Below are positions 1-64,000 of a DNA stretch of 64,000 nt, piece after piece (within the stretch, counting starts at the first letter, position 1; every line of letters starts with the position of its first letter). Both the position numbers and the translations under genes were made by a program. Origin of the DNA: an uncultured Geobacter sp. (lineage in GTDB: Bacteria > Desulfobacterota > Desulfuromonadia > Geobacterales > CAIOGM01). The notes beneath the pieces are model-generated. The model was not told the DNA's origin and made no database searches. It was given only the letters and a program-made list of their open reading frames with translations. The stretch lies in NCBI GenBank assembly GCA_903902855.1, contig CAIUWK010000011.1, positions 1-64,000 of the forward strand, given 5' to 3'.

Positions 1-93
1 CCCATACCTGTGAACGCCTTGCCCGGCTCCGGTCCGTATATCACACCGTCAAACCTGGCGCGTAGGTAGCAAAGGGAACAAAGGAGCGATCAG

Positions 94-1875
94 ATGAACA
101 ACTACGAAATTCTCCAGACTCTGCTCTTTTTTTGCACCCTGCTGGCGCTGCTCAAACCGGTGGGTGCCCATATGGCCAAGGTTTACCAGGGGGAGCGAAC
201 CTTCCTCTCTCCGGTTCTTCTCCCCTGTGAGAACCTCCTCTATCGCATCTGCGGCGTGGAGCGGGACGAAGAGATGGGGTGGCGGCGCTACGCTTGGGCC
301 ATGCTTCTCTTTAACCTTGTCGTCTTCGTGGGGCTCTTCGTCCTGTTGTTGCTCCAGCATCTGCTGCCGCTCAATCCCCAGCAACTCCCCCGTTTCCCCT
401 GGCAGCTCGCTCTCAACACGGCCATCAGTTTCGTTACCAACACCAACTGGCAGGCATACTCGGGCGAATCGACGGCGAGCTACTTCACCCAGATGGTGGG
501 GTTCGCGGTGCACAACTTCGTTTCCGCCGCCACCGGCATGGCGGTGGCCATTGCGCTGATCCGCGGCTTCGCGCGGCGCAAGAGTTCGCTGTTGGGGAAC
601 TTCTGGGTGGACATGACCCGCGGCACCCTCTACATCTTGCTCCCTCTCTCCTTCGTGGCCGCTCTGGCTCTGGTTTCCCAGGGGGTGATCCAAAATTTCA
701 GTGAGTACACGTCGGCGCCGCTTCTCCAGGCGACAACCTATGACAAGTTGAAACTGGATGATAAGGGGAACGCAATCAAGGATGCCAAGGGTAACCCGGT
801 CACCGAGAATGTAACGATCAGGGAAGTCACCATCCCCATGGGGCCGGTGGCCTCCCAGGAAGCGATCAAGGAACTGGGGACCAACGGCGGCGGCTTCTTC
901 AACGCAAACTCGGCCCATCCCTTTGAAAACTCGACCCCCCTCTCACACTATCTTGAGATCTTGCTGATCCTCCTGATCCCCGGCGCCCTCACCTGTACCT
1001 TCGGCATCATGGTGGGAAACCCCCGCCAGGGATGGGCGATCTTGGGGGTCATGCTCCTTCTGTTAATCGGGTCGTTCTGCGTACTGCAGATGGTGGAGGC
1101 CGCCGGCAACCCGCTTCTGGCTAAACTGGGTGTGCGGGGGGGCAACATGGAGGGAAAAGAGCTCCGCTTCGGCCTGGCCGGCACCAACCTCTTCACCGTG
1201 GCGACCACCGGCACCTCCTGCGGCGCGGTGGTCGCCATGCACGACTCCCTCACCCCTCTGGGGGGGATGATTCCCCTTGCCCTGATCCTTCTGGGTGAGG
1301 TTGTCTTCGGCGGGGTCGGCTCCGGTCTCTATACCATGCTTGCCTTCGCGGTAATCGCGGTATTTGTCTCCGGACTGATGATCGGCCGGACCCCCGAGTA
1401 CCTGGGAAAGAAGATCGAAGTGCGGGAGATGTGGCTCTCCATGATAACCATACTCACCGCCGGGGTCGTGGTCCTGATCACGTCGGGAATCGCCATGATC
1501 ACCCCCGCTGCCGTAGCCTCCATGGCCAACCCCGGCCCCCATGGCCTCTCGGAAATCCTCTATGCCTATGCTTCCATGGCAAATAACAACGGCAGCGCCT
1601 TTGCGGGGCTCACTGCAAACATCAACTTCCATAACATCCTGGGCTCCCTTGCCATGCTTCTGGGGCGTTACGTTCCGGCGGTGGCGGTGCTGGCCATGGC
1701 CGGCTCCCTGGGAGAGAAGAAGTATGTCCCCCCCAGTCTGGGAACCCTCCCCACGGACAAGGTCCCCTTCGCCCTCTGGCTGACGCTGGTGATTCTCATT
1801 GTGGGAGCGCTCACCTTTTTCCCGGCCCTGTCCCTGGGACCCATCATCGAACAGCTGACCATGTGGGGGAAATGA
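94..1875 (+). CDS. kdpA: Potassium-transporting ATPase subunit A (KdpA)
   Basis: 593 aa ORF with KdpA-like sequence ([43 protein letters not shown]); followed by kdpB, kdpC, kdpD, kdpE. Confidence 0.97.
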
Positions 1876-1877
1876 TC

Positions 1878-3950
1878 ATGTCTAAACATGCGACCCAACC
1901 GATTTCCCTTTTTCACGGAGGGATCATCCGTTCCGCCTTGCTGGATTCCCTGAAGAAACTCGATCCGCGCATTCTCTGGCGCAATCCGGTCATGTTCTGC
2001 GTGGAGATTGCCAGCGTCATCACCCTGGTGACCTTCGCTCTGTCGCTGGCCGGCCTCAACAAGGAACCTGCCTGGTTCACCGGCACCGTCTCCGTCTGGC
2101 TCTGGCTGACGGTGCTCTTCGCCACCTTTGCCGAGGCGCTGGCGGAAGGACGCGGCAAGGCCCGGGCGGCGTCGCTGCGCAAATCGCGCACTGACGTGAC
2201 CGCCAAGCTCATGAAGAAGCCCGAGTTCGGCAGCGACTTTACCCTCGTGGGGGCCAGTGAGTTGCGCAAGGGTGACCATATCCTGGTGGAAGCGCCGGAG
2301 ATAATCGCCGGTGACGGCGATGTGGTGGCCGGCGCGGCCCTGGTGAACGAGGCGGCGGTGACCGGTGAGTCGGCCCCGGTGGTGCGGGAGTCGGGCGGGG
2401 ACCGGAGCGCCGTCACCGGCGGCACCGAGGTTATTGCCAACGCCATCATCGTCCAGATTACCGCCAATCCGGGCGAGACCTTCCTGGACCGGATGATTTC
2501 TCTCATCGAGGGGGCTCAGCGGCGCAAGAGTCCCAACGAGGTCGCCCTGGAGGTCCTGCTGGTCGCCCTGACCGCGGTTTTTCTGCTGGTCTGCGCCAAC
2601 ATCAGCCCGCTCTCCAACTACAGCGTAAAATCAGCCTGCCAGGGAACCCCCATCTCACTCACCATTCTGGTGGCGCTCTTCGTCTGTCTTGCCCCCACAA
2701 CCATCGCGGCGCTGCTCCCTGCCATCGGCATTGCGGGGATGGACCGTCTCTTCCAGAAGAACGTCATCGCCCTCTCCGGTCGGGCCATTGAGGCTGCCGG
2801 CGACGTGAACATTCTCCTGCTGGACAAGACCGGCACCATCACCCTGGGAAACCGTGAAGCAGTCGCCTTTGTCCCTGTGGGAGGGTATACGGAAAAGGAA
2901 CTGGCAGAGATGGCCCTGATGGCATCCCTTGCCGACGAAACCCCGGAAGGGCGAAGCATCGTCCTGCTGGCAATGAAGAGTTACGACCTTAAACCGGAGG
3001 TGCTCCCCGTGGGGGCCGAGATCATCGCTTTCAGCGCCGAAACCCGCCTCTCCGGGGTCAATACGGGGGGGATGCGGTACAGGAAAGGGGCTGCGGATTC
3101 AACCATCGCCTTTGTAAAGCGCCTTGGCGCACGAACGATTCCCGACACTCTTGAGGATGTGGTGGACAAAATCGCCCGTGGCGGGGCAACTCCACTGGTG
3201 GTCTGCCGCGACCAGGAGATCTTCGGGGTCGTCAACCTGAAGGACATCGTCAAGGGGGGGATACAGGAACGGTTCCAGCAGCTCCGGAGCATGGGGATCA
3301 AGACCATCATGGTTACCGGGGACAATCCGCTCACCGCCGCCGCCATTGCCGCCGAGGCTCAGGTGGACGACTTCCTCGCCCAAGCAAAGCCCGAAGACAA
3401 GCTCCGGCTGATCAGGGAGTATCAGGATGCCGGCTACATGGTGGCCATGACCGGCGACGGCACCAATGATGCGCCGGCCCTGGCCCAGGCCGACGTGGCG
3501 GTGGCCATGAACACCGGCACCCAGGCGGCCAAGGAGGCGGCCAATATCATCGACCTGGACAGTAACCCCACCAAGCTTCTGGATATCGTGGAGGTGGGGA
3601 AGCAGATCCTGATGACCCGGGGAAACCTCACCACCTTCAGCATCTCCAACGACATCGCCAAGTACTTCGCCATCATCCCGGCCATGATGCTCTCCATCTA
3701 CCCGCAGTTGGGAGTGCTGAATGTGATGCATCTGGCCACCCCGTTCAGTGCGATCCTCTCCGCGGTCATTTTCAATGGGGCCATCATTCCCCTGCTGATT
3801 CCGCTGGCTCTCAAGGGAACCAAATTCCGTCCCATGCCGGCTGAAAAGCTTCTTATCCATAACCTTTTACTCTACGGAGTGGGCGGTATCATTGCCCCTT
3901 TCGTGGGGATCAAGGCCATCGATCTGCTGGTGGGCATGTTAACATCGTAG
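1878..3950 (+). CDS. kdpB: Potassium-transporting P-type ATPase subunit B (KdpB)
   Basis: DKTGTIT phosphorylation motif, [24 protein letters not shown]; start overlaps the kdpA stop region. Confidence 0.97.
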
Positions 3951-4012
3951 GGGCACGGCTTGCTGTGCCCTAAACTAAACGACAGCAAGGGCGCAGCAAG
4001 CCGCGCCCCTAC
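3947..4012. repeat. REP-like paired inverted repeat, two 24-nt units separated by 18 nt
   Basis: GTAGGGGCACGGCTTGCTGTGCCC ... GGGCGCAGCAAGCCGCGCCCCTAC; each unit is itself a hairpin (GGGCAC/GTGCCC and GGGCGC/GCGCCC). Confidence 0.8.
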
Positions 4013-4024
4013 GGAGGCAACATC

Positions 4025-4597
4025 ATGAAAGAACTTAAGAGTGCCATCCTGATGTTCATCGTCTTCACCATGATCTGCGGCGGTTTCTATCCTTTCGTCG
4101 TCACCGGAGTTGCGTATCTTCTCTTCCCCAGAGAGGCCAAGGGGAGCCTTGTGGCCGATACCAGCGGGAAAGTGGCCGGTTCGTCGCTCATAGGACAACC
4201 ATTCTCCTCGCCGGAGTATTTCTGGCCCCGTCCTTCGGCCACCGCCGATTTCGGCTACAATCCCATGGGCTCCGGTGGTTCCAATTCCGGACCCACCAAC
4301 CCCGACTACCTGAAAACCGTGGGAGATCGGGTCAAGGCGTTTCGTGCCTCGGGCGTTACCGGCCCCATCTCCTCCGAACTGGTCCAGGCCTCAGCCAGCG
4401 GACTCGATCCCCACATCACCCCGGAAGCTGCCCGAATGCAGATCCCCCGGGTCGCCCAGGCCCGCGGCATTTCCCGGCAGGAACTGAGCAAAATTCTAGC
4501 CGACTTCACCTCTGACCGGCAACTGGGTTTTTTGGGAGAACCACGGGTAAACGTGCTAGAGTTGAACCTCAAGCTGAAATCGTTGGACCAACGATGA
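4025..4597 (+). CDS. kdpC: Potassium-transporting ATPase subunit C (KdpC)
   Basis: 190 aa, KdpC-like (GSSLIGQPFSSPEYFWPRPSATADFGYNPMGSGGSNSGPTNPDY). Confidence 0.96.
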   Translation: MKELKSAILMFIVFTMICGGFYPFVVTGVAYLLFPREAKGSLVADTSGKVAGSSLIGQPFSSPEYFWPRPSATADFGYNPMGSGGSNSGPTNPDYLKTVGDRVKAFRASGVTGPISSELVQASASGLDPHITPEAARMQIPRVAQARGISRQELSKILADFTSDRQLGFLGEPRVNVLELNLKLKSLDQR

Positions 4598-4614
4598 TCC
4601 ACCGGAGGGAACCC

Positions 4615-4932
4615 ATGAGACTTTATCTTATTATCGCATCGTTATGCATGGCAACAACGGCACAGGGAGTTTCATACCCTTTCCAGACGCCAAAGGCTTC
4701 CGAGGATTCCACCGTAATCGAGGGGACCAGAATCCAGGATGCCCACGGCACCGGCTCCCCTCTGTCAATTCCGAAATCCTGGAAATTGATTGCTGTTTCC
4801 ATCGGTGAAAAGTCCAATGCCAACAATCTCTGGTTTCAGGATGCGGACGGCTCAGTCTACCTGCTCCAAGGATTTATCTCCCAAAACGGTTTAACCATTC
4901 ACGAACATCTGTTCAAGATCCCTGCGAAATGA
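4615..4932 (+). CDS. Small putative exported protein of unknown function inside the kdp operon
   Basis: GGAGGG Shine-Dalgarno before ATG at 4615; signal-peptide-like N-terminus MRLYLIIASLCMATTAQG; same strand between kdpC and kdpD. Confidence 0.65.
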   Translation: MRLYLIIASLCMATTAQGVSYPFQTPKASEDSTVIEGTRIQDAHGTGSPLSIPKSWKLIAVSIGEKSNANNLWFQDADGSVYLLQGFISQNGLTIHEHLFKIPAK

Positions 4933-4983
4933 CAGTCCGGCGTCCGGCCTGCTCTGCGGCACTAACGTATTCCGGTACTACCC

Positions 4984-7644
4984 ATGACCGATGATAACGA
5001 TAATCGCCCCGATCCCGAGGCCCTGCTGAAGCTGATCCGAACGGCCGAAGCCGAACCCCGCTCCCGGCTCAAGATCTTTCTGGGCTATGCCGCCGGGGTG
5101 GGGAAGACCTACGCCATGCTGGAAGCGGCCCGTCAGCGGCGGCAGGAAGGGCGGGACCTGGTGGTGGGGTACGTCGAGTCCCACGGACGGCAGGAAACCG
5201 ACGCTCTTCTGGAAGGGATGACGGTCATTCCTCCCGCCCTGATCACGTATCAGGGGGTCTCCCTCCCGGAGATGGACCTTGATGCGGTTCTCTCCCGGAA
5301 GCCCCAGATCGTCCTGGTGGATGAGCTTGCCCATACCAACGCTCCCGGCTCCCGTCACGATAAACGGTGGCAGGATGTGGAGGAACTTCTGGGTGCGGGG
5401 ATAGACGTCTATACCACAGTGAATGTTCAGCACTTCGAGAGCCTCAATGACGTGGTGGCCAAGATCACCGGGGTCGTGGTCCGGGAGACGGTCCCCGATC
5501 GTCTGCTGGATGAGGCCGCCGAGATCCGCCTGGTGGACATCCCTCCCGAAGAGCTCCTCCAACGGCTGCAAGAAGGGAAAATCTATCTTCCCCATAAGGC
5601 CGCCGCAGCCATCCAGAAATTCTTCCAACCCGGCAATCTCATCGCCCTGCGTGAACTATCCCTCCGTCGCGCCGCATCCAGGGTGGATGGCCAGATGCGG
5701 GCCTACATGGAATCCAACTCCATAGCCGGTCCATGGCCTGTCAGCGAGCGACTTCTGGTCTGCATCAGCGGCGGACCTTCCAGCGAAAAGCTGATCCGCT
5801 CCACCCGGCGGCTTGCCGATGAACTTAACGCCCCCTGGTTAGCGCTCTACATTGAGACCCCGGGAGGAACGCGCCAACTCCAGGAGAACCGGGAACTGGT
5901 CTGGAAAGAGCTCCGTCTGGCGGAAAGTCTGGGCGCCCAGGTGACGAGCCTGACTGCCGAATCCATTCCCCACACCGTCGCGGAGTATGCTCTCCAGCAC
6001 AATGTTACGAAAATTGTCGTCGGAAAGCCGACCAAATCGCGCTGGCATGAATTCCTCCGGCAACCGCTCGTGGACCAGATCATTCGCCTGAGCGGGGCCA
6101 TCGACGTGTATGTCGTCAGCATTTACTCCGCAGGTAATCGGATGAGGAGTAGGGGTGCGCAACCGCAACACCCTGTTGCCGTCGCGCTGTACATGAAGAG
6201 CCTGATGGCAGTGCTGTTGGCCTCGCTTGCCTGCGAGGCGCTTCGCCACTTCCTGGCGCCCACCAATATGGTGATGATCTATCTCCTGGCGGTGGTCATG
6301 GCAGCCCTCCGTCTGGGACGCAAGCCGGCCATTCTCACGGCATTCCTGAGTGTCCTCGCCTTCGATTTTTTCTTCGTCCCGCCGAGACTGACCCTGGCCG
6401 TGGCTGACACCGAATACCTGATCACCTTCCTGGCGTTCTTCAGCGTGGGGGTGGTCATCAGCACCCTTGTTTCCAAAACCCGGGAACGGGCCGAAGCCCT
6501 GCGGGAACGGGAGGTGCAAACGGCCAGTCTCTACTATCTGAGCCGCGATCTGGCCGGCTCAGGGGGAATTGAAGCCATCATGGACGCCATGATCCGAAAC
6601 GTGGGAGAAAGCCTTCACTGCACCGTGGCCATCCTCCTTCCCGAAGGAGAACGGCTGGAGTTCAAAAGAGGCAGCCCGGGGGTCAATCCGGACCCCAAGG
6701 AACTGGCCGTGGCGGACTGGGCGTTTCGTAACGGCCAGCCTGCCGGACGAGGCACCGACACCCTCGGCTCATCCGCGCTCCTCTTCCTGCCGCTTCAGGG
6801 GTCGGCAACTCTTCTGGGAGTGTTGGGGGTGACGCTGGAAAACGACGCCGAGCACCATTCACCCCAGATTCGCCGACTCCTGGACGCCTTCGCTTCCCAG
6901 GCGGCCATGGCCATGGAACGAGTCCAACTGGGGAAACAGGCAGCCCAGGCCCAGCTCCTCCAGGCTCGGGAGACCCTGGAGCGGGCGCTGCTCAATTCCA
7001 TTTCCCACGACCTGCGCACGCCGCTCTCCTCCATCATCGGAGTGTTGAGCAGCCTGAAGGATGAGGGGGATAATCTGAGCGCTGACGTCCGTCGGGAACT
7101 CCTGGAGAGTGCGTCGGAAGAAGCCAACCGTTTGAACCGCTTCGTGGGGAATCTTTTGGACATGACCCGCCTGGAGGCGGGAAAACTTACCCTGAGAAAG
7201 GAACTCTGCGATGTGCAGGACCTCATCGGCTGTGCCCTGGCGGCCCTGGAGCCGCGTATCAGCAGCCGCGAAGTGACCATAAGGATGCTCCCGGTGATGC
7301 CGCCGGTTCCCATGGACCTGGTGCTCATGACCCAGGTGCTGGTGAACCTCCTGGAAAATACGCTGAAATACTCTGCACCGGTTACCCCGGTGGAGATCAT
7401 TGCCCGAACCGACGCCCCCTGGCTCGTCATCCAGGTGGCGGACCAGGGACGCGGCGTTCCCGATCATGACCTGAAACGGATTTTCGACAAGTTTTACCGG
7501 ATTCCGGTGCCGGAAGGGGCAGGCGGAACCGGCCTGGGACTCTCCATTTGCAAGGGGATCGTGGAGGCTCACAGCGGTTCCATCCGGGCCGAAAACCGGA
7601 GTGGCGGCGGGCTTCGGGTCACAATCAAACTGCCGATGGGGTAG
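4984..7644 (+). CDS. kdpD: Osmosensitive K+ channel sensor histidine kinase KdpD
   Basis: N-terminal KdpD domain (RLKIFLGYAAGVGKTYAMLEAA), USP-like region, HisKA ISHDLRTPLSSIIG, HATPase GTGLGLSICKGIVEAH. Confidence 0.97.
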   Translation: MTDDNDNRPDPEALLKLIRTAEAEPRSRLKIFLGYAAGVGKTYAMLEAARQRRQEGRDLVVGYVESHGRQETDALLEGMTVIPPALITYQGVSLPEMDLDAVLSRKPQIVLVDELAHTNAPGSRHDKRWQDVEELLGAGIDVYTTVNVQHFESLNDVVAKITGVVVRETVPDRLLDEAAEIRLVDIPPEELLQRLQEGKIYLPHKAAAAIQKFFQPGNLIALRELSLRRAASRVDGQMRAYMESNSIAGPWPVSERLLVCISGGPSSEKLIRSTRRLADELNAPWLALYIETPGGTRQLQENRELVWKELRLAESLGAQVTSLTAESIPHTVAEYALQHNVTKIVVGKPTKSRWHEFLRQPLVDQIIRLSGAIDVYVVSIYSAGNRMRSRGAQPQHPVAVALYMKSLMAVLLASLACEALRHFLAPTNMVMIYLLAVVMAALRLGRKPAILTAFLSVLAFDFFFVPPRLTLAVADTEYLITFLAFFSVGVVISTLVSKTRERAEALREREVQTASLYYLSRDLAGSGGIEAIMDAMIRNVGESLHCTVAILLPEGERLEFKRGSPGVNPDPKELAVADWAFRNGQPAGRGTDTLGSSALLFLPLQGSATLLGVLGVTLENDAEHHSPQIRRLLDAFASQAAMAMERVQLGKQAAQAQLLQARETLERALLNSISHDLRTPLSSIIGVLSSLKDEGDNLSADVRRELLESASEEANRLNRFVGNLLDMTRLEAGKLTLRKELCDVQDLIGCALAALEPRISSREVTIRMLPVMPPVPMDLVLMTQVLVNLLENTLKYSAPVTPVEIIARTDAPWLVIQVADQGRGVPDHDLKRIFDKFYRIPVPEGAGGTGLGLSICKGIVEAHSGSIRAENRSGGGLRVTIKLPMG

Positions 7645-7680
7645 GGGTGAGCGTTCTTCCTGATCCTCCCGGATTTTGAC

Positions 7681-7706
7681 ACGGGCGTATGCCGTACGCC
7701 CCTACG
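7681..7706. repeat. REP-like hairpin unit between kdpD and kdpE
   Basis: ACGGGCGTATGCCGTACGCCCCTACG, 7-bp stem GGGCGTA/TACGCCC and terminal CCCCTAC as in the 3947-4012 element; kdpD stop at 7642-7644 lies in GTAGGGG. Confidence 0.7.
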
Positions 7707-7718
7707 AGGTGAATTGCC

Positions 7719-8420
7719 ATGTCGGACGTAAAAACGACAAATCTCCCCCGCATCCTGGTGGTGGACGACGAAGCAGCCATCCGCCGCTTCCTCCAGACGA
7801 TCCTTACGGCGGAGGAGTTTTCCCTGCACCTGGCCGAGACCGGGCACGCGGCCCTGGCCGCCGCTGCCACGGTCCGCCCGGATATCATCCTTCTGGACCT
7901 GGGGTTGCCTGATCTGGACGGGGTGGAGGTGATCAGGAGAATCCGGGAGTGGTCGCCGGTCCCCATCATCGTCCTCTCGGTGCGGGAGCGGGAAGACGAC
8001 AAGGTGAAAGCTCTGGACGCCGGGGCCGACGACTACCTGACCAAGCCTTTCGGCGTCAGTGAACTGCTGGCGAGGATCAGGGCGACCCTGCGCCGGGCGG
8101 TCCAGCAGCTCCCGGAACCGCTCTTTGCCTGCGGCGATCTGGAGGTGGACCTGGCCCGCCGCCGGGTGTCGGTGGGGGGGGCTGAGGTGCAGTTGACCCC
8201 CACCGAATACGACCTGATCCGCCTTCTCGTCACCCATGCGGGGCGGGTCCTGACTCACGGCCAGATTCTCAAACAGATCTGGGGGCTTACCTACCTGGAT
8301 CAACCCCATCTCCTGCGGGTGAACATCAGCAACCTGCGCCACAAGATCGAGGCGGACCCCTCCCGTCCCCGTCACATCATCACGGAACCCGGGGTAGGGT
8401 ACCGACTTCGGGAGGAGTAA
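7719..8420 (+). CDS. kdpE: Two-component response regulator KdpE
   Basis: Receiver domain (ILVVDDEAAIRRFL, DLGLPDLDGVEVIRRIR) and OmpR-type winged helix; adjacent to kdpD. Confidence 0.96.
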   Translation: MSDVKTTNLPRILVVDDEAAIRRFLQTILTAEEFSLHLAETGHAALAAAATVRPDIILLDLGLPDLDGVEVIRRIREWSPVPIIVLSVREREDDKVKALDAGADDYLTKPFGVSELLARIRATLRRAVQQLPEPLFACGDLEVDLARRRVSVGGAEVQLTPTEYDLIRLLVTHAGRVLTHGQILKQIWGLTYLDQPHLLRVNISNLRHKIEADPSRPRHIITEPGVGYRLREE

Positions 8421-8437
8421 CGGTTCTTGGACAAAGC

Positions 8438-8466
8438 TTGTCATCCCCCCCATGAAGTGCTATAAA
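8438..8466 (+). promoter_or_regulatory. Putative sigma70 promoter for kup
   Basis: TTGTCA - 17 nt - TATAAA; the spacer contains a C7 run. Confidence 0.55.
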
Positions 8467-8491
8467 CGACTCATTTCTGGGGGGGGATACC

Positions 8492-10312
8492 ATGCACGAT
8501 TCAGCAGCCGACTCCTATTGGGGCGGCATCGTCAAATCCATGGGGCTGGTGTTCGGGGATATCGGAACCAGCCCCATTTATACGCTCACCGTCATCATCG
8601 CCCTCACCAAACCCACTCCGGAAAACATTTACGGTATCATCTCCCTCATCGTCTGGACCCTGGTGATCCTCGTTAATGTGGAGTATGCCTGGCTGGCCAT
8701 GGGATTAGGGCGCAAGGGGGAAGGGGGGACCATCGTCCTCAAGGAGATCCTGGCCAGGCTCCTGAAACCGGGACGTCAGCTCGCCTTTGTGGGGATACTC
8801 TCCTTTCTCGGAGTGTCACTCCTCCTTGGCGATGGGGTCATCACCCCCGCCATTTCCATCCTCTCCGCCGTGGAAGGTCTGGAGCTGATTCCCAGCCTGG
8901 CGCATACCCCACAGTCGGTTCTCATCCTCATCGCGGCATTGATCGCCGTGGTCCTCTTCATCTTCCAGAACAAGGGGACCGACAAGGTGGCCAAGGCCTT
9001 CGGCCCCCTCATGGTTCTCTGGTTCGTGGCCCTGACCCTGTCGGGGGGGATCTCCATCTGCTCCCATCTGGAAATATTGAAGTCCCTCAGCCCCTGGTAC
9101 GCCATCAAGTTTCTCTCCCAAAACGGTCTCGCCGGATTCCTGGTCCTCTCCGAGGTCATCCTCTGCGCCACGGGTGGCGAGGCCCTCTACGCCGACATGG
9201 GGCATCTGGGACGCAAACCGATCATTCGGGCCTGGTACTTCGTCTTCGTGGCCCTGATTATCAACTACCTGGGGCAAGGGGCTTTCATCATCAACAACCC
9301 CAAGGCGACTAACATTCTCTTCGGCATGGTGCAGGGACAGGCCCCCATCCTCTACATACCGTTTCTCATTCTGACGGTCATGGCCACGGTCATCGCCTCT
9401 CAGGCCCTCATCAGCGGGGTCTTTTCCATCGTCTATCAGGGGATCACCACCCGAATCATGCCGCTCATGCGGGTGGAGTACACCTCCAGCCACCTGAAGT
9501 CGCAGATCTACATCGGCTCGGTAAACTGGATGCTTTTGATCCTCGTCATCTTCATCATGCTGGTCTTCAAGAAGTCCGAGAACCTGGCAGCGGCCTACGG
9601 CCTGGCGGTCACCGGTACCATGACCATCACGGGGATCATGATGGTCATGATCTTTGCCCGGACCAAGAAAAAGTGGAAGGTTCCCATCGCCCTCTTCGTG
9701 ACCCTGGCGGATCTGGCCTTTCTCATTGCCAACCTTAACAAGCTCCCCCATGGCGGCTACTGGTCGCTGATCCTGGCGTCGATCCCACTGGGAACCATCT
9801 TCATCTGGACCAGTGGGCAGCGAGCTCTCTATAAGGCGCTCCGTCCTCTGGATCTGGAGACCTTTCTCATGAGCTATGAGCAGATCTTCGCCAAGGGGAA
9901 GAATATCCCCGGCACCGGGCTTTTCTTCACCCGAGATTCGGCCGTGATCCCCCCTTATGTGATCCACTGCATCATCCGGAGCAACATCATCTATGAGAGG
10001 AACATCTTCATCTCCATCGTCCGGACCGACGAGCCCTTCGGGATCTACACCTGCCTGCACCCCGCCCTGGGGCCGGGGTTGGATGCCTTCGAGATCCGTG
10101 CCGGCTACATGGAGGTCATCGAGATCGAACGGCTCCTCAAGGAGAACGGCATCACCGAAAAGGTCATCTTCTACGGCATTGAGGAGATTACCACCGGCAA
10201 CCCGTTCTGGCGGATCTTCTCCGTCATCAAGCGGCTTACCCCCAACTTCGTCCAGTTCAACAAGCTTCCCGCCAGTCGGCTTCAGGGGGTCGTGACGCGG
10301 GTGGAGATGTAA
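8492..10312 (+). CDS. kup: Low-affinity potassium transporter Kup
   Basis: 606 aa, KUP family (GLVFGDIGTSPIYTL, GKGGEGGTIVLKEI-like, FMSYEQIFAKG region). Confidence 0.96.
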   Translation: MHDSAADSYWGGIVKSMGLVFGDIGTSPIYTLTVIIALTKPTPENIYGIISLIVWTLVILVNVEYAWLAMGLGRKGEGGTIVLKEILARLLKPGRQLAFVGILSFLGVSLLLGDGVITPAISILSAVEGLELIPSLAHTPQSVLILIAALIAVVLFIFQNKGTDKVAKAFGPLMVLWFVALTLSGGISICSHLEILKSLSPWYAIKFLSQNGLAGFLVLSEVILCATGGEALYADMGHLGRKPIIRAWYFVFVALIINYLGQGAFIINNPKATNILFGMVQGQAPILYIPFLILTVMATVIASQALISGVFSIVYQGITTRIMPLMRVEYTSSHLKSQIYIGSVNWMLLILVIFIMLVFKKSENLAAAYGLAVTGTMTITGIMMVMIFARTKKKWKVPIALFVTLADLAFLIANLNKLPHGGYWSLILASIPLGTIFIWTSGQRALYKALRPLDLETFLMSYEQIFAKGKNIPGTGLFFTRDSAVIPPYVIHCIIRSNIIYERNIFISIVRTDEPFGIYTCLHPALGPGLDAFEIRAGYMEVIEIERLLKENGITEKVIFYGIEEITTGNPFWRIFSVIKRLTPNFVQFNKLPASRLQGVVTRVEM

Positions 10313-10316
10313 AGGC

Positions 10317-10330
10317 CGGGACCGGGGACG
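10317..10330. repeat. Two heptads CGGGACC GGGGACG just after the kup stop
   Basis: Same unit type as 31525-31561. Confidence 0.4.
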
Positions 10331-10643
10331 AGAGAGATCTAGAAGCGTCTCAAGGTGCCTGGTGCGACAAAGTTGAAGTGTGTATTAGCAAGTGCGGCGG
10401 CAACGCCGCTCTTGTCGTATCCCGCATATCTCCCCTCGAAGCAGGAATTGGTCGGCTTGTCTGCGCACTGTACGTTCCGGCTGAAGAGGGAATTAATCAC
10501 TCCCGGTTCCCCAATCCCCCCCCCTTTTTTTCGGATGAGACTCTGCCGCGTGCGGTGTATACTTAGTTCGCCAGCGGAGGAGTGGTCGGTAAAGGCTTGA
10601 TGCGCCATGGAGGTGCGTCGAGAAAGGACGAAAGGAGAAGCCG

Positions 10644-11633
10644 GTGAAACAGCGTAGAGTTGGGAGTCATGGCCCGGAGGTTTCGGCTCTGGGGCTCGGC
10701 TGTATGGGGATGTCCGATTTCTACAGCGGTCGCAACGAGCAAGAATCACTGAGCACCATCCATCGGGCATTTGAATTGGGGGTCAACTTCCTGGATACCG
10801 CCGACATGTATGGACCCTTCCTCAATGAGGAACTTATCGGTCGAGCCATCAAGGGGCACCGGGAGGAGGTGGTTCTGGGAACCAAGTTCGGCATGGTCCG
10901 GGACCCCTGCAGCCAGATGGTGCGGGGGGTCAACGGTCGCCCCGAATACCTTCGGGCAGCTTGCCACGGGAGTCTGCGCCGTCTGGGGGTGGAGACCATC
11001 GATATCTATTACCAGCATCGGGTCGACCCGGCCGTTCCCATCGAGGAGACGGTGGGGGCCATGGCGGAGCTGGTCCGAGAGGGGAAGGTCCGCTGGCTGG
11101 GGCTCTCCGAGGCAGGACCGGCCACCATTCGACGCGCCCATGGTGTGCACCCCATTACGGCGCTTCAGAGCGAATACTCCCTCTGGACCCGTGACCCTGA
11201 GGATGAGGTCTTGGCCCTCTGCCGGGAACTGGGGATCGGCTTCGTGGCCTACAGCCCGCTGGGGCGCGGGTTCCTCACCGGCCGGTTCAGCCGGTTCGAG
11301 GATCTGGCTCCCGATGACTACCGCCGCAACTCACCCCGCTTTCAGGGGGATAATTTTAATAAAAACCTGGAGATCGTGGCGCAGGTCAAAAGGCTGGCGA
11401 ATCGGAAGGGGTGTACACCTGCGCAACTGGCTCTTTCCTGGGTGCTGGCGCGAGGGGAGGATATCGTCACGATTCCAGGCACCAAGCGCCGGGAGTACCT
11501 GGAAGAGAACCTGGGAGCCCTGGAGCTGGAGCTGACGACGGAGGAGGTGGCTAACATCGAGGCGGTTTTTCCCGTGGGGGCCGCCGTCGGGGCTCGCTAT
11601 CCCGAGGCGATGATGCGGCTGGTCAGGGGATAA
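10644..11633 (+). CDS. Aldo/keto reductase
   Basis: [27 protein letters not shown] ... LDTADMYG ... [17 protein letters not shown] family. Confidence 0.93.
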
Positions 11634-11635
11634 GC

Positions 11636-11699
11636 AGGTTCAAGGTTCAAGGTTCGAGGTTCAAGGTCGGGAATGCGAACAAACCTTGAACCCTGAACC
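11636..11699. repeat. Heptanucleotide tandem array with inverted partner
   Basis: AGGTTCA AGGTTCA AGGTTCG AGGTTCA AGGTCGG (11636-11670), then CCTTGAACCCTGAACC (11684-11699), between convergent genes. Confidence 0.8.
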
Positions 11700-11703
11700 G
11701 GTT

Positions 11704-12492
11704 TTATGGGGTTGTTGTTTCCCGCACGAGGAACGCCCGAATCTCCGAGAGCATCTCGACGATGAGCGTCTCGTCCCGGGGGAATTCGTGGGGGGAGAGT
11801 TCCAGGGTGAAGAAGCCGTCGTAGTTGGTCTGGCTCAGGTGATTGAGAAAACGGGTCAGGGGGAGGATGCCGTGTCCGGGGATCAGGTGCTCTCTACCGT
11901 GGCCGTAGTCGGAGAAGTGAATGTTCCTGATCCGCCCCGAATTGTAGAAGGTGTAGAAGTCGTTTATGAAATTGGTCTTGCCCGATCCCAGGTGCGTCGT
12001 GTCGAAGGTCAGGTAAAGGTTCCGTTCGGAGATGAACTCCACCATCTTCTGCGTTACCGAGAGGATGTGGGGATTGATCTTGAAATTTCCCACCCACGGC
12101 ATGTTCTCCAGGGTGACGAGAACCTGCTCCCGCCCCACTTCCTTCTGGAAGTCGAATATTTTGTAGAGCCAGCGCCAGTAGCGGAGCTCAAACCCCAGCC
12201 ATGAGGGGGGATGAAAATTGACGAGTCCGACTCCGGCCTCGTCCGCCAGATCCACCGAACGCTGGAGCATCTCCACCGGCCCCCCCCAGCCGTCCAGAAT
12301 CATGAACGGTGCATGAATGGAGTGGATGGGATGTATGGCTGCCAGTTCCCTGATCAGTGCCCGGCTGTTGACCCGCTGGAACTCCTGGTTGATGATCAGC
12401 TCCAGGCCGTCAAAACCGGCGGCCTTGGCCATTTCGAAGGCCTTGGGGAGCGGAAAGGTGAAAAGAGTACCGGACGAAAGGGAAAAGCGCAT
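11704..12492 (-). CDS. Sugar phosphate isomerase/epimerase-like TIM-barrel protein (AP endonuclease 2 superfamily)
   Basis: MRFSLSSGTLFTFPLPKAFEMAKAAGFDGLELIINQEF; start trimmed from the longer ORF (N-terminal part overlaps the upstream CDS out of frame); GTG at 12498 is an alternative start. Confidence 0.8.
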   Translation of the reverse strand: MRFSLSSGTLFTFPLPKAFEMAKAAGFDGLELIINQEFQRVNSRALIRELAAIHPIHSIHAPFMILDGWGGPVEMLQRSVDLADEAGVGLVNFHPPSWLGFELRYWRWLYKIFDFQKEVGREQVLVTLENMPWVGNFKINPHILSVTQKMVEFISERNLYLTFDTTHLGSGKTNFINDFYTFYNSGRIRNIHFSDYGHGREHLIPGHGILPLTRFLNHLSQTNYDGFFTLELSPHEFPRDETLIVEMLSEIRAFLVRETTTP

Positions 12493-12494
12493 CG

Positions 12495-13790
12495 TCACAC
12501 CCGTTGGGCCAGACTGCTCTGGATGACCTTCTGGAGGGTGGCCACCGCCTCCAGCGCCTGCCGCAAGGCGTTTTCGTCGGAGGGGGGGAGTGTGTCGGGG
12601 AGGAGCCATGCCCCGTCCCCAACTCCTGCATGTTCCCGAGCTTCCAGCAGCGCCATCAGGCGAAAGATCTCGATCCCCCCCTGAAGAAGTCGTTTTCCCA
12701 ACTCCACGTCCAGCGTTCCCCTCTTGAGGAGCTGCTGAATCCGCTCCAGGGTACCGGTTTCGGCAACCCCGCCGGTCACCGCCTGGAGTCGAACCATGGA
12801 GACCAAGGGGAGGGAGGCCAAGCGGTTCAGGTCCATACATCCCCGATGGGGGGGGGATCGTTCAACCCGATAATTGCCGAGAAAGGAGAAGGGGGAGGGG
12901 AGCGCCGTCACGGTCTGCGCCGCCTTCAGGATGCAGGCGGGGTGCCTCTCCGCCGCCCCCCGGACCAGGGCGATGAGTTGTCCCCCAAGGGGTGCATCCC
13001 CCGACACGACCCTCAGGTCGGCCAACTCGAAGAGCGGGGTGTTCAGGGTTGTGGCGCGGTGGGAGAAGATGTTGCCAAGGCGCCGCCCGGGGAGAGCCGG
13101 GGAGCCTGATTGTGTTCCGCCGCTTCTGCGGCAGAGCTCTTCCAATCGCTCCTCCCACTCCTCTGGAGATGCTCGCCAGGCAGGGGTGTCGGGCATGATT
13201 CCGCGTCCGTTCTTTTGGAAGCCGCACTCTCCCAGTATGGCGGCCACTCTTTCTGCCAGACGGCTGCAGTATTTGGCTGCGTCCGGCCCGGGTTCATGGA
13301 CCAAGAGGCTTTCCATATCTGTGGAGAGGGTTGCCTCCCGTCGACCGGCTGCTCCCATGACCAGCCAGGCGTACCCGGGGGGCGCTCCCACTCCGGAGTG
13401 CTTCAGCTCCTCTTCCGCCAGCCGCAGCGCCTGGGTAACGATGCTGTCCAGAATCGTGGTGCAGAGGAGATGGAAGGCGGGGATCGACTCCCGACGGCTG
13501 AAGGAGGCCGTCACCACTCCCACCAATCCCTTGTGCAGGCGCGCCAGTTCCACCGGCGTGGCGACCCGGAGGAGTTCTTCTAGTAACCCACCGAATTCCT
13601 TCTGGAAGCTCTGCTCGGCGGTGATCTCCTCCTGAAGAGTGCTCCGTACCTGTGCCAGCAGTTCCCGCCCCTCCTCCACCGGGAGGCTACGCAATTGCCG
13701 GAAGATGCCGTCGCACACCTCATCGAAGAGCCGTTTTGTCTTCCTGTCCGACAGATAGTTGCCGGAGCCCGCCTCCAGGGTTACGGTCAT
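12495..13790 (-). CDS. DUF294-type nucleotidyltransferase-like protein
   Basis: YAWLVMGAAGRREATLSTDMESLLV resembles the DUF294 GSeGRxE-TDxDN motif; adjacent to acetate-type symporter genes. Confidence 0.75.
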   Translation of the reverse strand: MTVTLEAGSGNYLSDRKTKRLFDEVCDGIFRQLRSLPVEEGRELLAQVRSTLQEEITAEQSFQKEFGGLLEELLRVATPVELARLHKGLVGVVTASFSRRESIPAFHLLCTTILDSIVTQALRLAEEELKHSGVGAPPGYAWLVMGAAGRREATLSTDMESLLVHEPGPDAAKYCSRLAERVAAILGECGFQKNGRGIMPDTPAWRASPEEWEERLEELCRRSGGTQSGSPALPGRRLGNIFSHRATTLNTPLFELADLRVVSGDAPLGGQLIALVRGAAERHPACILKAAQTVTALPSPFSFLGNYRVERSPPHRGCMDLNRLASLPLVSMVRLQAVTGGVAETGTLERIQQLLKRGTLDVELGKRLLQGGIEIFRLMALLEAREHAGVGDGAWLLPDTLPPSDENALRQALEAVATLQKVIQSSLAQRV

Positions 13791-13799
13791 GATTCGCTC

Positions 13800-15335
13800 C
13801 TAATCCAGATGGCCGTGGACTTCAGTGGCCAGGAACCGGCGGATTCGTTCGGGAGGTGGGGGGGTCATAAGCGACACCAGGATGGTGACGAGGATCACCA
13901 GGGGGGCACCGCAGAGGGCTGATGAGGTGATGGGGAAGATCACGGCAACCAGAGGGATGATCCCTCCCAGAAGCGGGGCAGCAAAGGTGACGAGAACTCC
14001 CAGGAGCATGCCGGTGATGATCCCCTGCCGGTTGGCCCGTCCCCACCAGATCCCCAGGAGGAAGGCGGGGAAGATGGTGTTGCCGGCCAGGGCGAAGGCC
14101 ACGGCCGTGATCTCCACGATAAGCCCAGGGGGGTTCACTGCGATGAGATACACGATGAGCGCCAGGAGCAGGGTGCATCCCTTGGCCACCCTCATTTTCC
14201 GGTACTCCGAGGCGGTGGGGTGCAGGAACCCGGCGTAGATGTCATGGGAGCAGGAGGCGGCGCCGGTCATAAGGAGTCCGGACACCGTGGCGAAGGCGGC
14301 GCTCAACCCACCGGCGGCCAGTATTCCCACCAGCCAGAGGGGGAGTCCCCCCTTGGTTGCTGCCGTGATGACGATCATGTCCGCCATCCCCCTGGCCGTG
14401 GCCGGATCGACTGCTTCGCCGCTCTTGAACTCCAGGAGCCGGGCAAAGACGGCGTAGGCCGGCGCCGACCAGTAGATGAGGGCGATGAAAAAGAGTCCCC
14501 AGACTACGCTCCAGCGGGCGTCGCGGATGTTGGGGACGATATAGAAGCGGGAGAGGACATGGGGGAGTCCTGCTGTCCCCACCATCAGAGTGAAACAGAG
14601 GGCCGACCACTGGAACAGCGATGACCCGGCGAAGGGGAGGGTAAAGCTCTCCCGAAACTCCGGTGAGAGCTGGGAGAGCGCCGCGCCGTAGCCGAACTGG
14701 GGGAGAATCCAGAAATACCCCAGCTTCCTGGCCAGAAACATGAGGGGGAGGATGAAGGAGATGATGAGAATGGTGTACTGTAACTGCTCGTTTTTCATTA
14801 CCCCCAGAGAGCCGGCAAAGACCACGTAGGAGATCACTGCTACGGCCCCGAAGGTGACGGCGGTGGCGTAGGGGACCCCAAAGAGCCAGCCGAAGAGGAT
14901 GCCGATCCCCTTGAACTGGGCGGAGCAGTAGATCACCGAGATGGTGATGGAGATGATGGCCGAGATGAGTCGCGCCGTGGGTGAGTCGTACCGCTCCCCC
15001 ACGAAATCCGGAGCGGTATACTTGCCGAAGCGCCGGATCTGACCGGCCAGCAGAATGAGGAGCAGGACGTACCCCCCGGTCCAGCCGATGACGCAGGCCA
15101 GGGCCTGGTAACCGTACAGGTAGAAGAAGCCGGCCATGCCGAGAAAACTGGCGGCGCTCATCCAGTTGCTGGCAATGGCGGCGCCGCTCCCCAGTCTGCC
15201 GGTGGAGCGCCCTCCCAGGCCGTACTCGGAGCTTTCCCGGACCTTGTGGAGGAGTCCCACCAGGAGAAACGAGGTGAGAACCACCACGGAAATCATGAGG
15301 GGGACGAGCTTTATCTGGAGGTCACTGATGTTCAT
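13800..15335 (-). CDS. Sodium:solute symporter, ActP/acetate-permease-like
   Basis: 511 aa; GGRSTGRLGSGAAIASNWMSAASFLGMAGFFYLYGYQALA; pairs with a DUF4212 small subunit. Confidence 0.92.
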   Translation of the reverse strand: MNISDLQIKLVPLMISVVVLTSFLLVGLLHKVRESSEYGLGGRSTGRLGSGAAIASNWMSAASFLGMAGFFYLYGYQALACVIGWTGGYVLLLILLAGQIRRFGKYTAPDFVGERYDSPTARLISAIISITISVIYCSAQFKGIGILFGWLFGVPYATAVTFGAVAVISYVVFAGSLGVMKNEQLQYTILIISFILPLMFLARKLGYFWILPQFGYGAALSQLSPEFRESFTLPFAGSSLFQWSALCFTLMVGTAGLPHVLSRFYIVPNIRDARWSVVWGLFFIALIYWSAPAYAVFARLLEFKSGEAVDPATARGMADMIVITAATKGGLPLWLVGILAAGGLSAAFATVSGLLMTGAASCSHDIYAGFLHPTASEYRKMRVAKGCTLLLALIVYLIAVNPPGLIVEITAVAFALAGNTIFPAFLLGIWWGRANRQGIITGMLLGVLVTFAAPLLGGIIPLVAVIFPITSSALCGAPLVILVTILVSLMTPPPPERIRRFLATEVHGHLD

Positions 15336-15648
15336 AGGGGTATCTCGTGCGGCTGTGCCGCTCCGTCAGTCGGTCGATGTAGAGGTTGTAGATGATGCAG
15401 AGGATGACGAACCAGAGGGGGAGAAACTGGCCGGTGAACCAGACATTCAGCGGCAGGTTGAAAAAGGTGAAACGGGTGAAGATGTTTTCCCCGGCAGCGG
15501 TTGTTTCCAGGAATTTCTGGAGAAACTGGAAGCCGAAGGTTGCCCCCCCCCAGCCGATGAGGATCACCAGGGTGATGACGACTTCACCCCCCATATATCC
15601 CTTTTTAGGGCGAAGGAGATTTACTTCCGACCACGGTTTATCGTTCAT
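15322..15648 (-). CDS. DUF4212 symporter small subunit
   Basis: 108 aa, two TM segments, overlaps the start of the symporter gene. Confidence 0.88.
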   Translation of the reverse strand: MNDKPWSEVNLLRPKKGYMGGEVVITLVILIGWGGATFGFQFLQKFLETTAAGENIFTRFTFFNLPLNVWFTGQFLPLWFVILCIIYNLYIDRLTERHSRTRYPYEHQ

Positions 15649-15890
15649 GACAGCCTTCCCGGAGAATGAAAATTGATAGTGACTTCACATGTTACGGGGA
15701 TTCGACGCCGGAGTCAAGGGTAAGCGCACGAGATTCGGTGGACGTGTGATCACCCGTCTCTTTCATACGAATGGACTTGCCCAAATTATCGTGTCGTCTA
15801 TAATCCAAAAAATCCATTGGACTGTGAATGGTGAATTAAGCTATTTTGACTGCCGATACAGTCAGTGAGCCGATGCAGGGGTAACGAGAC

Positions 15891-16418
15891 ATGTGGGAGA
15901 GGCAGGAGAGGGTGGCGGCCCGGGAAGGGGAGTTGCTGAAGCGAAGGATTATCCGTCTGGGCAGCATGCAGGGGGATCGATGGCGGCAGATCGCCGTTCT
16001 CTACCGACTGGCGGACGGCTACGGTCGTCGGGTATCCCCTCATAGTTTCTGTCACGGCATGGCCGATGGCACCACCGGTTGCGTCACCGGCGTCTGTTGC
16101 GCCTGCAAGCCCGATGTTTTTGCTTTTGAGCAGGAACTCCTTGACCGTCTTCCCAAGCGTCTTGCCAACAGGGGAACGTGCTGCCCGTTTTTCAACCGGG
16201 CGAAGAAGAACTGCGGTATCTACGGTGTGCGTCCCTTTGCCTGCCGGATCTACTTCAACCAGGGACGGTCGCGAATTTCCTGCCGGAATCCTGCGGAAGA
16301 AACACTCCAGCTCTTCGATTTACTCAAACGTCATCTGGCTGAGATCCTGGGGCCGTATGGGGGAGGGTATCACCCCAGCGGTGCAGACCGTGAAATGACC
16401 GACTTGATTTCCTCATAA
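15891..16418 (+). CDS. YkgJ-family cysteine cluster protein
   Basis: GCVTGVCCACKPDVFAFE ... CPFFNRAKKNCGIYGVRPFACRIY zinc/iron-chelate cysteine cluster. Confidence 0.8.
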   Translation: MWERQERVAAREGELLKRRIIRLGSMQGDRWRQIAVLYRLADGYGRRVSPHSFCHGMADGTTGCVTGVCCACKPDVFAFEQELLDRLPKRLANRGTCCPFFNRAKKNCGIYGVRPFACRIYFNQGRSRISCRNPAEETLQLFDLLKRHLAEILGPYGGGYHPSGADREMTDLISS

Positions 16419-16630
16419 CGTGTTTTGGCCATAAAGAGGATACCTGTCCCCGGTCCGAGAACTCCCGGATTCATTGCCGATGCCGGTTGAATGAATGGGA
16501 TAAGCGGCTCTTAAAAGGAGAACGATACGGAGTGAAGTCTTGATTTTCCGGAATTTGTCGGTTATCCGTCGGCTACTCCTCTTGCGGCTGCTCTGCGCAT
16601 GGTGAGTAGAGAAGTATTTCCTTTTAATTT

Positions 16631-16646
16631 TGGCATAATTATTGCA
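16631..16646 (+). promoter_or_regulatory. Putative sigma54 promoter upstream of the HAF/He_PIG gene
   Basis: TGGCAT-N5-TTGCA with correct -24/-12 spacing. Confidence 0.55.
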
Positions 16647-16679
16647 AAATGTGTTGATTTTCACGACCTGGATACTCAA

Positions 16680-16769
16680 AGGCTGAAGGCTATTAGGAAA
16701 ACCTCAGCAAGATCAATAAACGCGACTTATACGAGATGGGGTTAACCTTCAGTCTTCAGTCTTCAGTCT
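16680..16769. repeat. Heptanucleotide array with inverted partner
   Basis: AGGCTGAAGGCT (16680-16691) and CCTTCAG TCTTCAG TCTTCAG TCT (16746-16769). Confidence 0.7.
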
Positions 16770-16818
16770 AAATACCTGCGTAGTTACCAAACAACAATAA
16801 ACAAGGGGGAATGTATTA

Positions 16819-18975
16819 ATGAATAGAAAGCATCGTATCTCAGGTGGCTTGCGTAGCCGCAGCCTCGCGGCGTTTACCACCTTGGTCGGACTCATCTTCT
16901 TGTCTGTCCTGCCCGTCTGTGCCGACTATTACTACTACATCACCGATCTGGGGACGTTGGGGGGGACCAGCAGTCGCGCCTATGGGCTCAACAACAGTAC
17001 TCCAATCAAAGTAACCGGGCAATCCCTCACGGTGGCGGGGCAAAATCACGCCTTCGCGTACAAGCCCATGACCGATCTGGGGACTCTGCTGGGGGGAACC
17101 GACAGCTTTGGTCGGGCAATCAACAACAGCGGACATGTTGTGGGTTATGCCACGGCAGCTGACGGCAAACAGCATGCTTTTATCTACAATCCTGTCAGTT
17201 TTCCGCTGACTGACCTGGGAACGCTGGGGGGGTACCCCTGCGATGCCACGGCGATTAACAGCAGCGGTCAGGTGGCAGGATCGTTTACCACCACCAAGAC
17301 TCCCGTCAAGTCACACCCCTATGTCTGGAATAGCGGAACAGGGATGACCGATCTTCTCACCGACCCCCTGGTGCCGGTAACCTGGGCCAGCGGTTATGCC
17401 ACCGGCATCAACGATCTGGGGCAGGTCACAGGTTATGCCATAGATTCCGTGAGCAACAACTATCGAGCATTTCTCTACACTCCGACTGTAGGGATGACCA
17501 ATCTGGGAACACTGGGGGGGAAAGAAAGCCAGGCGCGTGCCCTCAATGCCTCAGGCAAGGTCGTCGGTAATTCCCGTATCGCCAGCGGCTTACAGCATCC
17601 TTTCTATTACGGCGGCAGCGGTCCCCTGGTGGACCTGGGGACTTTCGGCGGTGACGCCGGTTATGCTCGCTCCATCAACAGCAGCGGCCTGGTGGTAGGG
17701 CAGACCCAATTGCCGGGGAACATTAACACCCCCTTCATCTGGAGCGAGAGCACGGGGAAGATCGATCTTGCCACCGTGGTCGGCAATAATCATTCATCCT
17801 ATGAACAGTGGTATCTCTCTGACGCCTTGGTCATTAACGACCAGGGGTTCATCGTGGGGGTGGGGAGTATCAAGACGGCGGCCGGTGATCAAGCGCACGG
17901 TTTCCTCCTGACCCCTGCAACCCCGGTTACCATCACTACCACCATCCCCATCCCCTACGGCCATGTGGGAGATAGCTATAACAAGTCCTTTGCCGCTACC
18001 GGAGGAGTCGCTCCCTACAGTTGGTCGATTACCTCCGGCGGACTACCTCCCGGGTTAATCATGAGCAGTACCGGAGCTATTACCGGAAAGCCGACAATCA
18101 TCGGTAACTACTCCTTTACCGTTGAGGCACGGGATACCGTCGGATTGACCGCCTCCAAAGAGGTTACCCTCTACGTCAGTACGGTATTTCTCTCCGACAT
18201 CACCCTCCCCAATGCGGTAATAGGGAATTCCTACGGTCGCCAACTGGCGGCGTCCGGCGGGACCACGCCGTATACCTTTGCTCTTGTGGGGGGATCTCTC
18301 CCTCCGGGGCTGCTCCTGACCACCGACGGTTATGTGCGCGGTACGCCGACCACCGCCGGCAGTTATGACTTTACCGCACAGATCACTGATGCCGCCGGAG
18401 TCGTCTCTCCTCCACGGAGCTATCCGCTCACCGTCGTTATCGGTCCGCTGACCATCACCACCGCTACTCTTCCCAACCCCACCCTTTACACATCCTACAG
18501 CCGTTCCCTGGTGGCAACGGGTGGCTTGAAACCCTATGAATGGTCCCTGTCGGATGGTGCATTCCCTGCGGGATTGATCTTGAACCCAACTCTGGGGACC
18601 ATCAACGGTAAAGCGACCGTACCTGGGCCTTACACGTTTACGCTTCAGGTCAGTGACTCCAGAGGGGTGACAACTTCACGGATCTATTCTTTCACCGTGC
18701 TCATCGCCCCCCTGAGTATCACCACCGCGACTCTGGCCAACGCCTCTCTCACCAACAGCTACAGCAGGAGTCTGGTGGTCGCCGGCGGCCTGCTTCCCTA
18801 TGAGTGGTCCGTGCTTTCCGGCTCCCTCCCTCCGGGATTGACCTTGAACCCCACCTCGGGTGTCATCACCGGCAGAGCGACCACCGCCGGAACCTACTTC
18901 TTTACGGTGCAGGTAAGTGACGGTCAGCTTCCCGCGGTAACGGCCACCAAGCCCCTCTCCATACTGGTAAAATAG
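16819..18975 (+). CDS. Secreted HAF-repeat protein with about four C-terminal He_PIG (Ig-like) repeats
   Basis: Signal-like N-terminus; repeated TDLGTLGG...A..IN.SG.VVG (HAF) and LPPGL.L...G.I.G.PT..G.Y.FTV.V.D (He_PIG). Confidence 0.9.
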   Translation: MNRKHRISGGLRSRSLAAFTTLVGLIFLSVLPVCADYYYYITDLGTLGGTSSRAYGLNNSTPIKVTGQSLTVAGQNHAFAYKPMTDLGTLLGGTDSFGRAINNSGHVVGYATAADGKQHAFIYNPVSFPLTDLGTLGGYPCDATAINSSGQVAGSFTTTKTPVKSHPYVWNSGTGMTDLLTDPLVPVTWASGYATGINDLGQVTGYAIDSVSNNYRAFLYTPTVGMTNLGTLGGKESQARALNASGKVVGNSRIASGLQHPFYYGGSGPLVDLGTFGGDAGYARSINSSGLVVGQTQLPGNINTPFIWSESTGKIDLATVVGNNHSSYEQWYLSDALVINDQGFIVGVGSIKTAAGDQAHGFLLTPATPVTITTTIPIPYGHVGDSYNKSFAATGGVAPYSWSITSGGLPPGLIMSSTGAITGKPTIIGNYSFTVEARDTVGLTASKEVTLYVSTVFLSDITLPNAVIGNSYGRQLAASGGTTPYTFALVGGSLPPGLLLTTDGYVRGTPTTAGSYDFTAQITDAAGVVSPPRSYPLTVVIGPLTITTATLPNPTLYTSYSRSLVATGGLKPYEWSLSDGAFPAGLILNPTLGTINGKATVPGPYTFTLQVSDSRGVTTSRIYSFTVLIAPLSITTATLANASLTNSYSRSLVVAGGLLPYEWSVLSGSLPPGLTLNPTSGVITGRATTAGTYFFTVQVSDGQLPAVTATKPLSILVK

Positions 18976-19262
18976 TGATCATCCCCTGACTTCCTGAGGC
19001 GGTGCCGTTTGCTGCCTCAGGAGGCTCACACCATACAGAGGACTGTCAGGCGACAGGGCTTACGGAAGATCGTAGGCCCTGTTCCGTTGGGGTGGCGTGA
19101 CCGTTTCCTCCTCTTCACCGGATTCCCGCAGATCGACACTTTTCCGGGGATGAAAATTACCTTCCCATCGTTGGCGCTTTGTGGTACTTCTCACGCTTCA
19201 TAAACCCGCGCCGGACAGCCTTCCCGTTCCGTATTGAAGAGACCACTAAAAGATTGAAATCT

Positions 19263-20036
19263 ATGGCCAAGATCATCTGCATCGCCAACCAGAAGGGTGG
19301 AGTCGGTAAGACTACCACCGCAGTGAACCTGTCCGCATCACTGGCTGCAGCCGAGCGGAGAGTGCTGCTGGTGGACATGGATCCCCAGGGGAATGCCGCC
19401 AGTGGGGTCGGTATCGACCGGAACATACTGGAGCGCTGTGTCTATGATGTTCTCATAAATGATATGGACCCGGAGGAGGCCATTGTCACCACCGCTTTTG
19501 CCGGGCTTCAGGTTCTCCCCTCCACCGGGGATCTGGCCGGTGCTGAACTGGAACTTGTTGCCGCCACCGGCAGGGAGCAGAGGCTGAAGGGAGCACTGGC
19601 CGGACTCCAGGAGCGGTACGATTACATTCTCATCGATTGTCCCCCCTCCCTGGGGCTCCTCACCGTCAATGCCATGACCGCCGCAGGGTCCATCCTGATA
19701 CCTCTCCAGTGCGAGTTTTACGCCATGGAGGGGCTCTCACATATCCTGACAACCATTAATCTGGTACAGAGGGGACTGAACCCATCCCTGGCAGTTGAAG
19801 GGATTCTGCTCACCATGTTCGATGGTCGCAACAATCTCTCCCGCCAAGTGAGCGAAGAAATCCGGGGGCATTTCCCGCGGGAGACCTTTGCCACGGTCAT
19901 ACCCCGTAATGTTCGGCTCTCGGAAGCTCCCAGCCACGGCAGACCGATCATGTTTTACGATATCGCCTCACGCGGGGCGGCCAGTTACTTGCAGTTGGCC
20001 AAGGAACTTATCGCCCGGGAGGTCCTCCATGATTAA
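19263..20036 (+). CDS. parA: Chromosome partitioning ATPase ParA/Soj
   Basis: MAKIICIANQKGGVGKTTTAVNLSASL; start trimmed to ATG 19263. Confidence 0.96.
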   Translation: MAKIICIANQKGGVGKTTTAVNLSASLAAAERRVLLVDMDPQGNAASGVGIDRNILERCVYDVLINDMDPEEAIVTTAFAGLQVLPSTGDLAGAELELVAATGREQRLKGALAGLQERYDYILIDCPPSLGLLTVNAMTAAGSILIPLQCEFYAMEGLSHILTTINLVQRGLNPSLAVEGILLTMFDGRNNLSRQVSEEIRGHFPRETFATVIPRNVRLSEAPSHGRPIMFYDIASRGAASYLQLAKELIAREVLHD

Positions 20037-20868
20037 AAAGAGTGGCCTTGGTCGGGGGATAGCGTCGCTTCTGCCGGTTGTGGAGGAGCGGGGGAGAGTC
20101 TATTTTTCCTGCCCCATCGAGGAGATCCGTCCCTTGCGGGGGCAGCCCCGCAAGACCTTCTCCGGTAAGAAGCTGGACGAGCTGGCCGCTTCCATTCGTG
20201 AGAAGGGAATCATTCAGCCGCTGGTAGTCCGGAACAAGGAAAACCATTACGAGCTCATTGCCGGAGAACGGCGCTGGCGGGCGGCTCAGAAAGCGGGGCT
20301 CCGTGAAGTCCCGGTGGTCATTCAGGATGTCTCCGACCAGACGGCGCTGGAGTTGGCCCTGGTGGAAAACATTCAGCGGGAGGACCTGAACGCCGTGGAA
20401 GAGGCCGAGGCCTACCAGGCGCTCATGGACTCCCTGGGGCTCTCCCAGGAGGAGTTGGCAAAACGGGTGGGGAAGGAGCGTTCCACTGTGGCCAACTCCC
20501 TCAGGCTGCTCAAGCTCCCCGAAGAGATTAAGAAGGATATCGTGGAGGAGCGGATTAGTATGGGGCATGGCCGCTCTCTCCTCCCCCTTGCCGATTCACC
20601 TCTCATGCGGCAGGCACGTGATGAGGTGGTCAAGCGAGGCCTTTCCGTACGGGAGACCGAATCACTGGTGCGCCGACTCCAGAGCGGTCCGGTGCTGGGC
20701 AGTCGGAGCGGAGTCCTGACGCCGGAATTGAGTGACCTCCAGGAGCGACTAAAGCGTCACTTCAAGGCAAAGGTTGCCATCAATCGGAGCGGCAATAAAG
20801 GAAAGATCGAGATCAACTTCAGCGATACGACGGAACTCACAAGAATTATCGAACTGTTGGGGTTATAA
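20029..20868 (+). CDS. parB: Chromosome partitioning protein ParB/Spo0J
   Basis: MIKKSGLGRGIASLLP, RGQPRKTF, LIAGERRWRAAQKAGL; ATG at 20029 overlaps the parA stop. Confidence 0.96.
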   Translation: MIKKSGLGRGIASLLPVVEERGRVYFSCPIEEIRPLRGQPRKTFSGKKLDELAASIREKGIIQPLVVRNKENHYELIAGERRWRAAQKAGLREVPVVIQDVSDQTALELALVENIQREDLNAVEEAEAYQALMDSLGLSQEELAKRVGKERSTVANSLRLLKLPEEIKKDIVEERISMGHGRSLLPLADSPLMRQARDEVVKRGLSVRETESLVRRLQSGPVLGSRSGVLTPELSDLQERLKRHFKAKVAINRSGNKGKIEINFSDTTELTRIIELLGL

Positions 20869-20915
20869 AGAATGGGGTGTCAAAACTGTTTTTTTCGTAT
20901 CCTGCGTTAAATTTC

Positions 20916-20945
20916 TTGACAGCAGCTCAGTTAATGTGGTAGCTA
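20916..20945 (+). promoter_or_regulatory. Putative promoter of the ATP synthase operon
   Basis: TTGACA at 20916-20921 with weak -10 TAGCTA at 20940-20945. Confidence 0.4.
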
Positions 20946-21008
20946 TCCACTGTTTTAGCGTCATGCACTTGAACAAAGAATGCAATTCTCTCCTGACGGG
21001 GTGTCTTC

Positions 21009-21434
21009 GTGATTACACTTGACCTGGCTTTTATCATTCAGATTGTCAACTTTTTCCTTCTTCTTTTCATCCTCAATACGTTCCTCTACAAGCCGATTCG
21101 GAAGGCGTTGGCCGACCGGGCAGCGGAGATCAACGGCGCACGGCAGAGAGCCGACTCCGTGGATGCCGGCGTACAGGAGAAGGTCGCCGCCTACGAGGCG
21201 CGGATGCGTGAAGTAAAGGCCCAGGCTGCTGTTGAGCGGGCTGCCATGATGAAAGCCGTTGTGACCGAGGAGCAGGCACTCCTGGAGAAGGCGCGCCATG
21301 AGGCGACGGAGACCATCGGCGCCATCCGTGCGAAGGTCGCCAAGGAAACCGCCGATGCCCGGGAACTGCTCAGGACGCAGGCGCTGCTCCTTTCGTCCGA
21401 TATCTGCGAGAAGGTTCTTGGAAGGAGTCTGTAA
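21009..21434 (+). CDS. ATP synthase F0 subunit b'
   Basis: IQIVNFFLLLFILNTFLYKPIRKALADRAAEI; GTG start; heads the atp cluster. Confidence 0.9.
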   Translation: MITLDLAFIIQIVNFFLLLFILNTFLYKPIRKALADRAAEINGARQRADSVDAGVQEKVAAYEARMREVKAQAAVERAAMMKAVVTEEQALLEKARHEATETIGAIRAKVAKETADARELLRTQALLLSSDICEKVLGRSL

Positions 21435-21435
21435 G

Positions 21436-22044
21436 ATGCAGCAGCTGAATTTATCGAAAAATCGAAGAAAGTCCCTGCGAGTGATCACCATCTGTATTGC
21501 GGTACTAGCCACGGCAGTCGGTGCCTGGGCCTCGGAAGGGGGAGGTCACGCCGACGGCGGCGCTCAGTTGAAGGATTTCATCTGGCGTGTCATTGACTTT
21601 GCCGCTCTTGCCGGGATCATTATCTGGGCATTGGCCAAGCAGAACGTTAAGGGTGGGCTCAAGGCCAGGCAGGATGCCATTGAAACGACGCTGCGCGAGG
21701 CTGCAGCGGCCCGGGACGCAGCGGAGCGGAAGCTGAAAGAATATACCGCCAAGCTCGATTCGGCTAACAAGGAGATCGATGCCCTCTCTGCCACCATCAA
21801 ACAGGATGCGGCGGTGGAGAAGGTGCGGATGATTGCCGAGGCAACCGCCATGGCCGAGAAGATTAAGGAACAGGCACGACAGCTGGCGGGACAGGAGGTC
21901 CAGAAGGCCCGGACCTTGCTCCGGCAGGAGGCGGCTCATCTCGCAGTGGAACTTGCGGAAAAGAAGATCAAAGAGAACATCACGAAAAAAGACCAGGATA
22001 AACTGGTTGGCGACTATCTTTCCAAGGTGGTGGAGCTACATTGA
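21436..22044 (+). CDS. atpF: ATP synthase F0 subunit b
   Basis: [53 protein letters not shown]. Confidence 0.93.
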
Positions 22045-22583
22045 TTACGAATGCGATTGCCCGGCGTTACGCCAAGGCCCTGGTGCAGCTCGCCGCTGAA
22101 GAGCAGCGTGTGGAGCTGATTCATGGGGAATTGAGCCGTTTTGAAACACTCCTGACGGCACAGAGTCAACTACGATCCGTCCTGATCAATCCAGCCTACG
22201 GCATCGAGGAAAAACGGGCCATCGTGCGAGACGTCATGGCGCGCATGGTCATCTCGGGGACGGTGGCAAACTTTCTCCTGCTTCTCCTGGATCGGGGACG
22301 AATCGGTTTCCTCTCGGCGATCATAGCGTCCTACGGGACCTATGCCGACGAGATCTCCGGTGTGGTCCGCCCGACACTCTACACGGCCATCCCCCTGGAA
22401 GCGATCGAAATACAGGGGATCAAGGACGCGCTGACTACTGCCACCGGGAAGAAAGTGGTCCTCTCCGTGCAGGTGGACCCCTCGCTCATCGGCGGGGTGG
22501 TCACCAAGATCGGCGACATGGTATATGACGGTAGTATCAGAACCCAACTCAATCGGATTGAAAGCATATTACAGAAGGGGTGA
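22041..22583 (+). CDS. atpH: ATP synthase F1 subunit delta
   Basis: [20 protein letters not shown] start overlapping the atpF stop. Confidence 0.95.
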
Positions 22584-22592
22584 GACGTTCCT

Positions 22593-24101
22593 ATGGAAAT
22601 CAGAGCCGAAGAAATCAGCGAGATTATTAAGAAGCAGATCAAGGGTTACGGCAAAGAGGTTGAGGTTGCCGAAACCGGCACCATCATCTCCATCGGTGAC
22701 GGTATTGCCCGTATCTACGGCCTGGACAAGGCCATGGCCGGCGAGCTCTTGGAGTTCCCCGGCGGCGTAGCCGGGATGGTGATGAACCTTGAGGAAGATA
22801 ACGTAGGGGCCGCGATCCTCGGCGATTTCGAGAATATCAAAGAAGGGGACACGGTCAAGCGTACCGGCCGGATCACCCAGGTTCCGGTGGGGGATGCTCT
22901 CATCGGCCGCGTGGTCAACGCCATCGGTGAACCCATCGATGGCAAGGGACCCATCAACACCACGACCTTCAGCAAGGTCGAGGTGAAGGCCCCAGGCATC
23001 GTAAAGCGTAAATCGGTCCATCAGCCCATGGCCACCGGTCTCAAGGCCATCGACTCCATGGTACCCATCGGGCGCGGCCAGCGCGAGTTGATCATCGGTG
23101 ACCGGCAGACCGGCAAGACCGCCGTGGCCATGGATACGATCATCAATCAAAAAGGTGGTGATGTGGTCTGTATCTACGTCGCCATCGGCCAGAAGCGTTC
23201 CACCGTAGCTCAGGTCGTCTCCAAGCTCACCGAGCATGGCGCCATGGATTACACCATCGTGGTTGCAGCCACCGCCTCCGAGCCGGCACCGCTCCAGTAT
23301 CTTGCCCCCTATACCGGCGTCACCATGGGTGAATATTTCCGGGATAACAAAAGACATGCATTGATCGTCTATGATGATCTCTCCAAGCAGGCCGTCGCTT
23401 ACCGGCAGCTTTCACTGCTCCTGCGCCGCCCGCCGGGACGTGAAGCATATCCCGGCGACGTCTTTTATCTTCATAGCCGCCTCCTGGAGCGTGCGGCCAA
23501 GGTTTCCGACGAATGCGGAGCTGGTTCGCTCACAGCACTCCCCATCATCGAGACCCAGGCTGGTGACGTTTCGGCGTACATCCCCACTAATGTTATTTCC
23601 ATCACCGATGGTCAGATTTTCCTTGAAGCGGATCTCTTCTACTCCGGCCAACGTCCCGCCATCAACGTGGGGATCTCCGTATCCCGCGTCGGCGGCGCCG
23701 CCCAGACCAAGGCGATGAAGCAGGTAGCCGGTACGTTGCGACTCAACCTCGCCCAGTTCCGCGAGATGGCGGCCTTTGCCCAGTTCGGCTCCGACCTGGA
23801 CAAGGCGACCCAGATGCAGCTTGCCCGCGGCGAGCGACTGGTGGAGATTCTCAAGCAGCCCCAGTACAAGCCGCTTCCCTTTGAGAAACAGGTCATCATC
23901 ATCTTTGCCGCCAATAACGGCTTCCTGGATGATTACCCGGTCTCCGCGCTCAAGCGTTACGAGCCCGAGCTGCTCTCCTTTTTCGATACGAAAAAGAGCT
24001 CCCTCGTTACCGAACTGCGTGACAAGAAGGCCATCGACGACGATCTCAAGGCGAAGATTATCGCCGCTATGAACGAATTCAAAAAAGAGTTCACGGCGTA
24101 A
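22593..24101 (+). CDS. atpA: ATP synthase F1 subunit alpha
   Basis: [18 protein letters not shown], canonical alpha subunit. Confidence 0.99.
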
Positions 24102-24128
24102 TCTCAAGAGTCAAGGACGGGAAGCTGT

Positions 24129-26473
<2,345 letters not shown>

Positions 26474-26476
26474 ATC

Positions 26477-26558
26477 AGGTGAAAGGAGAAAGGTGAGAGA
26501 TGTAAGGACTATCCGTCAGTTTCTTCATGTTGAGCCTTCCTCTTTTATCTTTTAACCT
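26477..26558. repeat. Heptanucleotide array with inverted heptad partner between atpD and atpC
   Basis: AGGTGAA AGGAGAA AGGTGAG AGATGTA AGG (26477-26507) and CCT TCCTCTT TTATCTT TTAACCT (26535-26558). Confidence 0.65.
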
Positions 26559-26569
26559 AAGGATTTTTT

Positions 26570-26986
26570 ATGGCAGAAAAACTATTGATGGACTTGGTCA
26601 CTCCGTACCGGAAAGTCCTTTCCGTAGAGGTTGACGAAATAACTGCTACCGGTTCTTTGGGTGAATTCGGCGTACTTCCCGGCCATGCACCGTTTCTTAC
26701 CTCACTGAAGATTGGTGAGCTTTCCTACCGGCATGGTGGGATAACTGATCATCTTGCCCTTAACTGGGGGTATTTTGAGGTTGAGGATGACAAGGTCACC
26801 ATTCTTGTCGAGACAGCCGAACTTGCCGATGAGATCGATCTTGTACGCGCCCGGGCCGCCTTGACCCGCGCCGAAGAGGCGATGAGGAAACTGCTCCCCG
26901 AAGACAAGGAGTTTCGCAAGTACGAACTTGCTCTCGAACGGGCGCTCATTCGTGTTCAGGTCGCAGCCAAAGCTGCACGTAAGTAG
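26570..26986 (+). CDS. atpC: ATP synthase F1 subunit epsilon
   Basis: MAEKLLMDLVTPYRKVLSVEVDEITATGSLGEFGVLPGHAPFLTSLKIGEL. Confidence 0.97.
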   Translation: MAEKLLMDLVTPYRKVLSVEVDEITATGSLGEFGVLPGHAPFLTSLKIGELSYRHGGITDHLALNWGYFEVEDDKVTILVETAELADEIDLVRARAALTRAEEAMRKLLPEDKEFRKYELALERALIRVQVAAKAARK

Positions 26987-27007
26987 CGTCATCGTACGTT
27001 CATATGA

Positions 27008-27039
27008 CAAAAAAGAGCGGCTCTGCCGCTCTTTTTTTA
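27008..27039 (+). terminator. Intrinsic terminator of the atp operon
   Basis: AAAGAGCGGC-TCT-GCCGCTCTTT followed by T-run. Confidence 0.9.
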
Positions 27040-27125
27040 TCTCTGGAGAATAACCAAGATACGGAAAAGCCGCTCCCGAAAATGAAGCGGCCTTATGTAA
27101 TCCTCTTGCTCACTCCCTTATCGCA

Positions 27126-27740
27126 TCAGGAACAGAGAAACGTGGGGAAATGAACGAGACTTTGCATGGTTACCATCAGGTCTCCACGATTCTCGGATTC
27201 GTACATCTGCATGAGGAGGCTCATGGAAGTCTGATAGAGTTCCGTCATCTCCTTGCGGGCCTTGCAGATGAAATAATCGTTAGGTTCCTCCGGAAGAAAT
27301 GCCGCGGCATAGAGATCGCTTACTTTTTCCAGATGGGCTTTTGCTTCTTGGGGCTGATCGCGTGACATCAAGCGGATGCCGGCGACGGCGTTGATGCGAA
27401 ATTCTTCACAGTCACAGCTGATTGACTCAAAGTTAATGCGATAGGCATCCCCCTGGGCAAGTATGGGGTTGAAATGCTCCTTGCTGTTCAGAGACTTTCG
27501 AAGCCGGCTCAATGTCGTTTTGAAATTTTTGAATCCTGCTTCGTGATTGCACCCGGGCCAGAGAAGCTCAATGAGCTGATTTCGATGTACCCACTGGTCT
27601 GAAGTAATTAGCAGGTAGCAGAAGAGCAGCCGTGCCTTTTGGCTGTCCCATTGAATGGCAATTGGTTGATTCCCCCGATAGAACGTCAAGCCGCCGAAGG
27701 TGCGGATGGCGATGGATTCTGACTGCGCGCGTCGTTTCAT
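27126..27740 (-). CDS. Stand-alone winged-helix + BTAD (SARP-like) transcriptional regulator
   Basis: IRTFGGLTFYRGNQPI...DSQKARLLFCYLLITSDQWVHRNQLIELLWP...FKTTLSRLRKSLN, BTAD-like C-terminus. Confidence 0.8.
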   Translation of the reverse strand: MKRRAQSESIAIRTFGGLTFYRGNQPIAIQWDSQKARLLFCYLLITSDQWVHRNQLIELLWPGCNHEAGFKNFKTTLSRLRKSLNSKEHFNPILAQGDAYRINFESISCDCEEFRINAVAGIRLMSRDQPQEAKAHLEKVSDLYAAAFLPEEPNDYFICKARKEMTELYQTSMSLLMQMYESENRGDLMVTMQSLVHFPTFLCS

Positions 27741-27776
27741 GACTTGACAATCCTTTTGTAACGGGTAGTTTGGCGG

Positions 27777-27822
27777 TCTGCTACTTAGCAGAAGTATGCC
27801 ACGTAGTTGCCGTAGTTGTCAA
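27777..27822 (-). promoter_or_regulatory. Promoter and palindromic operator candidate for the BTAD regulator
   Basis: Minus strand TTGACA-N18-CATACT, then perfect IR TCTGCTA-AG-TAGCAGA (27777-27792) abutting the -10. Confidence 0.55.
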
Positions 27823-27907
27823 ATAATTTTTACGTTTCGGTGTACTATCTGCATTTATTTTGTAACTTGTTTGATCTTGATATGTTGTTATTTGAATGTA
27901 TGGCGAT

Positions 27908-27943
27908 AAAAAAACGGTGCCTCCTCTTCAGGCACCGTTGTTT
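27908..27943 (-). terminator. Intrinsic terminator of the ferritin-like gene
   Basis: Minus strand CGGTGCCT-gaagagg-AGGCACCG-TTTTTTTA. Confidence 0.9.
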
Positions 27944-27968
27944 TATCACTAATTGTCGGTTCTAAGGG

Positions 27969-28466
27969 TTATTCCCTCACGTAGGTATCCTGATCCGATT
28001 CGTTAACCATTCCCATAATATGGGCATACTCCGATTCGATCAGGGCGTAGTGCTGTTCGGTCTCTTTGACTACCCGTAGAAAAATACTCTTTACCAGCGG
28101 ATCAACGATGTCCCGGGCGAAGTGAGTGTACTGGTCGATGCATGCCTTCTCTTCTGCAAGAGAGATCTCCAGAGCCTTTTGTTCGTGGGTATCGGAGGTA
28201 ATCGACGTTTCAAGTTCGGCAAAGACGGTATTCTCCAGGTCCGGCGGGGTAGCTATGAACGATGTGAGATCGCCAAACTCGGTACCTTTGTAGTGATCGA
28301 AAAAAGCCTTGAGATGTCCAACCTCTTCATTGGCTAAAAGTTCGAAGACCTTTTGAGCCCGGTCATTCTTTGTCACTGAAGCTGCACGCCGGTAGAAATC
28401 CATACTGTCTTTTTCTGCCTGAATGGCCAGTTTCAGTGCCTCCTGTACAGTGTACTCTTTGCCCAT
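27969..28466 (-). CDS. Ferritin-like/rubrerythrin-domain protein
   Basis: EALKLAIQAEKDSMDFYRRAASVTKNDRAQKVFELLANEEVGHLKAF with repeated E...E..H motif. Confidence 0.85.
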   Translation of the reverse strand: MGKEYTVQEALKLAIQAEKDSMDFYRRAASVTKNDRAQKVFELLANEEVGHLKAFFDHYKGTEFGDLTSFIATPPDLENTVFAELETSITSDTHEQKALEISLAEEKACIDQYTHFARDIVDPLVKSIFLRVVKETEQHYALIESEYAHIMGMVNESDQDTYVRE

Positions 28467-28507
28467 CGCAATTCCTCCCGAGATAGTAGTAGGCTTTTAG
28501 CGTAAAC

Positions 28508-28535
28508 ATTATATCTGCAAAAATTTTAAGTTCAA
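28508..28535 (-). promoter_or_regulatory. Putative sigma70 promoter of the ferritin-like gene
   Basis: Minus strand TTGAAC-N16-TATAAT. Confidence 0.6.
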
Positions 28536-28554
28536 TAGAAAAATGATGGTCGTC

Positions 28555-29316
28555 TTAGGGCAATCCGAAGAGCTGCCGGGCATTGGTGGTGGTGACGGCG
28601 GCGATCTGTTCCAGTGAAATCCCCTTGATAGCGGCCATTCTCCGTGCCGTCTCCAGCAGGAAGGCCGGTTCGTTGAGGCTTCCCCGGTGGGGAACCGGAG
28701 TCAGATCAGGGGCGTCGCTCTCCAGGAGGAGATGTTCCAACGGAATGCGCCGGACAACCTCCAGAGGTCGAACTGCGTTGGGGTAGGTCACTGGGCCTGC
28801 GACACCAATATGGAGGCCTAGTCTGATGCATTCCTGGGCTGTCTCCGGGCTGCCGGAAAAGGCATGCATCACCCCCCCTACCTTGGCTACGTTCTCTTCC
28901 CGGAGGATTTGCAGCAGGTCGGCAAAGGCCCGTCGACAGTGAAGAATTACCGGTAGACCGCACCGGAGTGCCAGGCGGAGTTGCAAGCGAAATGCTGTCT
29001 GTTGGATCAGACGCGGCACGGTATCATCACTGTAGTCTAGCCCGATCTCGCCGATGGCCACGGCGTGACACGCAAGACGCTCCAGTTTGGCAACTGTTTC
29101 CTCATTGAAACCCATAGCCATCAAGGGGTGAATGCCGGGGGCCGCAAAAATCCGTGAGTCACGGCCGGCTACCGCCACAAGATCGTCCCAGCACGACGGA
29201 GCGACTCCGGGGAGGACGAAACGGGTCACTCCGGCAGCCTGGGCGCGCTGCAGCAGTTCCGGCAGCTGCAAGATAAGAGAGGGGACATTCAGATGGCAAT
29301 GGGTATCGACAAACAT
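28555..29316 (-). CDS. TatD-family DNase/hydrolase
   Basis: MFVDTHCHLN, IGEIGLDYSDD, HCRRAFADLLQIL, LESDAPDLTP. Confidence 0.94.
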   Translation of the reverse strand: MFVDTHCHLNVPSLILQLPELLQRAQAAGVTRFVLPGVAPSCWDDLVAVAGRDSRIFAAPGIHPLMAMGFNEETVAKLERLACHAVAIGEIGLDYSDDTVPRLIQQTAFRLQLRLALRCGLPVILHCRRAFADLLQILREENVAKVGGVMHAFSGSPETAQECIRLGLHIGVAGPVTYPNAVRPLEVVRRIPLEHLLLESDAPDLTPVPHRGSLNEPAFLLETARRMAAIKGISLEQIAAVTTTNARQLFGLP

Positions 29317-29436
29317 GCTCTTGTCAAAAAATGAAAGTAAAGGTACAAAGGGTGGGTTACTCTATCACTCTCCCTGCGAATGATGGAAGGGCTTTTTCAA
29401 AAGAAGATTCGCACGGGATATTATCCGGAGAATTTC

Positions 29437-29877
29437 ATGGCCAAGGGAAATTTCACTGCAGCCGGCGATACGCTGCTTATCATGTTGCTCAGACTTCCCC
29501 TGGGGATCATTTTCGTAGCTCACGGCTCCCAGAAACTCCTGGGACTCTTCGGTGGTCAGGGTTTGACCTCAACCTTCAGGACATTCGAGGAGAAGATGGG
29601 GATCCCGCCGGTCCTGACGTTTCTTGCCATCATCGCCGAGTTCGGCGGTGGGATCGGCCTTCTTCTGGGGCTCCTCACCCGCTTCTCCGCAGTTGGGATA
29701 GCCGCCACCATGGTGGTGGCCATGTACAAGGTAACCCTGATAAACGGCTTTTTCCTCAACGTCGCCGGCCGGGGGCCGGGAATCGAATACAATCTGGCCC
29801 TTCTGGGGATGGCCCTGGCCATAGTCGTCAAGGGTGGAGGAGCGTGGTCGGTGGACCGGTTCCTCTGGAAACGCTGA
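29437..29877 (+). CDS. DoxX-family membrane protein
   Basis: LLRLPLGIIFVAHGSQKLLGLFGGQGL; upstream ATG 29380 is an alternative start. Confidence 0.88.
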   Translation: MAKGNFTAAGDTLLIMLLRLPLGIIFVAHGSQKLLGLFGGQGLTSTFRTFEEKMGIPPVLTFLAIIAEFGGGIGLLLGLLTRFSAVGIAATMVVAMYKVTLINGFFLNVAGRGPGIEYNLALLGMALAIVVKGGGAWSVDRFLWKR

Positions 29878-29935
29878 TTTCCGGCCAAGGGCAAAACAAC
29901 AGGAATAGACAACGGTAACTACGGAGTAGAAACAG

Positions 29936-31519
29936 ATGAAGAAGCAGAACGAGCAGGAGATCAATCGTCGGCGGACCTTCGCCATCATCAGCCACCCGGA
30001 TGCGGGGAAGACTACCATCACCGAGAAGCTTCTCCTCTTCGGCGGTGCGATCCAGCAGGCAGGGGAGGTCCGTGCGCGCAAGGCATCCCGCCACGCCACC
30101 TCGGACTGGATGGAGATGGAGAAACAGCGGGGGATTTCGGTGACCTCGTCGGTGATGAAGTTCACCTATGGCGATTACGAGATCAATCTCCTGGACACGC
30201 CGGGGCACAATGACTTCTCCGAGGATACCTACCGGGTCCTCACTGCCGTGGACTCGGTCCTCATGGTTATCGATTCGGTGAAGGGGGTGGAGAGTCAGAC
30301 CAAGAAGCTTCTGGAGGTCTGTCGTCTCCGTCATACCCCTATCATGACCTTCATCAACAAGCTGGACCGGGAGGGGCGCGAACCCATAGATCTCATTGAT
30401 GAGATCGAGAGTCTCCTGAAGATCCAGTGCGCCCCCATGACCTGGCCCGTGGGGATGGGGAAACGGTTCCGCGGCACCTACCACCTCTATTCCAAAGAGC
30501 TGACCTTTTTCGATCCCGAGGCCGAGAAAGGGGTGGGGCAGATCGCCACCGTCACTGGCCTGGATGATCCGAGGCTGGTGGAGCTGCTTGGCTCTCAGGT
30601 TGAGGAGCTGCGCAATGACGTGGAGCTGCTGGAGGGGGCAGCCCACCCGTTCCAGGAGGAGGCGTATCTGGCCGGACTCCAGACCCCGGTCTTCTTCGGC
30701 AGCGCCATCAACACCTTCGGGGTCCAGCAGCTCCTGGATACCTTTGTCTCCTATGCCCCGTCGCCACTCCCCCGGGAGGCGGTAACCCGCACCGTATCCC
30801 CCTATGAAGAGCCGTTCACCGGGTTCTGTTTCAAGATCCAGGCAAATATGGACCCGGCCCATCGTGACAGGATCGCCTTTTTCCGGATCTGCTCGGGGAG
30901 ATTCACCCGGGGGATGAAGGTCCGCCATCTCCGGCTGGGGCGCGATATGGCCATAGCCAATGCCACCATTTTCATGGCCCAGGACCGGACCAATGTGGAG
31001 GAGGCCTTTCCCGGCGACATCATCGGCATCCACAACCACGGCATCATCAAGATCGGTGATACCTTCACTCAGGGGGAAGAGCTCAAATACACCGGTATCC
31101 CCAACTTTGCGCCGGAGCATTTCCGGAAGGTGAGGCTTCTTGACCCCATGAAATCCAAGGCGCTGGAAAAGGGGCTGGTACAGCTGGCAGAAGAGGGGTC
31201 AACCCAGGTATTTCGCCCGCTCATGGGGGCCGACTGGATCGTAGGGGCGGTGGGGCTGCTGCAGTTTGAGGTGGTCATGCACCGTCTGGAGCACGAGTAC
31301 AAGGTCAAGGCTGCCTATGAGCCGGTGAACTACGCCACCGCCCGCTGGGTTACCGGCGAGAAAAAGCTTCTGGAGGAGTTTCAGAAGAAAGAGGTGATGA
31401 ATCTCTTCATGGATGGGGAAGGAAACCTGACCTATCTGGCGTCCAGCGCCTGGAGGCTGGAAAATACCATGGAGAACTGGAAGGGGCTGGAATTCCACGA
31501 AATACGGGAACACAGCTGA
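29936..31519 (+). CDS. prfC: Peptide chain release factor 3
   Basis: [34 protein letters not shown]; 527 aa RF3. Confidence 0.97.
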
Positions 31520-31524
31520 GAATC

Positions 31525-31561
31525 AGGGACCGGGGACCAGGGACTGGGGACGGGGAACTGG
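31525..31561. repeat. G-rich heptanucleotide array after the prfC stop
   Basis: AGGGACC GGGGACC AGGGACT GGGGACG GGGAACT GG. Confidence 0.75.
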
Positions 31562-31616
31562 TAACATCGAGTAGCACGGGGCGTGAGGGAGAGAGCTGAG
31601 GGGGCACAGGGAGGTA

Positions 31617-32516
31617 ATGGAGCGAAACGAACGGTTCGATCGCGCCGACCGGATCATCAGGATCGGGTTCTGGGTCAATGCGCTCCTGATGATCTTCAAA
31701 CTGGCGGCCGGTCATTGGGGGCGCTCCGATGCCGTCTTTGCCGATGGTATCGAAAGCGCCTGTGATTTCGTGGCAATCTTCTCCACCATGGTGGCACTCA
31801 GGTTGGGGCGAAAGCCTTTCGACGAACAGCACCCCTATGGCCACGGTCGGGCGGAGAGCCTCTCGGCTCTGCTGATCTCGCTGGTGATTGTGGCCACGGG
31901 GGGGTGGATTCTGGTCAGCTCGGTCCACGCGATCATCGACCGCGACTTCCAGAGTCCCGGTCTGGTGGCCGTGGGGGCGGCGTTGTGTACCATCATCATC
32001 AAGGAGTGGCTCTACCGCTTTACTCAGAAGACGGGGACGCGTCTGGCGAGTCCCTCCCTTCTGGCCATCGCCAGGGATCACCGCAAGGATGCTCTCACCT
32101 CCATCTCCACTTTGGTCGGTGTGGTGGGGGCTTATTTCGGCTTCGGGTTCATGGACCCGCTGGCTGCCGGTCTGACCTCCTTCTTCATCCTGCATATCGG
32201 CTACGAGACATTTCGCGATGCCGCCCACGACCTCATGGATGGTTCGGCTCCACCGGATTTTATCCAGGAGGTGATGCGTCTGGCCGAGAGTGTTCCCCGG
32301 GTGGAGCATGTGCATGATATCCGCGGTCGCCGCTCCGGACAGTACATGATCATCGATCTCAAGCTGGAGATGGACCCGGCCATGACCGTCAAGGCGTCCC
32401 ATGATGTGGCGACCCGGGTGAAGAGGCTCATCTTTGAGGGATTTCCCAATGTGGGGGATGTGATGATCCATATCAATCCCCATGAGGAAGAGCATGAGGA
32501 CCTGATCAGGCTGTAG
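31617..32516 (+). CDS. Cation diffusion facilitator family transporter
   Basis: GHWGRSDAVFADGIESACDFVAIFSTMVALRLGRKPFDEQHPYGHGRAE. Confidence 0.94.
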   Translation: MERNERFDRADRIIRIGFWVNALLMIFKLAAGHWGRSDAVFADGIESACDFVAIFSTMVALRLGRKPFDEQHPYGHGRAESLSALLISLVIVATGGWILVSSVHAIIDRDFQSPGLVAVGAALCTIIIKEWLYRFTQKTGTRLASPSLLAIARDHRKDALTSISTLVGVVGAYFGFGFMDPLAAGLTSFFILHIGYETFRDAAHDLMDGSAPPDFIQEVMRLAESVPRVEHVHDIRGRRSGQYMIIDLKLEMDPAMTVKASHDVATRVKRLIFEGFPNVGDVMIHINPHEEEHEDLIRL

Positions 32517-33921
32517 TCCCCTTCAGATGCGTCAGAGCCTCATCCACGGCTCGATGGGCTGCGGCCACACAGTCGTTGAGTCCGATCCCCCGGTAGGAGT
32601 TGCCGGTGAGGATGAGACCGGGAAAAGTTGCGCATCCTTCGGCCAAGGCCGCCAGTCGCTTGGCGTGGCCCACGGTATACTGAGGGATCGCCTGCTCGTG
32701 CCGATAGAGCTGGACAAAGGAGGGGGCCGCCTCGATCCCCATGATGCTCTTCAGGTCGACCCGAACCCGCTTCACGACCTCCTCGTCGGTCAGCTTGATG
32801 TATTCCGGAAAACAGGCTCCCCCCATCATGCTCCTCAGCAGAACCTTGCCGGCAGGGGCCCGGTTCTCGAAGATGCTGGAATCCCAGAGGGTTCCCAGGG
32901 TGTTGCGCCCCTCCTCTTTGGGGATGAGGTAGCCGAAGCCGTCCAGATTCAGGGCAATCCGTTCCCGTTCATAGCCGAAGCAGATAACCGTCATGGAGGA
33001 GTAGGGAATCCGGCCGAGAAGGGTGCTGATCTCCGGCGACAGAGGGGCCAGCATCCCCGCGGTCGCATGGGCCGGTGCCGCGGAGATCACCAGGTCGGCA
33101 TCCAGTTCCCCCTGTTCCGTGACCACGCGGTAGGGGACGGACTTCCCCTTTCTCACCTCCAGCACCTGCGTGCCGCTGATCAGTTCGACCCCCTCCAGCC
33201 GTCGGATCATGATCTCGGTGAGGGTCTGGCTCCCCTCCCGGAAGGAGGTGAGGACTCCGCCGGGGCCGGCGGCTGATGAAACGACCTTCCCTGCGGCCTG
33301 TTCCCGTTTCTTCTTTTTCGCCAGGGCGAGCATTGCCCTGATGAGTCCGCCGTACTCCCGCTCCAGTTCGGCGATGCGGGGGAAGCAGGAGTTCAACGAC
33401 ATGGTCTCCGGGTTGCCGGCAAAGATGCCGGAGACCATGGGGGCAATGAGTTTTGCCAGAGCCTCGTCCCCCAGACGGCGTCGGCCGAAGGCGGCCAGGG
33501 TCTCATCTTCGGTGCCGCTGTATTTGGGGATGAACGGCTCCATGGCCAGGCGGAGTTTCCCCGGCCAGGAGATGAGGTGGCTCTTGAGAAAGGAAGGTCC
33601 GTTTTCCGGCAGCCGGTTGAGGATGCCGCCGGAGTAGATGAACCGTTTGCGGGCGTTGTCGTTGCTTCGAAGCAGCTGGTCCGATGCCCCCAGTTCCCGG
33701 CAGAGATCCAGGGTTTGGGGTTTGCTGTCCAGGAAACCGTTGGGTCCCCATTCGCAGAGATACCCATCCGTCTTGATACTCTTGATCTTGCCGCCAAAGA
33801 GCGGCTCCTTTTCCACCAGAGTCAAGGCCAGGTCGATCCCTTCCCGTTCCGCCCGGCTTTTCAGCAGCCAGGCCGTGGCGAGTCCCGAGATTCCTCCGCC
33901 GATTATAACTGCGCGTTTCAT
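32506..33921 (-). CDS. hemG: Protoporphyrinogen oxidase (FAD-dependent, HemG/HemY type)
   Basis: MKRAVIIGGGISGLATAWLL ... GPNGFLDSKPQTLDLCRELG ... VGNPETMSLNSCFPRIAELE-like. Confidence 0.93.
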   Translation of the reverse strand: MKRAVIIGGGISGLATAWLLKSRAEREGIDLALTLVEKEPLFGGKIKSIKTDGYLCEWGPNGFLDSKPQTLDLCRELGASDQLLRSNDNARKRFIYSGGILNRLPENGPSFLKSHLISWPGKLRLAMEPFIPKYSGTEDETLAAFGRRRLGDEALAKLIAPMVSGIFAGNPETMSLNSCFPRIAELEREYGGLIRAMLALAKKKKREQAAGKVVSSAAGPGGVLTSFREGSQTLTEIMIRRLEGVELISGTQVLEVRKGKSVPYRVVTEQGELDADLVISAAPAHATAGMLAPLSPEISTLLGRIPYSSMTVICFGYERERIALNLDGFGYLIPKEEGRNTLGTLWDSSIFENRAPAGKVLLRSMMGGACFPEYIKLTDEEVVKRVRVDLKSIMGIEAAPSFVQLYRHEQAIPQYTVGHAKRLAALAEGCATFPGLILTGNSYRGIGLNDCVAAAHRAVDEALTHLKGTTA

Positions 33922-34145
33922 GACGCCTCCTTGCATGGTTCAAGTAAGCCGGGGGAGCGGGTAACGCCGCACTCCCGGAGAGCGTACTGTAAGCCCAATG
34001 ACTCTTCCCTGTCAAGAAATGGCGCCCCGCACGAGAGAAGAGGTGGCCCTGTCACTCTGGAGAAAGAGCGCCATGCATTGTTACCGTCTATGAGCTCTTG
34101 AGAATATCTTTAGTAGTTTCACGGCAGAGCTGATATAGTTGAGCG

Positions 34146-36788
34146 ATGAAAAATCTATCGAAATCATCAGGTAACGGCGGCAAACCGGCCACACCGGAGG
34201 GGAATATCGCTCCGATAGTGGGAAAAAGTCCCTTTTTTCCCATTGTCGGCATCGGCGCCTCTGCCGGCGGACTGGAGGCCCTGGAGCAGTTTTTGAGCCA
34301 TGTACCGGAAAAGAGCGGCATGGCCTTCGTGATCATCCAGCATCTGGACCCTACCCACAAGGGGATCTTGGCTGAACTGCTCCAACGGATTACCGGCATG
34401 AAGGTCTTGCAGGTGAGAGACAGGATGGAAATCATGCCTGACACGGTGTATGTCATCCCCCCTAACCGTGACATGTCAATACTTCATGGGGTACTGCATC
34501 TGTTCGAGCCGACGGAACCCCGGGGGTTACGTCTCCCCATTGATTTTTTCCTCCGTTCCCTGGCTGAAGACCGACATGAGGCGAGTATCGGCATTATCCT
34601 CTCCGGTATGGGTTCCGACGGCACCGTGGGGATGAGGGCCATCAAGGAAAAAGGGGGGGTTACGCTAGTACAGGCACCGGCCTCGGCCAAGTTCGACAGC
34701 ATGCCCCGCAGCGCCATTGATTCGGGGTTGGCTGACATCGTGGCCCCGGTGGAGGATCTGCCGGGTAAAATCATGGCCTATCTCAGACACTCCCTCATCA
34801 TCACCAAGAGCGAATCTCTTCTGGAGGAAAAGGAGCAGAGCGCCATGGAGAAGGTCCTCATCCTGCTCCGGGCCAAGACCGGCCAGGACTTCTCTCTGTA
34901 CAAGAAGAACACCGTCTACCGTCGGGTTGAGCGGCGGATGGGGCTGCACCAGATCAAGCGGATTGCCGGATACGTTCGCTATCTTCAGAAAAATACTCAG
35001 GAGGTGGAACTCCTCTTCAAGGAGCTCCTGATCGGGGTCACCAACTTCTTTCGTGATGCGTCGGCCTGGGAGCAGCTGCAGCAAGAGGCCATCCCGTCTC
35101 TTTTGGCGTTACGCCCCTTCGGCGGGATGCTGCGGGCCTGGTCCGTGGGGTGCTCCACCGGGGAGGAGGCCTATTCACTGGCCATGGCCTTCAAGGAGGC
35201 GGTGGAGCAGGTTGCGTCACCGGTGAACTATACCTTGCAGATCTTCGCCACCGACCTGGACCGGGATGCCATCGACAAGGCCCGCCAGGGGTTTTATCCG
35301 GTTAACATCACCGCCAACGTGACACCCCAGCGGTTGTCCCGTTTTTTCATACAAGACGGCACCGGCTACCGGGTCTGTAAGGAAGTTCGCGAGATGGTGA
35401 CCTTTGCCTCCCAAAATGTCATCATGGACCCCCCCTTTACCCGGCTGGATATCCTTGTCTGCCGCAATCTGCTCATTTATCTGACTCCGGAACTGCAGAA
35501 AAAACTCCTGCCACTCTTTCACTACACTCTGAAACCTGGAGGGCTGCTGTTTCTAGGGAGCGCGGAGACTCTGGGCACCTTTACCGAGCTGTTTGCTCCG
35601 CTGAGTATCAAGGCAAGAATCTTCCGGCGACGAGAATCTCTCCTCCTGGAGTCTGCGGTGACCTTCCCCCCCTCCTTTGTCCCCTCCATCCAAGACGTTT
35701 CCAAGGAGTTGCCCATGGCTCAACCATCAGTCAATCTCCAGACGCTGGCAGATCAGGTGCTGCTGCAGCAGTTTTCCCCCCCGGCGGTGCTGGTCAATAG
35801 TACCGGTGATATTCTCTATATCAGCGGCAGGACGGGGAAATATCTGGAGCCGGCGGCAGGAAAAGCCAACTGGAATATCTTCGCCATGGCTCGCAACGGA
35901 CTTCGTCTGGAGCTGGGAAGCGCCTTTCAGAAGGCGCTGAGACATCAGGAGGCGATCACTGTCAAGGGGGGGACGGTGGAGGTGGACGGCGGTACCAGGA
36001 TGGTTGACCTCACGCTCCAGGCGCTCACCGAGCCGGAGCCCCTGCGGGGGATGGTGATGATCGTCTTTATCGAAATGGAGTCCAAACCGGTACGGAAAGC
36101 TTCAGGTCGCGGCAAATCCTTGCCAGCGGGAACGCCCCGGGCGCTGGAAATGGAGCAGGAACTGCAGCATCTCCATGAAGCGCTCCAGACCACACGGGAA
36201 GAGATGCAGTCCTCCCAGGAAGAGCTCAAATCCACCAATGAGGAGTTGCAATCCACCAACGAAGAGTTGCAGTCCACCAACGAGGAGCTGACCACCTCCC
36301 GGGAAGAGATGCAGTCTCTCAATGAGGAGTTGCAGACGGTGAATGCGGAGCAACAGTCCAAAATGGATGAGTTGTCGTGGCTGAACAACGATATGAGAAA
36401 TCTGCTCAACAGCACGGAGATAGTGACCGTCTTTCTGGACAATGACCTTCATGTCCGGCGCTTCACCACCGGGGCGAACCAGCTCTTCAAACTTCTTCCC
36501 GGGGATGTGGGGCGGCCGTTGTCCGATATCACCAGCAATTTGCTCTATCCCGAGATGTCCGACGTCGCACAGGAGGTGCTGCGCACGCTGCTCTTTTCGG
36601 AAAAGCAGATCAATGCCACCGACGGACGCTGGTTTTCCGTGCGCATCATGCCCTATCGCACCATGGCGAATGTCATTGACGGCGTGGTCATCACCTTTGC
36701 GGACATTACCGTGGCCAAGAGCCTGGAGGCGACATTGCGTGAGGAGAATGCGAGACTCAGGGGGCTGCTGGAATCGAGAGTGGTGTGA
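34146..36788 (+). CDS. CheB methylesterase - CheR methyltransferase - coiled coil - PAS fusion protein
   Basis: CheB IVGIGASAGGLEALEQFL; CheR GVTNFFRDASAWEQL, WSVGCSTGEEAYSLAM; heptad coiled coil; PAS; ORF ends without HisKA/HATPase. Confidence 0.93.
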   Translation: MKNLSKSSGNGGKPATPEGNIAPIVGKSPFFPIVGIGASAGGLEALEQFLSHVPEKSGMAFVIIQHLDPTHKGILAELLQRITGMKVLQVRDRMEIMPDTVYVIPPNRDMSILHGVLHLFEPTEPRGLRLPIDFFLRSLAEDRHEASIGIILSGMGSDGTVGMRAIKEKGGVTLVQAPASAKFDSMPRSAIDSGLADIVAPVEDLPGKIMAYLRHSLIITKSESLLEEKEQSAMEKVLILLRAKTGQDFSLYKKNTVYRRVERRMGLHQIKRIAGYVRYLQKNTQEVELLFKELLIGVTNFFRDASAWEQLQQEAIPSLLALRPFGGMLRAWSVGCSTGEEAYSLAMAFKEAVEQVASPVNYTLQIFATDLDRDAIDKARQGFYPVNITANVTPQRLSRFFIQDGTGYRVCKEVREMVTFASQNVIMDPPFTRLDILVCRNLLIYLTPELQKKLLPLFHYTLKPGGLLFLGSAETLGTFTELFAPLSIKARIFRRRESLLLESAVTFPPSFVPSIQDVSKELPMAQPSVNLQTLADQVLLQQFSPPAVLVNSTGDILYISGRTGKYLEPAAGKANWNIFAMARNGLRLELGSAFQKALRHQEAITVKGGTVEVDGGTRMVDLTLQALTEPEPLRGMVMIVFIEMESKPVRKASGRGKSLPAGTPRALEMEQELQHLHEALQTTREEMQSSQEELKSTNEELQSTNEELQSTNEELTTSREEMQSLNEELQTVNAEQQSKMDELSWLNNDMRNLLNSTEIVTVFLDNDLHVRRFTTGANQLFKLLPGDVGRPLSDITSNLLYPEMSDVAQEVLRTLLFSEKQINATDGRWFSVRIMPYRTMANVIDGVVITFADITVAKSLEATLREENARLRGLLESRVV

Positions 36789-36907
36789 GGGGGGGAGGCG
36801 CATCGGCTTGAGAAACGGCTTTGCCGACGGCTCTCATCGTATCCGTCCACAAAGGTTGACACTGCGCCTCAGAGTGGTTACATTACCGGCACAACAGCAG
36901 TGAGAGG

Positions 36908-37804
36908 ATGAAGATGGCAAACCGTGACTATTATGAGCTGCTGGGCGTCAAGAAAGATGCCACGCCCGAAGAGATAAAAAAGATCTACCGGAAGCTGGCG
37001 GTGAAGTATCACCCGGACAAAAATCCGGGTGATAAGCAGTCCGAGGAGCGTTTCAAGGAGATCAGCGAGGCGTACGCCGTCCTGTGCGATCCGGAGAAGC
37101 GAAAACAGTACGATCAGTTCGGCTCCGACGGCTTTCATCAGAAATTCTCCCAGGAGGACATCTTCCGGGGGGCCGACGTAAACGACCTGTTTCGCGATAT
37201 GGGATTCGGGGGGAGCGATGTTTTTTCCCGGATCTTCGGCGGAAAAGGTGGGCGAAGCGGTTTCGGTTTCCGCCAGGGGTCCCGCAAGGGAGAAGATCTG
37301 GCCATGGAGGTGCAGATCACCCTGCGTGAGGCGGCCTTGGGGGGGGAGAAGCGGATCGGTTTCCAGAGCGGAGCGCAACGGGAGGAGCTCTCCCTGAAAA
37401 TCCCCGTCGGCATCGAGGATGGTGCCCAGCTCCGGTTGAAAGATAAGGGGAGCCCGGGAGCCGGCGGCGGTCCCAACGGAGACCTCTACCTGACCATCAG
37501 GGTTGCCAGGGATCATGAGTTCGCACGGGAAGGGGCCGACCTGGTGGTGGAGCGGCAGATACGTTTTTCTCAGGCGGTCCTGGGGACCACCCTGGATGTG
37601 CCCACACTGGATACTCCCAAGCGGATCAAGGTCCCGGCCGGAGTTCAGTCCGGCACTAAAATCAGGCTGAAAGGGTGCGGGCTTCCCCATCGGGGCGGTT
37701 CAGGGAAAGGGGATCTCTATGTAAAGATAGCGGTCATTGTTCCTGAACTGGTGACCAAAGAGCAGAAGAAGTTGCTGGAAAAACTGGCTGAGAGTGGAAT
37801 GTAG
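36908..37804 (+). CDS. DnaJ/CbpA-type J-domain chaperone without zinc finger
   Basis: [37 protein letters not shown]; DnaJ C-terminal domain; no CXXCXGXG repeats. Confidence 0.93.
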
Positions 37805-37893
37805 TGATAATGGTGGGAACGTAGCAGTAGTGTCCATAGCTATTCGAGAGTGAACGGCCCGCGGTAGTTGGATGACCGGTGAGGTGTGAAAAA

Positions 37894-37926
37894 AGGCGGC
37901 ATCTCCTTGACTGTTGGAGATGCCGC
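37894..37926 (-). terminator. Intrinsic terminator of pckG
   Basis: Minus strand GGCGGCATCTCC-N9-GGAGATGCCGCC-TTTTTT. Confidence 0.9.
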
Positions 37927-37958
37927 CCATTTATGTCCGACATTGCAGCTCAGAAGGA

Positions 37959-39815
37959 TTAGTCGTTGAAGCCGAACCCTTCAGCGGTGCGGTGGAACTG
38001 CTCCCAATGCTCCGGCGAGCGCCAGAGGCTGGAGATGATGAGCTGCCGCATATGGAGGAACTCCTTGGGGAGCCGATCGTAGAGCTTGATGAAGAGCTCC
38101 TCGTGGGAGACGACCTCGTCCATCCAGAGATCCCGATCCACGGAGGTTAGGTCGGAGAATTTCTCCGGCGTGATGCTTTCCAGTCCTTCCCAATCCAGGT
38201 CCTCGTACCGGGGCATCCATCCCAGAGGGGACTCGATGGCGGCGGCATGGCCGTTGACGCGATCCACGACCCACTTGAGTATCCGCATGTTCTCGCCGTA
38301 ACCCGGCCACATGAACTTGCCGTTGTCGTCCTTGCGGAACCAGTTGACGCTGAAGATGCGGGGGGGTTTAGGGGTATTGCGCCCCACCTGGAGCCAATGT
38401 GAGAAGTAATCCCCCACATGATACCCGGTGAAGGGGAGCATGGCGAAGGGGTCGCGCCGAACGTTCCCCACTGCGCCCACGGCGGCGGCGGTGGTCTCGG
38501 AGCCCATGGTGGCGGCAAGATAGACCCCGAAGTTCCAGTTGAATGCTTGGTACACGAGGGGGATGACCTTGTTGCGCCGACCGCCGAAGATGAAGGCGCT
38601 CATGGGGACCCCTTTGGGATTTTCCCATTCCGGGTCGATGGTGGGGCACTGGGAGGCCGGGGAGGTGAAGCGTGAGTTGGGATGAGCGGCATTGCGGCCG
38701 CAATCCGGGGTCCAGGCCTTACCTTGCCAGTCGGTGAGGCTGGCCGGCTTGTCATCGGTCATCCCTTCCCACCAGACATCGCCGTCCGGGGTCAGCGCCA
38801 CGTTGGTGAAGATGGAGTTGGCGGTGCAAGAGGCCATGGCATTGGGGTTGGTCTTGTCCGAGGTACCCGGCGCCACGCCGAAGAAGCCGTATTCCGGGTT
38901 GATGGCGTAGAGCTGGCCGTCGGGTCCCGGTTTGATCCAAGCAATGTCGTCCCCCACGGTGTAGATCTTCCACCCCTTCTTGTCGAAGGATTCGGGCGGT
39001 ACCAGCATGGCCAGGTTGGTCTTGCCGCAGGCGCTGGGGAAGGCGGCGCCCAGATAGGTCTTCTCCCCTTCCGGGGACTCGATCCCCAGGATCAGCATAT
39101 GCTCGGCCAGCCACCCCTCATCCTTGGCGATCTTGGAGGCGATGCGCAGTGCCAGACATTTTTTGCCCAGGAGGGCGTTCCCGCCGTAACCGCTGCCGTA
39201 GGACCAGATGGAGCGCTCTTCGGGGAAATGGACGATGTATTTTTCCTTGTTGCAGGGCCAGGCAACATCCTGCTGGCCCGGTTGCAAGGGGGCGCCCACG
39301 GAGTGGAGGCAGGGGACGTATTCACCGTCACCCAGGATGTCAACGACTGCCTTACCCATGCGGGTCATGATCTTCATGTTGACGACCACGTAGGGAGAAT
39401 CGGAGATTTCCACGCCGATCTTGGCGATGGGGGAGCCCAGCGGCCCCATGCTGAAGGGGATGACGTACATGGTGCGACCCTTCATGCAACCCTGGAACAG
39501 TCCATTGAGAATTTCTTTCATCTCTTTGGGATTCATCCAGTTGTTGGTGGGGCCGGCGTCATCCTTGGCGAGGCTGCAGATGAAGGTTCGATCCTCTACG
39601 CGGGCTACGTCGCCCGGATCGGACCAGGCCAGGTAGCTGTTGGGGCGTTTTTCCTGGCTGAGTTTCTGGAAGGTTCCCCCTTTGACCATCAGTTCGCAGA
39701 GTGTGTCGTACTCCTCCTGGGAGCCGTCACACCAGTGAATGTTGTCCGGTTCGCACAGTTCCGCGACTTCCGCCACCCATTTCTTCAGTTGATCGTTCTT
39801 GACTTCGTAACCCAT
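37959..39815 (-). CDS. pckG: Phosphoenolpyruvate carboxykinase (GTP)
   Basis: [45 protein letters not shown]; 618 aa GTP-type PEPCK. Confidence 0.97.
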
Positions 39816-39873
39816 AGCTGTTGTGTCCCCTTTCAGATGTGTTTGTTAACACCATTGCCAGACTACACTCCAT

Positions 39874-39910
39874 CCTGCCGTATCTGCAATCCCTGCCGTA
39901 GTAACGGCAG
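39874..39910. promoter_or_regulatory. Candidate operator with three CTGCCGT half-sites
   Basis: CCTGCCGTA at 39874-39882 and 39892-39900 (18 bp apart), plus inverted ACGGCAG at 39904-39910. Confidence 0.5.
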
Positions 39911-39937
39911 TCGCCCGGATCCGTGATACCCTTCGAT

Positions 39938-39966
39938 TTGACAGCGCGTCGGTAACCTGCTATATC
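39938..39966 (+). promoter_or_regulatory. Putative sigma70 promoter of rubredoxin
   Basis: TTGACA-N17-TATATC. Confidence 0.65.
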
Positions 39967-40035
39967 TCTTTTTCACATCAACCGGGCCGGCAGTAAGCCC
40001 CCGGTGATCGAATCCCCCAGAAAAGGAGAAAATTC

Positions 40036-40194
40036 ATGGAACGCTGGATCTGTACTATCTGTCAGTATGTCTATGACCCCGAAACAGGCGACCCCGATAA
40101 CAATGTCCCGGCCGGTACCTCTTTTGAAGAGATCCCCGATGGGTGGGTCTGTCCCCTCTGCGGGGCCGGCAAAGAGGTCTTTGAGCAGGCCTGA
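40036..40194 (+). CDS. Rubredoxin (absent from the supplied ORF track)
   Basis: Manual translation [52 protein letters not shown]; two CxxC pairs; AGGAG upstream. Confidence 0.96.
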
Positions 40195-40216
40195 CCCGAG
40201 CAGAGTGAAAACAATG

Positions 40217-40250
40217 AAACCTGCATCTCTACTGAGGTGCAGGTTTTATT
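40217..40250. terminator. Bidirectional terminator between rubredoxin and the zinc-ribbon gene
   Basis: AAACCTGCA-N12-TGCAGGTTTT; the zinc-ribbon stop codon lies in the loop. Confidence 0.7.
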
Positions 40251-40402
40251 ATGTCGATCTCCATGTTGTCGTTGACCATCTTGACTCGCCAGACCAGACC
40301 GCAGACGCCGCACTCCTTCACGGGGCACTCTTCCGAGCTGAAGCCTTCGGAGTGCGTGTCGATCTCCACCGATTCCCTGTTACCACAGTTGGGACATTTC
40401 AT
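40229..40402 (-). CDS. Small zinc-ribbon protein
   Basis: MKCPNCGNRESVEIDTHSEGFSSEECPVKECGVCGLVWRVKMVNDNMEIDIIKPAPQ; RBS supports the internal start. Confidence 0.6.
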   Translation of the reverse strand: MKCPNCGNRESVEIDTHSEGFSSEECPVKECGVCGLVWRVKMVNDNMEIDIIKPAPQ

Positions 40403-40433
40403 CTCTTTTCTCCTTTCTCGCCCTTTGTCGGGA

Positions 40434-41504
40434 TCAGACTCCCGGCAGCAGTTCGTCAATCACCGACATGAATTTGTTCAGGTCATCCAGTTGCAGGTCC
40501 CCCATATGGGCGATGCGGAATGTTTCCCCCTTCAGTTTACCGTAGCCGTCATCAAAGGCGTAGCCGCGCTCTCCAAGGGCACCCTTCAGCTTTTTCAGGT
40601 CGATCCCCCGATTGTTGGCGACACAGGTAAGCGTTAGGGAGCGGTACGGTTCGGCCACGAAAAAATCGAAGCCACGCTCCTGCACCCACCCCCGGACAGA
40701 GGCTGCCAGTTCCCGGTGACGGCACCACCGTTGTTCCAGTCCCTCGGCGAAGATTCTTTCCAGCTGTTTGGCCAGGGCGTAGATCAGGGAGATGCAGGGG
40801 GTGGAGGGGGTATTATCTTTGTCGTCATTGGCGGCGAATTCAAGGAAATCAAAGTAGTAACCCCGCCCTTCCACGCACTTCGCCCGTTCCAGGGAGCGCT
40901 CCGAAGCGCTGAAAACCGCCAGACCAGGGGGGAGGGCAAAGGCCTTCTGCACGCCGAAGATGCAGACATCGATCCCCAGTTCGTCCACCGGGACCGGGAG
41001 GGCGCTCATGGAGGAGACGGTGTCGACGATGGAAATCACGTCAGGATAGCGTTCGGCCACCGCCATGATCTCCCGAAGGGGGGACATGACACCGGTGGAG
41101 GTCTCGTTGTGGATGAGGGTAAAGGAGTCGTAACGACCGGTGGCCAATGCCTGCTCCACCATCTCGGGGGTAATGGGTTGGCCCCAAGGAACCTTGACGG
41201 CATCCGCCTCCTTGCCGCAGCGTCGGGTCACGTCATGCCACTTGTCGGAAAAGGCGCCGTTGCAGAAATTGACGCAGCGTCCCTGTACCAGATTGCGAAC
41301 CGCCCCTTCCATCACTCCGAAGGCACTGGAGGTGGCGAGGAATACCCGGTTATCTGTTGCCATCACCTGTTTCAGGCCGGAGGTGACCGACCCGTGAAGC
41401 CGGGCATACTCGGGCATCCTGTGCCCGATCATGGGGGTTGCCATGGCCTGAAGGATCTCGGGGTCAATCTCTACGGGGCCGGGGATGAATAGTTTTTTAT
41501 GCAC
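40434..41504 (-). CDS. Class V PLP-dependent aminotransferase (alanine-glyoxylate/serine-pyruvate type)
   Basis: KKLFIPGPVEIDPEILQAMATPMIGHR ... DTVSSMSALPVPVDELGIDVCIFGVQKAFALPPGL. Confidence 0.9.
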   Translation of the reverse strand: MHKKLFIPGPVEIDPEILQAMATPMIGHRMPEYARLHGSVTSGLKQVMATDNRVFLATSSAFGVMEGAVRNLVQGRCVNFCNGAFSDKWHDVTRRCGKEADAVKVPWGQPITPEMVEQALATGRYDSFTLIHNETSTGVMSPLREIMAVAERYPDVISIVDTVSSMSALPVPVDELGIDVCIFGVQKAFALPPGLAVFSASERSLERAKCVEGRGYYFDFLEFAANDDKDNTPSTPCISLIYALAKQLERIFAEGLEQRWCRHRELAASVRGWVQERGFDFFVAEPYRSLTLTCVANNRGIDLKKLKGALGERGYAFDDGYGKLKGETFRIAHMGDLQLDDLNKFMSVIDELLPGV

Positions 41505-41720
41505 GGAGTATGATTCCTGTTTTTCGTATACAATTTCATGTGAAGTTTAGCGATACTAACAAAGAGCCTGTCACTTGTCAAGCGAGGAAACATCCTTTCC
41601 TCAAGAAAGAAAGGGTGTTGCGCGAGGTTGCCGCAAGGGGGCGCAACCGGTGATCTGTCATCTGTTAAGTATGACTATCATCGTCTCCTCAGGGTTCTCT
41701 TCTTTGGCCGGTTCAGCCGA

Positions 41721-41730
41721 GGGGGGGGGG
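41721..41730. repeat. G10 homopolymer in the intergenic region upstream of the RND operon
   Basis: CCGA-GGGGGGGGGG-ACGGG. Confidence 0.9.
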
Positions 41731-41832
41731 ACGGGAGAGTATGAATTGATAATCATGACCGTTTCAGGTAAAGTTCATCCTCCCTCCCCGGTTACGTGAC
41801 CCCCACCGCCTCTTTAAAGGATGAAGTGAACC

Positions 41833-42951
41833 ATGAAGCTATCTGTAATAGTTCAAGTATCTGCCCTTGCGTTCCTCTTGTGCACCGCGTGCACGGGGAA
41901 AAAGGAAACTGTCAAGGCTAAACCCCCCGTGCCGGTAAAGGTCATCCGGGCGGTACAAAAGGATGTTCCTATCCGGATTAAGACCATCGGCACCATCGAA
42001 CCGTTCACCACCGTTGCCATCAAGTCACAGGTGAGCGGCCAGATCGCCCGGCTCCATTTTGCCGAAGGGAGTGACGTGATAACAGGGGCGTTGCTCATCA
42101 GCATCGATCCGGAACCGTTCCTGGCGACGCTGAAGCAATACGAGGCCGCCCTGGCCAAGGATCAGGCCCAGGCACTATTCGCCCGTGAACAGGCGGAGCG
42201 CTATGCGGGGCTGCTCAAGGAGGGGATCGTCACCCATGACCAGTACGACCTGCTCCGATCAAATGCCGATTCGTTGGCCGCCAACCTGGTTGCCGATCGT
42301 GCCGCCATCAAGAACGCCAAAATCCAGTTGGAGTACTGTTCCATCCGTTCACCCCTTTCCGGTCGAACGGGGACCATCGCCCTGCATGCGGGGAATCTGG
42401 TGAAGGCAAACGATCTCCCCATCGTTACCATCAACCAGATCAGCCCCATCTATGCCACATTTTCCCTCCCTGAAAAAAGACTGGCCGAACTGAAACAGGC
42501 TCTGGCCGGGGGGGAGTTGAAGCTGGAGGCCGTTATTCCCACCGAACCGGGGAGCAGCGAGGTAGGGACCATCAGTTTTCTGGATAACAGCGTGAATCCG
42601 GCCACGGGGACGATCAAACTCAAGGGGGTTTTCGCCAACAGGGGGCGTAAACTCTGGCCGGGGCAGTTTACCGACGTGGTTTTGACCCTGGCTTCGCGGC
42701 AGAATGCCGTGGTCGTCCCGACCCAGGCCATCCAGACCAGCCAGCAGGGAGAGTTTGTCTATCTGGTGAAGCCGGATAACAGGGTGGAGATGCGCCGGAT
42801 AACCTCTGCCGGGGTGGCGGGGGAGGAGACGGTCATCGGTAAGGGGGTTGCCGCAGGGGAGAGCGTGGTGGTGGACGGGCAACTCCGCCTGACCCCCGGA
42901 GCCTTGGTGACGACGAAAGAGCAGTCAACGGCTGCAGGAAAGAAGGAATGA
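41833..42951 (+). CDS. RND efflux periplasmic adaptor (MFP) lipoprotein
   Basis: Lipobox-like LLCTACTGK; GTIEPFTTVAIKSQVSGQIARLHFAEGSDV; adjacent to the RND pump. Confidence 0.95.
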   Translation: MKLSVIVQVSALAFLLCTACTGKKETVKAKPPVPVKVIRAVQKDVPIRIKTIGTIEPFTTVAIKSQVSGQIARLHFAEGSDVITGALLISIDPEPFLATLKQYEAALAKDQAQALFAREQAERYAGLLKEGIVTHDQYDLLRSNADSLAANLVADRAAIKNAKIQLEYCSIRSPLSGRTGTIALHAGNLVKANDLPIVTINQISPIYATFSLPEKRLAELKQALAGGELKLEAVIPTEPGSSEVGTISFLDNSVNPATGTIKLKGVFANRGRKLWPGQFTDVVLTLASRQNAVVVPTQAIQTSQQGEFVYLVKPDNRVEMRRITSAGVAGEETVIGKGVAAGESVVVDGQLRLTPGALVTTKEQSTAAGKKE

Positions 42952-45900
42952 ACATCGCCGACATCTTCATCCGCCGACCGATCATGACCTCGCTGATCAT
43001 GATCGCCATCTTTATTTTCGGGGTGGTCTCCTATGAGCGGCTGCCGGTGAATGACCTCCCCAACGTGGATTTTCCCACCATCCAGGTCAATGCCTCCCTC
43101 CCCGGCGCCAATCCGGACACCATGGCCTCGGCGGTGGCGACCCCGCTGGAGAACCAGCTCTCCACCATTGCCGGCGTGGATTCCATGACCTCCACCAACG
43201 GTATCGGCACCACCAGGATCACCCTGCAGTTCAATCTTGATCGTGATATCGATGCCGCTGCCCAGGATGTGCAGGCGGCCATCTCGCTGGCAATCCGGCT
43301 GTTGCCCAAGAACATGCCGACCCCCCCGTCATTTCGTAAGGTTAACCCGGCTGATCAGCCGGTCCTCTATCTGGCGCTCAGCTCCTCGACCCTTCCCCTC
43401 TCCGCCGTTGACGAGTATGCCCAGACCCTCATCGCCCGCCGCATCTCCACCATCAGCGGTGTGGCCCAGGTGAACGTGAACGGCTCGCAGAAGTACGCGG
43501 TGAGGGCTCAGCTGGACCCCAAGGCGTTGGCCTCCCGACAGATCGGCATCGACGAGGTGGCCACAGCCATTGACGAGAGCAACGTCAATCTCCCCACCGG
43601 GGTTCTGGACGGGACCACGCAGGCCTTTACCATCGAGGCCAACGGGCAGCTGTTCAAGGCGGCCGCCTATCGGCGGCAGGTGGTGGCCTATCGGGACGGC
43701 TCACCGGTCCGGCTGGAAGAGCTGGGAACGGTGATCGACAGTGTGGAGAACAACAAGACGGCCGGCTGGTACAACAATACCCGCGCCATCGTCCTCACCA
43801 TCCAGCGCCAGCCGGGAACTAACACCATTCAGGTAGTGGACAACGTCAAGAAGCTCCTCCCCACCTTCCGGAGCCAGATGCCGGCATCGGTGGAGTTGAA
43901 CGTCCTCTTTGACCGCTCCACCCTGATCCGCGAATCCATGCACGATGTGAAGTTTACCCTGCTCCTGACCATCGGCCTGGTCATCATGGTGATCTTTCTC
44001 TTTCTGCGCAATCTTTCCGCCACTATTATCCCCTCACTGGCGGTCCCCATGTCCATCGTGGGGACCTTCACCATCATGCAGGTACTCGGTTTTTCTCTCA
44101 ACAACATCTCCATGATGGCCCTGACCCTGGCGGTGGGGTTTGTGGTGGATGACGCCATCGTCATGCTGGAGAATATCGTCCGGCACATGGAGCAGGGGGA
44201 GAGCGCCCTGGAGGCCGCCTTCAAGGGATCCCGGGAGATCGGTTTCACCATCATCTCCATGACCATCTCCCTGGTGGCGGTCTTTATACCGGTCCTGTTC
44301 ATGGGGGGGATTTTGGGGCGGCTGCTGCATGAGTTCGCCATCACCATCAGTGTGGCGATTCTGGTCTCCTGTTTCGTTTCCCTGACTCTGACCCCCATGC
44401 TTTGCAGCCGTTTTCTGCAACCACCGGCCACCCGGCAGCATGGCCGCCTTTTCCTGATCCTGGAGCGGTTCTTCGACGGCATGCTTCATCTTTACGAGCG
44501 TTCCCTGAAACAGGTGATCCGTTTTCGACGGACGACCATGGTGGTGACGCTCTTCATCACGCTCCTGACGGTCTGGCTTTTCAGGATCATCCCCATGGGA
44601 TTTTTGCCCACGGAGGACACCGGTCGGATCAATGCCGATACCGAAACGGCCCAAGGGACCTCTTTTGCCGACATGCAACTGCATCAGGAGGCGGTGGCCG
44701 CCATCATCGCCAGGGACCCCAACATCGAAGGGTTCATGTCATCCATCGGTGGTGGGCGCGGCAGCAACAACGGCAGTTTCTTCATGCGGCTCAAACCACG
44801 CAGCCAGCGGAAACTCTCCGCCGATGAGATCATCCAGGAGCTGCGCCCCAAGCTGGCCAGGGTTCCGGGGGTCCGCACCTTCCTGAAAAACGTCCCTTCC
44901 ATTCAGATCGGAGGGGTCAGCTCCAAAAGCCTCTACCAGTTCACCCTGCAGGGGCAGGATACGGACGAGCTGTACCGCGCTGCCGCCGATTTCGAGACAA
45001 AGCTGCGGGAGATCCCGGAGCTCATGGATGTGACCAGCGACCTGCAGATCAGCAACCCGCAGCTCCATCTGGAGATCAACCGGGACAAGGTGGCTGCGCT
45101 GGGAATGAGCGTCCTACAGGTGGAAGATGCCCTGGCCTATGCCTACGGTTCTCGCCAGGTCTCTTCCATCTTCGCCCCCACCAACCAGTACCAGGTCATC
45201 CTGGAGCTCGACCCGCTCTATCAGGGGGATCCGGCGGCGCTGGGGATGCTCTACATCCGCGCCAAATCCGGGCAGCTGATACCGCTGGAAACCATCGCCA
45301 CTATCTCCAAGAGCATCGGTCCGCTTTCGGTGAACCATCTGGGACAACTCCCGGCGGTAACCCTCTCCTTCAACCTCCGCCCCGGCGTGGCCCTGGGTGA
45401 CGCCATGAAGCTGGTGGAACAGCTCGCCGATTCGGCGCTCCCCGGCTCCGTCAGCACCGGTTTCCAGGGGACCGCCCAGGCATTTACCTCCTCCTTCAGC
45501 GGGTTATGGCTGCTGCTGATCATGGCGATCTTTGTCATCTATATCGTGCTGGGGGTGCTCTATGAGAGCTATATCCACCCCATCACCATCCTTTCCGGGC
45601 TGCCGGCCGCCGGTCTGGGGGCGCTGATTACCCTGATGGTCTTTCACTGCGATCTGAACATCTATGGCTTTGTGGGGATCATCATGCTCATCGGCATCGT
45701 CAAGAAGAACGCCATCATGATGATCGACTTCGCCCTGGAGGCGGAGCGGGAGTCGGGGAAGACGCCGCTGGACGCCATCTATGAGGGGGCCATCGTCCGG
45801 TTTCGGCCGATCATGATGACCACCATGGCGGCCCTCATGGGGACCCTCCCCATCGCCCTGGGGCTGGGGGCGGGAGGAGAATCCCGGCAACCGCTGGGGC

Positions 45901-46046
45901 TGGCGGTGGTGGGTGGTTTGTTGACGTCCCAACTGTTGACTCTCTACATAACCCCCGTGGTCTACTATTACATGGATCAATTGCTCCGGAAGGTCCGGCC
46001 GGGAAGTTATCGGCGGACAGATACGTCCTTCCCTTACCCGTCGTAA
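42948..46046 (+). CDS. RND multidrug efflux permease (AcrB/MdtB, HAE1 type)
   Basis: 1032 aa; NIADIFIRRPIMTSLIMIAIFIFG, GFVVDDAIVMLENIVRHME; start overlaps the adaptor stop. Confidence 0.96.
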   Translation: MNIADIFIRRPIMTSLIMIAIFIFGVVSYERLPVNDLPNVDFPTIQVNASLPGANPDTMASAVATPLENQLSTIAGVDSMTSTNGIGTTRITLQFNLDRDIDAAAQDVQAAISLAIRLLPKNMPTPPSFRKVNPADQPVLYLALSSSTLPLSAVDEYAQTLIARRISTISGVAQVNVNGSQKYAVRAQLDPKALASRQIGIDEVATAIDESNVNLPTGVLDGTTQAFTIEANGQLFKAAAYRRQVVAYRDGSPVRLEELGTVIDSVENNKTAGWYNNTRAIVLTIQRQPGTNTIQVVDNVKKLLPTFRSQMPASVELNVLFDRSTLIRESMHDVKFTLLLTIGLVIMVIFLFLRNLSATIIPSLAVPMSIVGTFTIMQVLGFSLNNISMMALTLAVGFVVDDAIVMLENIVRHMEQGESALEAAFKGSREIGFTIISMTISLVAVFIPVLFMGGILGRLLHEFAITISVAILVSCFVSLTLTPMLCSRFLQPPATRQHGRLFLILERFFDGMLHLYERSLKQVIRFRRTTMVVTLFITLLTVWLFRIIPMGFLPTEDTGRINADTETAQGTSFADMQLHQEAVAAIIARDPNIEGFMSSIGGGRGSNNGSFFMRLKPRSQRKLSADEIIQELRPKLARVPGVRTFLKNVPSIQIGGVSSKSLYQFTLQGQDTDELYRAAADFETKLREIPELMDVTSDLQISNPQLHLEINRDKVAALGMSVLQVEDALAYAYGSRQVSSIFAPTNQYQVILELDPLYQGDPAALGMLYIRAKSGQLIPLETIATISKSIGPLSVNHLGQLPAVTLSFNLRPGVALGDAMKLVEQLADSALPGSVSTGFQGTAQAFTSSFSGLWLLLIMAIFVIYIVLGVLYESYIHPITILSGLPAAGLGALITLMVFHCDLNIYGFVGIIMLIGIVKKNAIMMIDFALEAERESGKTPLDAIYEGAIVRFRPIMMTTMAALMGTLPIALGLGAGGESRQPLGLAVVGGLLTSQLLTLYITPVVYYYMDQLLRKVRPGSYRRTDTSFPYPS

Positions 46047-46086
46047 CCATGCTATAAAATTCGTACTAAAACAGGCGCGTGTCCCC

Positions 46087-47361
46087 ATGGAAACAATGAT
46101 AAACGATACGGGAATTACGATTCTCGACGAGGAAAAGGTTTATCACGATCGCATCTCCGGCAAGTTAAATGAAAAATACAAGCCGAAGCTTATCGACCTC
46201 TTTGCCGGTGCGGGCGGGATGACGGCCGGTTTCTCCGCATTTTTCGGACATAACTTTGAAGTCGTTTGGTCGAATGATTTCAACGCCTATGCCGCTCATA
46301 CCTATAACGCCAATTTCGGGGAGCACTGTAGTGTCGGCGATATCGTAGACATTCTGGAGGACCCTGAAACCGAGGTTCCCAAAGCCGATGTCGTTATCGG
46401 TGGTCCTCCGTGTCAGGGATTCAGTCTGTTGAATAAGAACAAGGACGGCGACCCCCGTAAACAGCTTTGGCGGCCGTTTATGGAAGTGGTAAAGCGCTCC
46501 GGTGCCTCCGTTTTCGTCATGGAGAATGTCCCTGAACTGCTCAGTTCCCTCGAATGCAAAGAGGTTTATGGGCTGGCCGGAGCCATGGGATTTGCATTGT
46601 CTTGTGCCAAGCTGTGTGCCGCCGACTATGGAGCCCCACAGGTTCGTTGGCGAGCATTTATAGTCGGCTGTAAGTTTGCGGATCCTGAAGCGGTATTTCC
46701 GCCGAAGCGAACTAATTACCCGACCAGCGGGCAAAGAAGACGTTTTATCGAAAGAGACGTTTCTTACGTTGAGGATGCAAAACCATACCGGACTGTAAAA
46801 GATGCCATCGGCGATCTTCCTCCTCCCAAAGGAACGGATATCAGGCATGAAAAAGCCCCGTTTGATCTTCATTTCGGAAGGAATCCTACGGCAAAAAGTC
46901 TTAAACGATATAAAGCGATCCCGGATGAAGGAATGAATCGTTTTGACCTTCAGATACGGGCGCCGGAATTGACACCGGATTGCTGGATACGGAAGAAGAC
47001 CGGCGGCACGGACCTTTTCGGACGTTTATGGTGGGATAAGCCCTCAGTAACCATACGTACCGAGTTCTATAAACCGGAAAAAGGAAGATACCTGCACCCG
47101 GTTGAGAACCGACCTATTACTCACAGGGAGGCCGCCCGTTTTCAGTCATTCCCGGACGGATTTAGGTTCCTGGGGTCGAAGGTCGAAATCGCCAAACAAA
47201 TCGGCAATGCCGTCCCCTGTGAATTGGCGGCAAGAATCGCCGATAGCGTCTATGCACTGTTGCTGTCGAAAGAGGCTACCGAGTGTCGGACATCTTCACC
47301 AAAGAAAAACGCAGCGATATCATGTCCCGCGTCAAAGGCAGCAACACGAAGCCGGAAATAG
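46087..47361 (+). CDS. DNA (cytosine-5-)-methyltransferase
   Basis: LIDLFAGAGGMTAGFSAFFG, GGPPCQGFSLLNKNKDGDPRKQLWRPF, VMENVPELL, REAARFQSFPDGFRF, QIGNAVP. Confidence 0.96.
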   Translation: METMINDTGITILDEEKVYHDRISGKLNEKYKPKLIDLFAGAGGMTAGFSAFFGHNFEVVWSNDFNAYAAHTYNANFGEHCSVGDIVDILEDPETEVPKADVVIGGPPCQGFSLLNKNKDGDPRKQLWRPFMEVVKRSGASVFVMENVPELLSSLECKEVYGLAGAMGFALSCAKLCAADYGAPQVRWRAFIVGCKFADPEAVFPPKRTNYPTSGQRRRFIERDVSYVEDAKPYRTVKDAIGDLPPPKGTDIRHEKAPFDLHFGRNPTAKSLKRYKAIPDEGMNRFDLQIRAPELTPDCWIRKKTGGTDLFGRLWWDKPSVTIRTEFYKPEKGRYLHPVENRPITHREAARFQSFPDGFRFLGSKVEIAKQIGNAVPCELAARIADSVYALLLSKEATECRTSSPKKNAAISCPASKAATRSRK

Positions 47362-47705
47362 CGGTAAGGAAACTTCTGCACGCCATGGGTTTCCGTTTTC
47401 GGCTTCATGGGAAAAAACTTCCGGGCAAACCCGATATCGTTTTACCGCGACACAGGAAAGCCGTTTTCGTAAACGGCTGCCTTTGGCACGGTCATATCGG
47501 CTGCAAACGGTCAAAGCGCCCATCCAGCAACGTCGAGTTCTGGCAAACAAAGATTTCAGCCAACATGGAGAGGGATGCTCGGGACAACCGGGAATTGAAT
47601 AATCTCGGTTGGAAAGTCCTTGTCGTTTGGACATGCGAAATCAGGAATAAGGAACTACTTGAAGAAAAATTGAAGAGGTTCATGGAAAATGGCGAAACGG
47701 CGTAA
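47283..47705 (+). CDS. vsr: Very short patch repair endonuclease (Vsr-like)
   Basis: RSDIMSRVKGSNTKPEIAVRKLLHAMGFRFRLHGKKLPGKPDIVLPRHRKAVFVNGCLWHGH; GTG start, overlaps the methyltransferase by 79 bp. Confidence 0.95.
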   Translation: MSDIFTKEKRSDIMSRVKGSNTKPEIAVRKLLHAMGFRFRLHGKKLPGKPDIVLPRHRKAVFVNGCLWHGHIGCKRSKRPSSNVEFWQTKISANMERDARDNRELNNLGWKVLVVWTCEIRNKELLEEKLKRFMENGETA

Positions 47706-48609
47706 TCAAAATAACCCGGAAGAACTCAGGGTAAAGCTCGTATCCCTTTTGACGGACTTTGAGCTGGAGTTGCATCAAGATGATCTCCGGTCGAAGGTTC
47801 TAGCTCTTGTGCCGGTCCATAATTTGCTCCGAGACCTTGGAAGCTCACTCCTTACAGGTGAGTGCGCTGCCGCGGCTCGTGACCGTATCCTCTTTTACTT
47901 TCGGAAATATCCCCTGGTCATTATCGGCGGGGAAGAAATCATGGTCGTCGCGGGTATCAGTGAGTGGGCGCGCCGCCTTCGCGAACTCCGGGTTGAGTTC
48001 GGATGGAGTATCGTCAGTGGTGCCACCGCAAAGGAAATGGCGAAAGAAGAAGATTTCGGTTTTGAAGTATCCGAGATGAAGAGCGACGATTATATTCTTC
48101 TGGACGCCACGGAGGACAGAGACGCGGCGTTCCGGTGGAATTCGGCGAACGAAATTCGCCGGATGAAGATCAGTATCAGGGACAGAATACTGCTCTACTT
48201 CAGCCGAAATATCGGGAAGCATATTAACGGCGAAGAATTGCGGTATGTCGCGGGCAACAGCACCGAATGGGCACGCCGGGTCAGGGAGCTGCGCACGGAA
48301 CTCGGCTGGCTGATAATGACTCAGGCGACGGGTATGCCTGAATTGCCGGTGGGAATGTATACCCTCGTCAGCGATCGGCAGTCTCCCGAACATGAGCGGG
48401 TAATAAAAGACCATGTGCGTAGGGAAGTATTGCAGCGGGACGATTACAAATGTCGGAAATGCGGTTGGCGTCATGAAAACTGGAATCCGTCAGACCCAAG
48501 ACACCTTGAAGCCCACCATATTAAGCTACATGCGGAAGGTGGAGAGAACACGATGGAGAATCTTATTACCCTCTGCTGTACTTGCCATGACAAGGTTCAC
48601 GCCGGATAA
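47689..48609 (+). CDS. HNH endonuclease with tandemly duplicated N-terminal domain, probable R-M restriction enzyme
   Basis: RDRILFYFRKYPLVIIGGEEIMVVAGISEWARRLRELRVEFGWSI repeated as RDRILLYFSRNIGKHINGEELRYVAGNSTEWARRVRELRTELGWLI; HNH CRKCGW...LEAHHIKLHAEGGENTMENLITLCCTCHDKVH; 17-bp overlap with vsr. Confidence 0.88.
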   Translation: MAKRRNQNNPEELRVKLVSLLTDFELELHQDDLRSKVLALVPVHNLLRDLGSSLLTGECAAAARDRILFYFRKYPLVIIGGEEIMVVAGISEWARRLRELRVEFGWSIVSGATAKEMAKEEDFGFEVSEMKSDDYILLDATEDRDAAFRWNSANEIRRMKISIRDRILLYFSRNIGKHINGEELRYVAGNSTEWARRVRELRTELGWLIMTQATGMPELPVGMYTLVSDRQSPEHERVIKDHVRREVLQRDDYKCRKCGWRHENWNPSDPRHLEAHHIKLHAEGGENTMENLITLCCTCHDKVHAG

Positions 48610-48661
48610 CGTCACTGCCGTCCGGTGAAATGGCGGCACAATACCGGCATATGGCCGCACG

Positions 48662-48710
48662 GGAAGGGGGACGCTCCGGCAAAAATGGAGAATTGTCCCC
48701 TTCCGGAGCG
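48662..48710. other. Overlapping, mutually exclusive inverted repeats
   Basis: GGAAGGGGGAC/GTCCCCTTCC and CGCTCCGG/CCGGAGCG interleaved (A-B-A'-B'). Confidence 0.6.
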
Positions 48711-48810
48711 GGCTTGATACCCCGGAACCGGCGCAGATGTTACCTCCGGGAGCTTCCCTGAGGGGACTCTTCCTGATTCATTGGAAAACTTCCGACGAAA
48801 CAGTCTCTTT

Positions 48811-48825
48811 TGGCACTTATCTTGT
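48811..48825 (+). promoter_or_regulatory. Putative sigma54 promoter of the multiheme redox operon
   Basis: TGGCAC-N5-TTGT with -24/-12 spacing, about 70 bp before the ATG. Confidence 0.5.
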
Positions 48826-48891
48826 AGAACAGATCGTTTCTGTAGCGTCAGCTTATTGATAAGGCGCAAACGACAACCAAGGAGGCGACGC

Positions 48892-50748
48892 ATGCGGCAT
48901 AACTGGTTCAACGTGGTACTCGTACTTTCACTTCTGACCTTCACGGCTCTTCCCGCGATGGCCGAACATGGGATGGCCATTGATCCGGCCACCTGTCTCG
49001 GCTGTCATGGCGGCAAGATCTCCATGACGGCCTTTGCCGCGTCGGTGCATGGCAAGAACGCCTGCACCAGTTGCCATGTGGATATCACCGACCTTGCCAA
49101 ACATATGCGCAAGGAGATCAAGGTTCAGAAGGTTGCCTGCGACCGCTGCCATAAGAAACAGACAGCGGAACATTACCTCAGTGTTCATACGCAAAAAGGG
49201 GTCAGCTGCGCCGATTGCCATACGGATGTTCATACCCACCAGTACTGGAAGGGTGACAAGAAGATCGTCATCGCCAAGTGTATCCAGTGCCACGACAAGG
49301 AGGCCGGCTACCGGAATTCTGTCCATGGCAAGGCGGTGGCCAGGGGTGTTCAGGATTCGGCCGCCTGCCATGATTGCCACAACCTGCATGACATTAAGGC
49401 AGTGGGGGACGGGAAGTCTCATGATGTCCGTGAATTCCACACCAAGGTCTGCATGAAGTGCCACAGCAACGAAGAGATGATGAAGCGGAACAGGGTCACC
49501 AATGTTGCCGTGGAAAGTTACATGGCCAGCTACCACGGGAAAAACTATCGTCTCGGTTTTCCGGAAAAAGTTGCGGGGTGCGCCGACTGCCACTCCGCCC
49601 ACAATGTCCTCCCGGCCAAAGATCCCAATTCCACCGTCAACCCCAATAATCTGGTGAAGACCTGCTCTCAGTGCCACAAGAAGGTAACCGCGCTTTTCAC
49701 TGCGTACTACCCCCATGGTGAGCACACGGATCGGAAGAACTACCCCATCCTTTTCTGGACCTTTGTCTGCATGACCGGCCTGCTGGCATCCACCTTCGCC
49801 GTTTTCTGGCTCCATACTCTCCTCTGGATGTTCCGCGGCTTCGTGGAAAACCGGCAGCGGGAAGATGCCCTCATGGCGGGGCATGTCCATCACGTCATTC
49901 CTGACGCCCACAAGCATTACCGGCGGTTTAACGGAAAACATATTACGCTCCACATCATGGTCATCACCAGTTTCCTGGGGCTCTCGCTCACCGGGCTCCC
50001 CCTCAAGTTCAGTGATCAGGCGTGGGCCATGACGCTTATGAACATGTACGGCGGGACCGCTGCCGCCGGACTCATCCACCGCGTCTGCGCCGTCATCACC
50101 TTTCTCTATTTTGCCGGGGCGATACTCATGAGCATCCACTTCCTCTTTATCCGGAAGGATGTTCCCGGCAATTGCATCCAGCGGCTGTTCGGTCCCGACT
50201 CCCTCTGCCCCAATTTGCGGGATCTGAAGGACGTGACCGGCATGGTACGGTGGTTCCTCTTCCGGGGGCCCAAGCCAGCCTTTGATCGCTGGACCTACTG
50301 GGAAAAGTTCGACTTCCTGGCGGTCTTCTGGGGGATGTTCGCCATCGGCGGCTCCGGGTTGATGCTCTGGTTCCCGGAATTCTTCGGCATCTTCCTCCCC
50401 GGTTGGGCGTTCAATGTGGCCACCATCATCCATTCCGACGAGGCGCTTTTGGCCACCGGCTTCATCTTCACGGTCCACTTCTTCAACACCCATGGCCGCC
50501 CGGAGAAGTTCCCCATGGACTTCGTCATCTTCAATGGGGAGATGACCAAGGAAGAGTTCATCGAGGAGCGTGGCGACCAGTGGGCTCGCTATGAGGAGCG
50601 GGGGATCTCCGATCAGTTCAAGGTGGAGAAGAGCAGCGGCGTGCTGTATGATTTCCTGTTCAAGGGATTCGGCTTCACGGCGCTCTTCATCGGGATTTCG
50701 CTCCTGTTGCTCATGGTCTACGCCTTCATCGGCGGTAGCGGCCACTAG
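48892..50748 (+). CDS. Nine-heme c-type cytochrome fused to a membrane cytochrome b domain (CbcL-like architecture)
   Basis: Nine CXXCH (CLGCH, CTSCH, CDRCH, CADCH, CIQCH, CHDCH, CMKCH, CADCH, CSQCH), then a multi-TM b-type domain; signal peptide at ATG 48892. Confidence 0.88.
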   Translation: MRHNWFNVVLVLSLLTFTALPAMAEHGMAIDPATCLGCHGGKISMTAFAASVHGKNACTSCHVDITDLAKHMRKEIKVQKVACDRCHKKQTAEHYLSVHTQKGVSCADCHTDVHTHQYWKGDKKIVIAKCIQCHDKEAGYRNSVHGKAVARGVQDSAACHDCHNLHDIKAVGDGKSHDVREFHTKVCMKCHSNEEMMKRNRVTNVAVESYMASYHGKNYRLGFPEKVAGCADCHSAHNVLPAKDPNSTVNPNNLVKTCSQCHKKVTALFTAYYPHGEHTDRKNYPILFWTFVCMTGLLASTFAVFWLHTLLWMFRGFVENRQREDALMAGHVHHVIPDAHKHYRRFNGKHITLHIMVITSFLGLSLTGLPLKFSDQAWAMTLMNMYGGTAAAGLIHRVCAVITFLYFAGAILMSIHFLFIRKDVPGNCIQRLFGPDSLCPNLRDLKDVTGMVRWFLFRGPKPAFDRWTYWEKFDFLAVFWGMFAIGGSGLMLWFPEFFGIFLPGWAFNVATIIHSDEALLATGFIFTVHFFNTHGRPEKFPMDFVIFNGEMTKEEFIEERGDQWARYEERGISDQFKVEKSSGVLYDFLFKGFGFTALFIGISLLLLMVYAFIGGSGH

Positions 50749-50766
50749 CATACCTCTGTTTGTCTC

Positions 50767-50795
50767 ACCGGAGGGCTGCCCTGCAGCCCTCCGGT
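50767..50795 (+). terminator. Strong GC-rich hairpin, possible terminator or processing site
   Basis: ACCGGAGGGCTGC-CCT-GCAGCCCTCCGGT; weak T-run. Confidence 0.45.
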
Positions 50796-50997
50796 TCTCC
50801 AGTAACTCCGCATGATTCTTCCCTGTTTGACCCTCCTGAACAATTTTGTTTTCCTCGCGCATAAATGCTGGACATCCACCGATTACTCATGCTAATTGTA
50901 ACGCAGTTCTACTCTGCCCCTGTTCCAGGGGCGCAGCTACCGTTTTTGTGACGCATCCGACGTCATGAGGGAAATTCATTCAAGGAGGTAGCATCCG

Positions 50998-51543
50998 GTG
51001 AGTCATGTGTGGCGACCATTATTTGTAGCGCTGGCGCTCGTAGCGGGAATCATCATATTCAGGTCGTTCTATGTGCCGAAGGAGTTCGGTGTCGGCGAGG
51101 CGGGGTATATGTACGGCTGGCATAATCCCAACAACGAGCAGTTCTGGAAGGATATCAAGGTCAAGTACAAGGGGTCCGGATACTGCAAGGATTGCCATAC
51201 GAAGAATTTTACCTCCATCCTGAATACCCCCCATGCCATCATCCCCTGTGAGAACTGCCACGGGCCGGGTACGGATCATCCCGACAAGATCACCAAGCTC
51301 CCCATCGACATCCACCGGCTCCTCTGTCTCCGTTGCCACGCCATCCTGAAGTACCCCAACAGTGACCGGGGGAAAATTCGCGGCATCGATCCCGCCACGC
51401 ATCAGGACCCCAATGTGGAGTGCGTCACCTGCCACGATCCTCACAACCCGACTCTGGGGGCGCTGAAGAAAACCCCGCAACGGTTCCCGGTGTATGAGCA
51501 TGAACCGGCAGAGGCTCAGGGAAAAGGGGGCGCCGGGAAGTAA
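50998..51543 (+). CDS. Membrane-anchored tetraheme cytochrome c
   Basis: CKDCH, CENCH, CLRCH, CVTCH; N-terminal TM; GTG start. Confidence 0.88.
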   Translation: MSHVWRPLFVALALVAGIIIFRSFYVPKEFGVGEAGYMYGWHNPNNEQFWKDIKVKYKGSGYCKDCHTKNFTSILNTPHAIIPCENCHGPGTDHPDKITKLPIDIHRLLCLRCHAILKYPNSDRGKIRGIDPATHQDPNVECVTCHDPHNPTLGALKKTPQRFPVYEHEPAEAQGKGGAGK

Positions 51544-51599
51544 TCCGGGTTTTAGCTGCGGCAGTGGCGAACAGATACTTATTACGGAGGCAGGAGCAG

Positions 51600-52415
51600 A
51601 TGGATAGACGAGATTTTCTGAAACAGACCATCACCATCATCGCCGGGGCCGCCATCCCGGCTTCGGCCCTGGAATTCGTCAACCCCCGGACCCTGTTCGC
51701 CGCCAAGGGGTCTGACGTGAAATGGGTCTTTCTGGCCGATACCCAGAAGTGCGTGGGGTGCGGCTTCTGTGTCAAGGCGTGCAAGCTGGAGAACGAAGTC
51801 CCCTACGATGCCGACGTCTCCCGTACCTGGGTGGAGCGGTATGTCATCTGCAAGGACGGCAAGATGCGGGTCGAGGGGAAGATGTCCAACCCCGGCTTCG
51901 GCATCAACGCCGACTCCCCCAAGGCCGGCCGTGACGGCTTTACCACCCCCAGGATCGACATTGGCGAGGGGAAGCATGTGGAGATCAGGGATGAGGATAT
52001 CTCCAAGGCGTTCTTCGTGCCGAAGCTCTGCAATCAGTGCGATAACCCCCCCTGCGTCCAAGTCTGCCCGGTGGGGGCCACCTACAAGACCGGCGACGGT
52101 GTTGTGCTGGTGGACCGCTCCTGGTGTATCGGCTGCGGCTACTGTATCATGGGGTGTCCCTACGGAGTCCGGTTCTTTCATCCGGTTTACAAGGTGGCGG
52201 AAAAGTGCACCTTCTGCTATCACCGGATCACCAAGGGGATGAAAACCGCCTGCGTGCAATCCTGCCCTTTCGGCGCCCGGCAGATCGGCAACCTGAAAGA
52301 CCCCAACGATCCGGTGACCAAGACCGTCATGACCGGGCGGGTGGGGATACTCAAGTCGGAGTACGGCACCAAGCCGCAGGTCTATTATTTGGCGCTTGAC
52401 AGGGAGGTGAGATAG
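51600..52415 (+). CDS. Tat-exported four-cluster [4Fe-4S] ferredoxin-like subunit (HybA/PsrB type)
   Basis: MDRRDFLKQ twin-arginine signal; CVGCGFCVKAC, CNQCDNPPCVQVCP, CIGCGYCIMGCP, CTFCYHR...CVQSCP. Confidence 0.92.
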   Translation: MDRRDFLKQTITIIAGAAIPASALEFVNPRTLFAAKGSDVKWVFLADTQKCVGCGFCVKACKLENEVPYDADVSRTWVERYVICKDGKMRVEGKMSNPGFGINADSPKAGRDGFTTPRIDIGEGKHVEIRDEDISKAFFVPKLCNQCDNPPCVQVCPVGATYKTGDGVVLVDRSWCIGCGYCIMGCPYGVRFFHPVYKVAEKCTFCYHRITKGMKTACVQSCPFGARQIGNLKDPNDPVTKTVMTGRVGILKSEYGTKPQVYYLALDREVR

Positions 52416-52417
52416 TC

Positions 52418-53674
52418 ATGATCGAAGTACACGGCGAGGTTTGGACCATCAAGGAATTTTTCACCTATCCCAACGAATACATCTATTGGTCCATCCAGAT
52501 CGTCATGTACCCGTTCATGACCGGTCTCGTGGCGGGGGCCTTCGTTCTTTCGTCTCTCTACCACGTCTTCGGCGTCAAGCAGCTGAAGAATATCGCCCGG
52601 TTCTCCCTGGTCTTTTCCTTCGCCCTCCTCCCGGTGGCGATGATGCCCCTCATGCTCCATCTGCAGCAGCCCATGCGGGGAATTCATGTGATGATGACCC
52701 CCCACTTCACCTCGGCCATCGCCGCCTTCGGCATTGTCTTCTCCACCTACGGGATGATCGTCGCCTCGGAACTCTGGTTCGTCTACCGCCCCCATTTCGT
52801 GGCTATGGCACTGGAACTGAAAGGGCAAAACAATCGAGGCATCATTGACGGTTTCCGGTACCTCCTCTTTTCGGCCTTGACACTTGGCGCCTACGACGTG
52901 AGCGAAGAGGCGCTGGAAAAAGATGAAAAAGCGGTGGGTTTTCTGGCCGGCATCGGGATACCGGTGGCCTGTTTCCTTCACGGGTATGCCGGTTTCATCT
53001 TCGGTTCGGTGAAAGCCAACGCCCTCTGGATGACCCCCCTCATGCCGGTCATCTTCATCTGTTCCGCAGTGGTCTCCGGGATTGCCCTCTGCATCATCAC
53101 CTATATCGTGGTCATGGAGATCCGAAAGATCCTGAGTCGGATGAAGGGGAAGGCCAGCGGTCTCCCTTCCTTTGAAGAGCTCCAGAGCGCCGAGATCGAG
53201 GAGGTCAAGCTCACCTCCCGCTATCTGGTCATGTTCCTCATCGCGGCCATCACACTGGAGCTGCTGGACCTCATCTTCCGGGGATACACGGCGGTGAAGT
53301 CATGGGATATTCTCCGGGAGGTCATCTACCAGAAGGACTTTTACAAGATTTTCGTCATGCAGTACGGCATGGGGAATCTCCTCCCCTTTATTCTCTTCAA
53401 GCTGCCGGGACTCACCGTGCGGCGTGCGGCACTGGGGGCCTGTCTCATGCTCTTTGGGGTCTTCATGATGCGCTGGAACGTCGTCATCGGCGGTCAGGCC
53501 TTTTCCTCCAGCTTTGCGGGTTTCATGGAGTACGTTCTCCCCATCATTCCTCATAACATGGAGACGGTCAAGGAGGGGCTTGTGGGTGCGCTCGCGGTCA
53601 TCATCACCCCCTACGTCCTCTTCTATTTCATCAACAAGGTGATGCCGGTCTTCAAGTACAAGGGGTCGCACTGA
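52418..53674 (+). CDS. NrfD/PsrC-family integral membrane quinone-interacting subunit
   Basis: 418 aa multi-TM; directly follows the Fe-S subunit. Confidence 0.9.
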   Translation: MIEVHGEVWTIKEFFTYPNEYIYWSIQIVMYPFMTGLVAGAFVLSSLYHVFGVKQLKNIARFSLVFSFALLPVAMMPLMLHLQQPMRGIHVMMTPHFTSAIAAFGIVFSTYGMIVASELWFVYRPHFVAMALELKGQNNRGIIDGFRYLLFSALTLGAYDVSEEALEKDEKAVGFLAGIGIPVACFLHGYAGFIFGSVKANALWMTPLMPVIFICSAVVSGIALCIITYIVVMEIRKILSRMKGKASGLPSFEELQSAEIEEVKLTSRYLVMFLIAAITLELLDLIFRGYTAVKSWDILREVIYQKDFYKIFVMQYGMGNLLPFILFKLPGLTVRRAALGACLMLFGVFMMRWNVVIGGQAFSSSFAGFMEYVLPIIPHNMETVKEGLVGALAVIITPYVLFYFINKVMPVFKYKGSH

Positions 53675-53706
53675 CCGGACGGCGTCAAAGGATTCAGGGG
53701 TAGCCC

Positions 53707-55521
53707 ATGTCAGAAGATCAGCGGCAGCTGGAAACAAGGATAGAGGCTCTTACCCGAGAACTTTCTCTCCTGCGGCAACGGGTGGAGCAGGTTGCCGGCT
53801 TCGTGGGTGCCCCGTCTCTTACGGCGGATGCGCTCGCCAAACCGGCCATTCTCTCCGTTTCGCCTGCCGCGGTTCCCACCGGAGCACCGCCTGCGGCACT
53901 CCCGGAGGAAGAGTCCTCCACCTGGGAACGGGAGTCGTCGCGGCTGTTGTCCCGCGCCTCTACCCTCAGTTTTCTCCTGGTGCTGGCTCTGATCATGCGG
54001 ATCGTAACCGACAGCTCCATCGTACCACCCCAGGTGGGGAGCCTCATGGGAATCGGGTATGCCGGACTCCTGTTGGCCGTGGGATGGTTCATGTACGCCC
54101 GGAAGGGGGGCCAGGCGCCGGTGTTCACCGCTTGCGGAACCTTTCTCATCTTCGCCGTCATTGCCGAATCGAATTTCAACCAGAAGTTTCAGCTGGTTCC
54201 GCTGCTGCCGGCTTTTGCCATTCTCATTGCCACGGGGGGGGTAACCGCCGCTCTCTCTCGTTGTTACCGGGTACGTCTCCCCTTCAGCGTGGGGACCGTG
54301 GGAATGGCCCTGGCCGCCGTGGTGGTCACCTTTCACGAACAGAACCCCGATTTCCGCTATCTCATCGTGACCCTCCTGGTGGCCAATCTCCTGGGGCACT
54401 TCACGATGAGTCTGGAAAAATGCAAATGGGTGGGGTGGTCGCTCTTCATGATCACGGCGGCAACCGCCATCTGGTGGGCCTTCTCCATTCGTTCCCTGTA
54501 CATTAATCCCACCACCGCCGTTGCCGGCACGGCAATGCTCCCTTGGTTCCTGGCTGGAGTCGGGGCCTTCGGCTGTCTCTATCTGGCCATCGCTTCCCGG
54601 GAGATCCTCACCGGCCAATCGGAGCAGGTGGGGAACTATTATCTGGCCCTCCCGACCCTGACGGTCATCTGGTCCTTCGGGAGCGCCCTCTTCGTCACCT
54701 TCATCCTGGGGAACGGCAAGCTGCTGGTGAGCGGCCTGGGACTGTTCGTCGCCCTGCTCCATATCTACGTGACCCGCTACCTGGCCAGGAAGCGTTCCGG
54801 CGGGCGGGGCGGTCTGGGGGCCATCTGTAATGCGGGGGCCCTGCTGTTGGCCATGGCGCTCCCGGTCATAACCGGCAATGCCCTGTTGGCCCTCCCCATC
54901 CTCTGCGCCGTGGCGTTCATGTTCATCATCTTCTCCGGCACCTGGCAGAGCGGCGGAGTCCGTCTCACCTCCTATCTGCTGCAACTCCATACGACGGCGC
55001 TCTTCGCCTTCCTCCAGTTCAACCTCACCCCCGCCAGTCCCGTGGTCACCATCCTGGTGGTCGGTTTTTTCCTCTCCGGGTTTGCCTTTCTGCAGTACCA
55101 GTGGGCGCGCAATCATGCTCCCACGGCGGATATCCGGTTTTTCTCCCGCATCGACTCACGGGACATTAGCGCCGGAGGGATCCTCATCCTTTCCCTGCTC
55201 AGCGCCTTTTTCCTCTTCCGCACCGGAGCGTTTGCCGTTGTGGGGCATATCGACAGCGCCTTTCGCGCCAGCCAGTCGGTGCTGATCAACTGCGCTGCCG
55301 CGGGGATGGTGATCTGGGGGTATCAGCGCAAAAGCGGAGAGATTCGCAATATCGCCATTGCCATCATTCTCATCGGCGCTTTGAAGGTGGCGCTCGTTGA
55401 CCTTACGAGCATCAAGGGGGTCCCCTTGGTGCTGAGTATCATCTCCTTCGGGAGCGCCACGGCCATCCTCTCCCTTGTTCTCAGCCGCTGGCAGCGGCGT
55501 GTGGGAGGGGAAGAGCAGTAA
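53707..55521 (+). CDS. DUF2339-like polytopic membrane protein
   Basis: N-terminal coiled coil (LETRIEALTRELSLLRQRVEQV) and many TM segments; C-terminus like DUF2339. Confidence 0.6.
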   Translation: MSEDQRQLETRIEALTRELSLLRQRVEQVAGFVGAPSLTADALAKPAILSVSPAAVPTGAPPAALPEEESSTWERESSRLLSRASTLSFLLVLALIMRIVTDSSIVPPQVGSLMGIGYAGLLLAVGWFMYARKGGQAPVFTACGTFLIFAVIAESNFNQKFQLVPLLPAFAILIATGGVTAALSRCYRVRLPFSVGTVGMALAAVVVTFHEQNPDFRYLIVTLLVANLLGHFTMSLEKCKWVGWSLFMITAATAIWWAFSIRSLYINPTTAVAGTAMLPWFLAGVGAFGCLYLAIASREILTGQSEQVGNYYLALPTLTVIWSFGSALFVTFILGNGKLLVSGLGLFVALLHIYVTRYLARKRSGGRGGLGAICNAGALLLAMALPVITGNALLALPILCAVAFMFIIFSGTWQSGGVRLTSYLLQLHTTALFAFLQFNLTPASPVVTILVVGFFLSGFAFLQYQWARNHAPTADIRFFSRIDSRDISAGGILILSLLSAFFLFRTGAFAVVGHIDSAFRASQSVLINCAAAGMVIWGYQRKSGEIRNIAIAIILIGALKVALVDLTSIKGVPLVLSIISFGSATAILSLVLSRWQRRVGGEEQ

Positions 55522-55528
55522 CTTTTAC

Positions 55529-55557
55529 TTGACTCCGTTTGATTCAGGCGATATAAA
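55529..55557 (+). promoter_or_regulatory. Putative sigma70 promoter of the NapC/ImcH-like cytochrome
   Basis: TTGACT-N17-TATAAA. Confidence 0.7.
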
Positions 55558-55670
55558 GCCGCTGTCACGGTTCTCGCAAACCGTGGCACGGCTCATCTCT
55601 CTCTGAATATCTTCTCCACGTACCTACCGGGTTGCCGGGCGCTCCATCCGCCCTGACCCCGGCTTTTTTT
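55557..55670 (+). ncRNA. Structured 5' leader ending in an intrinsic terminator
   Basis: Stem AGCCG..CACGGTT/AACCGTG..CGGCT, then CCGGG..GGGCG/CGCCC..CCCGG followed by T7 at 55664-55670, all before ATG 55731. Confidence 0.5.
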
Positions 55671-55730
55671 GTGTCACATCAGGACGCGCGCTCAGCGGCG
55701 CTTCATTTTCTCAAGAGGCAGGGAGGGTTC

Positions 55731-57263
55731 ATGAGTTTTAAGAAAACAATGGTCTATGCGTGGAACTTCATCAGCATCATCGGGTTTATCCTCATCCTGG
55801 TCGGCGGGGCTCTCATAGCCACCTTCCAGGCTATCGAGGTGATGCACGAGATTCACAACCCGTACATCGGTATCCTCATTTACTTCATCTTTCCCGGCAT
55901 CCTGCTCACCGGTCTGGCCCTGGTTCCAGTGGGGATATTCCTCACCCGAAACCGGATGCGCCGGGATAACCCCAACGGAATACCGCAATATCCGCTCATT
56001 GACCTGAACGACCCTAAAAAACGAAAACTTGCCATCTTCTTCACTCTGGCCACCGTTATCTTCGCTGTTCTCATCACCCTTTCCGGTATCAAGGGGTATG
56101 AATTCACCGAATCGGTGACCTTCTGCGGCAAGCTCTGTCATGTGGCCATGGAGCCGGAGTACGTGGCTTGGCAGCACTCCCCCCACGCCAAGGTACGCTG
56201 CGTGGAGTGTCACGTGGGCCCCGGCGCCCAGTGGTACGTCAAGGCCAAGATATCCGGAACCCGCCAGATGTTTGCGGTCCTCCTGAATACCTTTGAGCGC
56301 CCCATCTCAACTCCCGTACAGAACCTGCGTCCCTCCAGCGATACCTGCGAGGGGTGCCACTGGCCCGACAAGTTCTTCTCGCCCCGTCTCAAAAAATTCT
56401 ATCACTACGCCCCCAACGAAAAGAACACTCCCCGGGAGACCGATCTGGTTATCTTCATCAACGGCACCCCGGAGACACCTCTGGAAGGGGGAGTTCACTG
56501 GCATATCGGCCAGGAGGTCTCCTATGTTCCCCGGGACAAGAGTCGTCAGGATATCCCCTACGTTACCGTGAAAGGGAAGGACGGGAAACTTCGCGAATAC
56601 GCTACCTCGGAGAAGCCGCTCACCACGGACGAGATCGCCAAGGGTGACAAGCGGATCATGGACTGCATCGACTGCCATAACCGGCCGACCCATATCTACA
56701 AGTCGCCGGGCCAGGCCATCGACGCCGACATGCATGCGGGGAGCATCGATGCCTCACTCCCCTACTTCAAGAAGGTCTCCGTGGGGCTCCTGACCGAGAC
56801 TACCTACAAGACCACCGAAGAGGCCATGGCGGCCATCAACAAGGGGATCACCGACTACTACGCCAAAAGCTATCCCGACGTGGCCAAGCAGAAGGTCGCC
56901 CAGATTCAGAAGGCCATATCGGTCGTACAGGATATCTACAAGAAGAACTTCTTCCCCAGGATGAAGGTAGCGTGGAATACTTATCCCAACAACATCGGGC
57001 ATTTCAACTTCCCCGGCTGTTTCCGCTGTCACGACAACAAGCATAAGTCCGCGGACGGTCATGTGATCCGTAAGGATTGCAATCTCTGCCACAAGGTCAT
57101 GCGGGAGATCCAGGAAAATATTCCGGCGGGAACCGTCGTGCAGACCTTCGTTCATCCCGTGGATATCGGCGACGAGATCAACAAGACCAACTGCAGTGAC
57201 TGTCACCAGCCCCCCAAGGTGAAGCACGAAGAAGAGAAGGAAAAAGCTCCGGAAAAGAAGTAG
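55731..57263 (+). CDS. NapC/NirT-type inner-membrane multiheme cytochrome (ImcH-like)
   Basis: Three N-terminal TM segments; six CXXCH plus one CX3CH (CGKLCH). Confidence 0.85.
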   Translation: MSFKKTMVYAWNFISIIGFILILVGGALIATFQAIEVMHEIHNPYIGILIYFIFPGILLTGLALVPVGIFLTRNRMRRDNPNGIPQYPLIDLNDPKKRKLAIFFTLATVIFAVLITLSGIKGYEFTESVTFCGKLCHVAMEPEYVAWQHSPHAKVRCVECHVGPGAQWYVKAKISGTRQMFAVLLNTFERPISTPVQNLRPSSDTCEGCHWPDKFFSPRLKKFYHYAPNEKNTPRETDLVIFINGTPETPLEGGVHWHIGQEVSYVPRDKSRQDIPYVTVKGKDGKLREYATSEKPLTTDEIAKGDKRIMDCIDCHNRPTHIYKSPGQAIDADMHAGSIDASLPYFKKVSVGLLTETTYKTTEEAMAAINKGITDYYAKSYPDVAKQKVAQIQKAISVVQDIYKKNFFPRMKVAWNTYPNNIGHFNFPGCFRCHDNKHKSADGHVIRKDCNLCHKVMREIQENIPAGTVVQTFVHPVDIGDEINKTNCSDCHQPPKVKHEEEKEKAPEKK

Positions 57264-57283
57264 TCGCAACACCACATGGCTAG

Positions 57284-57326
57284 AAACGAGAAAAGTCTCC
57301 TGAATTTCAGGAGACTTTTCTCGTTT
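57284..57326 (+). terminator. Intrinsic terminator after the ImcH-like gene
   Basis: AACGAGAAAAGTCTCCTGAA/TTTCAGGAGACTTTTCTCGTTT near-perfect hairpin. Confidence 0.9.
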
Positions 57327-57377
57327 ACGCTGCACCCCGGAGCGAATAAGATGGGGGGCGCAGTTACCGGATACCGG

Positions 57378-57860
57378 TTATTCCTTGTGTACTTTCTTCT
57401 TCCCCTTGCGAACCTTCATTCCTTTGCCCGCCATGGAGAGGAGGTCGGCCATCTTCATCTTCCAGATCCCGTCATCTTTCTCCAGTTTGACCTTCCTGGT
57501 CATGAATTCCCCCCCGGCTCCGGTATCGAAGCCGAACTTCCCCTGGAGCGTTGCCTGACGTTCATCTTTCACCGACACCCGGACTTCCTGCAGCTTTTCC
57601 CAGCAGCAGGCAGGGGTGCGTGGTGCGGCGGCAAGATGGGAGATGAAATACTCTTTGGTCTTCCCTCCGTTCCCAATGACTCGGTCGTAAAGCTCAGAGA
57701 AACTCCTCTCATGCCAGAGGTCCAGCGTTCTTTCCAGATCCCTCCGAATCTCAGCAGCCGGAGGGTCCTCTCCGGCTTTGGCGGACGGCAGGAAGAGCGT
57801 CATGCAACCCAGCGTAAGGAGTGCGGTAAGGAGTAGCAGTCGTCCTGTCATGGGTAGCAC
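57378..57860 (-). CDS. Putative periplasmic protein of unknown function
   Basis: Signal peptide (MTGRLLLLTALLTLGCMTLFLPSAKA) and a soluble domain; positional support only. Confidence 0.65.
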   Translation of the reverse strand: MLPMTGRLLLLTALLTLGCMTLFLPSAKAGEDPPAAEIRRDLERTLDLWHERSFSELYDRVIGNGGKTKEYFISHLAAAPRTPACCWEKLQEVRVSVKDERQATLQGKFGFDTGAGGEFMTRKVKLEKDDGIWKMKMADLLSMAGKGMKVRKGKKKVHKE

Positions 57861-57957
57861 CTCCGTGCAGTTTCCGCACAGAGTACCTGATGAGCCGGTG
57901 GTAATGCAAGATAACTTTGCAAAAATTAATAAACAGCGTTACCCCTCACCCCTTTCG

Positions 57958-58977
57958 TCACAACCGGCGATCGGCGGCTTCGGCGAACTTGCGCAGATTT
58001 TCCATCATGGCTGCGAATTTCGCAGGTTTCAGCGACTGGGGACCGTCGGAGGTGGCCCGTTCCGGGTCCGGGTGGACTTCGATCATGAGGCCGTCGGCCC
58101 CGGCAGCCACTGCGGCATAGGCCATGGGAGCGACATAGCGGTAGTGGCCGGTGCCGTGGGAAGGATCGGCGATAACCGGCAGATGGGTCATTCCCCGCAG
58201 CACCGGGATGGCGGAAAGGTCCAGGGTGTTCCGCGTGGCGGTTTCGAAGGTCCTGATCCCCCGTTCACAGAGGATGACCTGCTGATTCCCCTCGGAAAGG
58301 ATGTACTCGGCGCTCATGAGGAATTCCTGGATACTCATGGCCATGCCGCGTTTAAGAAGCACCGGCCGTTTGAGCTGTCCCACCTTCTTGAGCAGGGCGA
58401 AGTTCTGGGAGTTGCGGGCACCGATCTGGAGGATATCGGAATATTCGGCCACCAGATCCGCCGTCTCCGGGTTGATGACTTCGGTCACTATGGGGAGACC
58501 GGTGAGCTCCCGCGCCTTGGCCAGGAGCTTCAGCCCTTCCTCTTCCATCCCCTGGAAGGAGTAGGGGGAGGTGCGGGGTTTGAAGGCGCCTCCCCGGAGG
58601 ATCTGGGCTCCGGCGGCTTTCACCGCCGTGGCGCATTCCAGGATCTGCGTCTCACTTTCCACCGAGCAGGGGCCTGCCATGACGATGATCTCGTCGCCGC
58701 CGATGGTGACCGTATCATTCAAGCGGATGAGGGTCGTCTCCCGTTTCACCTCACGTGACGCCAGTTTATACGGTTTGAGGATCGGGACCACATTTTCCAC
58801 CCCGTGCAGTGACTCAAGGGAGTGGAGGACCAGTTTGCCCCGTTCGTCGCCGATGGCGCCGATGACGTCCCGGGTCGTGCCGTGAATCAGATGGGGCTGG
58901 TATCCCAGTTCCTTGATCCTCTTCAGCACCTCATCCCGATCGTTTTGTGCCGCTCCTGCCTTCATGACGATAATCAT
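57958..58977 (-). CDS. aroF: 3-deoxy-7-phosphoheptulonate (DAHP) synthase, AroF/TM0343 type
   Basis: MIIVMKAGA ferredoxin-like N-terminus; [30 protein letters not shown]...[19 protein letters not shown]. Confidence 0.96.
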
Positions 58978-59008
58978 TGTGTCTCCCCCGTTGTCACCGC
59001 AACCGAAA

Positions 59009-59098
59009 AACGGCCGGAAGGTATGATCCCCCCGGCCGTTGCTGCTGAAACTGAAAAGCCACGGGGGGACACCTACTCTTCTGTCCACCCGCGGCTTT
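59009..59098 (-). promoter_or_regulatory. Attenuator-like tandem hairpins in the DAHP synthase leader
   Basis: Hairpin A 59055-59098 (AAAGCCGCGGGUGGACA/UGUCCCCCCGUGGCUUU) and hairpin B 59009-59040 (AACGGCCGG/CCGGCCGUU + U-run). Confidence 0.8.
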
Positions 59099-59119
59099 GG
59101 TCTTGTTTGATGTCGGCTG

Positions 59120-59218
59120 TTATCCTCGATCCAGACCTCTCCCCCGGGCAGACGGGCTAAAATAAAAGCCGTACCAAAAGGAAGATGACGGGAAGGTGGA
59201 AGCGCCGTAGGTACTCAT
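59120..59218 (-). CDS. Aromatic leader peptide (regulatory uORF)
   Basis: Manual translation [39 protein letters not shown] run before the hairpins; in-frame alternative ATG at 59227. Confidence 0.85.
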
Positions 59219-59487
59219 GGCGAACATCTTTGCCGATTTGACCTGATTCTGTCAAGAAGAAAGTTAAGCGTTCTGTCGCACCAGGGTTCACAGGGCTCAT
59301 GTGAGACCCGGTGCATTGCCGTAACAGGCAGGTAACATGTTGAATTTTATTGATAATGTTAAGCCTGGGCTAACGACGTTATGAACTTTTTTGTGGGCAA
59401 ACAGCGGAGGTTGTGGTATGAATGGCTCACCTGTGAAATCCATCTGGAGAGTGCGTTACGGCGGATCGCCGGACGCTGGAGGAGAGT

Positions 59488-60105
59488 ATGTTCGGCCTGA
59501 TTCCCAAGGATGAAAAATTCTTTCAGATGTTTCGCGAGATGTCCGCCAATATCGTCGAGGGTGCCCTGCTGCTGAAGGATATGCTGGATAATTTTGTCGA
59601 CCCGGTAACCAGTCAGCGCAAGATCAAGGAGGTCGAGCACAAGGGAGATTCCCAGACTCACGAGATCATCAAAAAGCTCAACAAGAGCTTCATCACCCCC
59701 TTCGATAGGGAAGACATTTATGCCCTTTCCGGCGCGCTGGACGACATCCTCGACCTCATCGACGCCTCGGCGCAGCGGTTCGTCATGTACAATGTGGAAA
59801 AGCCCACACCTGAGGCCAAGGAGTTGGGCTTCCTTATTCTGAGAGGGTGCCAGGCGATTCAGAAGGCGGTTTCCCACCTGGGGGGGAAATTCGAGCAGAT
59901 AGCCGAACAGTGCGTGGAGGTGAACGCCCTGGAGAATGAGGCCGACCGGGTCTGTCGCGAGGCGATCAGCCGTCTGTTCGACGAAGAGAAGGATCCTATT
60001 CAGCTGATCAAGTGGAAGGAAATCTACGAAACATTGGAAAAAGCCACGGACAAGTGCGAAGACGCGGCGAACATCATGGAAAGTGTGGTCGTAAAAAATG
60101 CCTGA
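59488..60105 (+). CDS. DUF47/PhoU-like phosphate transport regulator
   Basis: MFGLIPKDEKFFQMFREMSANIVEGALLLKDMLDN; precedes the Pit transporter. Confidence 0.93.
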   Translation: MFGLIPKDEKFFQMFREMSANIVEGALLLKDMLDNFVDPVTSQRKIKEVEHKGDSQTHEIIKKLNKSFITPFDREDIYALSGALDDILDLIDASAQRFVMYNVEKPTPEAKELGFLILRGCQAIQKAVSHLGGKFEQIAEQCVEVNALENEADRVCREAISRLFDEEKDPIQLIKWKEIYETLEKATDKCEDAANIMESVVVKNA

Positions 60106-61099
60106 TGCCACACTCCTCCTGCTGATTTTCGTGATTGCGGCGGCCTTGGTCTTCGACTACGTCAACGGCTTCCACGATACGGCCAATGCCATAGCCACCA
60201 GTGTCTCCACCCGTGCTCTGTCGGTGAAGACGGCAATCATCATGGCGGCGGTCCTCAATTTTGCCGGAGCCATGGTTTCCACCAAGGTCGCCACCACCAT
60301 CGGTAACGGCATCGTGGATCCTCACCAGGTGACTCAGATGGTGGTCTTGGCCGGAGTGCTGGGGGCCATCATCTGGAACCTCATCACCTGGTACTTCGGC
60401 CTCCCCTCCTCTTCGTCCCATGCCATCATCGGCGGACTCATCGGGGCGGTCATCGCCCATGCCGGTTTATCGGAATTTCACCTGTCCGGATTGAAAAAGA
60501 TCATCCTGGCTCTCATCGTTTCCCCGATCCTCGGGGCCAGCATGGGCTTTCTCTTCATGGTCATCTTTCTCTGGACCCTGCGCAATCGGTCCCCCTTCGG
60601 CGTTAACAAGGGGTTCCGACGGTGCCAGATCTTCTCCGCCGGTTTCATGGCTTTTTCCCACGGCACGGCAGACGCCCAGAAGTCCATGGGGGTCATCACC
60701 ATGGCGCTTCTGAGCTACGGGGCGATTCCTGCCTTCGTGGTTCCCACGTGGGTCAAGCTCGCCTGCGCGGTGGCCATGGCGCTGGGAACTGCCGCTGGGG
60801 GGTGGCGCATCATCAAGACAGTGGGGCGTGATTTCGTCAAGCTGCAACCGGTGAACGGTTTTTCCGTGGATGCAGCCTCTGCCGTCGTCATTCTTGGGGC
60901 AGCCTCCCTGGGGTTGCCCACCAGCACCACCCATGTGGTCACGTCGGCGATTCTGGGGGTCGGCCTCTCCAAACGGATGTCGGCGGTGAACTGGAGTATT
61001 GCCGGTCGTATCGTCATTGCCTGGGTGCTCACCATTCCCGCCTCCGGCATCGTCTCCTTTCTCACCTACGACATCCTGACTCCCTTTCTGGGGAAATAG
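60098..61099 (+). CDS. pit: Pit-family inorganic phosphate transporter
   Basis: FDYVNGFHDTANAIATSVSTRALS, PSSSSHAIIGGLIGA, GLPTSTTHVVTSAILGVG. Confidence 0.95.
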   Translation: MPDATLLLLIFVIAAALVFDYVNGFHDTANAIATSVSTRALSVKTAIIMAAVLNFAGAMVSTKVATTIGNGIVDPHQVTQMVVLAGVLGAIIWNLITWYFGLPSSSSHAIIGGLIGAVIAHAGLSEFHLSGLKKIILALIVSPILGASMGFLFMVIFLWTLRNRSPFGVNKGFRRCQIFSAGFMAFSHGTADAQKSMGVITMALLSYGAIPAFVVPTWVKLACAVAMALGTAAGGWRIIKTVGRDFVKLQPVNGFSVDAASAVVILGAASLGLPTSTTHVVTSAILGVGLSKRMSAVNWSIAGRIVIAWVLTIPASGIVSFLTYDILTPFLGK

Positions 61100-61114
61100 G
61101 GGGAGTCACCTCCC

Positions 61115-61948
61115 TTACGGTGAGGCCCCGATCATATCATGACGTAACGCGCCCTCCGGACTCTCCACGAGCCGGGGGGCGTTTTTCGTTTCCGAGACAT
61201 CAGGCTCAGGTGCAATGAAACAGCCTCGAAAGGGGTTATGCGTGGAGAGCTTGCTAAAGATGGAATTCTTGCTGAGAAAAGTATAGATGCCGTACACATC
61301 AAAGGAATCGATGATGGGGGTTCCTTCAGTTATGGTGGCGACGATGTCGTCGGGGGATGTCACAAGAACTCCGTCCTGCAATCCCGCAGCGCTCATGCTC
61401 AGCCGCGCACGGGTGAAGCAGAGGAGCGGCTTTACGACCCTCCCTCTCTTGGCGAACGATCTGAAATCCCGTTGCAGGATTGTTGCCTGATTCCTCACCC
61501 CCTCCATGAAGTTGCCGATGGCTCTCGTGTTGTTCAACAGGATGAAATCGTTGGGTTTGTCCAGCTCACCCCGAACCTCTTTAACGCTGATGATATACAC
61601 ACCCGTGGGGCCGATAACGACAAAGTCGGCCTCTATCCCCTGGCGATAAAAGTTTTTCAAGACAATCCATTCCGGCTCCATCCGGGAGAGTTTGTCCAGG
61701 AGAGAGGTTTCTTTATATGGTGTGGGCAACTCCCGACAGGTTATGCCATGACCACTCATTACCGGGCGATTCCCGGTAACGAGTTTGCCCAGGATGTAAT
61801 AAAGGGCCAGTTCCACCATGATAAAAAAGAGTGTAATGGCGGCGATAATGACTTTGAAGTTGGGTGTGGCGATTCCATGCAGGCAGGTCAGGGAAGAGAG
61901 CAGTGCAAAAAGAAGGGCCAGTGCGATATTGAATAATTTAGCAATCAT
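61115..61948 (-). CDS. Membrane-anchored NERD (nuclease-related) domain protein
   Basis: Two N-terminal TM segments; EADFVVIGPTGVYIISVKEVRGEL NERD core. Confidence 0.8.
   Translation of the reverse strand: MIAKLFNIALALLFALLSSLTCLHGIATPNFKVIIAAITLFFIMVELALYYILGKLVTGNRPVMSGHGITCRELPTPYKETSLLDKLSRMEPEWIVLKNFYRQGIEADFVVIGPTGVYIISVKEVRGELDKPNDFILLNNTRAIGNFMEGVRNQATILQRDFRSFAKRGRVVKPLLCFTRARLSMSAAGLQDGVLVTSPDDIVATITEGTPIIDSFDVYGIYTFLSKNSIFSKLSTHNPFRGCFIAPEPDVSETKNAPRLVESPEGALRHDMIGASP
61150..61186 (+). terminator. Intrinsic terminator of pit located inside the 3' end of the convergent NERD gene
   Basis: CGCCCTCCGG-N12-CCGGGGGGCG-TTTTT. Confidence 0.7.
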
Positions 61949-61977
61949 GCTCTCTCCTCAAAATGTTACAGTTTACC

Positions 61978-62027
61978 CGTTCACCCTGAACCCTTCCACC
62001 TTGCTCAGGAGAGCCTGTCGAAGGGTG
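61978..62027. repeat. Decayed copy of a CGTTCACCCTGAGCCTGTCGAAGGGTG-type extragenic palindrome
   Basis: CGTTCACCCTGA ... AGCCTGTCGAAGGGTG interrupted by about 22 nt. Confidence 0.5.
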
Positions 62028-62380
62028 TTTTGCGAGTTCGGAAGATTGGCGCGATTCAAGTGATGAGGTGTATTTGCAAGCGGTCGGCCAAATTCCCGTG
62101 ATAGAGTCCGCCGTAAGTTCTCCGGAGAAAGTGGATGGGCTAATCACGTATAAAAAACAAGTAATTATGAATTTTAGACGCCACGCTATTTATCCGACGA
62201 GCTCCTGGAATTACTTTTTGACATCAGGAATGAGCTTTGCCGCAGCATGTGGGGCGTCAACTTTTTGTCTGAAATACCGGAGAAGAGCTGTTTATGATGA
62301 TGGGAGGTCAAAAAGAATGTTATTGAATCGGTGGGGAGAGAATACATAGTGGAGGTGAGGGGGGCTGCAATCCGTCGAGC

Positions 62381-62860
62381 TTACAGTTCAATATCTTCTC
62401 CCGTTACCTCCATCTCTCGGGTCAGTTCCACTTGTGTCTCATCGTTCTTTCTGAAACGAACCACAAGGTAGTAACAGGCAAAGTAGGCCGTCACAGCCGC
62501 AAGAAAGCCGAGGATGGAACTTCCCAAAAGGAGCGAGGTGGCGTGTCCCTTGAGGTGTTGCCATTCCAAACCCTTGATGTGAAGTGGCTGAGGAGGAAGC
62601 CCCCGGAGAATTCTTCCCAGTTTGTAGCTGATACCCAACGCGGGGAAAACCGTCAAAGGGGTATTGACCCAGGCGCCGGTAATACAGGTCAGTTTGTTGA
62701 GACGGAAGAGGAAGGCGGCCGCAATGGCCAGGGGAGTGTGGATACCGAAGAAGGGGGTGAAGCTGATAAAGACCCCCACGGCAAAGCCGACGGCGATATG
62801 CCCCGGATGGCTGTCCAGGGAAAGAATCTGCTTGATACGTTGCCGCCATTTATTCGTCAT
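62381..62860 (-). CDS. DUF2062 membrane protein
   Basis: SLDSHPGHIAVGFAVGVFISFTPFFGIHTPLAIAAAFLFRLNKL. Confidence 0.88.
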   Translation of the reverse strand: MTNKWRQRIKQILSLDSHPGHIAVGFAVGVFISFTPFFGIHTPLAIAAAFLFRLNKLTCITGAWVNTPLTVFPALGISYKLGRILRGLPPQPLHIKGLEWQHLKGHATSLLLGSSILGFLAAVTAYFACYYLVVRFRKNDETQVELTREMEVTGEDIEL

Positions 62861-64000
62861 GTTCCGGCTCCTGGAGAGATTCCAGATCGAATCCCACGAT
62901 GTTCCGGCTCTCGCGGCTGAACTCCACACCGATGAGGCTTATCGGTTCGCCGGACTCTCGATATTTCTCAGCGTACCCTTTGCTCTTCAACTGCTCCAGC
63001 GCCTTTCCCTGGGGAAAGATCTCCACCACCTTGAATTCAAACAGGTAAATCCGGCGGTTGAAGCGGACCGTCATATCTATCCGCCCCTTGTTGGTGGCGT
63101 CTTCAACAGTTATGTCAAGCCCCAAGGCGGCAAAGTAGCTGTAGAAGATGCTGGCGTAGTATCCCTCGTAACCTGCCATCTGGTTTTTTCTGTACCAGTC
63201 GTGGGGAATGGAAGCGTAGAAGGAGTGGAAATGATCGCGCAATGCCGGAATGTCGTCGGCTTTCAACATATCCAGCAGCCGGAGCCGAATCTCGAAAGAG
63301 TCTCTTTCTTCGCCAAGATAGCCGCCAAGGAGTGCGCTGTTCAGGCTTGTTTCAACTTCATGATTGGGATAGCCGAGGGTGTAAACCCACTGCCCTCGTA
63401 TGGGCTCTTCAACCTTTTTGATAGTCAGATAACCGGTTTGGAATAACAGAGCTTCCGGCGTCATCTGCTCCACATCGAAGGTGGAAAGCAGCGTCATGCT
63501 GCAGCGTAAACCTGCCAGGTCCGGGGTGAAGAATCCTTTCTCCGTCAGATAGTTGACGAGAAAGGTGGGGGTTCCGGTCTCAAACCACCAGGGGCGGAAC
63601 TGGCGTTGGTCAAACAGCAGCAGCAGATCGAAGGGGTTGTAGACCGCATCACCGGTCCAGTTATAACCGTTGTACCAGGCTCTGATCTCGCTGCGATCGA
63701 GCCCTTCCAGCTCGGGGGCAAAGACGGCGTCAAGATCGCTATCGGTATAACCGCAGATGCTGCTGTACCGTTTGTCAAGGGTGATATCTTTCAGGTTATT
63801 GAGCCCGGAGAAGATACTGACCTTGGAAAATTTGCTGACTCCGGTGAGTAAGGCGAACTTGACATGGGCATCGGAATCCTTGATGACGGAATAGAAGTCC
63901 TTCAACCCCTCGCGAATTTGTTTTGCCGCGGTCGGCTCTTCGATTCGGTCCAGTATCGGCTTGTCATACTCGTCGATAAGGATCACCACCCGCTGGCCGG
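62850..64000 (-). CDS. AAA-ATPase-like + PD-(D/E)XK (DUF1703) protein, truncated by the window end
   Basis: VILIDEYDKPILDRI, C-terminal nuclease-like GRIDMTVRFNRRIYLFEFKV; ORF open at base 64000. Confidence 0.85.
   Translation of the reverse strand, partial: GQRVVILIDEYDKPILDRIEEPTAAKQIREGLKDFYSVIKDSDAHVKFALLTGVSKFSKVSIFSGLNNLKDITLDKRYSSICGYTDSDLDAVFAPELEGLDRSEIRAWYNGYNWTGDAVYNPFDLLLLFDQRQFRPWWFETGTPTFLVNYLTEKGFFTPDLAGLRCSMTLLSTFDVEQMTPEALLFQTGYLTIKKVEEPIRGQWVYTLGYPNHEVETSLNSALLGGYLGEERDSFEIRLRLLDMLKADDIPALRDHFHSFYASIPHDWYRKNQMAGYEGYYASIFYSYFAALGLDITVEDATNKGRIDMTVRFNRRIYLFEFKVVEIFPQGKALEQLKSKGYAEKYRESGEPISLIGVEFSRESRNIVGFDLESLQEPEHDE

Follow-up and report, generated by a model that had tools for sequence, protein, structure and literature searches.

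The DAHP synthase gene aroF of an uncultured Geobacter sp. raises the question of whether the stretch in front of it senses the supply of aromatic amino acids and, if so, through which RNA structures. The gene lies on the minus strand at 57958–58977 of the window, as we call the whole 64,000-nucleotide stretch of DNA that was analysed, and is preceded by the Shine-Dalgarno region CGGGGGAG (58983–58990). It encodes a DAHP synthase of type I-beta with a ferredoxin-like domain (TIGR01361, 402.6 bits against a cut-off of 267.75; PF18152 was also matched). A multihaem cytochrome gene with a NapC/NirT-type N-terminal region lies on the plus strand at 55632–57263. The original prediction had described an aromatic leader peptide and two hairpins, A and B, upstream of aroF, and had proposed that aromatic aminoacyl-tRNA supply controls the gene by sequestration of its ribosome-binding site. 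Comparison with relatives strongly supports the attenuation by aromatic tRNA and the pairing of the leader with hairpin A, and lends no support to the sequestration wiring. We propose that the locus very probably acts on DAHP synthase by ribosome-mediated transcription attenuation and responds when any one of Phe, Trp and Tyr runs short.

The short open reading frame (ORF) at 59120–59218 on the minus strand, with the run of codons F-W-Y-G-F-Y-F at 59159–59179, was confirmed to the base. Close relatives were collected through a search for relatives of the enzyme, and 77 of the 80 loci fetched carry a recognisable leader ORF at an equivalent distance from the gene; the core F-W-[YFC]-G-F-Y-F is present in nearly all of them. 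It is this conservation across relatives, and not the composition of one ORF, that lifts the observation beyond chance. Changes in the codons are largely synonymous: among 78 loci, the changes inferred for the Phe codon F0 number 1, 2 and 15 at its first, second and third positions, respectively. F0 and the single Trp codon (W1) are each retained in 76 of these loci and F6 in 75. By comparison, the Phe and Trp codons follow the pattern of a translated ORF. The leader ORF is real, a short reading frame that is under coding selection and in which codons for the end products of the pathway cluster. Inside the order of the window's genome, the peptide core F-W-x-G-F-Y-F-x-P-S-A, glycine included, is well conserved.

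A predicted promoter directly precedes this ORF on the minus strand. Its −35 hexamer, TTGACA (59250–59255), begins 37 nt ahead of the leader AUG, and its predicted −10 element, AAAGAT (59231–59226), is a weak match in the window's genome. The distance from TTGAC(A) to the leader AUG is 35–38 nt in 61 loci, 60 of which show no Shine-Dalgarno-like motif before the AUG; in one further locus, the motif stands at 38 nt, behind a nearer chance match. This promoter geometry would place the transcription start at the leader AUG or 1–2 nt before it, and the spacing together with the missing Shine-Dalgarno motif, which the window's own leader also lacks, suggests that the leader peptide is probably leaderless. 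The predicted start thus lies upstream of 59120, as the original prediction demanded. An alternative, longer in-frame start at 59227 is present and overlaps the predicted −10 region. The 35–38 nt spacing was not found in more distant relatives (L074, L077–L084, L086, L089 and others), which mostly carry a Shine-Dalgarno-like stretch. On its other side, the promoter is flanked by divergent neighbours of aroF (59488–61099, plus strand), which encode a DUF47/PhoU-like protein and a PiT-type phosphate transporter.

Both hairpins described at the outset are present on the minus strand, A at 59055–59098 and B at 59009–59040, and their stems are conserved in relatives. Hairpin A, a stable structure between the leader ORF and the gene, has a predicted energy of −27.6 kcal/mol (shuffle z −5.6) and in relatives takes the form AAAGCCGGGG...CCCCGGCUUUUUU; at least 6 T occur among the 9 nt after it in 73 of 78 relatives, with a mean of 6.6. 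Hairpin B (−24.4 kcal/mol, z −6.7) is found in nearly all close relatives and has a U tail in 44 of 78 loci. Since hairpin A is U-tailed in 73 loci versus 44 for hairpin B, comparison identifies A as the conserved intrinsic terminator, whereas the original prediction had assigned this role to B. In the window's genome, the U run after hairpin A is short (UUUU, 59057–59054, UUUUCAGUUU), so that A may terminate only weakly here. It is B that a simple terminator scan picks up, which, given the short U run of A, may be why B was taken for the terminator.

The helix that would oppose this terminator is formed by a strand inside the leader ORF, GUCUGCCC (59146–59153, minus strand), whose partner, GGGUGGAC/GGGCAGAC, belongs to the 5′ arm and the inner portion of hairpin A. 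Its 3′ strand, GGGUGGAC (59083–59090, minus strand), is shared with the 5′ arm and the inner stem of A. Predicted folds of this and related leaders add an inner extension of GGUCU (59133–59137) with AGACC (59099–59103), both on the minus strand. The competing pairings named in the original prediction are present in the sequence, and the one between GUCUGCCCG (59153–59145) and CGGGUGGAC (59091–59083) covaries in relatives. With the intervening sequence, the GUCUGCCCG:CGGGUGGAC hairpin folds to −27.9 kcal/mol; in the window's genome, antiterminator and terminator (−27.9 versus −27.6 kcal/mol) are thus equal in energy, as expected of a switch. Several predicted folds also contain a small local hairpin, CGGC...GCCG, as a candidate protector.

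An untargeted covariation scan of the 78 leaders with a tree-based null yielded one significant pair, located in hairpin B. Targeted tests were therefore used, and the support for the antiterminator, whose core is GC-rich with several invariant pairs, rests on these. In 47 diverse sequences, 98.1% of the helix cells are paired, as opposed to 36–48% in registers slid by 1–3. Compensatory changes occur at three of the eight helix pairs (U-A to C-G twice, G-C to A-U once), and double-change cells number 14 versus 4.6 in shuffles (0/500); relatedness among the sequences inflates such shuffle tests. Across 78 sequences, each leader binds its own partner strand better than one swapped between species (mean −21.8 versus −19.8 kcal/mol; 0/20000 permutations). 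The conservation of the partner strand is best explained by its pairing with the leader, because part of this strand lies outside the outer stem of A. Covariation and spacing thus both point to an antiterminator that excludes hairpin A, and the position of its strands suggests how a ribosome could expose or cover it.

Based on these features, we propose the following sequence of events. RNA polymerase would start at or beside the leader AUG and a ribosome would translate the leader. When charged tRNA-Phe, tRNA-Trp or tRNA-Tyr is scarce, the ribosome would stall on F-W-Y-G-F-Y-F. A ribosome covers about 12–13 nt beyond its A site; halted at the earliest codons of the aromatic run, it does not reach as far as GUCUGCCC. 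This strand, which lies about 5 nt downstream of the run, would hence be left free to pair with the emerging GGGUGGAC, which would block terminator A and allow aroF to be transcribed. With plentiful aromatic amino acids, the ribosome would proceed toward the stop codon and cover GUCUGCCC, so that hairpin A forms and transcription ends. The arrangement of antiterminator and terminator would then be the ordinary one, with the leader:A helix acting as antiterminator of the conserved terminator A, rather than the departure from the usual scheme that had been suggested. The direction of control would be as expected, since stalling would keep the antiterminator strand available and the gene switched on; sequestration of the ribosome-binding site is not needed to obtain it.

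The linkage of this leader to DAHP synthase holds in every order locus that was checked. A covariance model (R1) spanning the leader through hairpin A matches 133 of the 141 genomes of the order, in all 29 genera and normally with one copy each, and 101 of the 103 genomes with completeness of 90% or more and contamination of 5% or less. The R1 search was used to fetch 30 order loci, and all of these, as well as the window's own, lead into DAHP synthase, a gene of the pathway of the sensed amino acids. The R1 search found no further copy in the window's own genome. Among the eight order genomes without a match, one contains an intact close relative of aroF directly behind another gene, with neither leader nor attenuator, an apparent loss; in the others, aroF either runs off a contig edge at its 5′ end or is missing. 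Several genomes encode a second DAHP synthase paralogue (about 53% identical), and no aromatic leader precedes the copies that were read.

Beyond the order, R1 matches 92 of 396 genomes in an even sample of the phylum, nine of which belong to the window's order. We read 61 loci from outside the order, naming representatives of the genes behind them with NCBIfam and the rest by similarity to those. These genes encode a DAHP synthase of the same type in 36 loci, phenylacetate-CoA ligase (PaaK) in 10, a branched-chain-type ABC transporter substrate-binding protein in six, ADTH synthase in five, and a type I-alpha DAHP synthase and an aminotransferase in one each; two of the 61 loci are probably false matches. 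By sequence comparison, homologous switches thus precede two DAHP synthase families, ADTH synthase, PaaK and a transporter gene, and the targets are mostly genes of the aromatic pathway. Phe and Tyr are abundant in their leaders, and Trp is present in some and absent from others. In the 61 loci, 97.0% of the helix is paired and five of the eight pairs are double-changed; double-change cells number 27 versus 5.5 in shuffles, in an alignment that was fitted to the model and leans towards it. A test independent of the alignment gave a mean longest helix of 10.0 versus 7.0 for shuffled leaders. The antiterminator strand is read in all three frames outside the order, as S-A, V-C or L-P in 28, 22 and 10 loci, and mostly starts 5–6 nt after the last aromatic codon. 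Because the reading frame varies while the spacing is kept, the strand is maintained as RNA: comparison shows conservation of the strand and of its spacing from the sensor codons, but not of the encoded peptide.

Several of these target genes merit separate mention. The ten PaaK loci have Phe-rich leaders, and the attenuator in this position suggests that PaaK in these bacteria serves the supply of aromatic amino acids and not only degradation. ADTH synthase, behind an aromatic leader and attenuator in five loci, catalyses the opening step of the alternative dehydroquinate route, and in one of them (L133) it is followed by 3-dehydroquinate synthase II. The Phe/Tyr-rich leader and attenuator upstream of the six ABC transporter substrate-binding protein genes indicate that this branched-chain-type protein may transport aromatic amino acids or related acids. 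Eight of 148 genomes match, three of them strongly, in a sample from the group of a genome labelled Nitrospira. Four loci labelled Thermodesulfovibrionales, Nitrospira or Nitrospiraceae (L070, L085, L087 and L088) carry the order-type leader and an aroF of 76–79% identity; transfer, misbinned contigs and shared or wider descent are candidate explanations for the Nitrospira-labelled occurrences.

The same comparisons bear on three other readings of the locus. In the wiring of the original prediction, a form of translational attenuation, formation of the antiterminator would free the C-rich 3′ arm of hairpin A to bind the aroF Shine-Dalgarno region and block translation. The window's genome taken alone would agree with it, as GUGUCCCCCCG can pair there with CGGGGGAGACAC at −24.1 kcal/mol and a fold with the antiterminator forced uses this GUGUCCCCCCG:CGGGGGAGACAC pairing. 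However, the complement is not kept even within the genus, where three congeners reach −11.0, −5.6 and −7.6 kcal/mol, and over the 78 loci it barely exceeds chance (−7.29 versus −6.93, p 0.023). No conserved anti-Shine-Dalgarno strand emerges from these values, and the U-tailed terminator that hairpin A forms in 73 of 78 loci runs contrary to a translational mechanism. Sequestration of the aroF ribosome-binding site was rejected on these grounds, and we give this reading hardly any credence. It is also very unlikely that the nascent leader peptide itself stalls the ribosome through the exit tunnel, as in TnaC, with tRNA shortage playing no part. The conservation of the peptide core within the order, glycine included, is what such an arrest peptide would display, but its P-S-A residues are accounted for by the RNA pairing, and across the phylum aromatic richness alone is kept, the later residues changing with the reading frame over a conserved RNA strand.

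A further reading makes hairpin B the working terminator and reduces hairpin A and the leader to a decoy or pause structure. Hairpin B has the better U run in the window's genome (UUUUU) and is the hairpin reported by the terminator scan, and the one pair that reached significance in the untargeted covariation scan lies in its helix. Nevertheless, a U tail is missing from B in 34 of the 78 loci, whereas one follows A in 73, and several loci outside the order have about 55–80 nt between the end of A and the gene, where B would hardly fit; we consider this reading very unlikely. Within the attenuator centred on terminator A, hairpin B probably serves as a further terminator or as an mRNA structure, a second termination step being its likeliest role. 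As had been predicted, it is able to pair with the 3′ arm of A, in the predicted fold through its 5′ arm. Once the antiterminator has formed, the freed 3′ arm of A might pair in this way and open B too, so that one event would open both hairpins. Many close relatives have in addition an outer helix between the strand just before A and the strand just before the aroF Shine-Dalgarno region (CCACAAA/UUUGUGG, CCGAAA/UUUCGG, CCGGAA/UUCCGG and others). As alignment columns are offset by one between sequence types, this helix was tested per sequence, and own strands gave −7.6 versus −5.5 kcal/mol for swapped ones; it covaries in close relatives, as in the CCACAAA/UUUGUGG form adjoining the Shine-Dalgarno region, and is weak in the window's genome. 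As a tentative extension, which we think possible though not the likelier case, the leaderless leader for all three aromatics would set terminator A as well as a second gate, made of hairpin B and the outer helix, through which a second termination step or aroF translation would be adjusted in close relatives.

The attenuator offers a concrete, testable control point of aromatic synthesis for a phylum of environmentally important anaerobes, absent from Rfam and from the open papers searched. No family of Rfam 15 reached its gathering score in the window, with chance-level matches only at E values up to 5. We found no report of this element in the open-access literature, a search that leaves subscription journals, and thus a possible earlier description, outside its scope. 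Because the switch occurs before first-step enzymes that are not homologous, before phenylacetate-CoA ligase and before a transporter gene, an aromatic regulon becomes definable by sequence alone, and a function is suggested for transporters and aminotransferases behind it. The three-frame reading of a strand at fixed spacing is moreover a clean demonstration from nature that selection acts on the RNA strand and on its distance from the sensor codons, and not on the peptide.

Like the T-box and amino-acid riboswitch leaders of other bacteria, the aroF leader would control a gene of an amino-acid pathway. It shares with the trp attenuators of Actinobacteria a conserved complementary triple of antiterminator, shared and terminator strands behind the sensor codons (PMC1262725), whereas those systems have UGG repeats only, act on the trp operon and differ in sequence. 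A precedent for the leaderless peptide is provided by trpL of S. meliloti, where the attenuator RNA begins with the trpL ATG (PMC7298713); in contrast to the aroF leader, trpL senses Trp only, controls trpE(G) and belongs to another phylum. With the trp, pheA and his attenuators of E. coli, the aroF switch has in common a leader peptide rich in the sensed amino acid and mutually exclusive antiterminator and terminator structures, of which a stalled ribosome favours the former (PMC7298713). Unlike these systems, it has no clear protector hairpin beyond the small local CGGC/GCCG one, its antiterminator strand is part of the leader ORF and follows immediately on the sensor codons, and it would control the initial step shared by the three aromatic pathways, with codons for all three amino acids.
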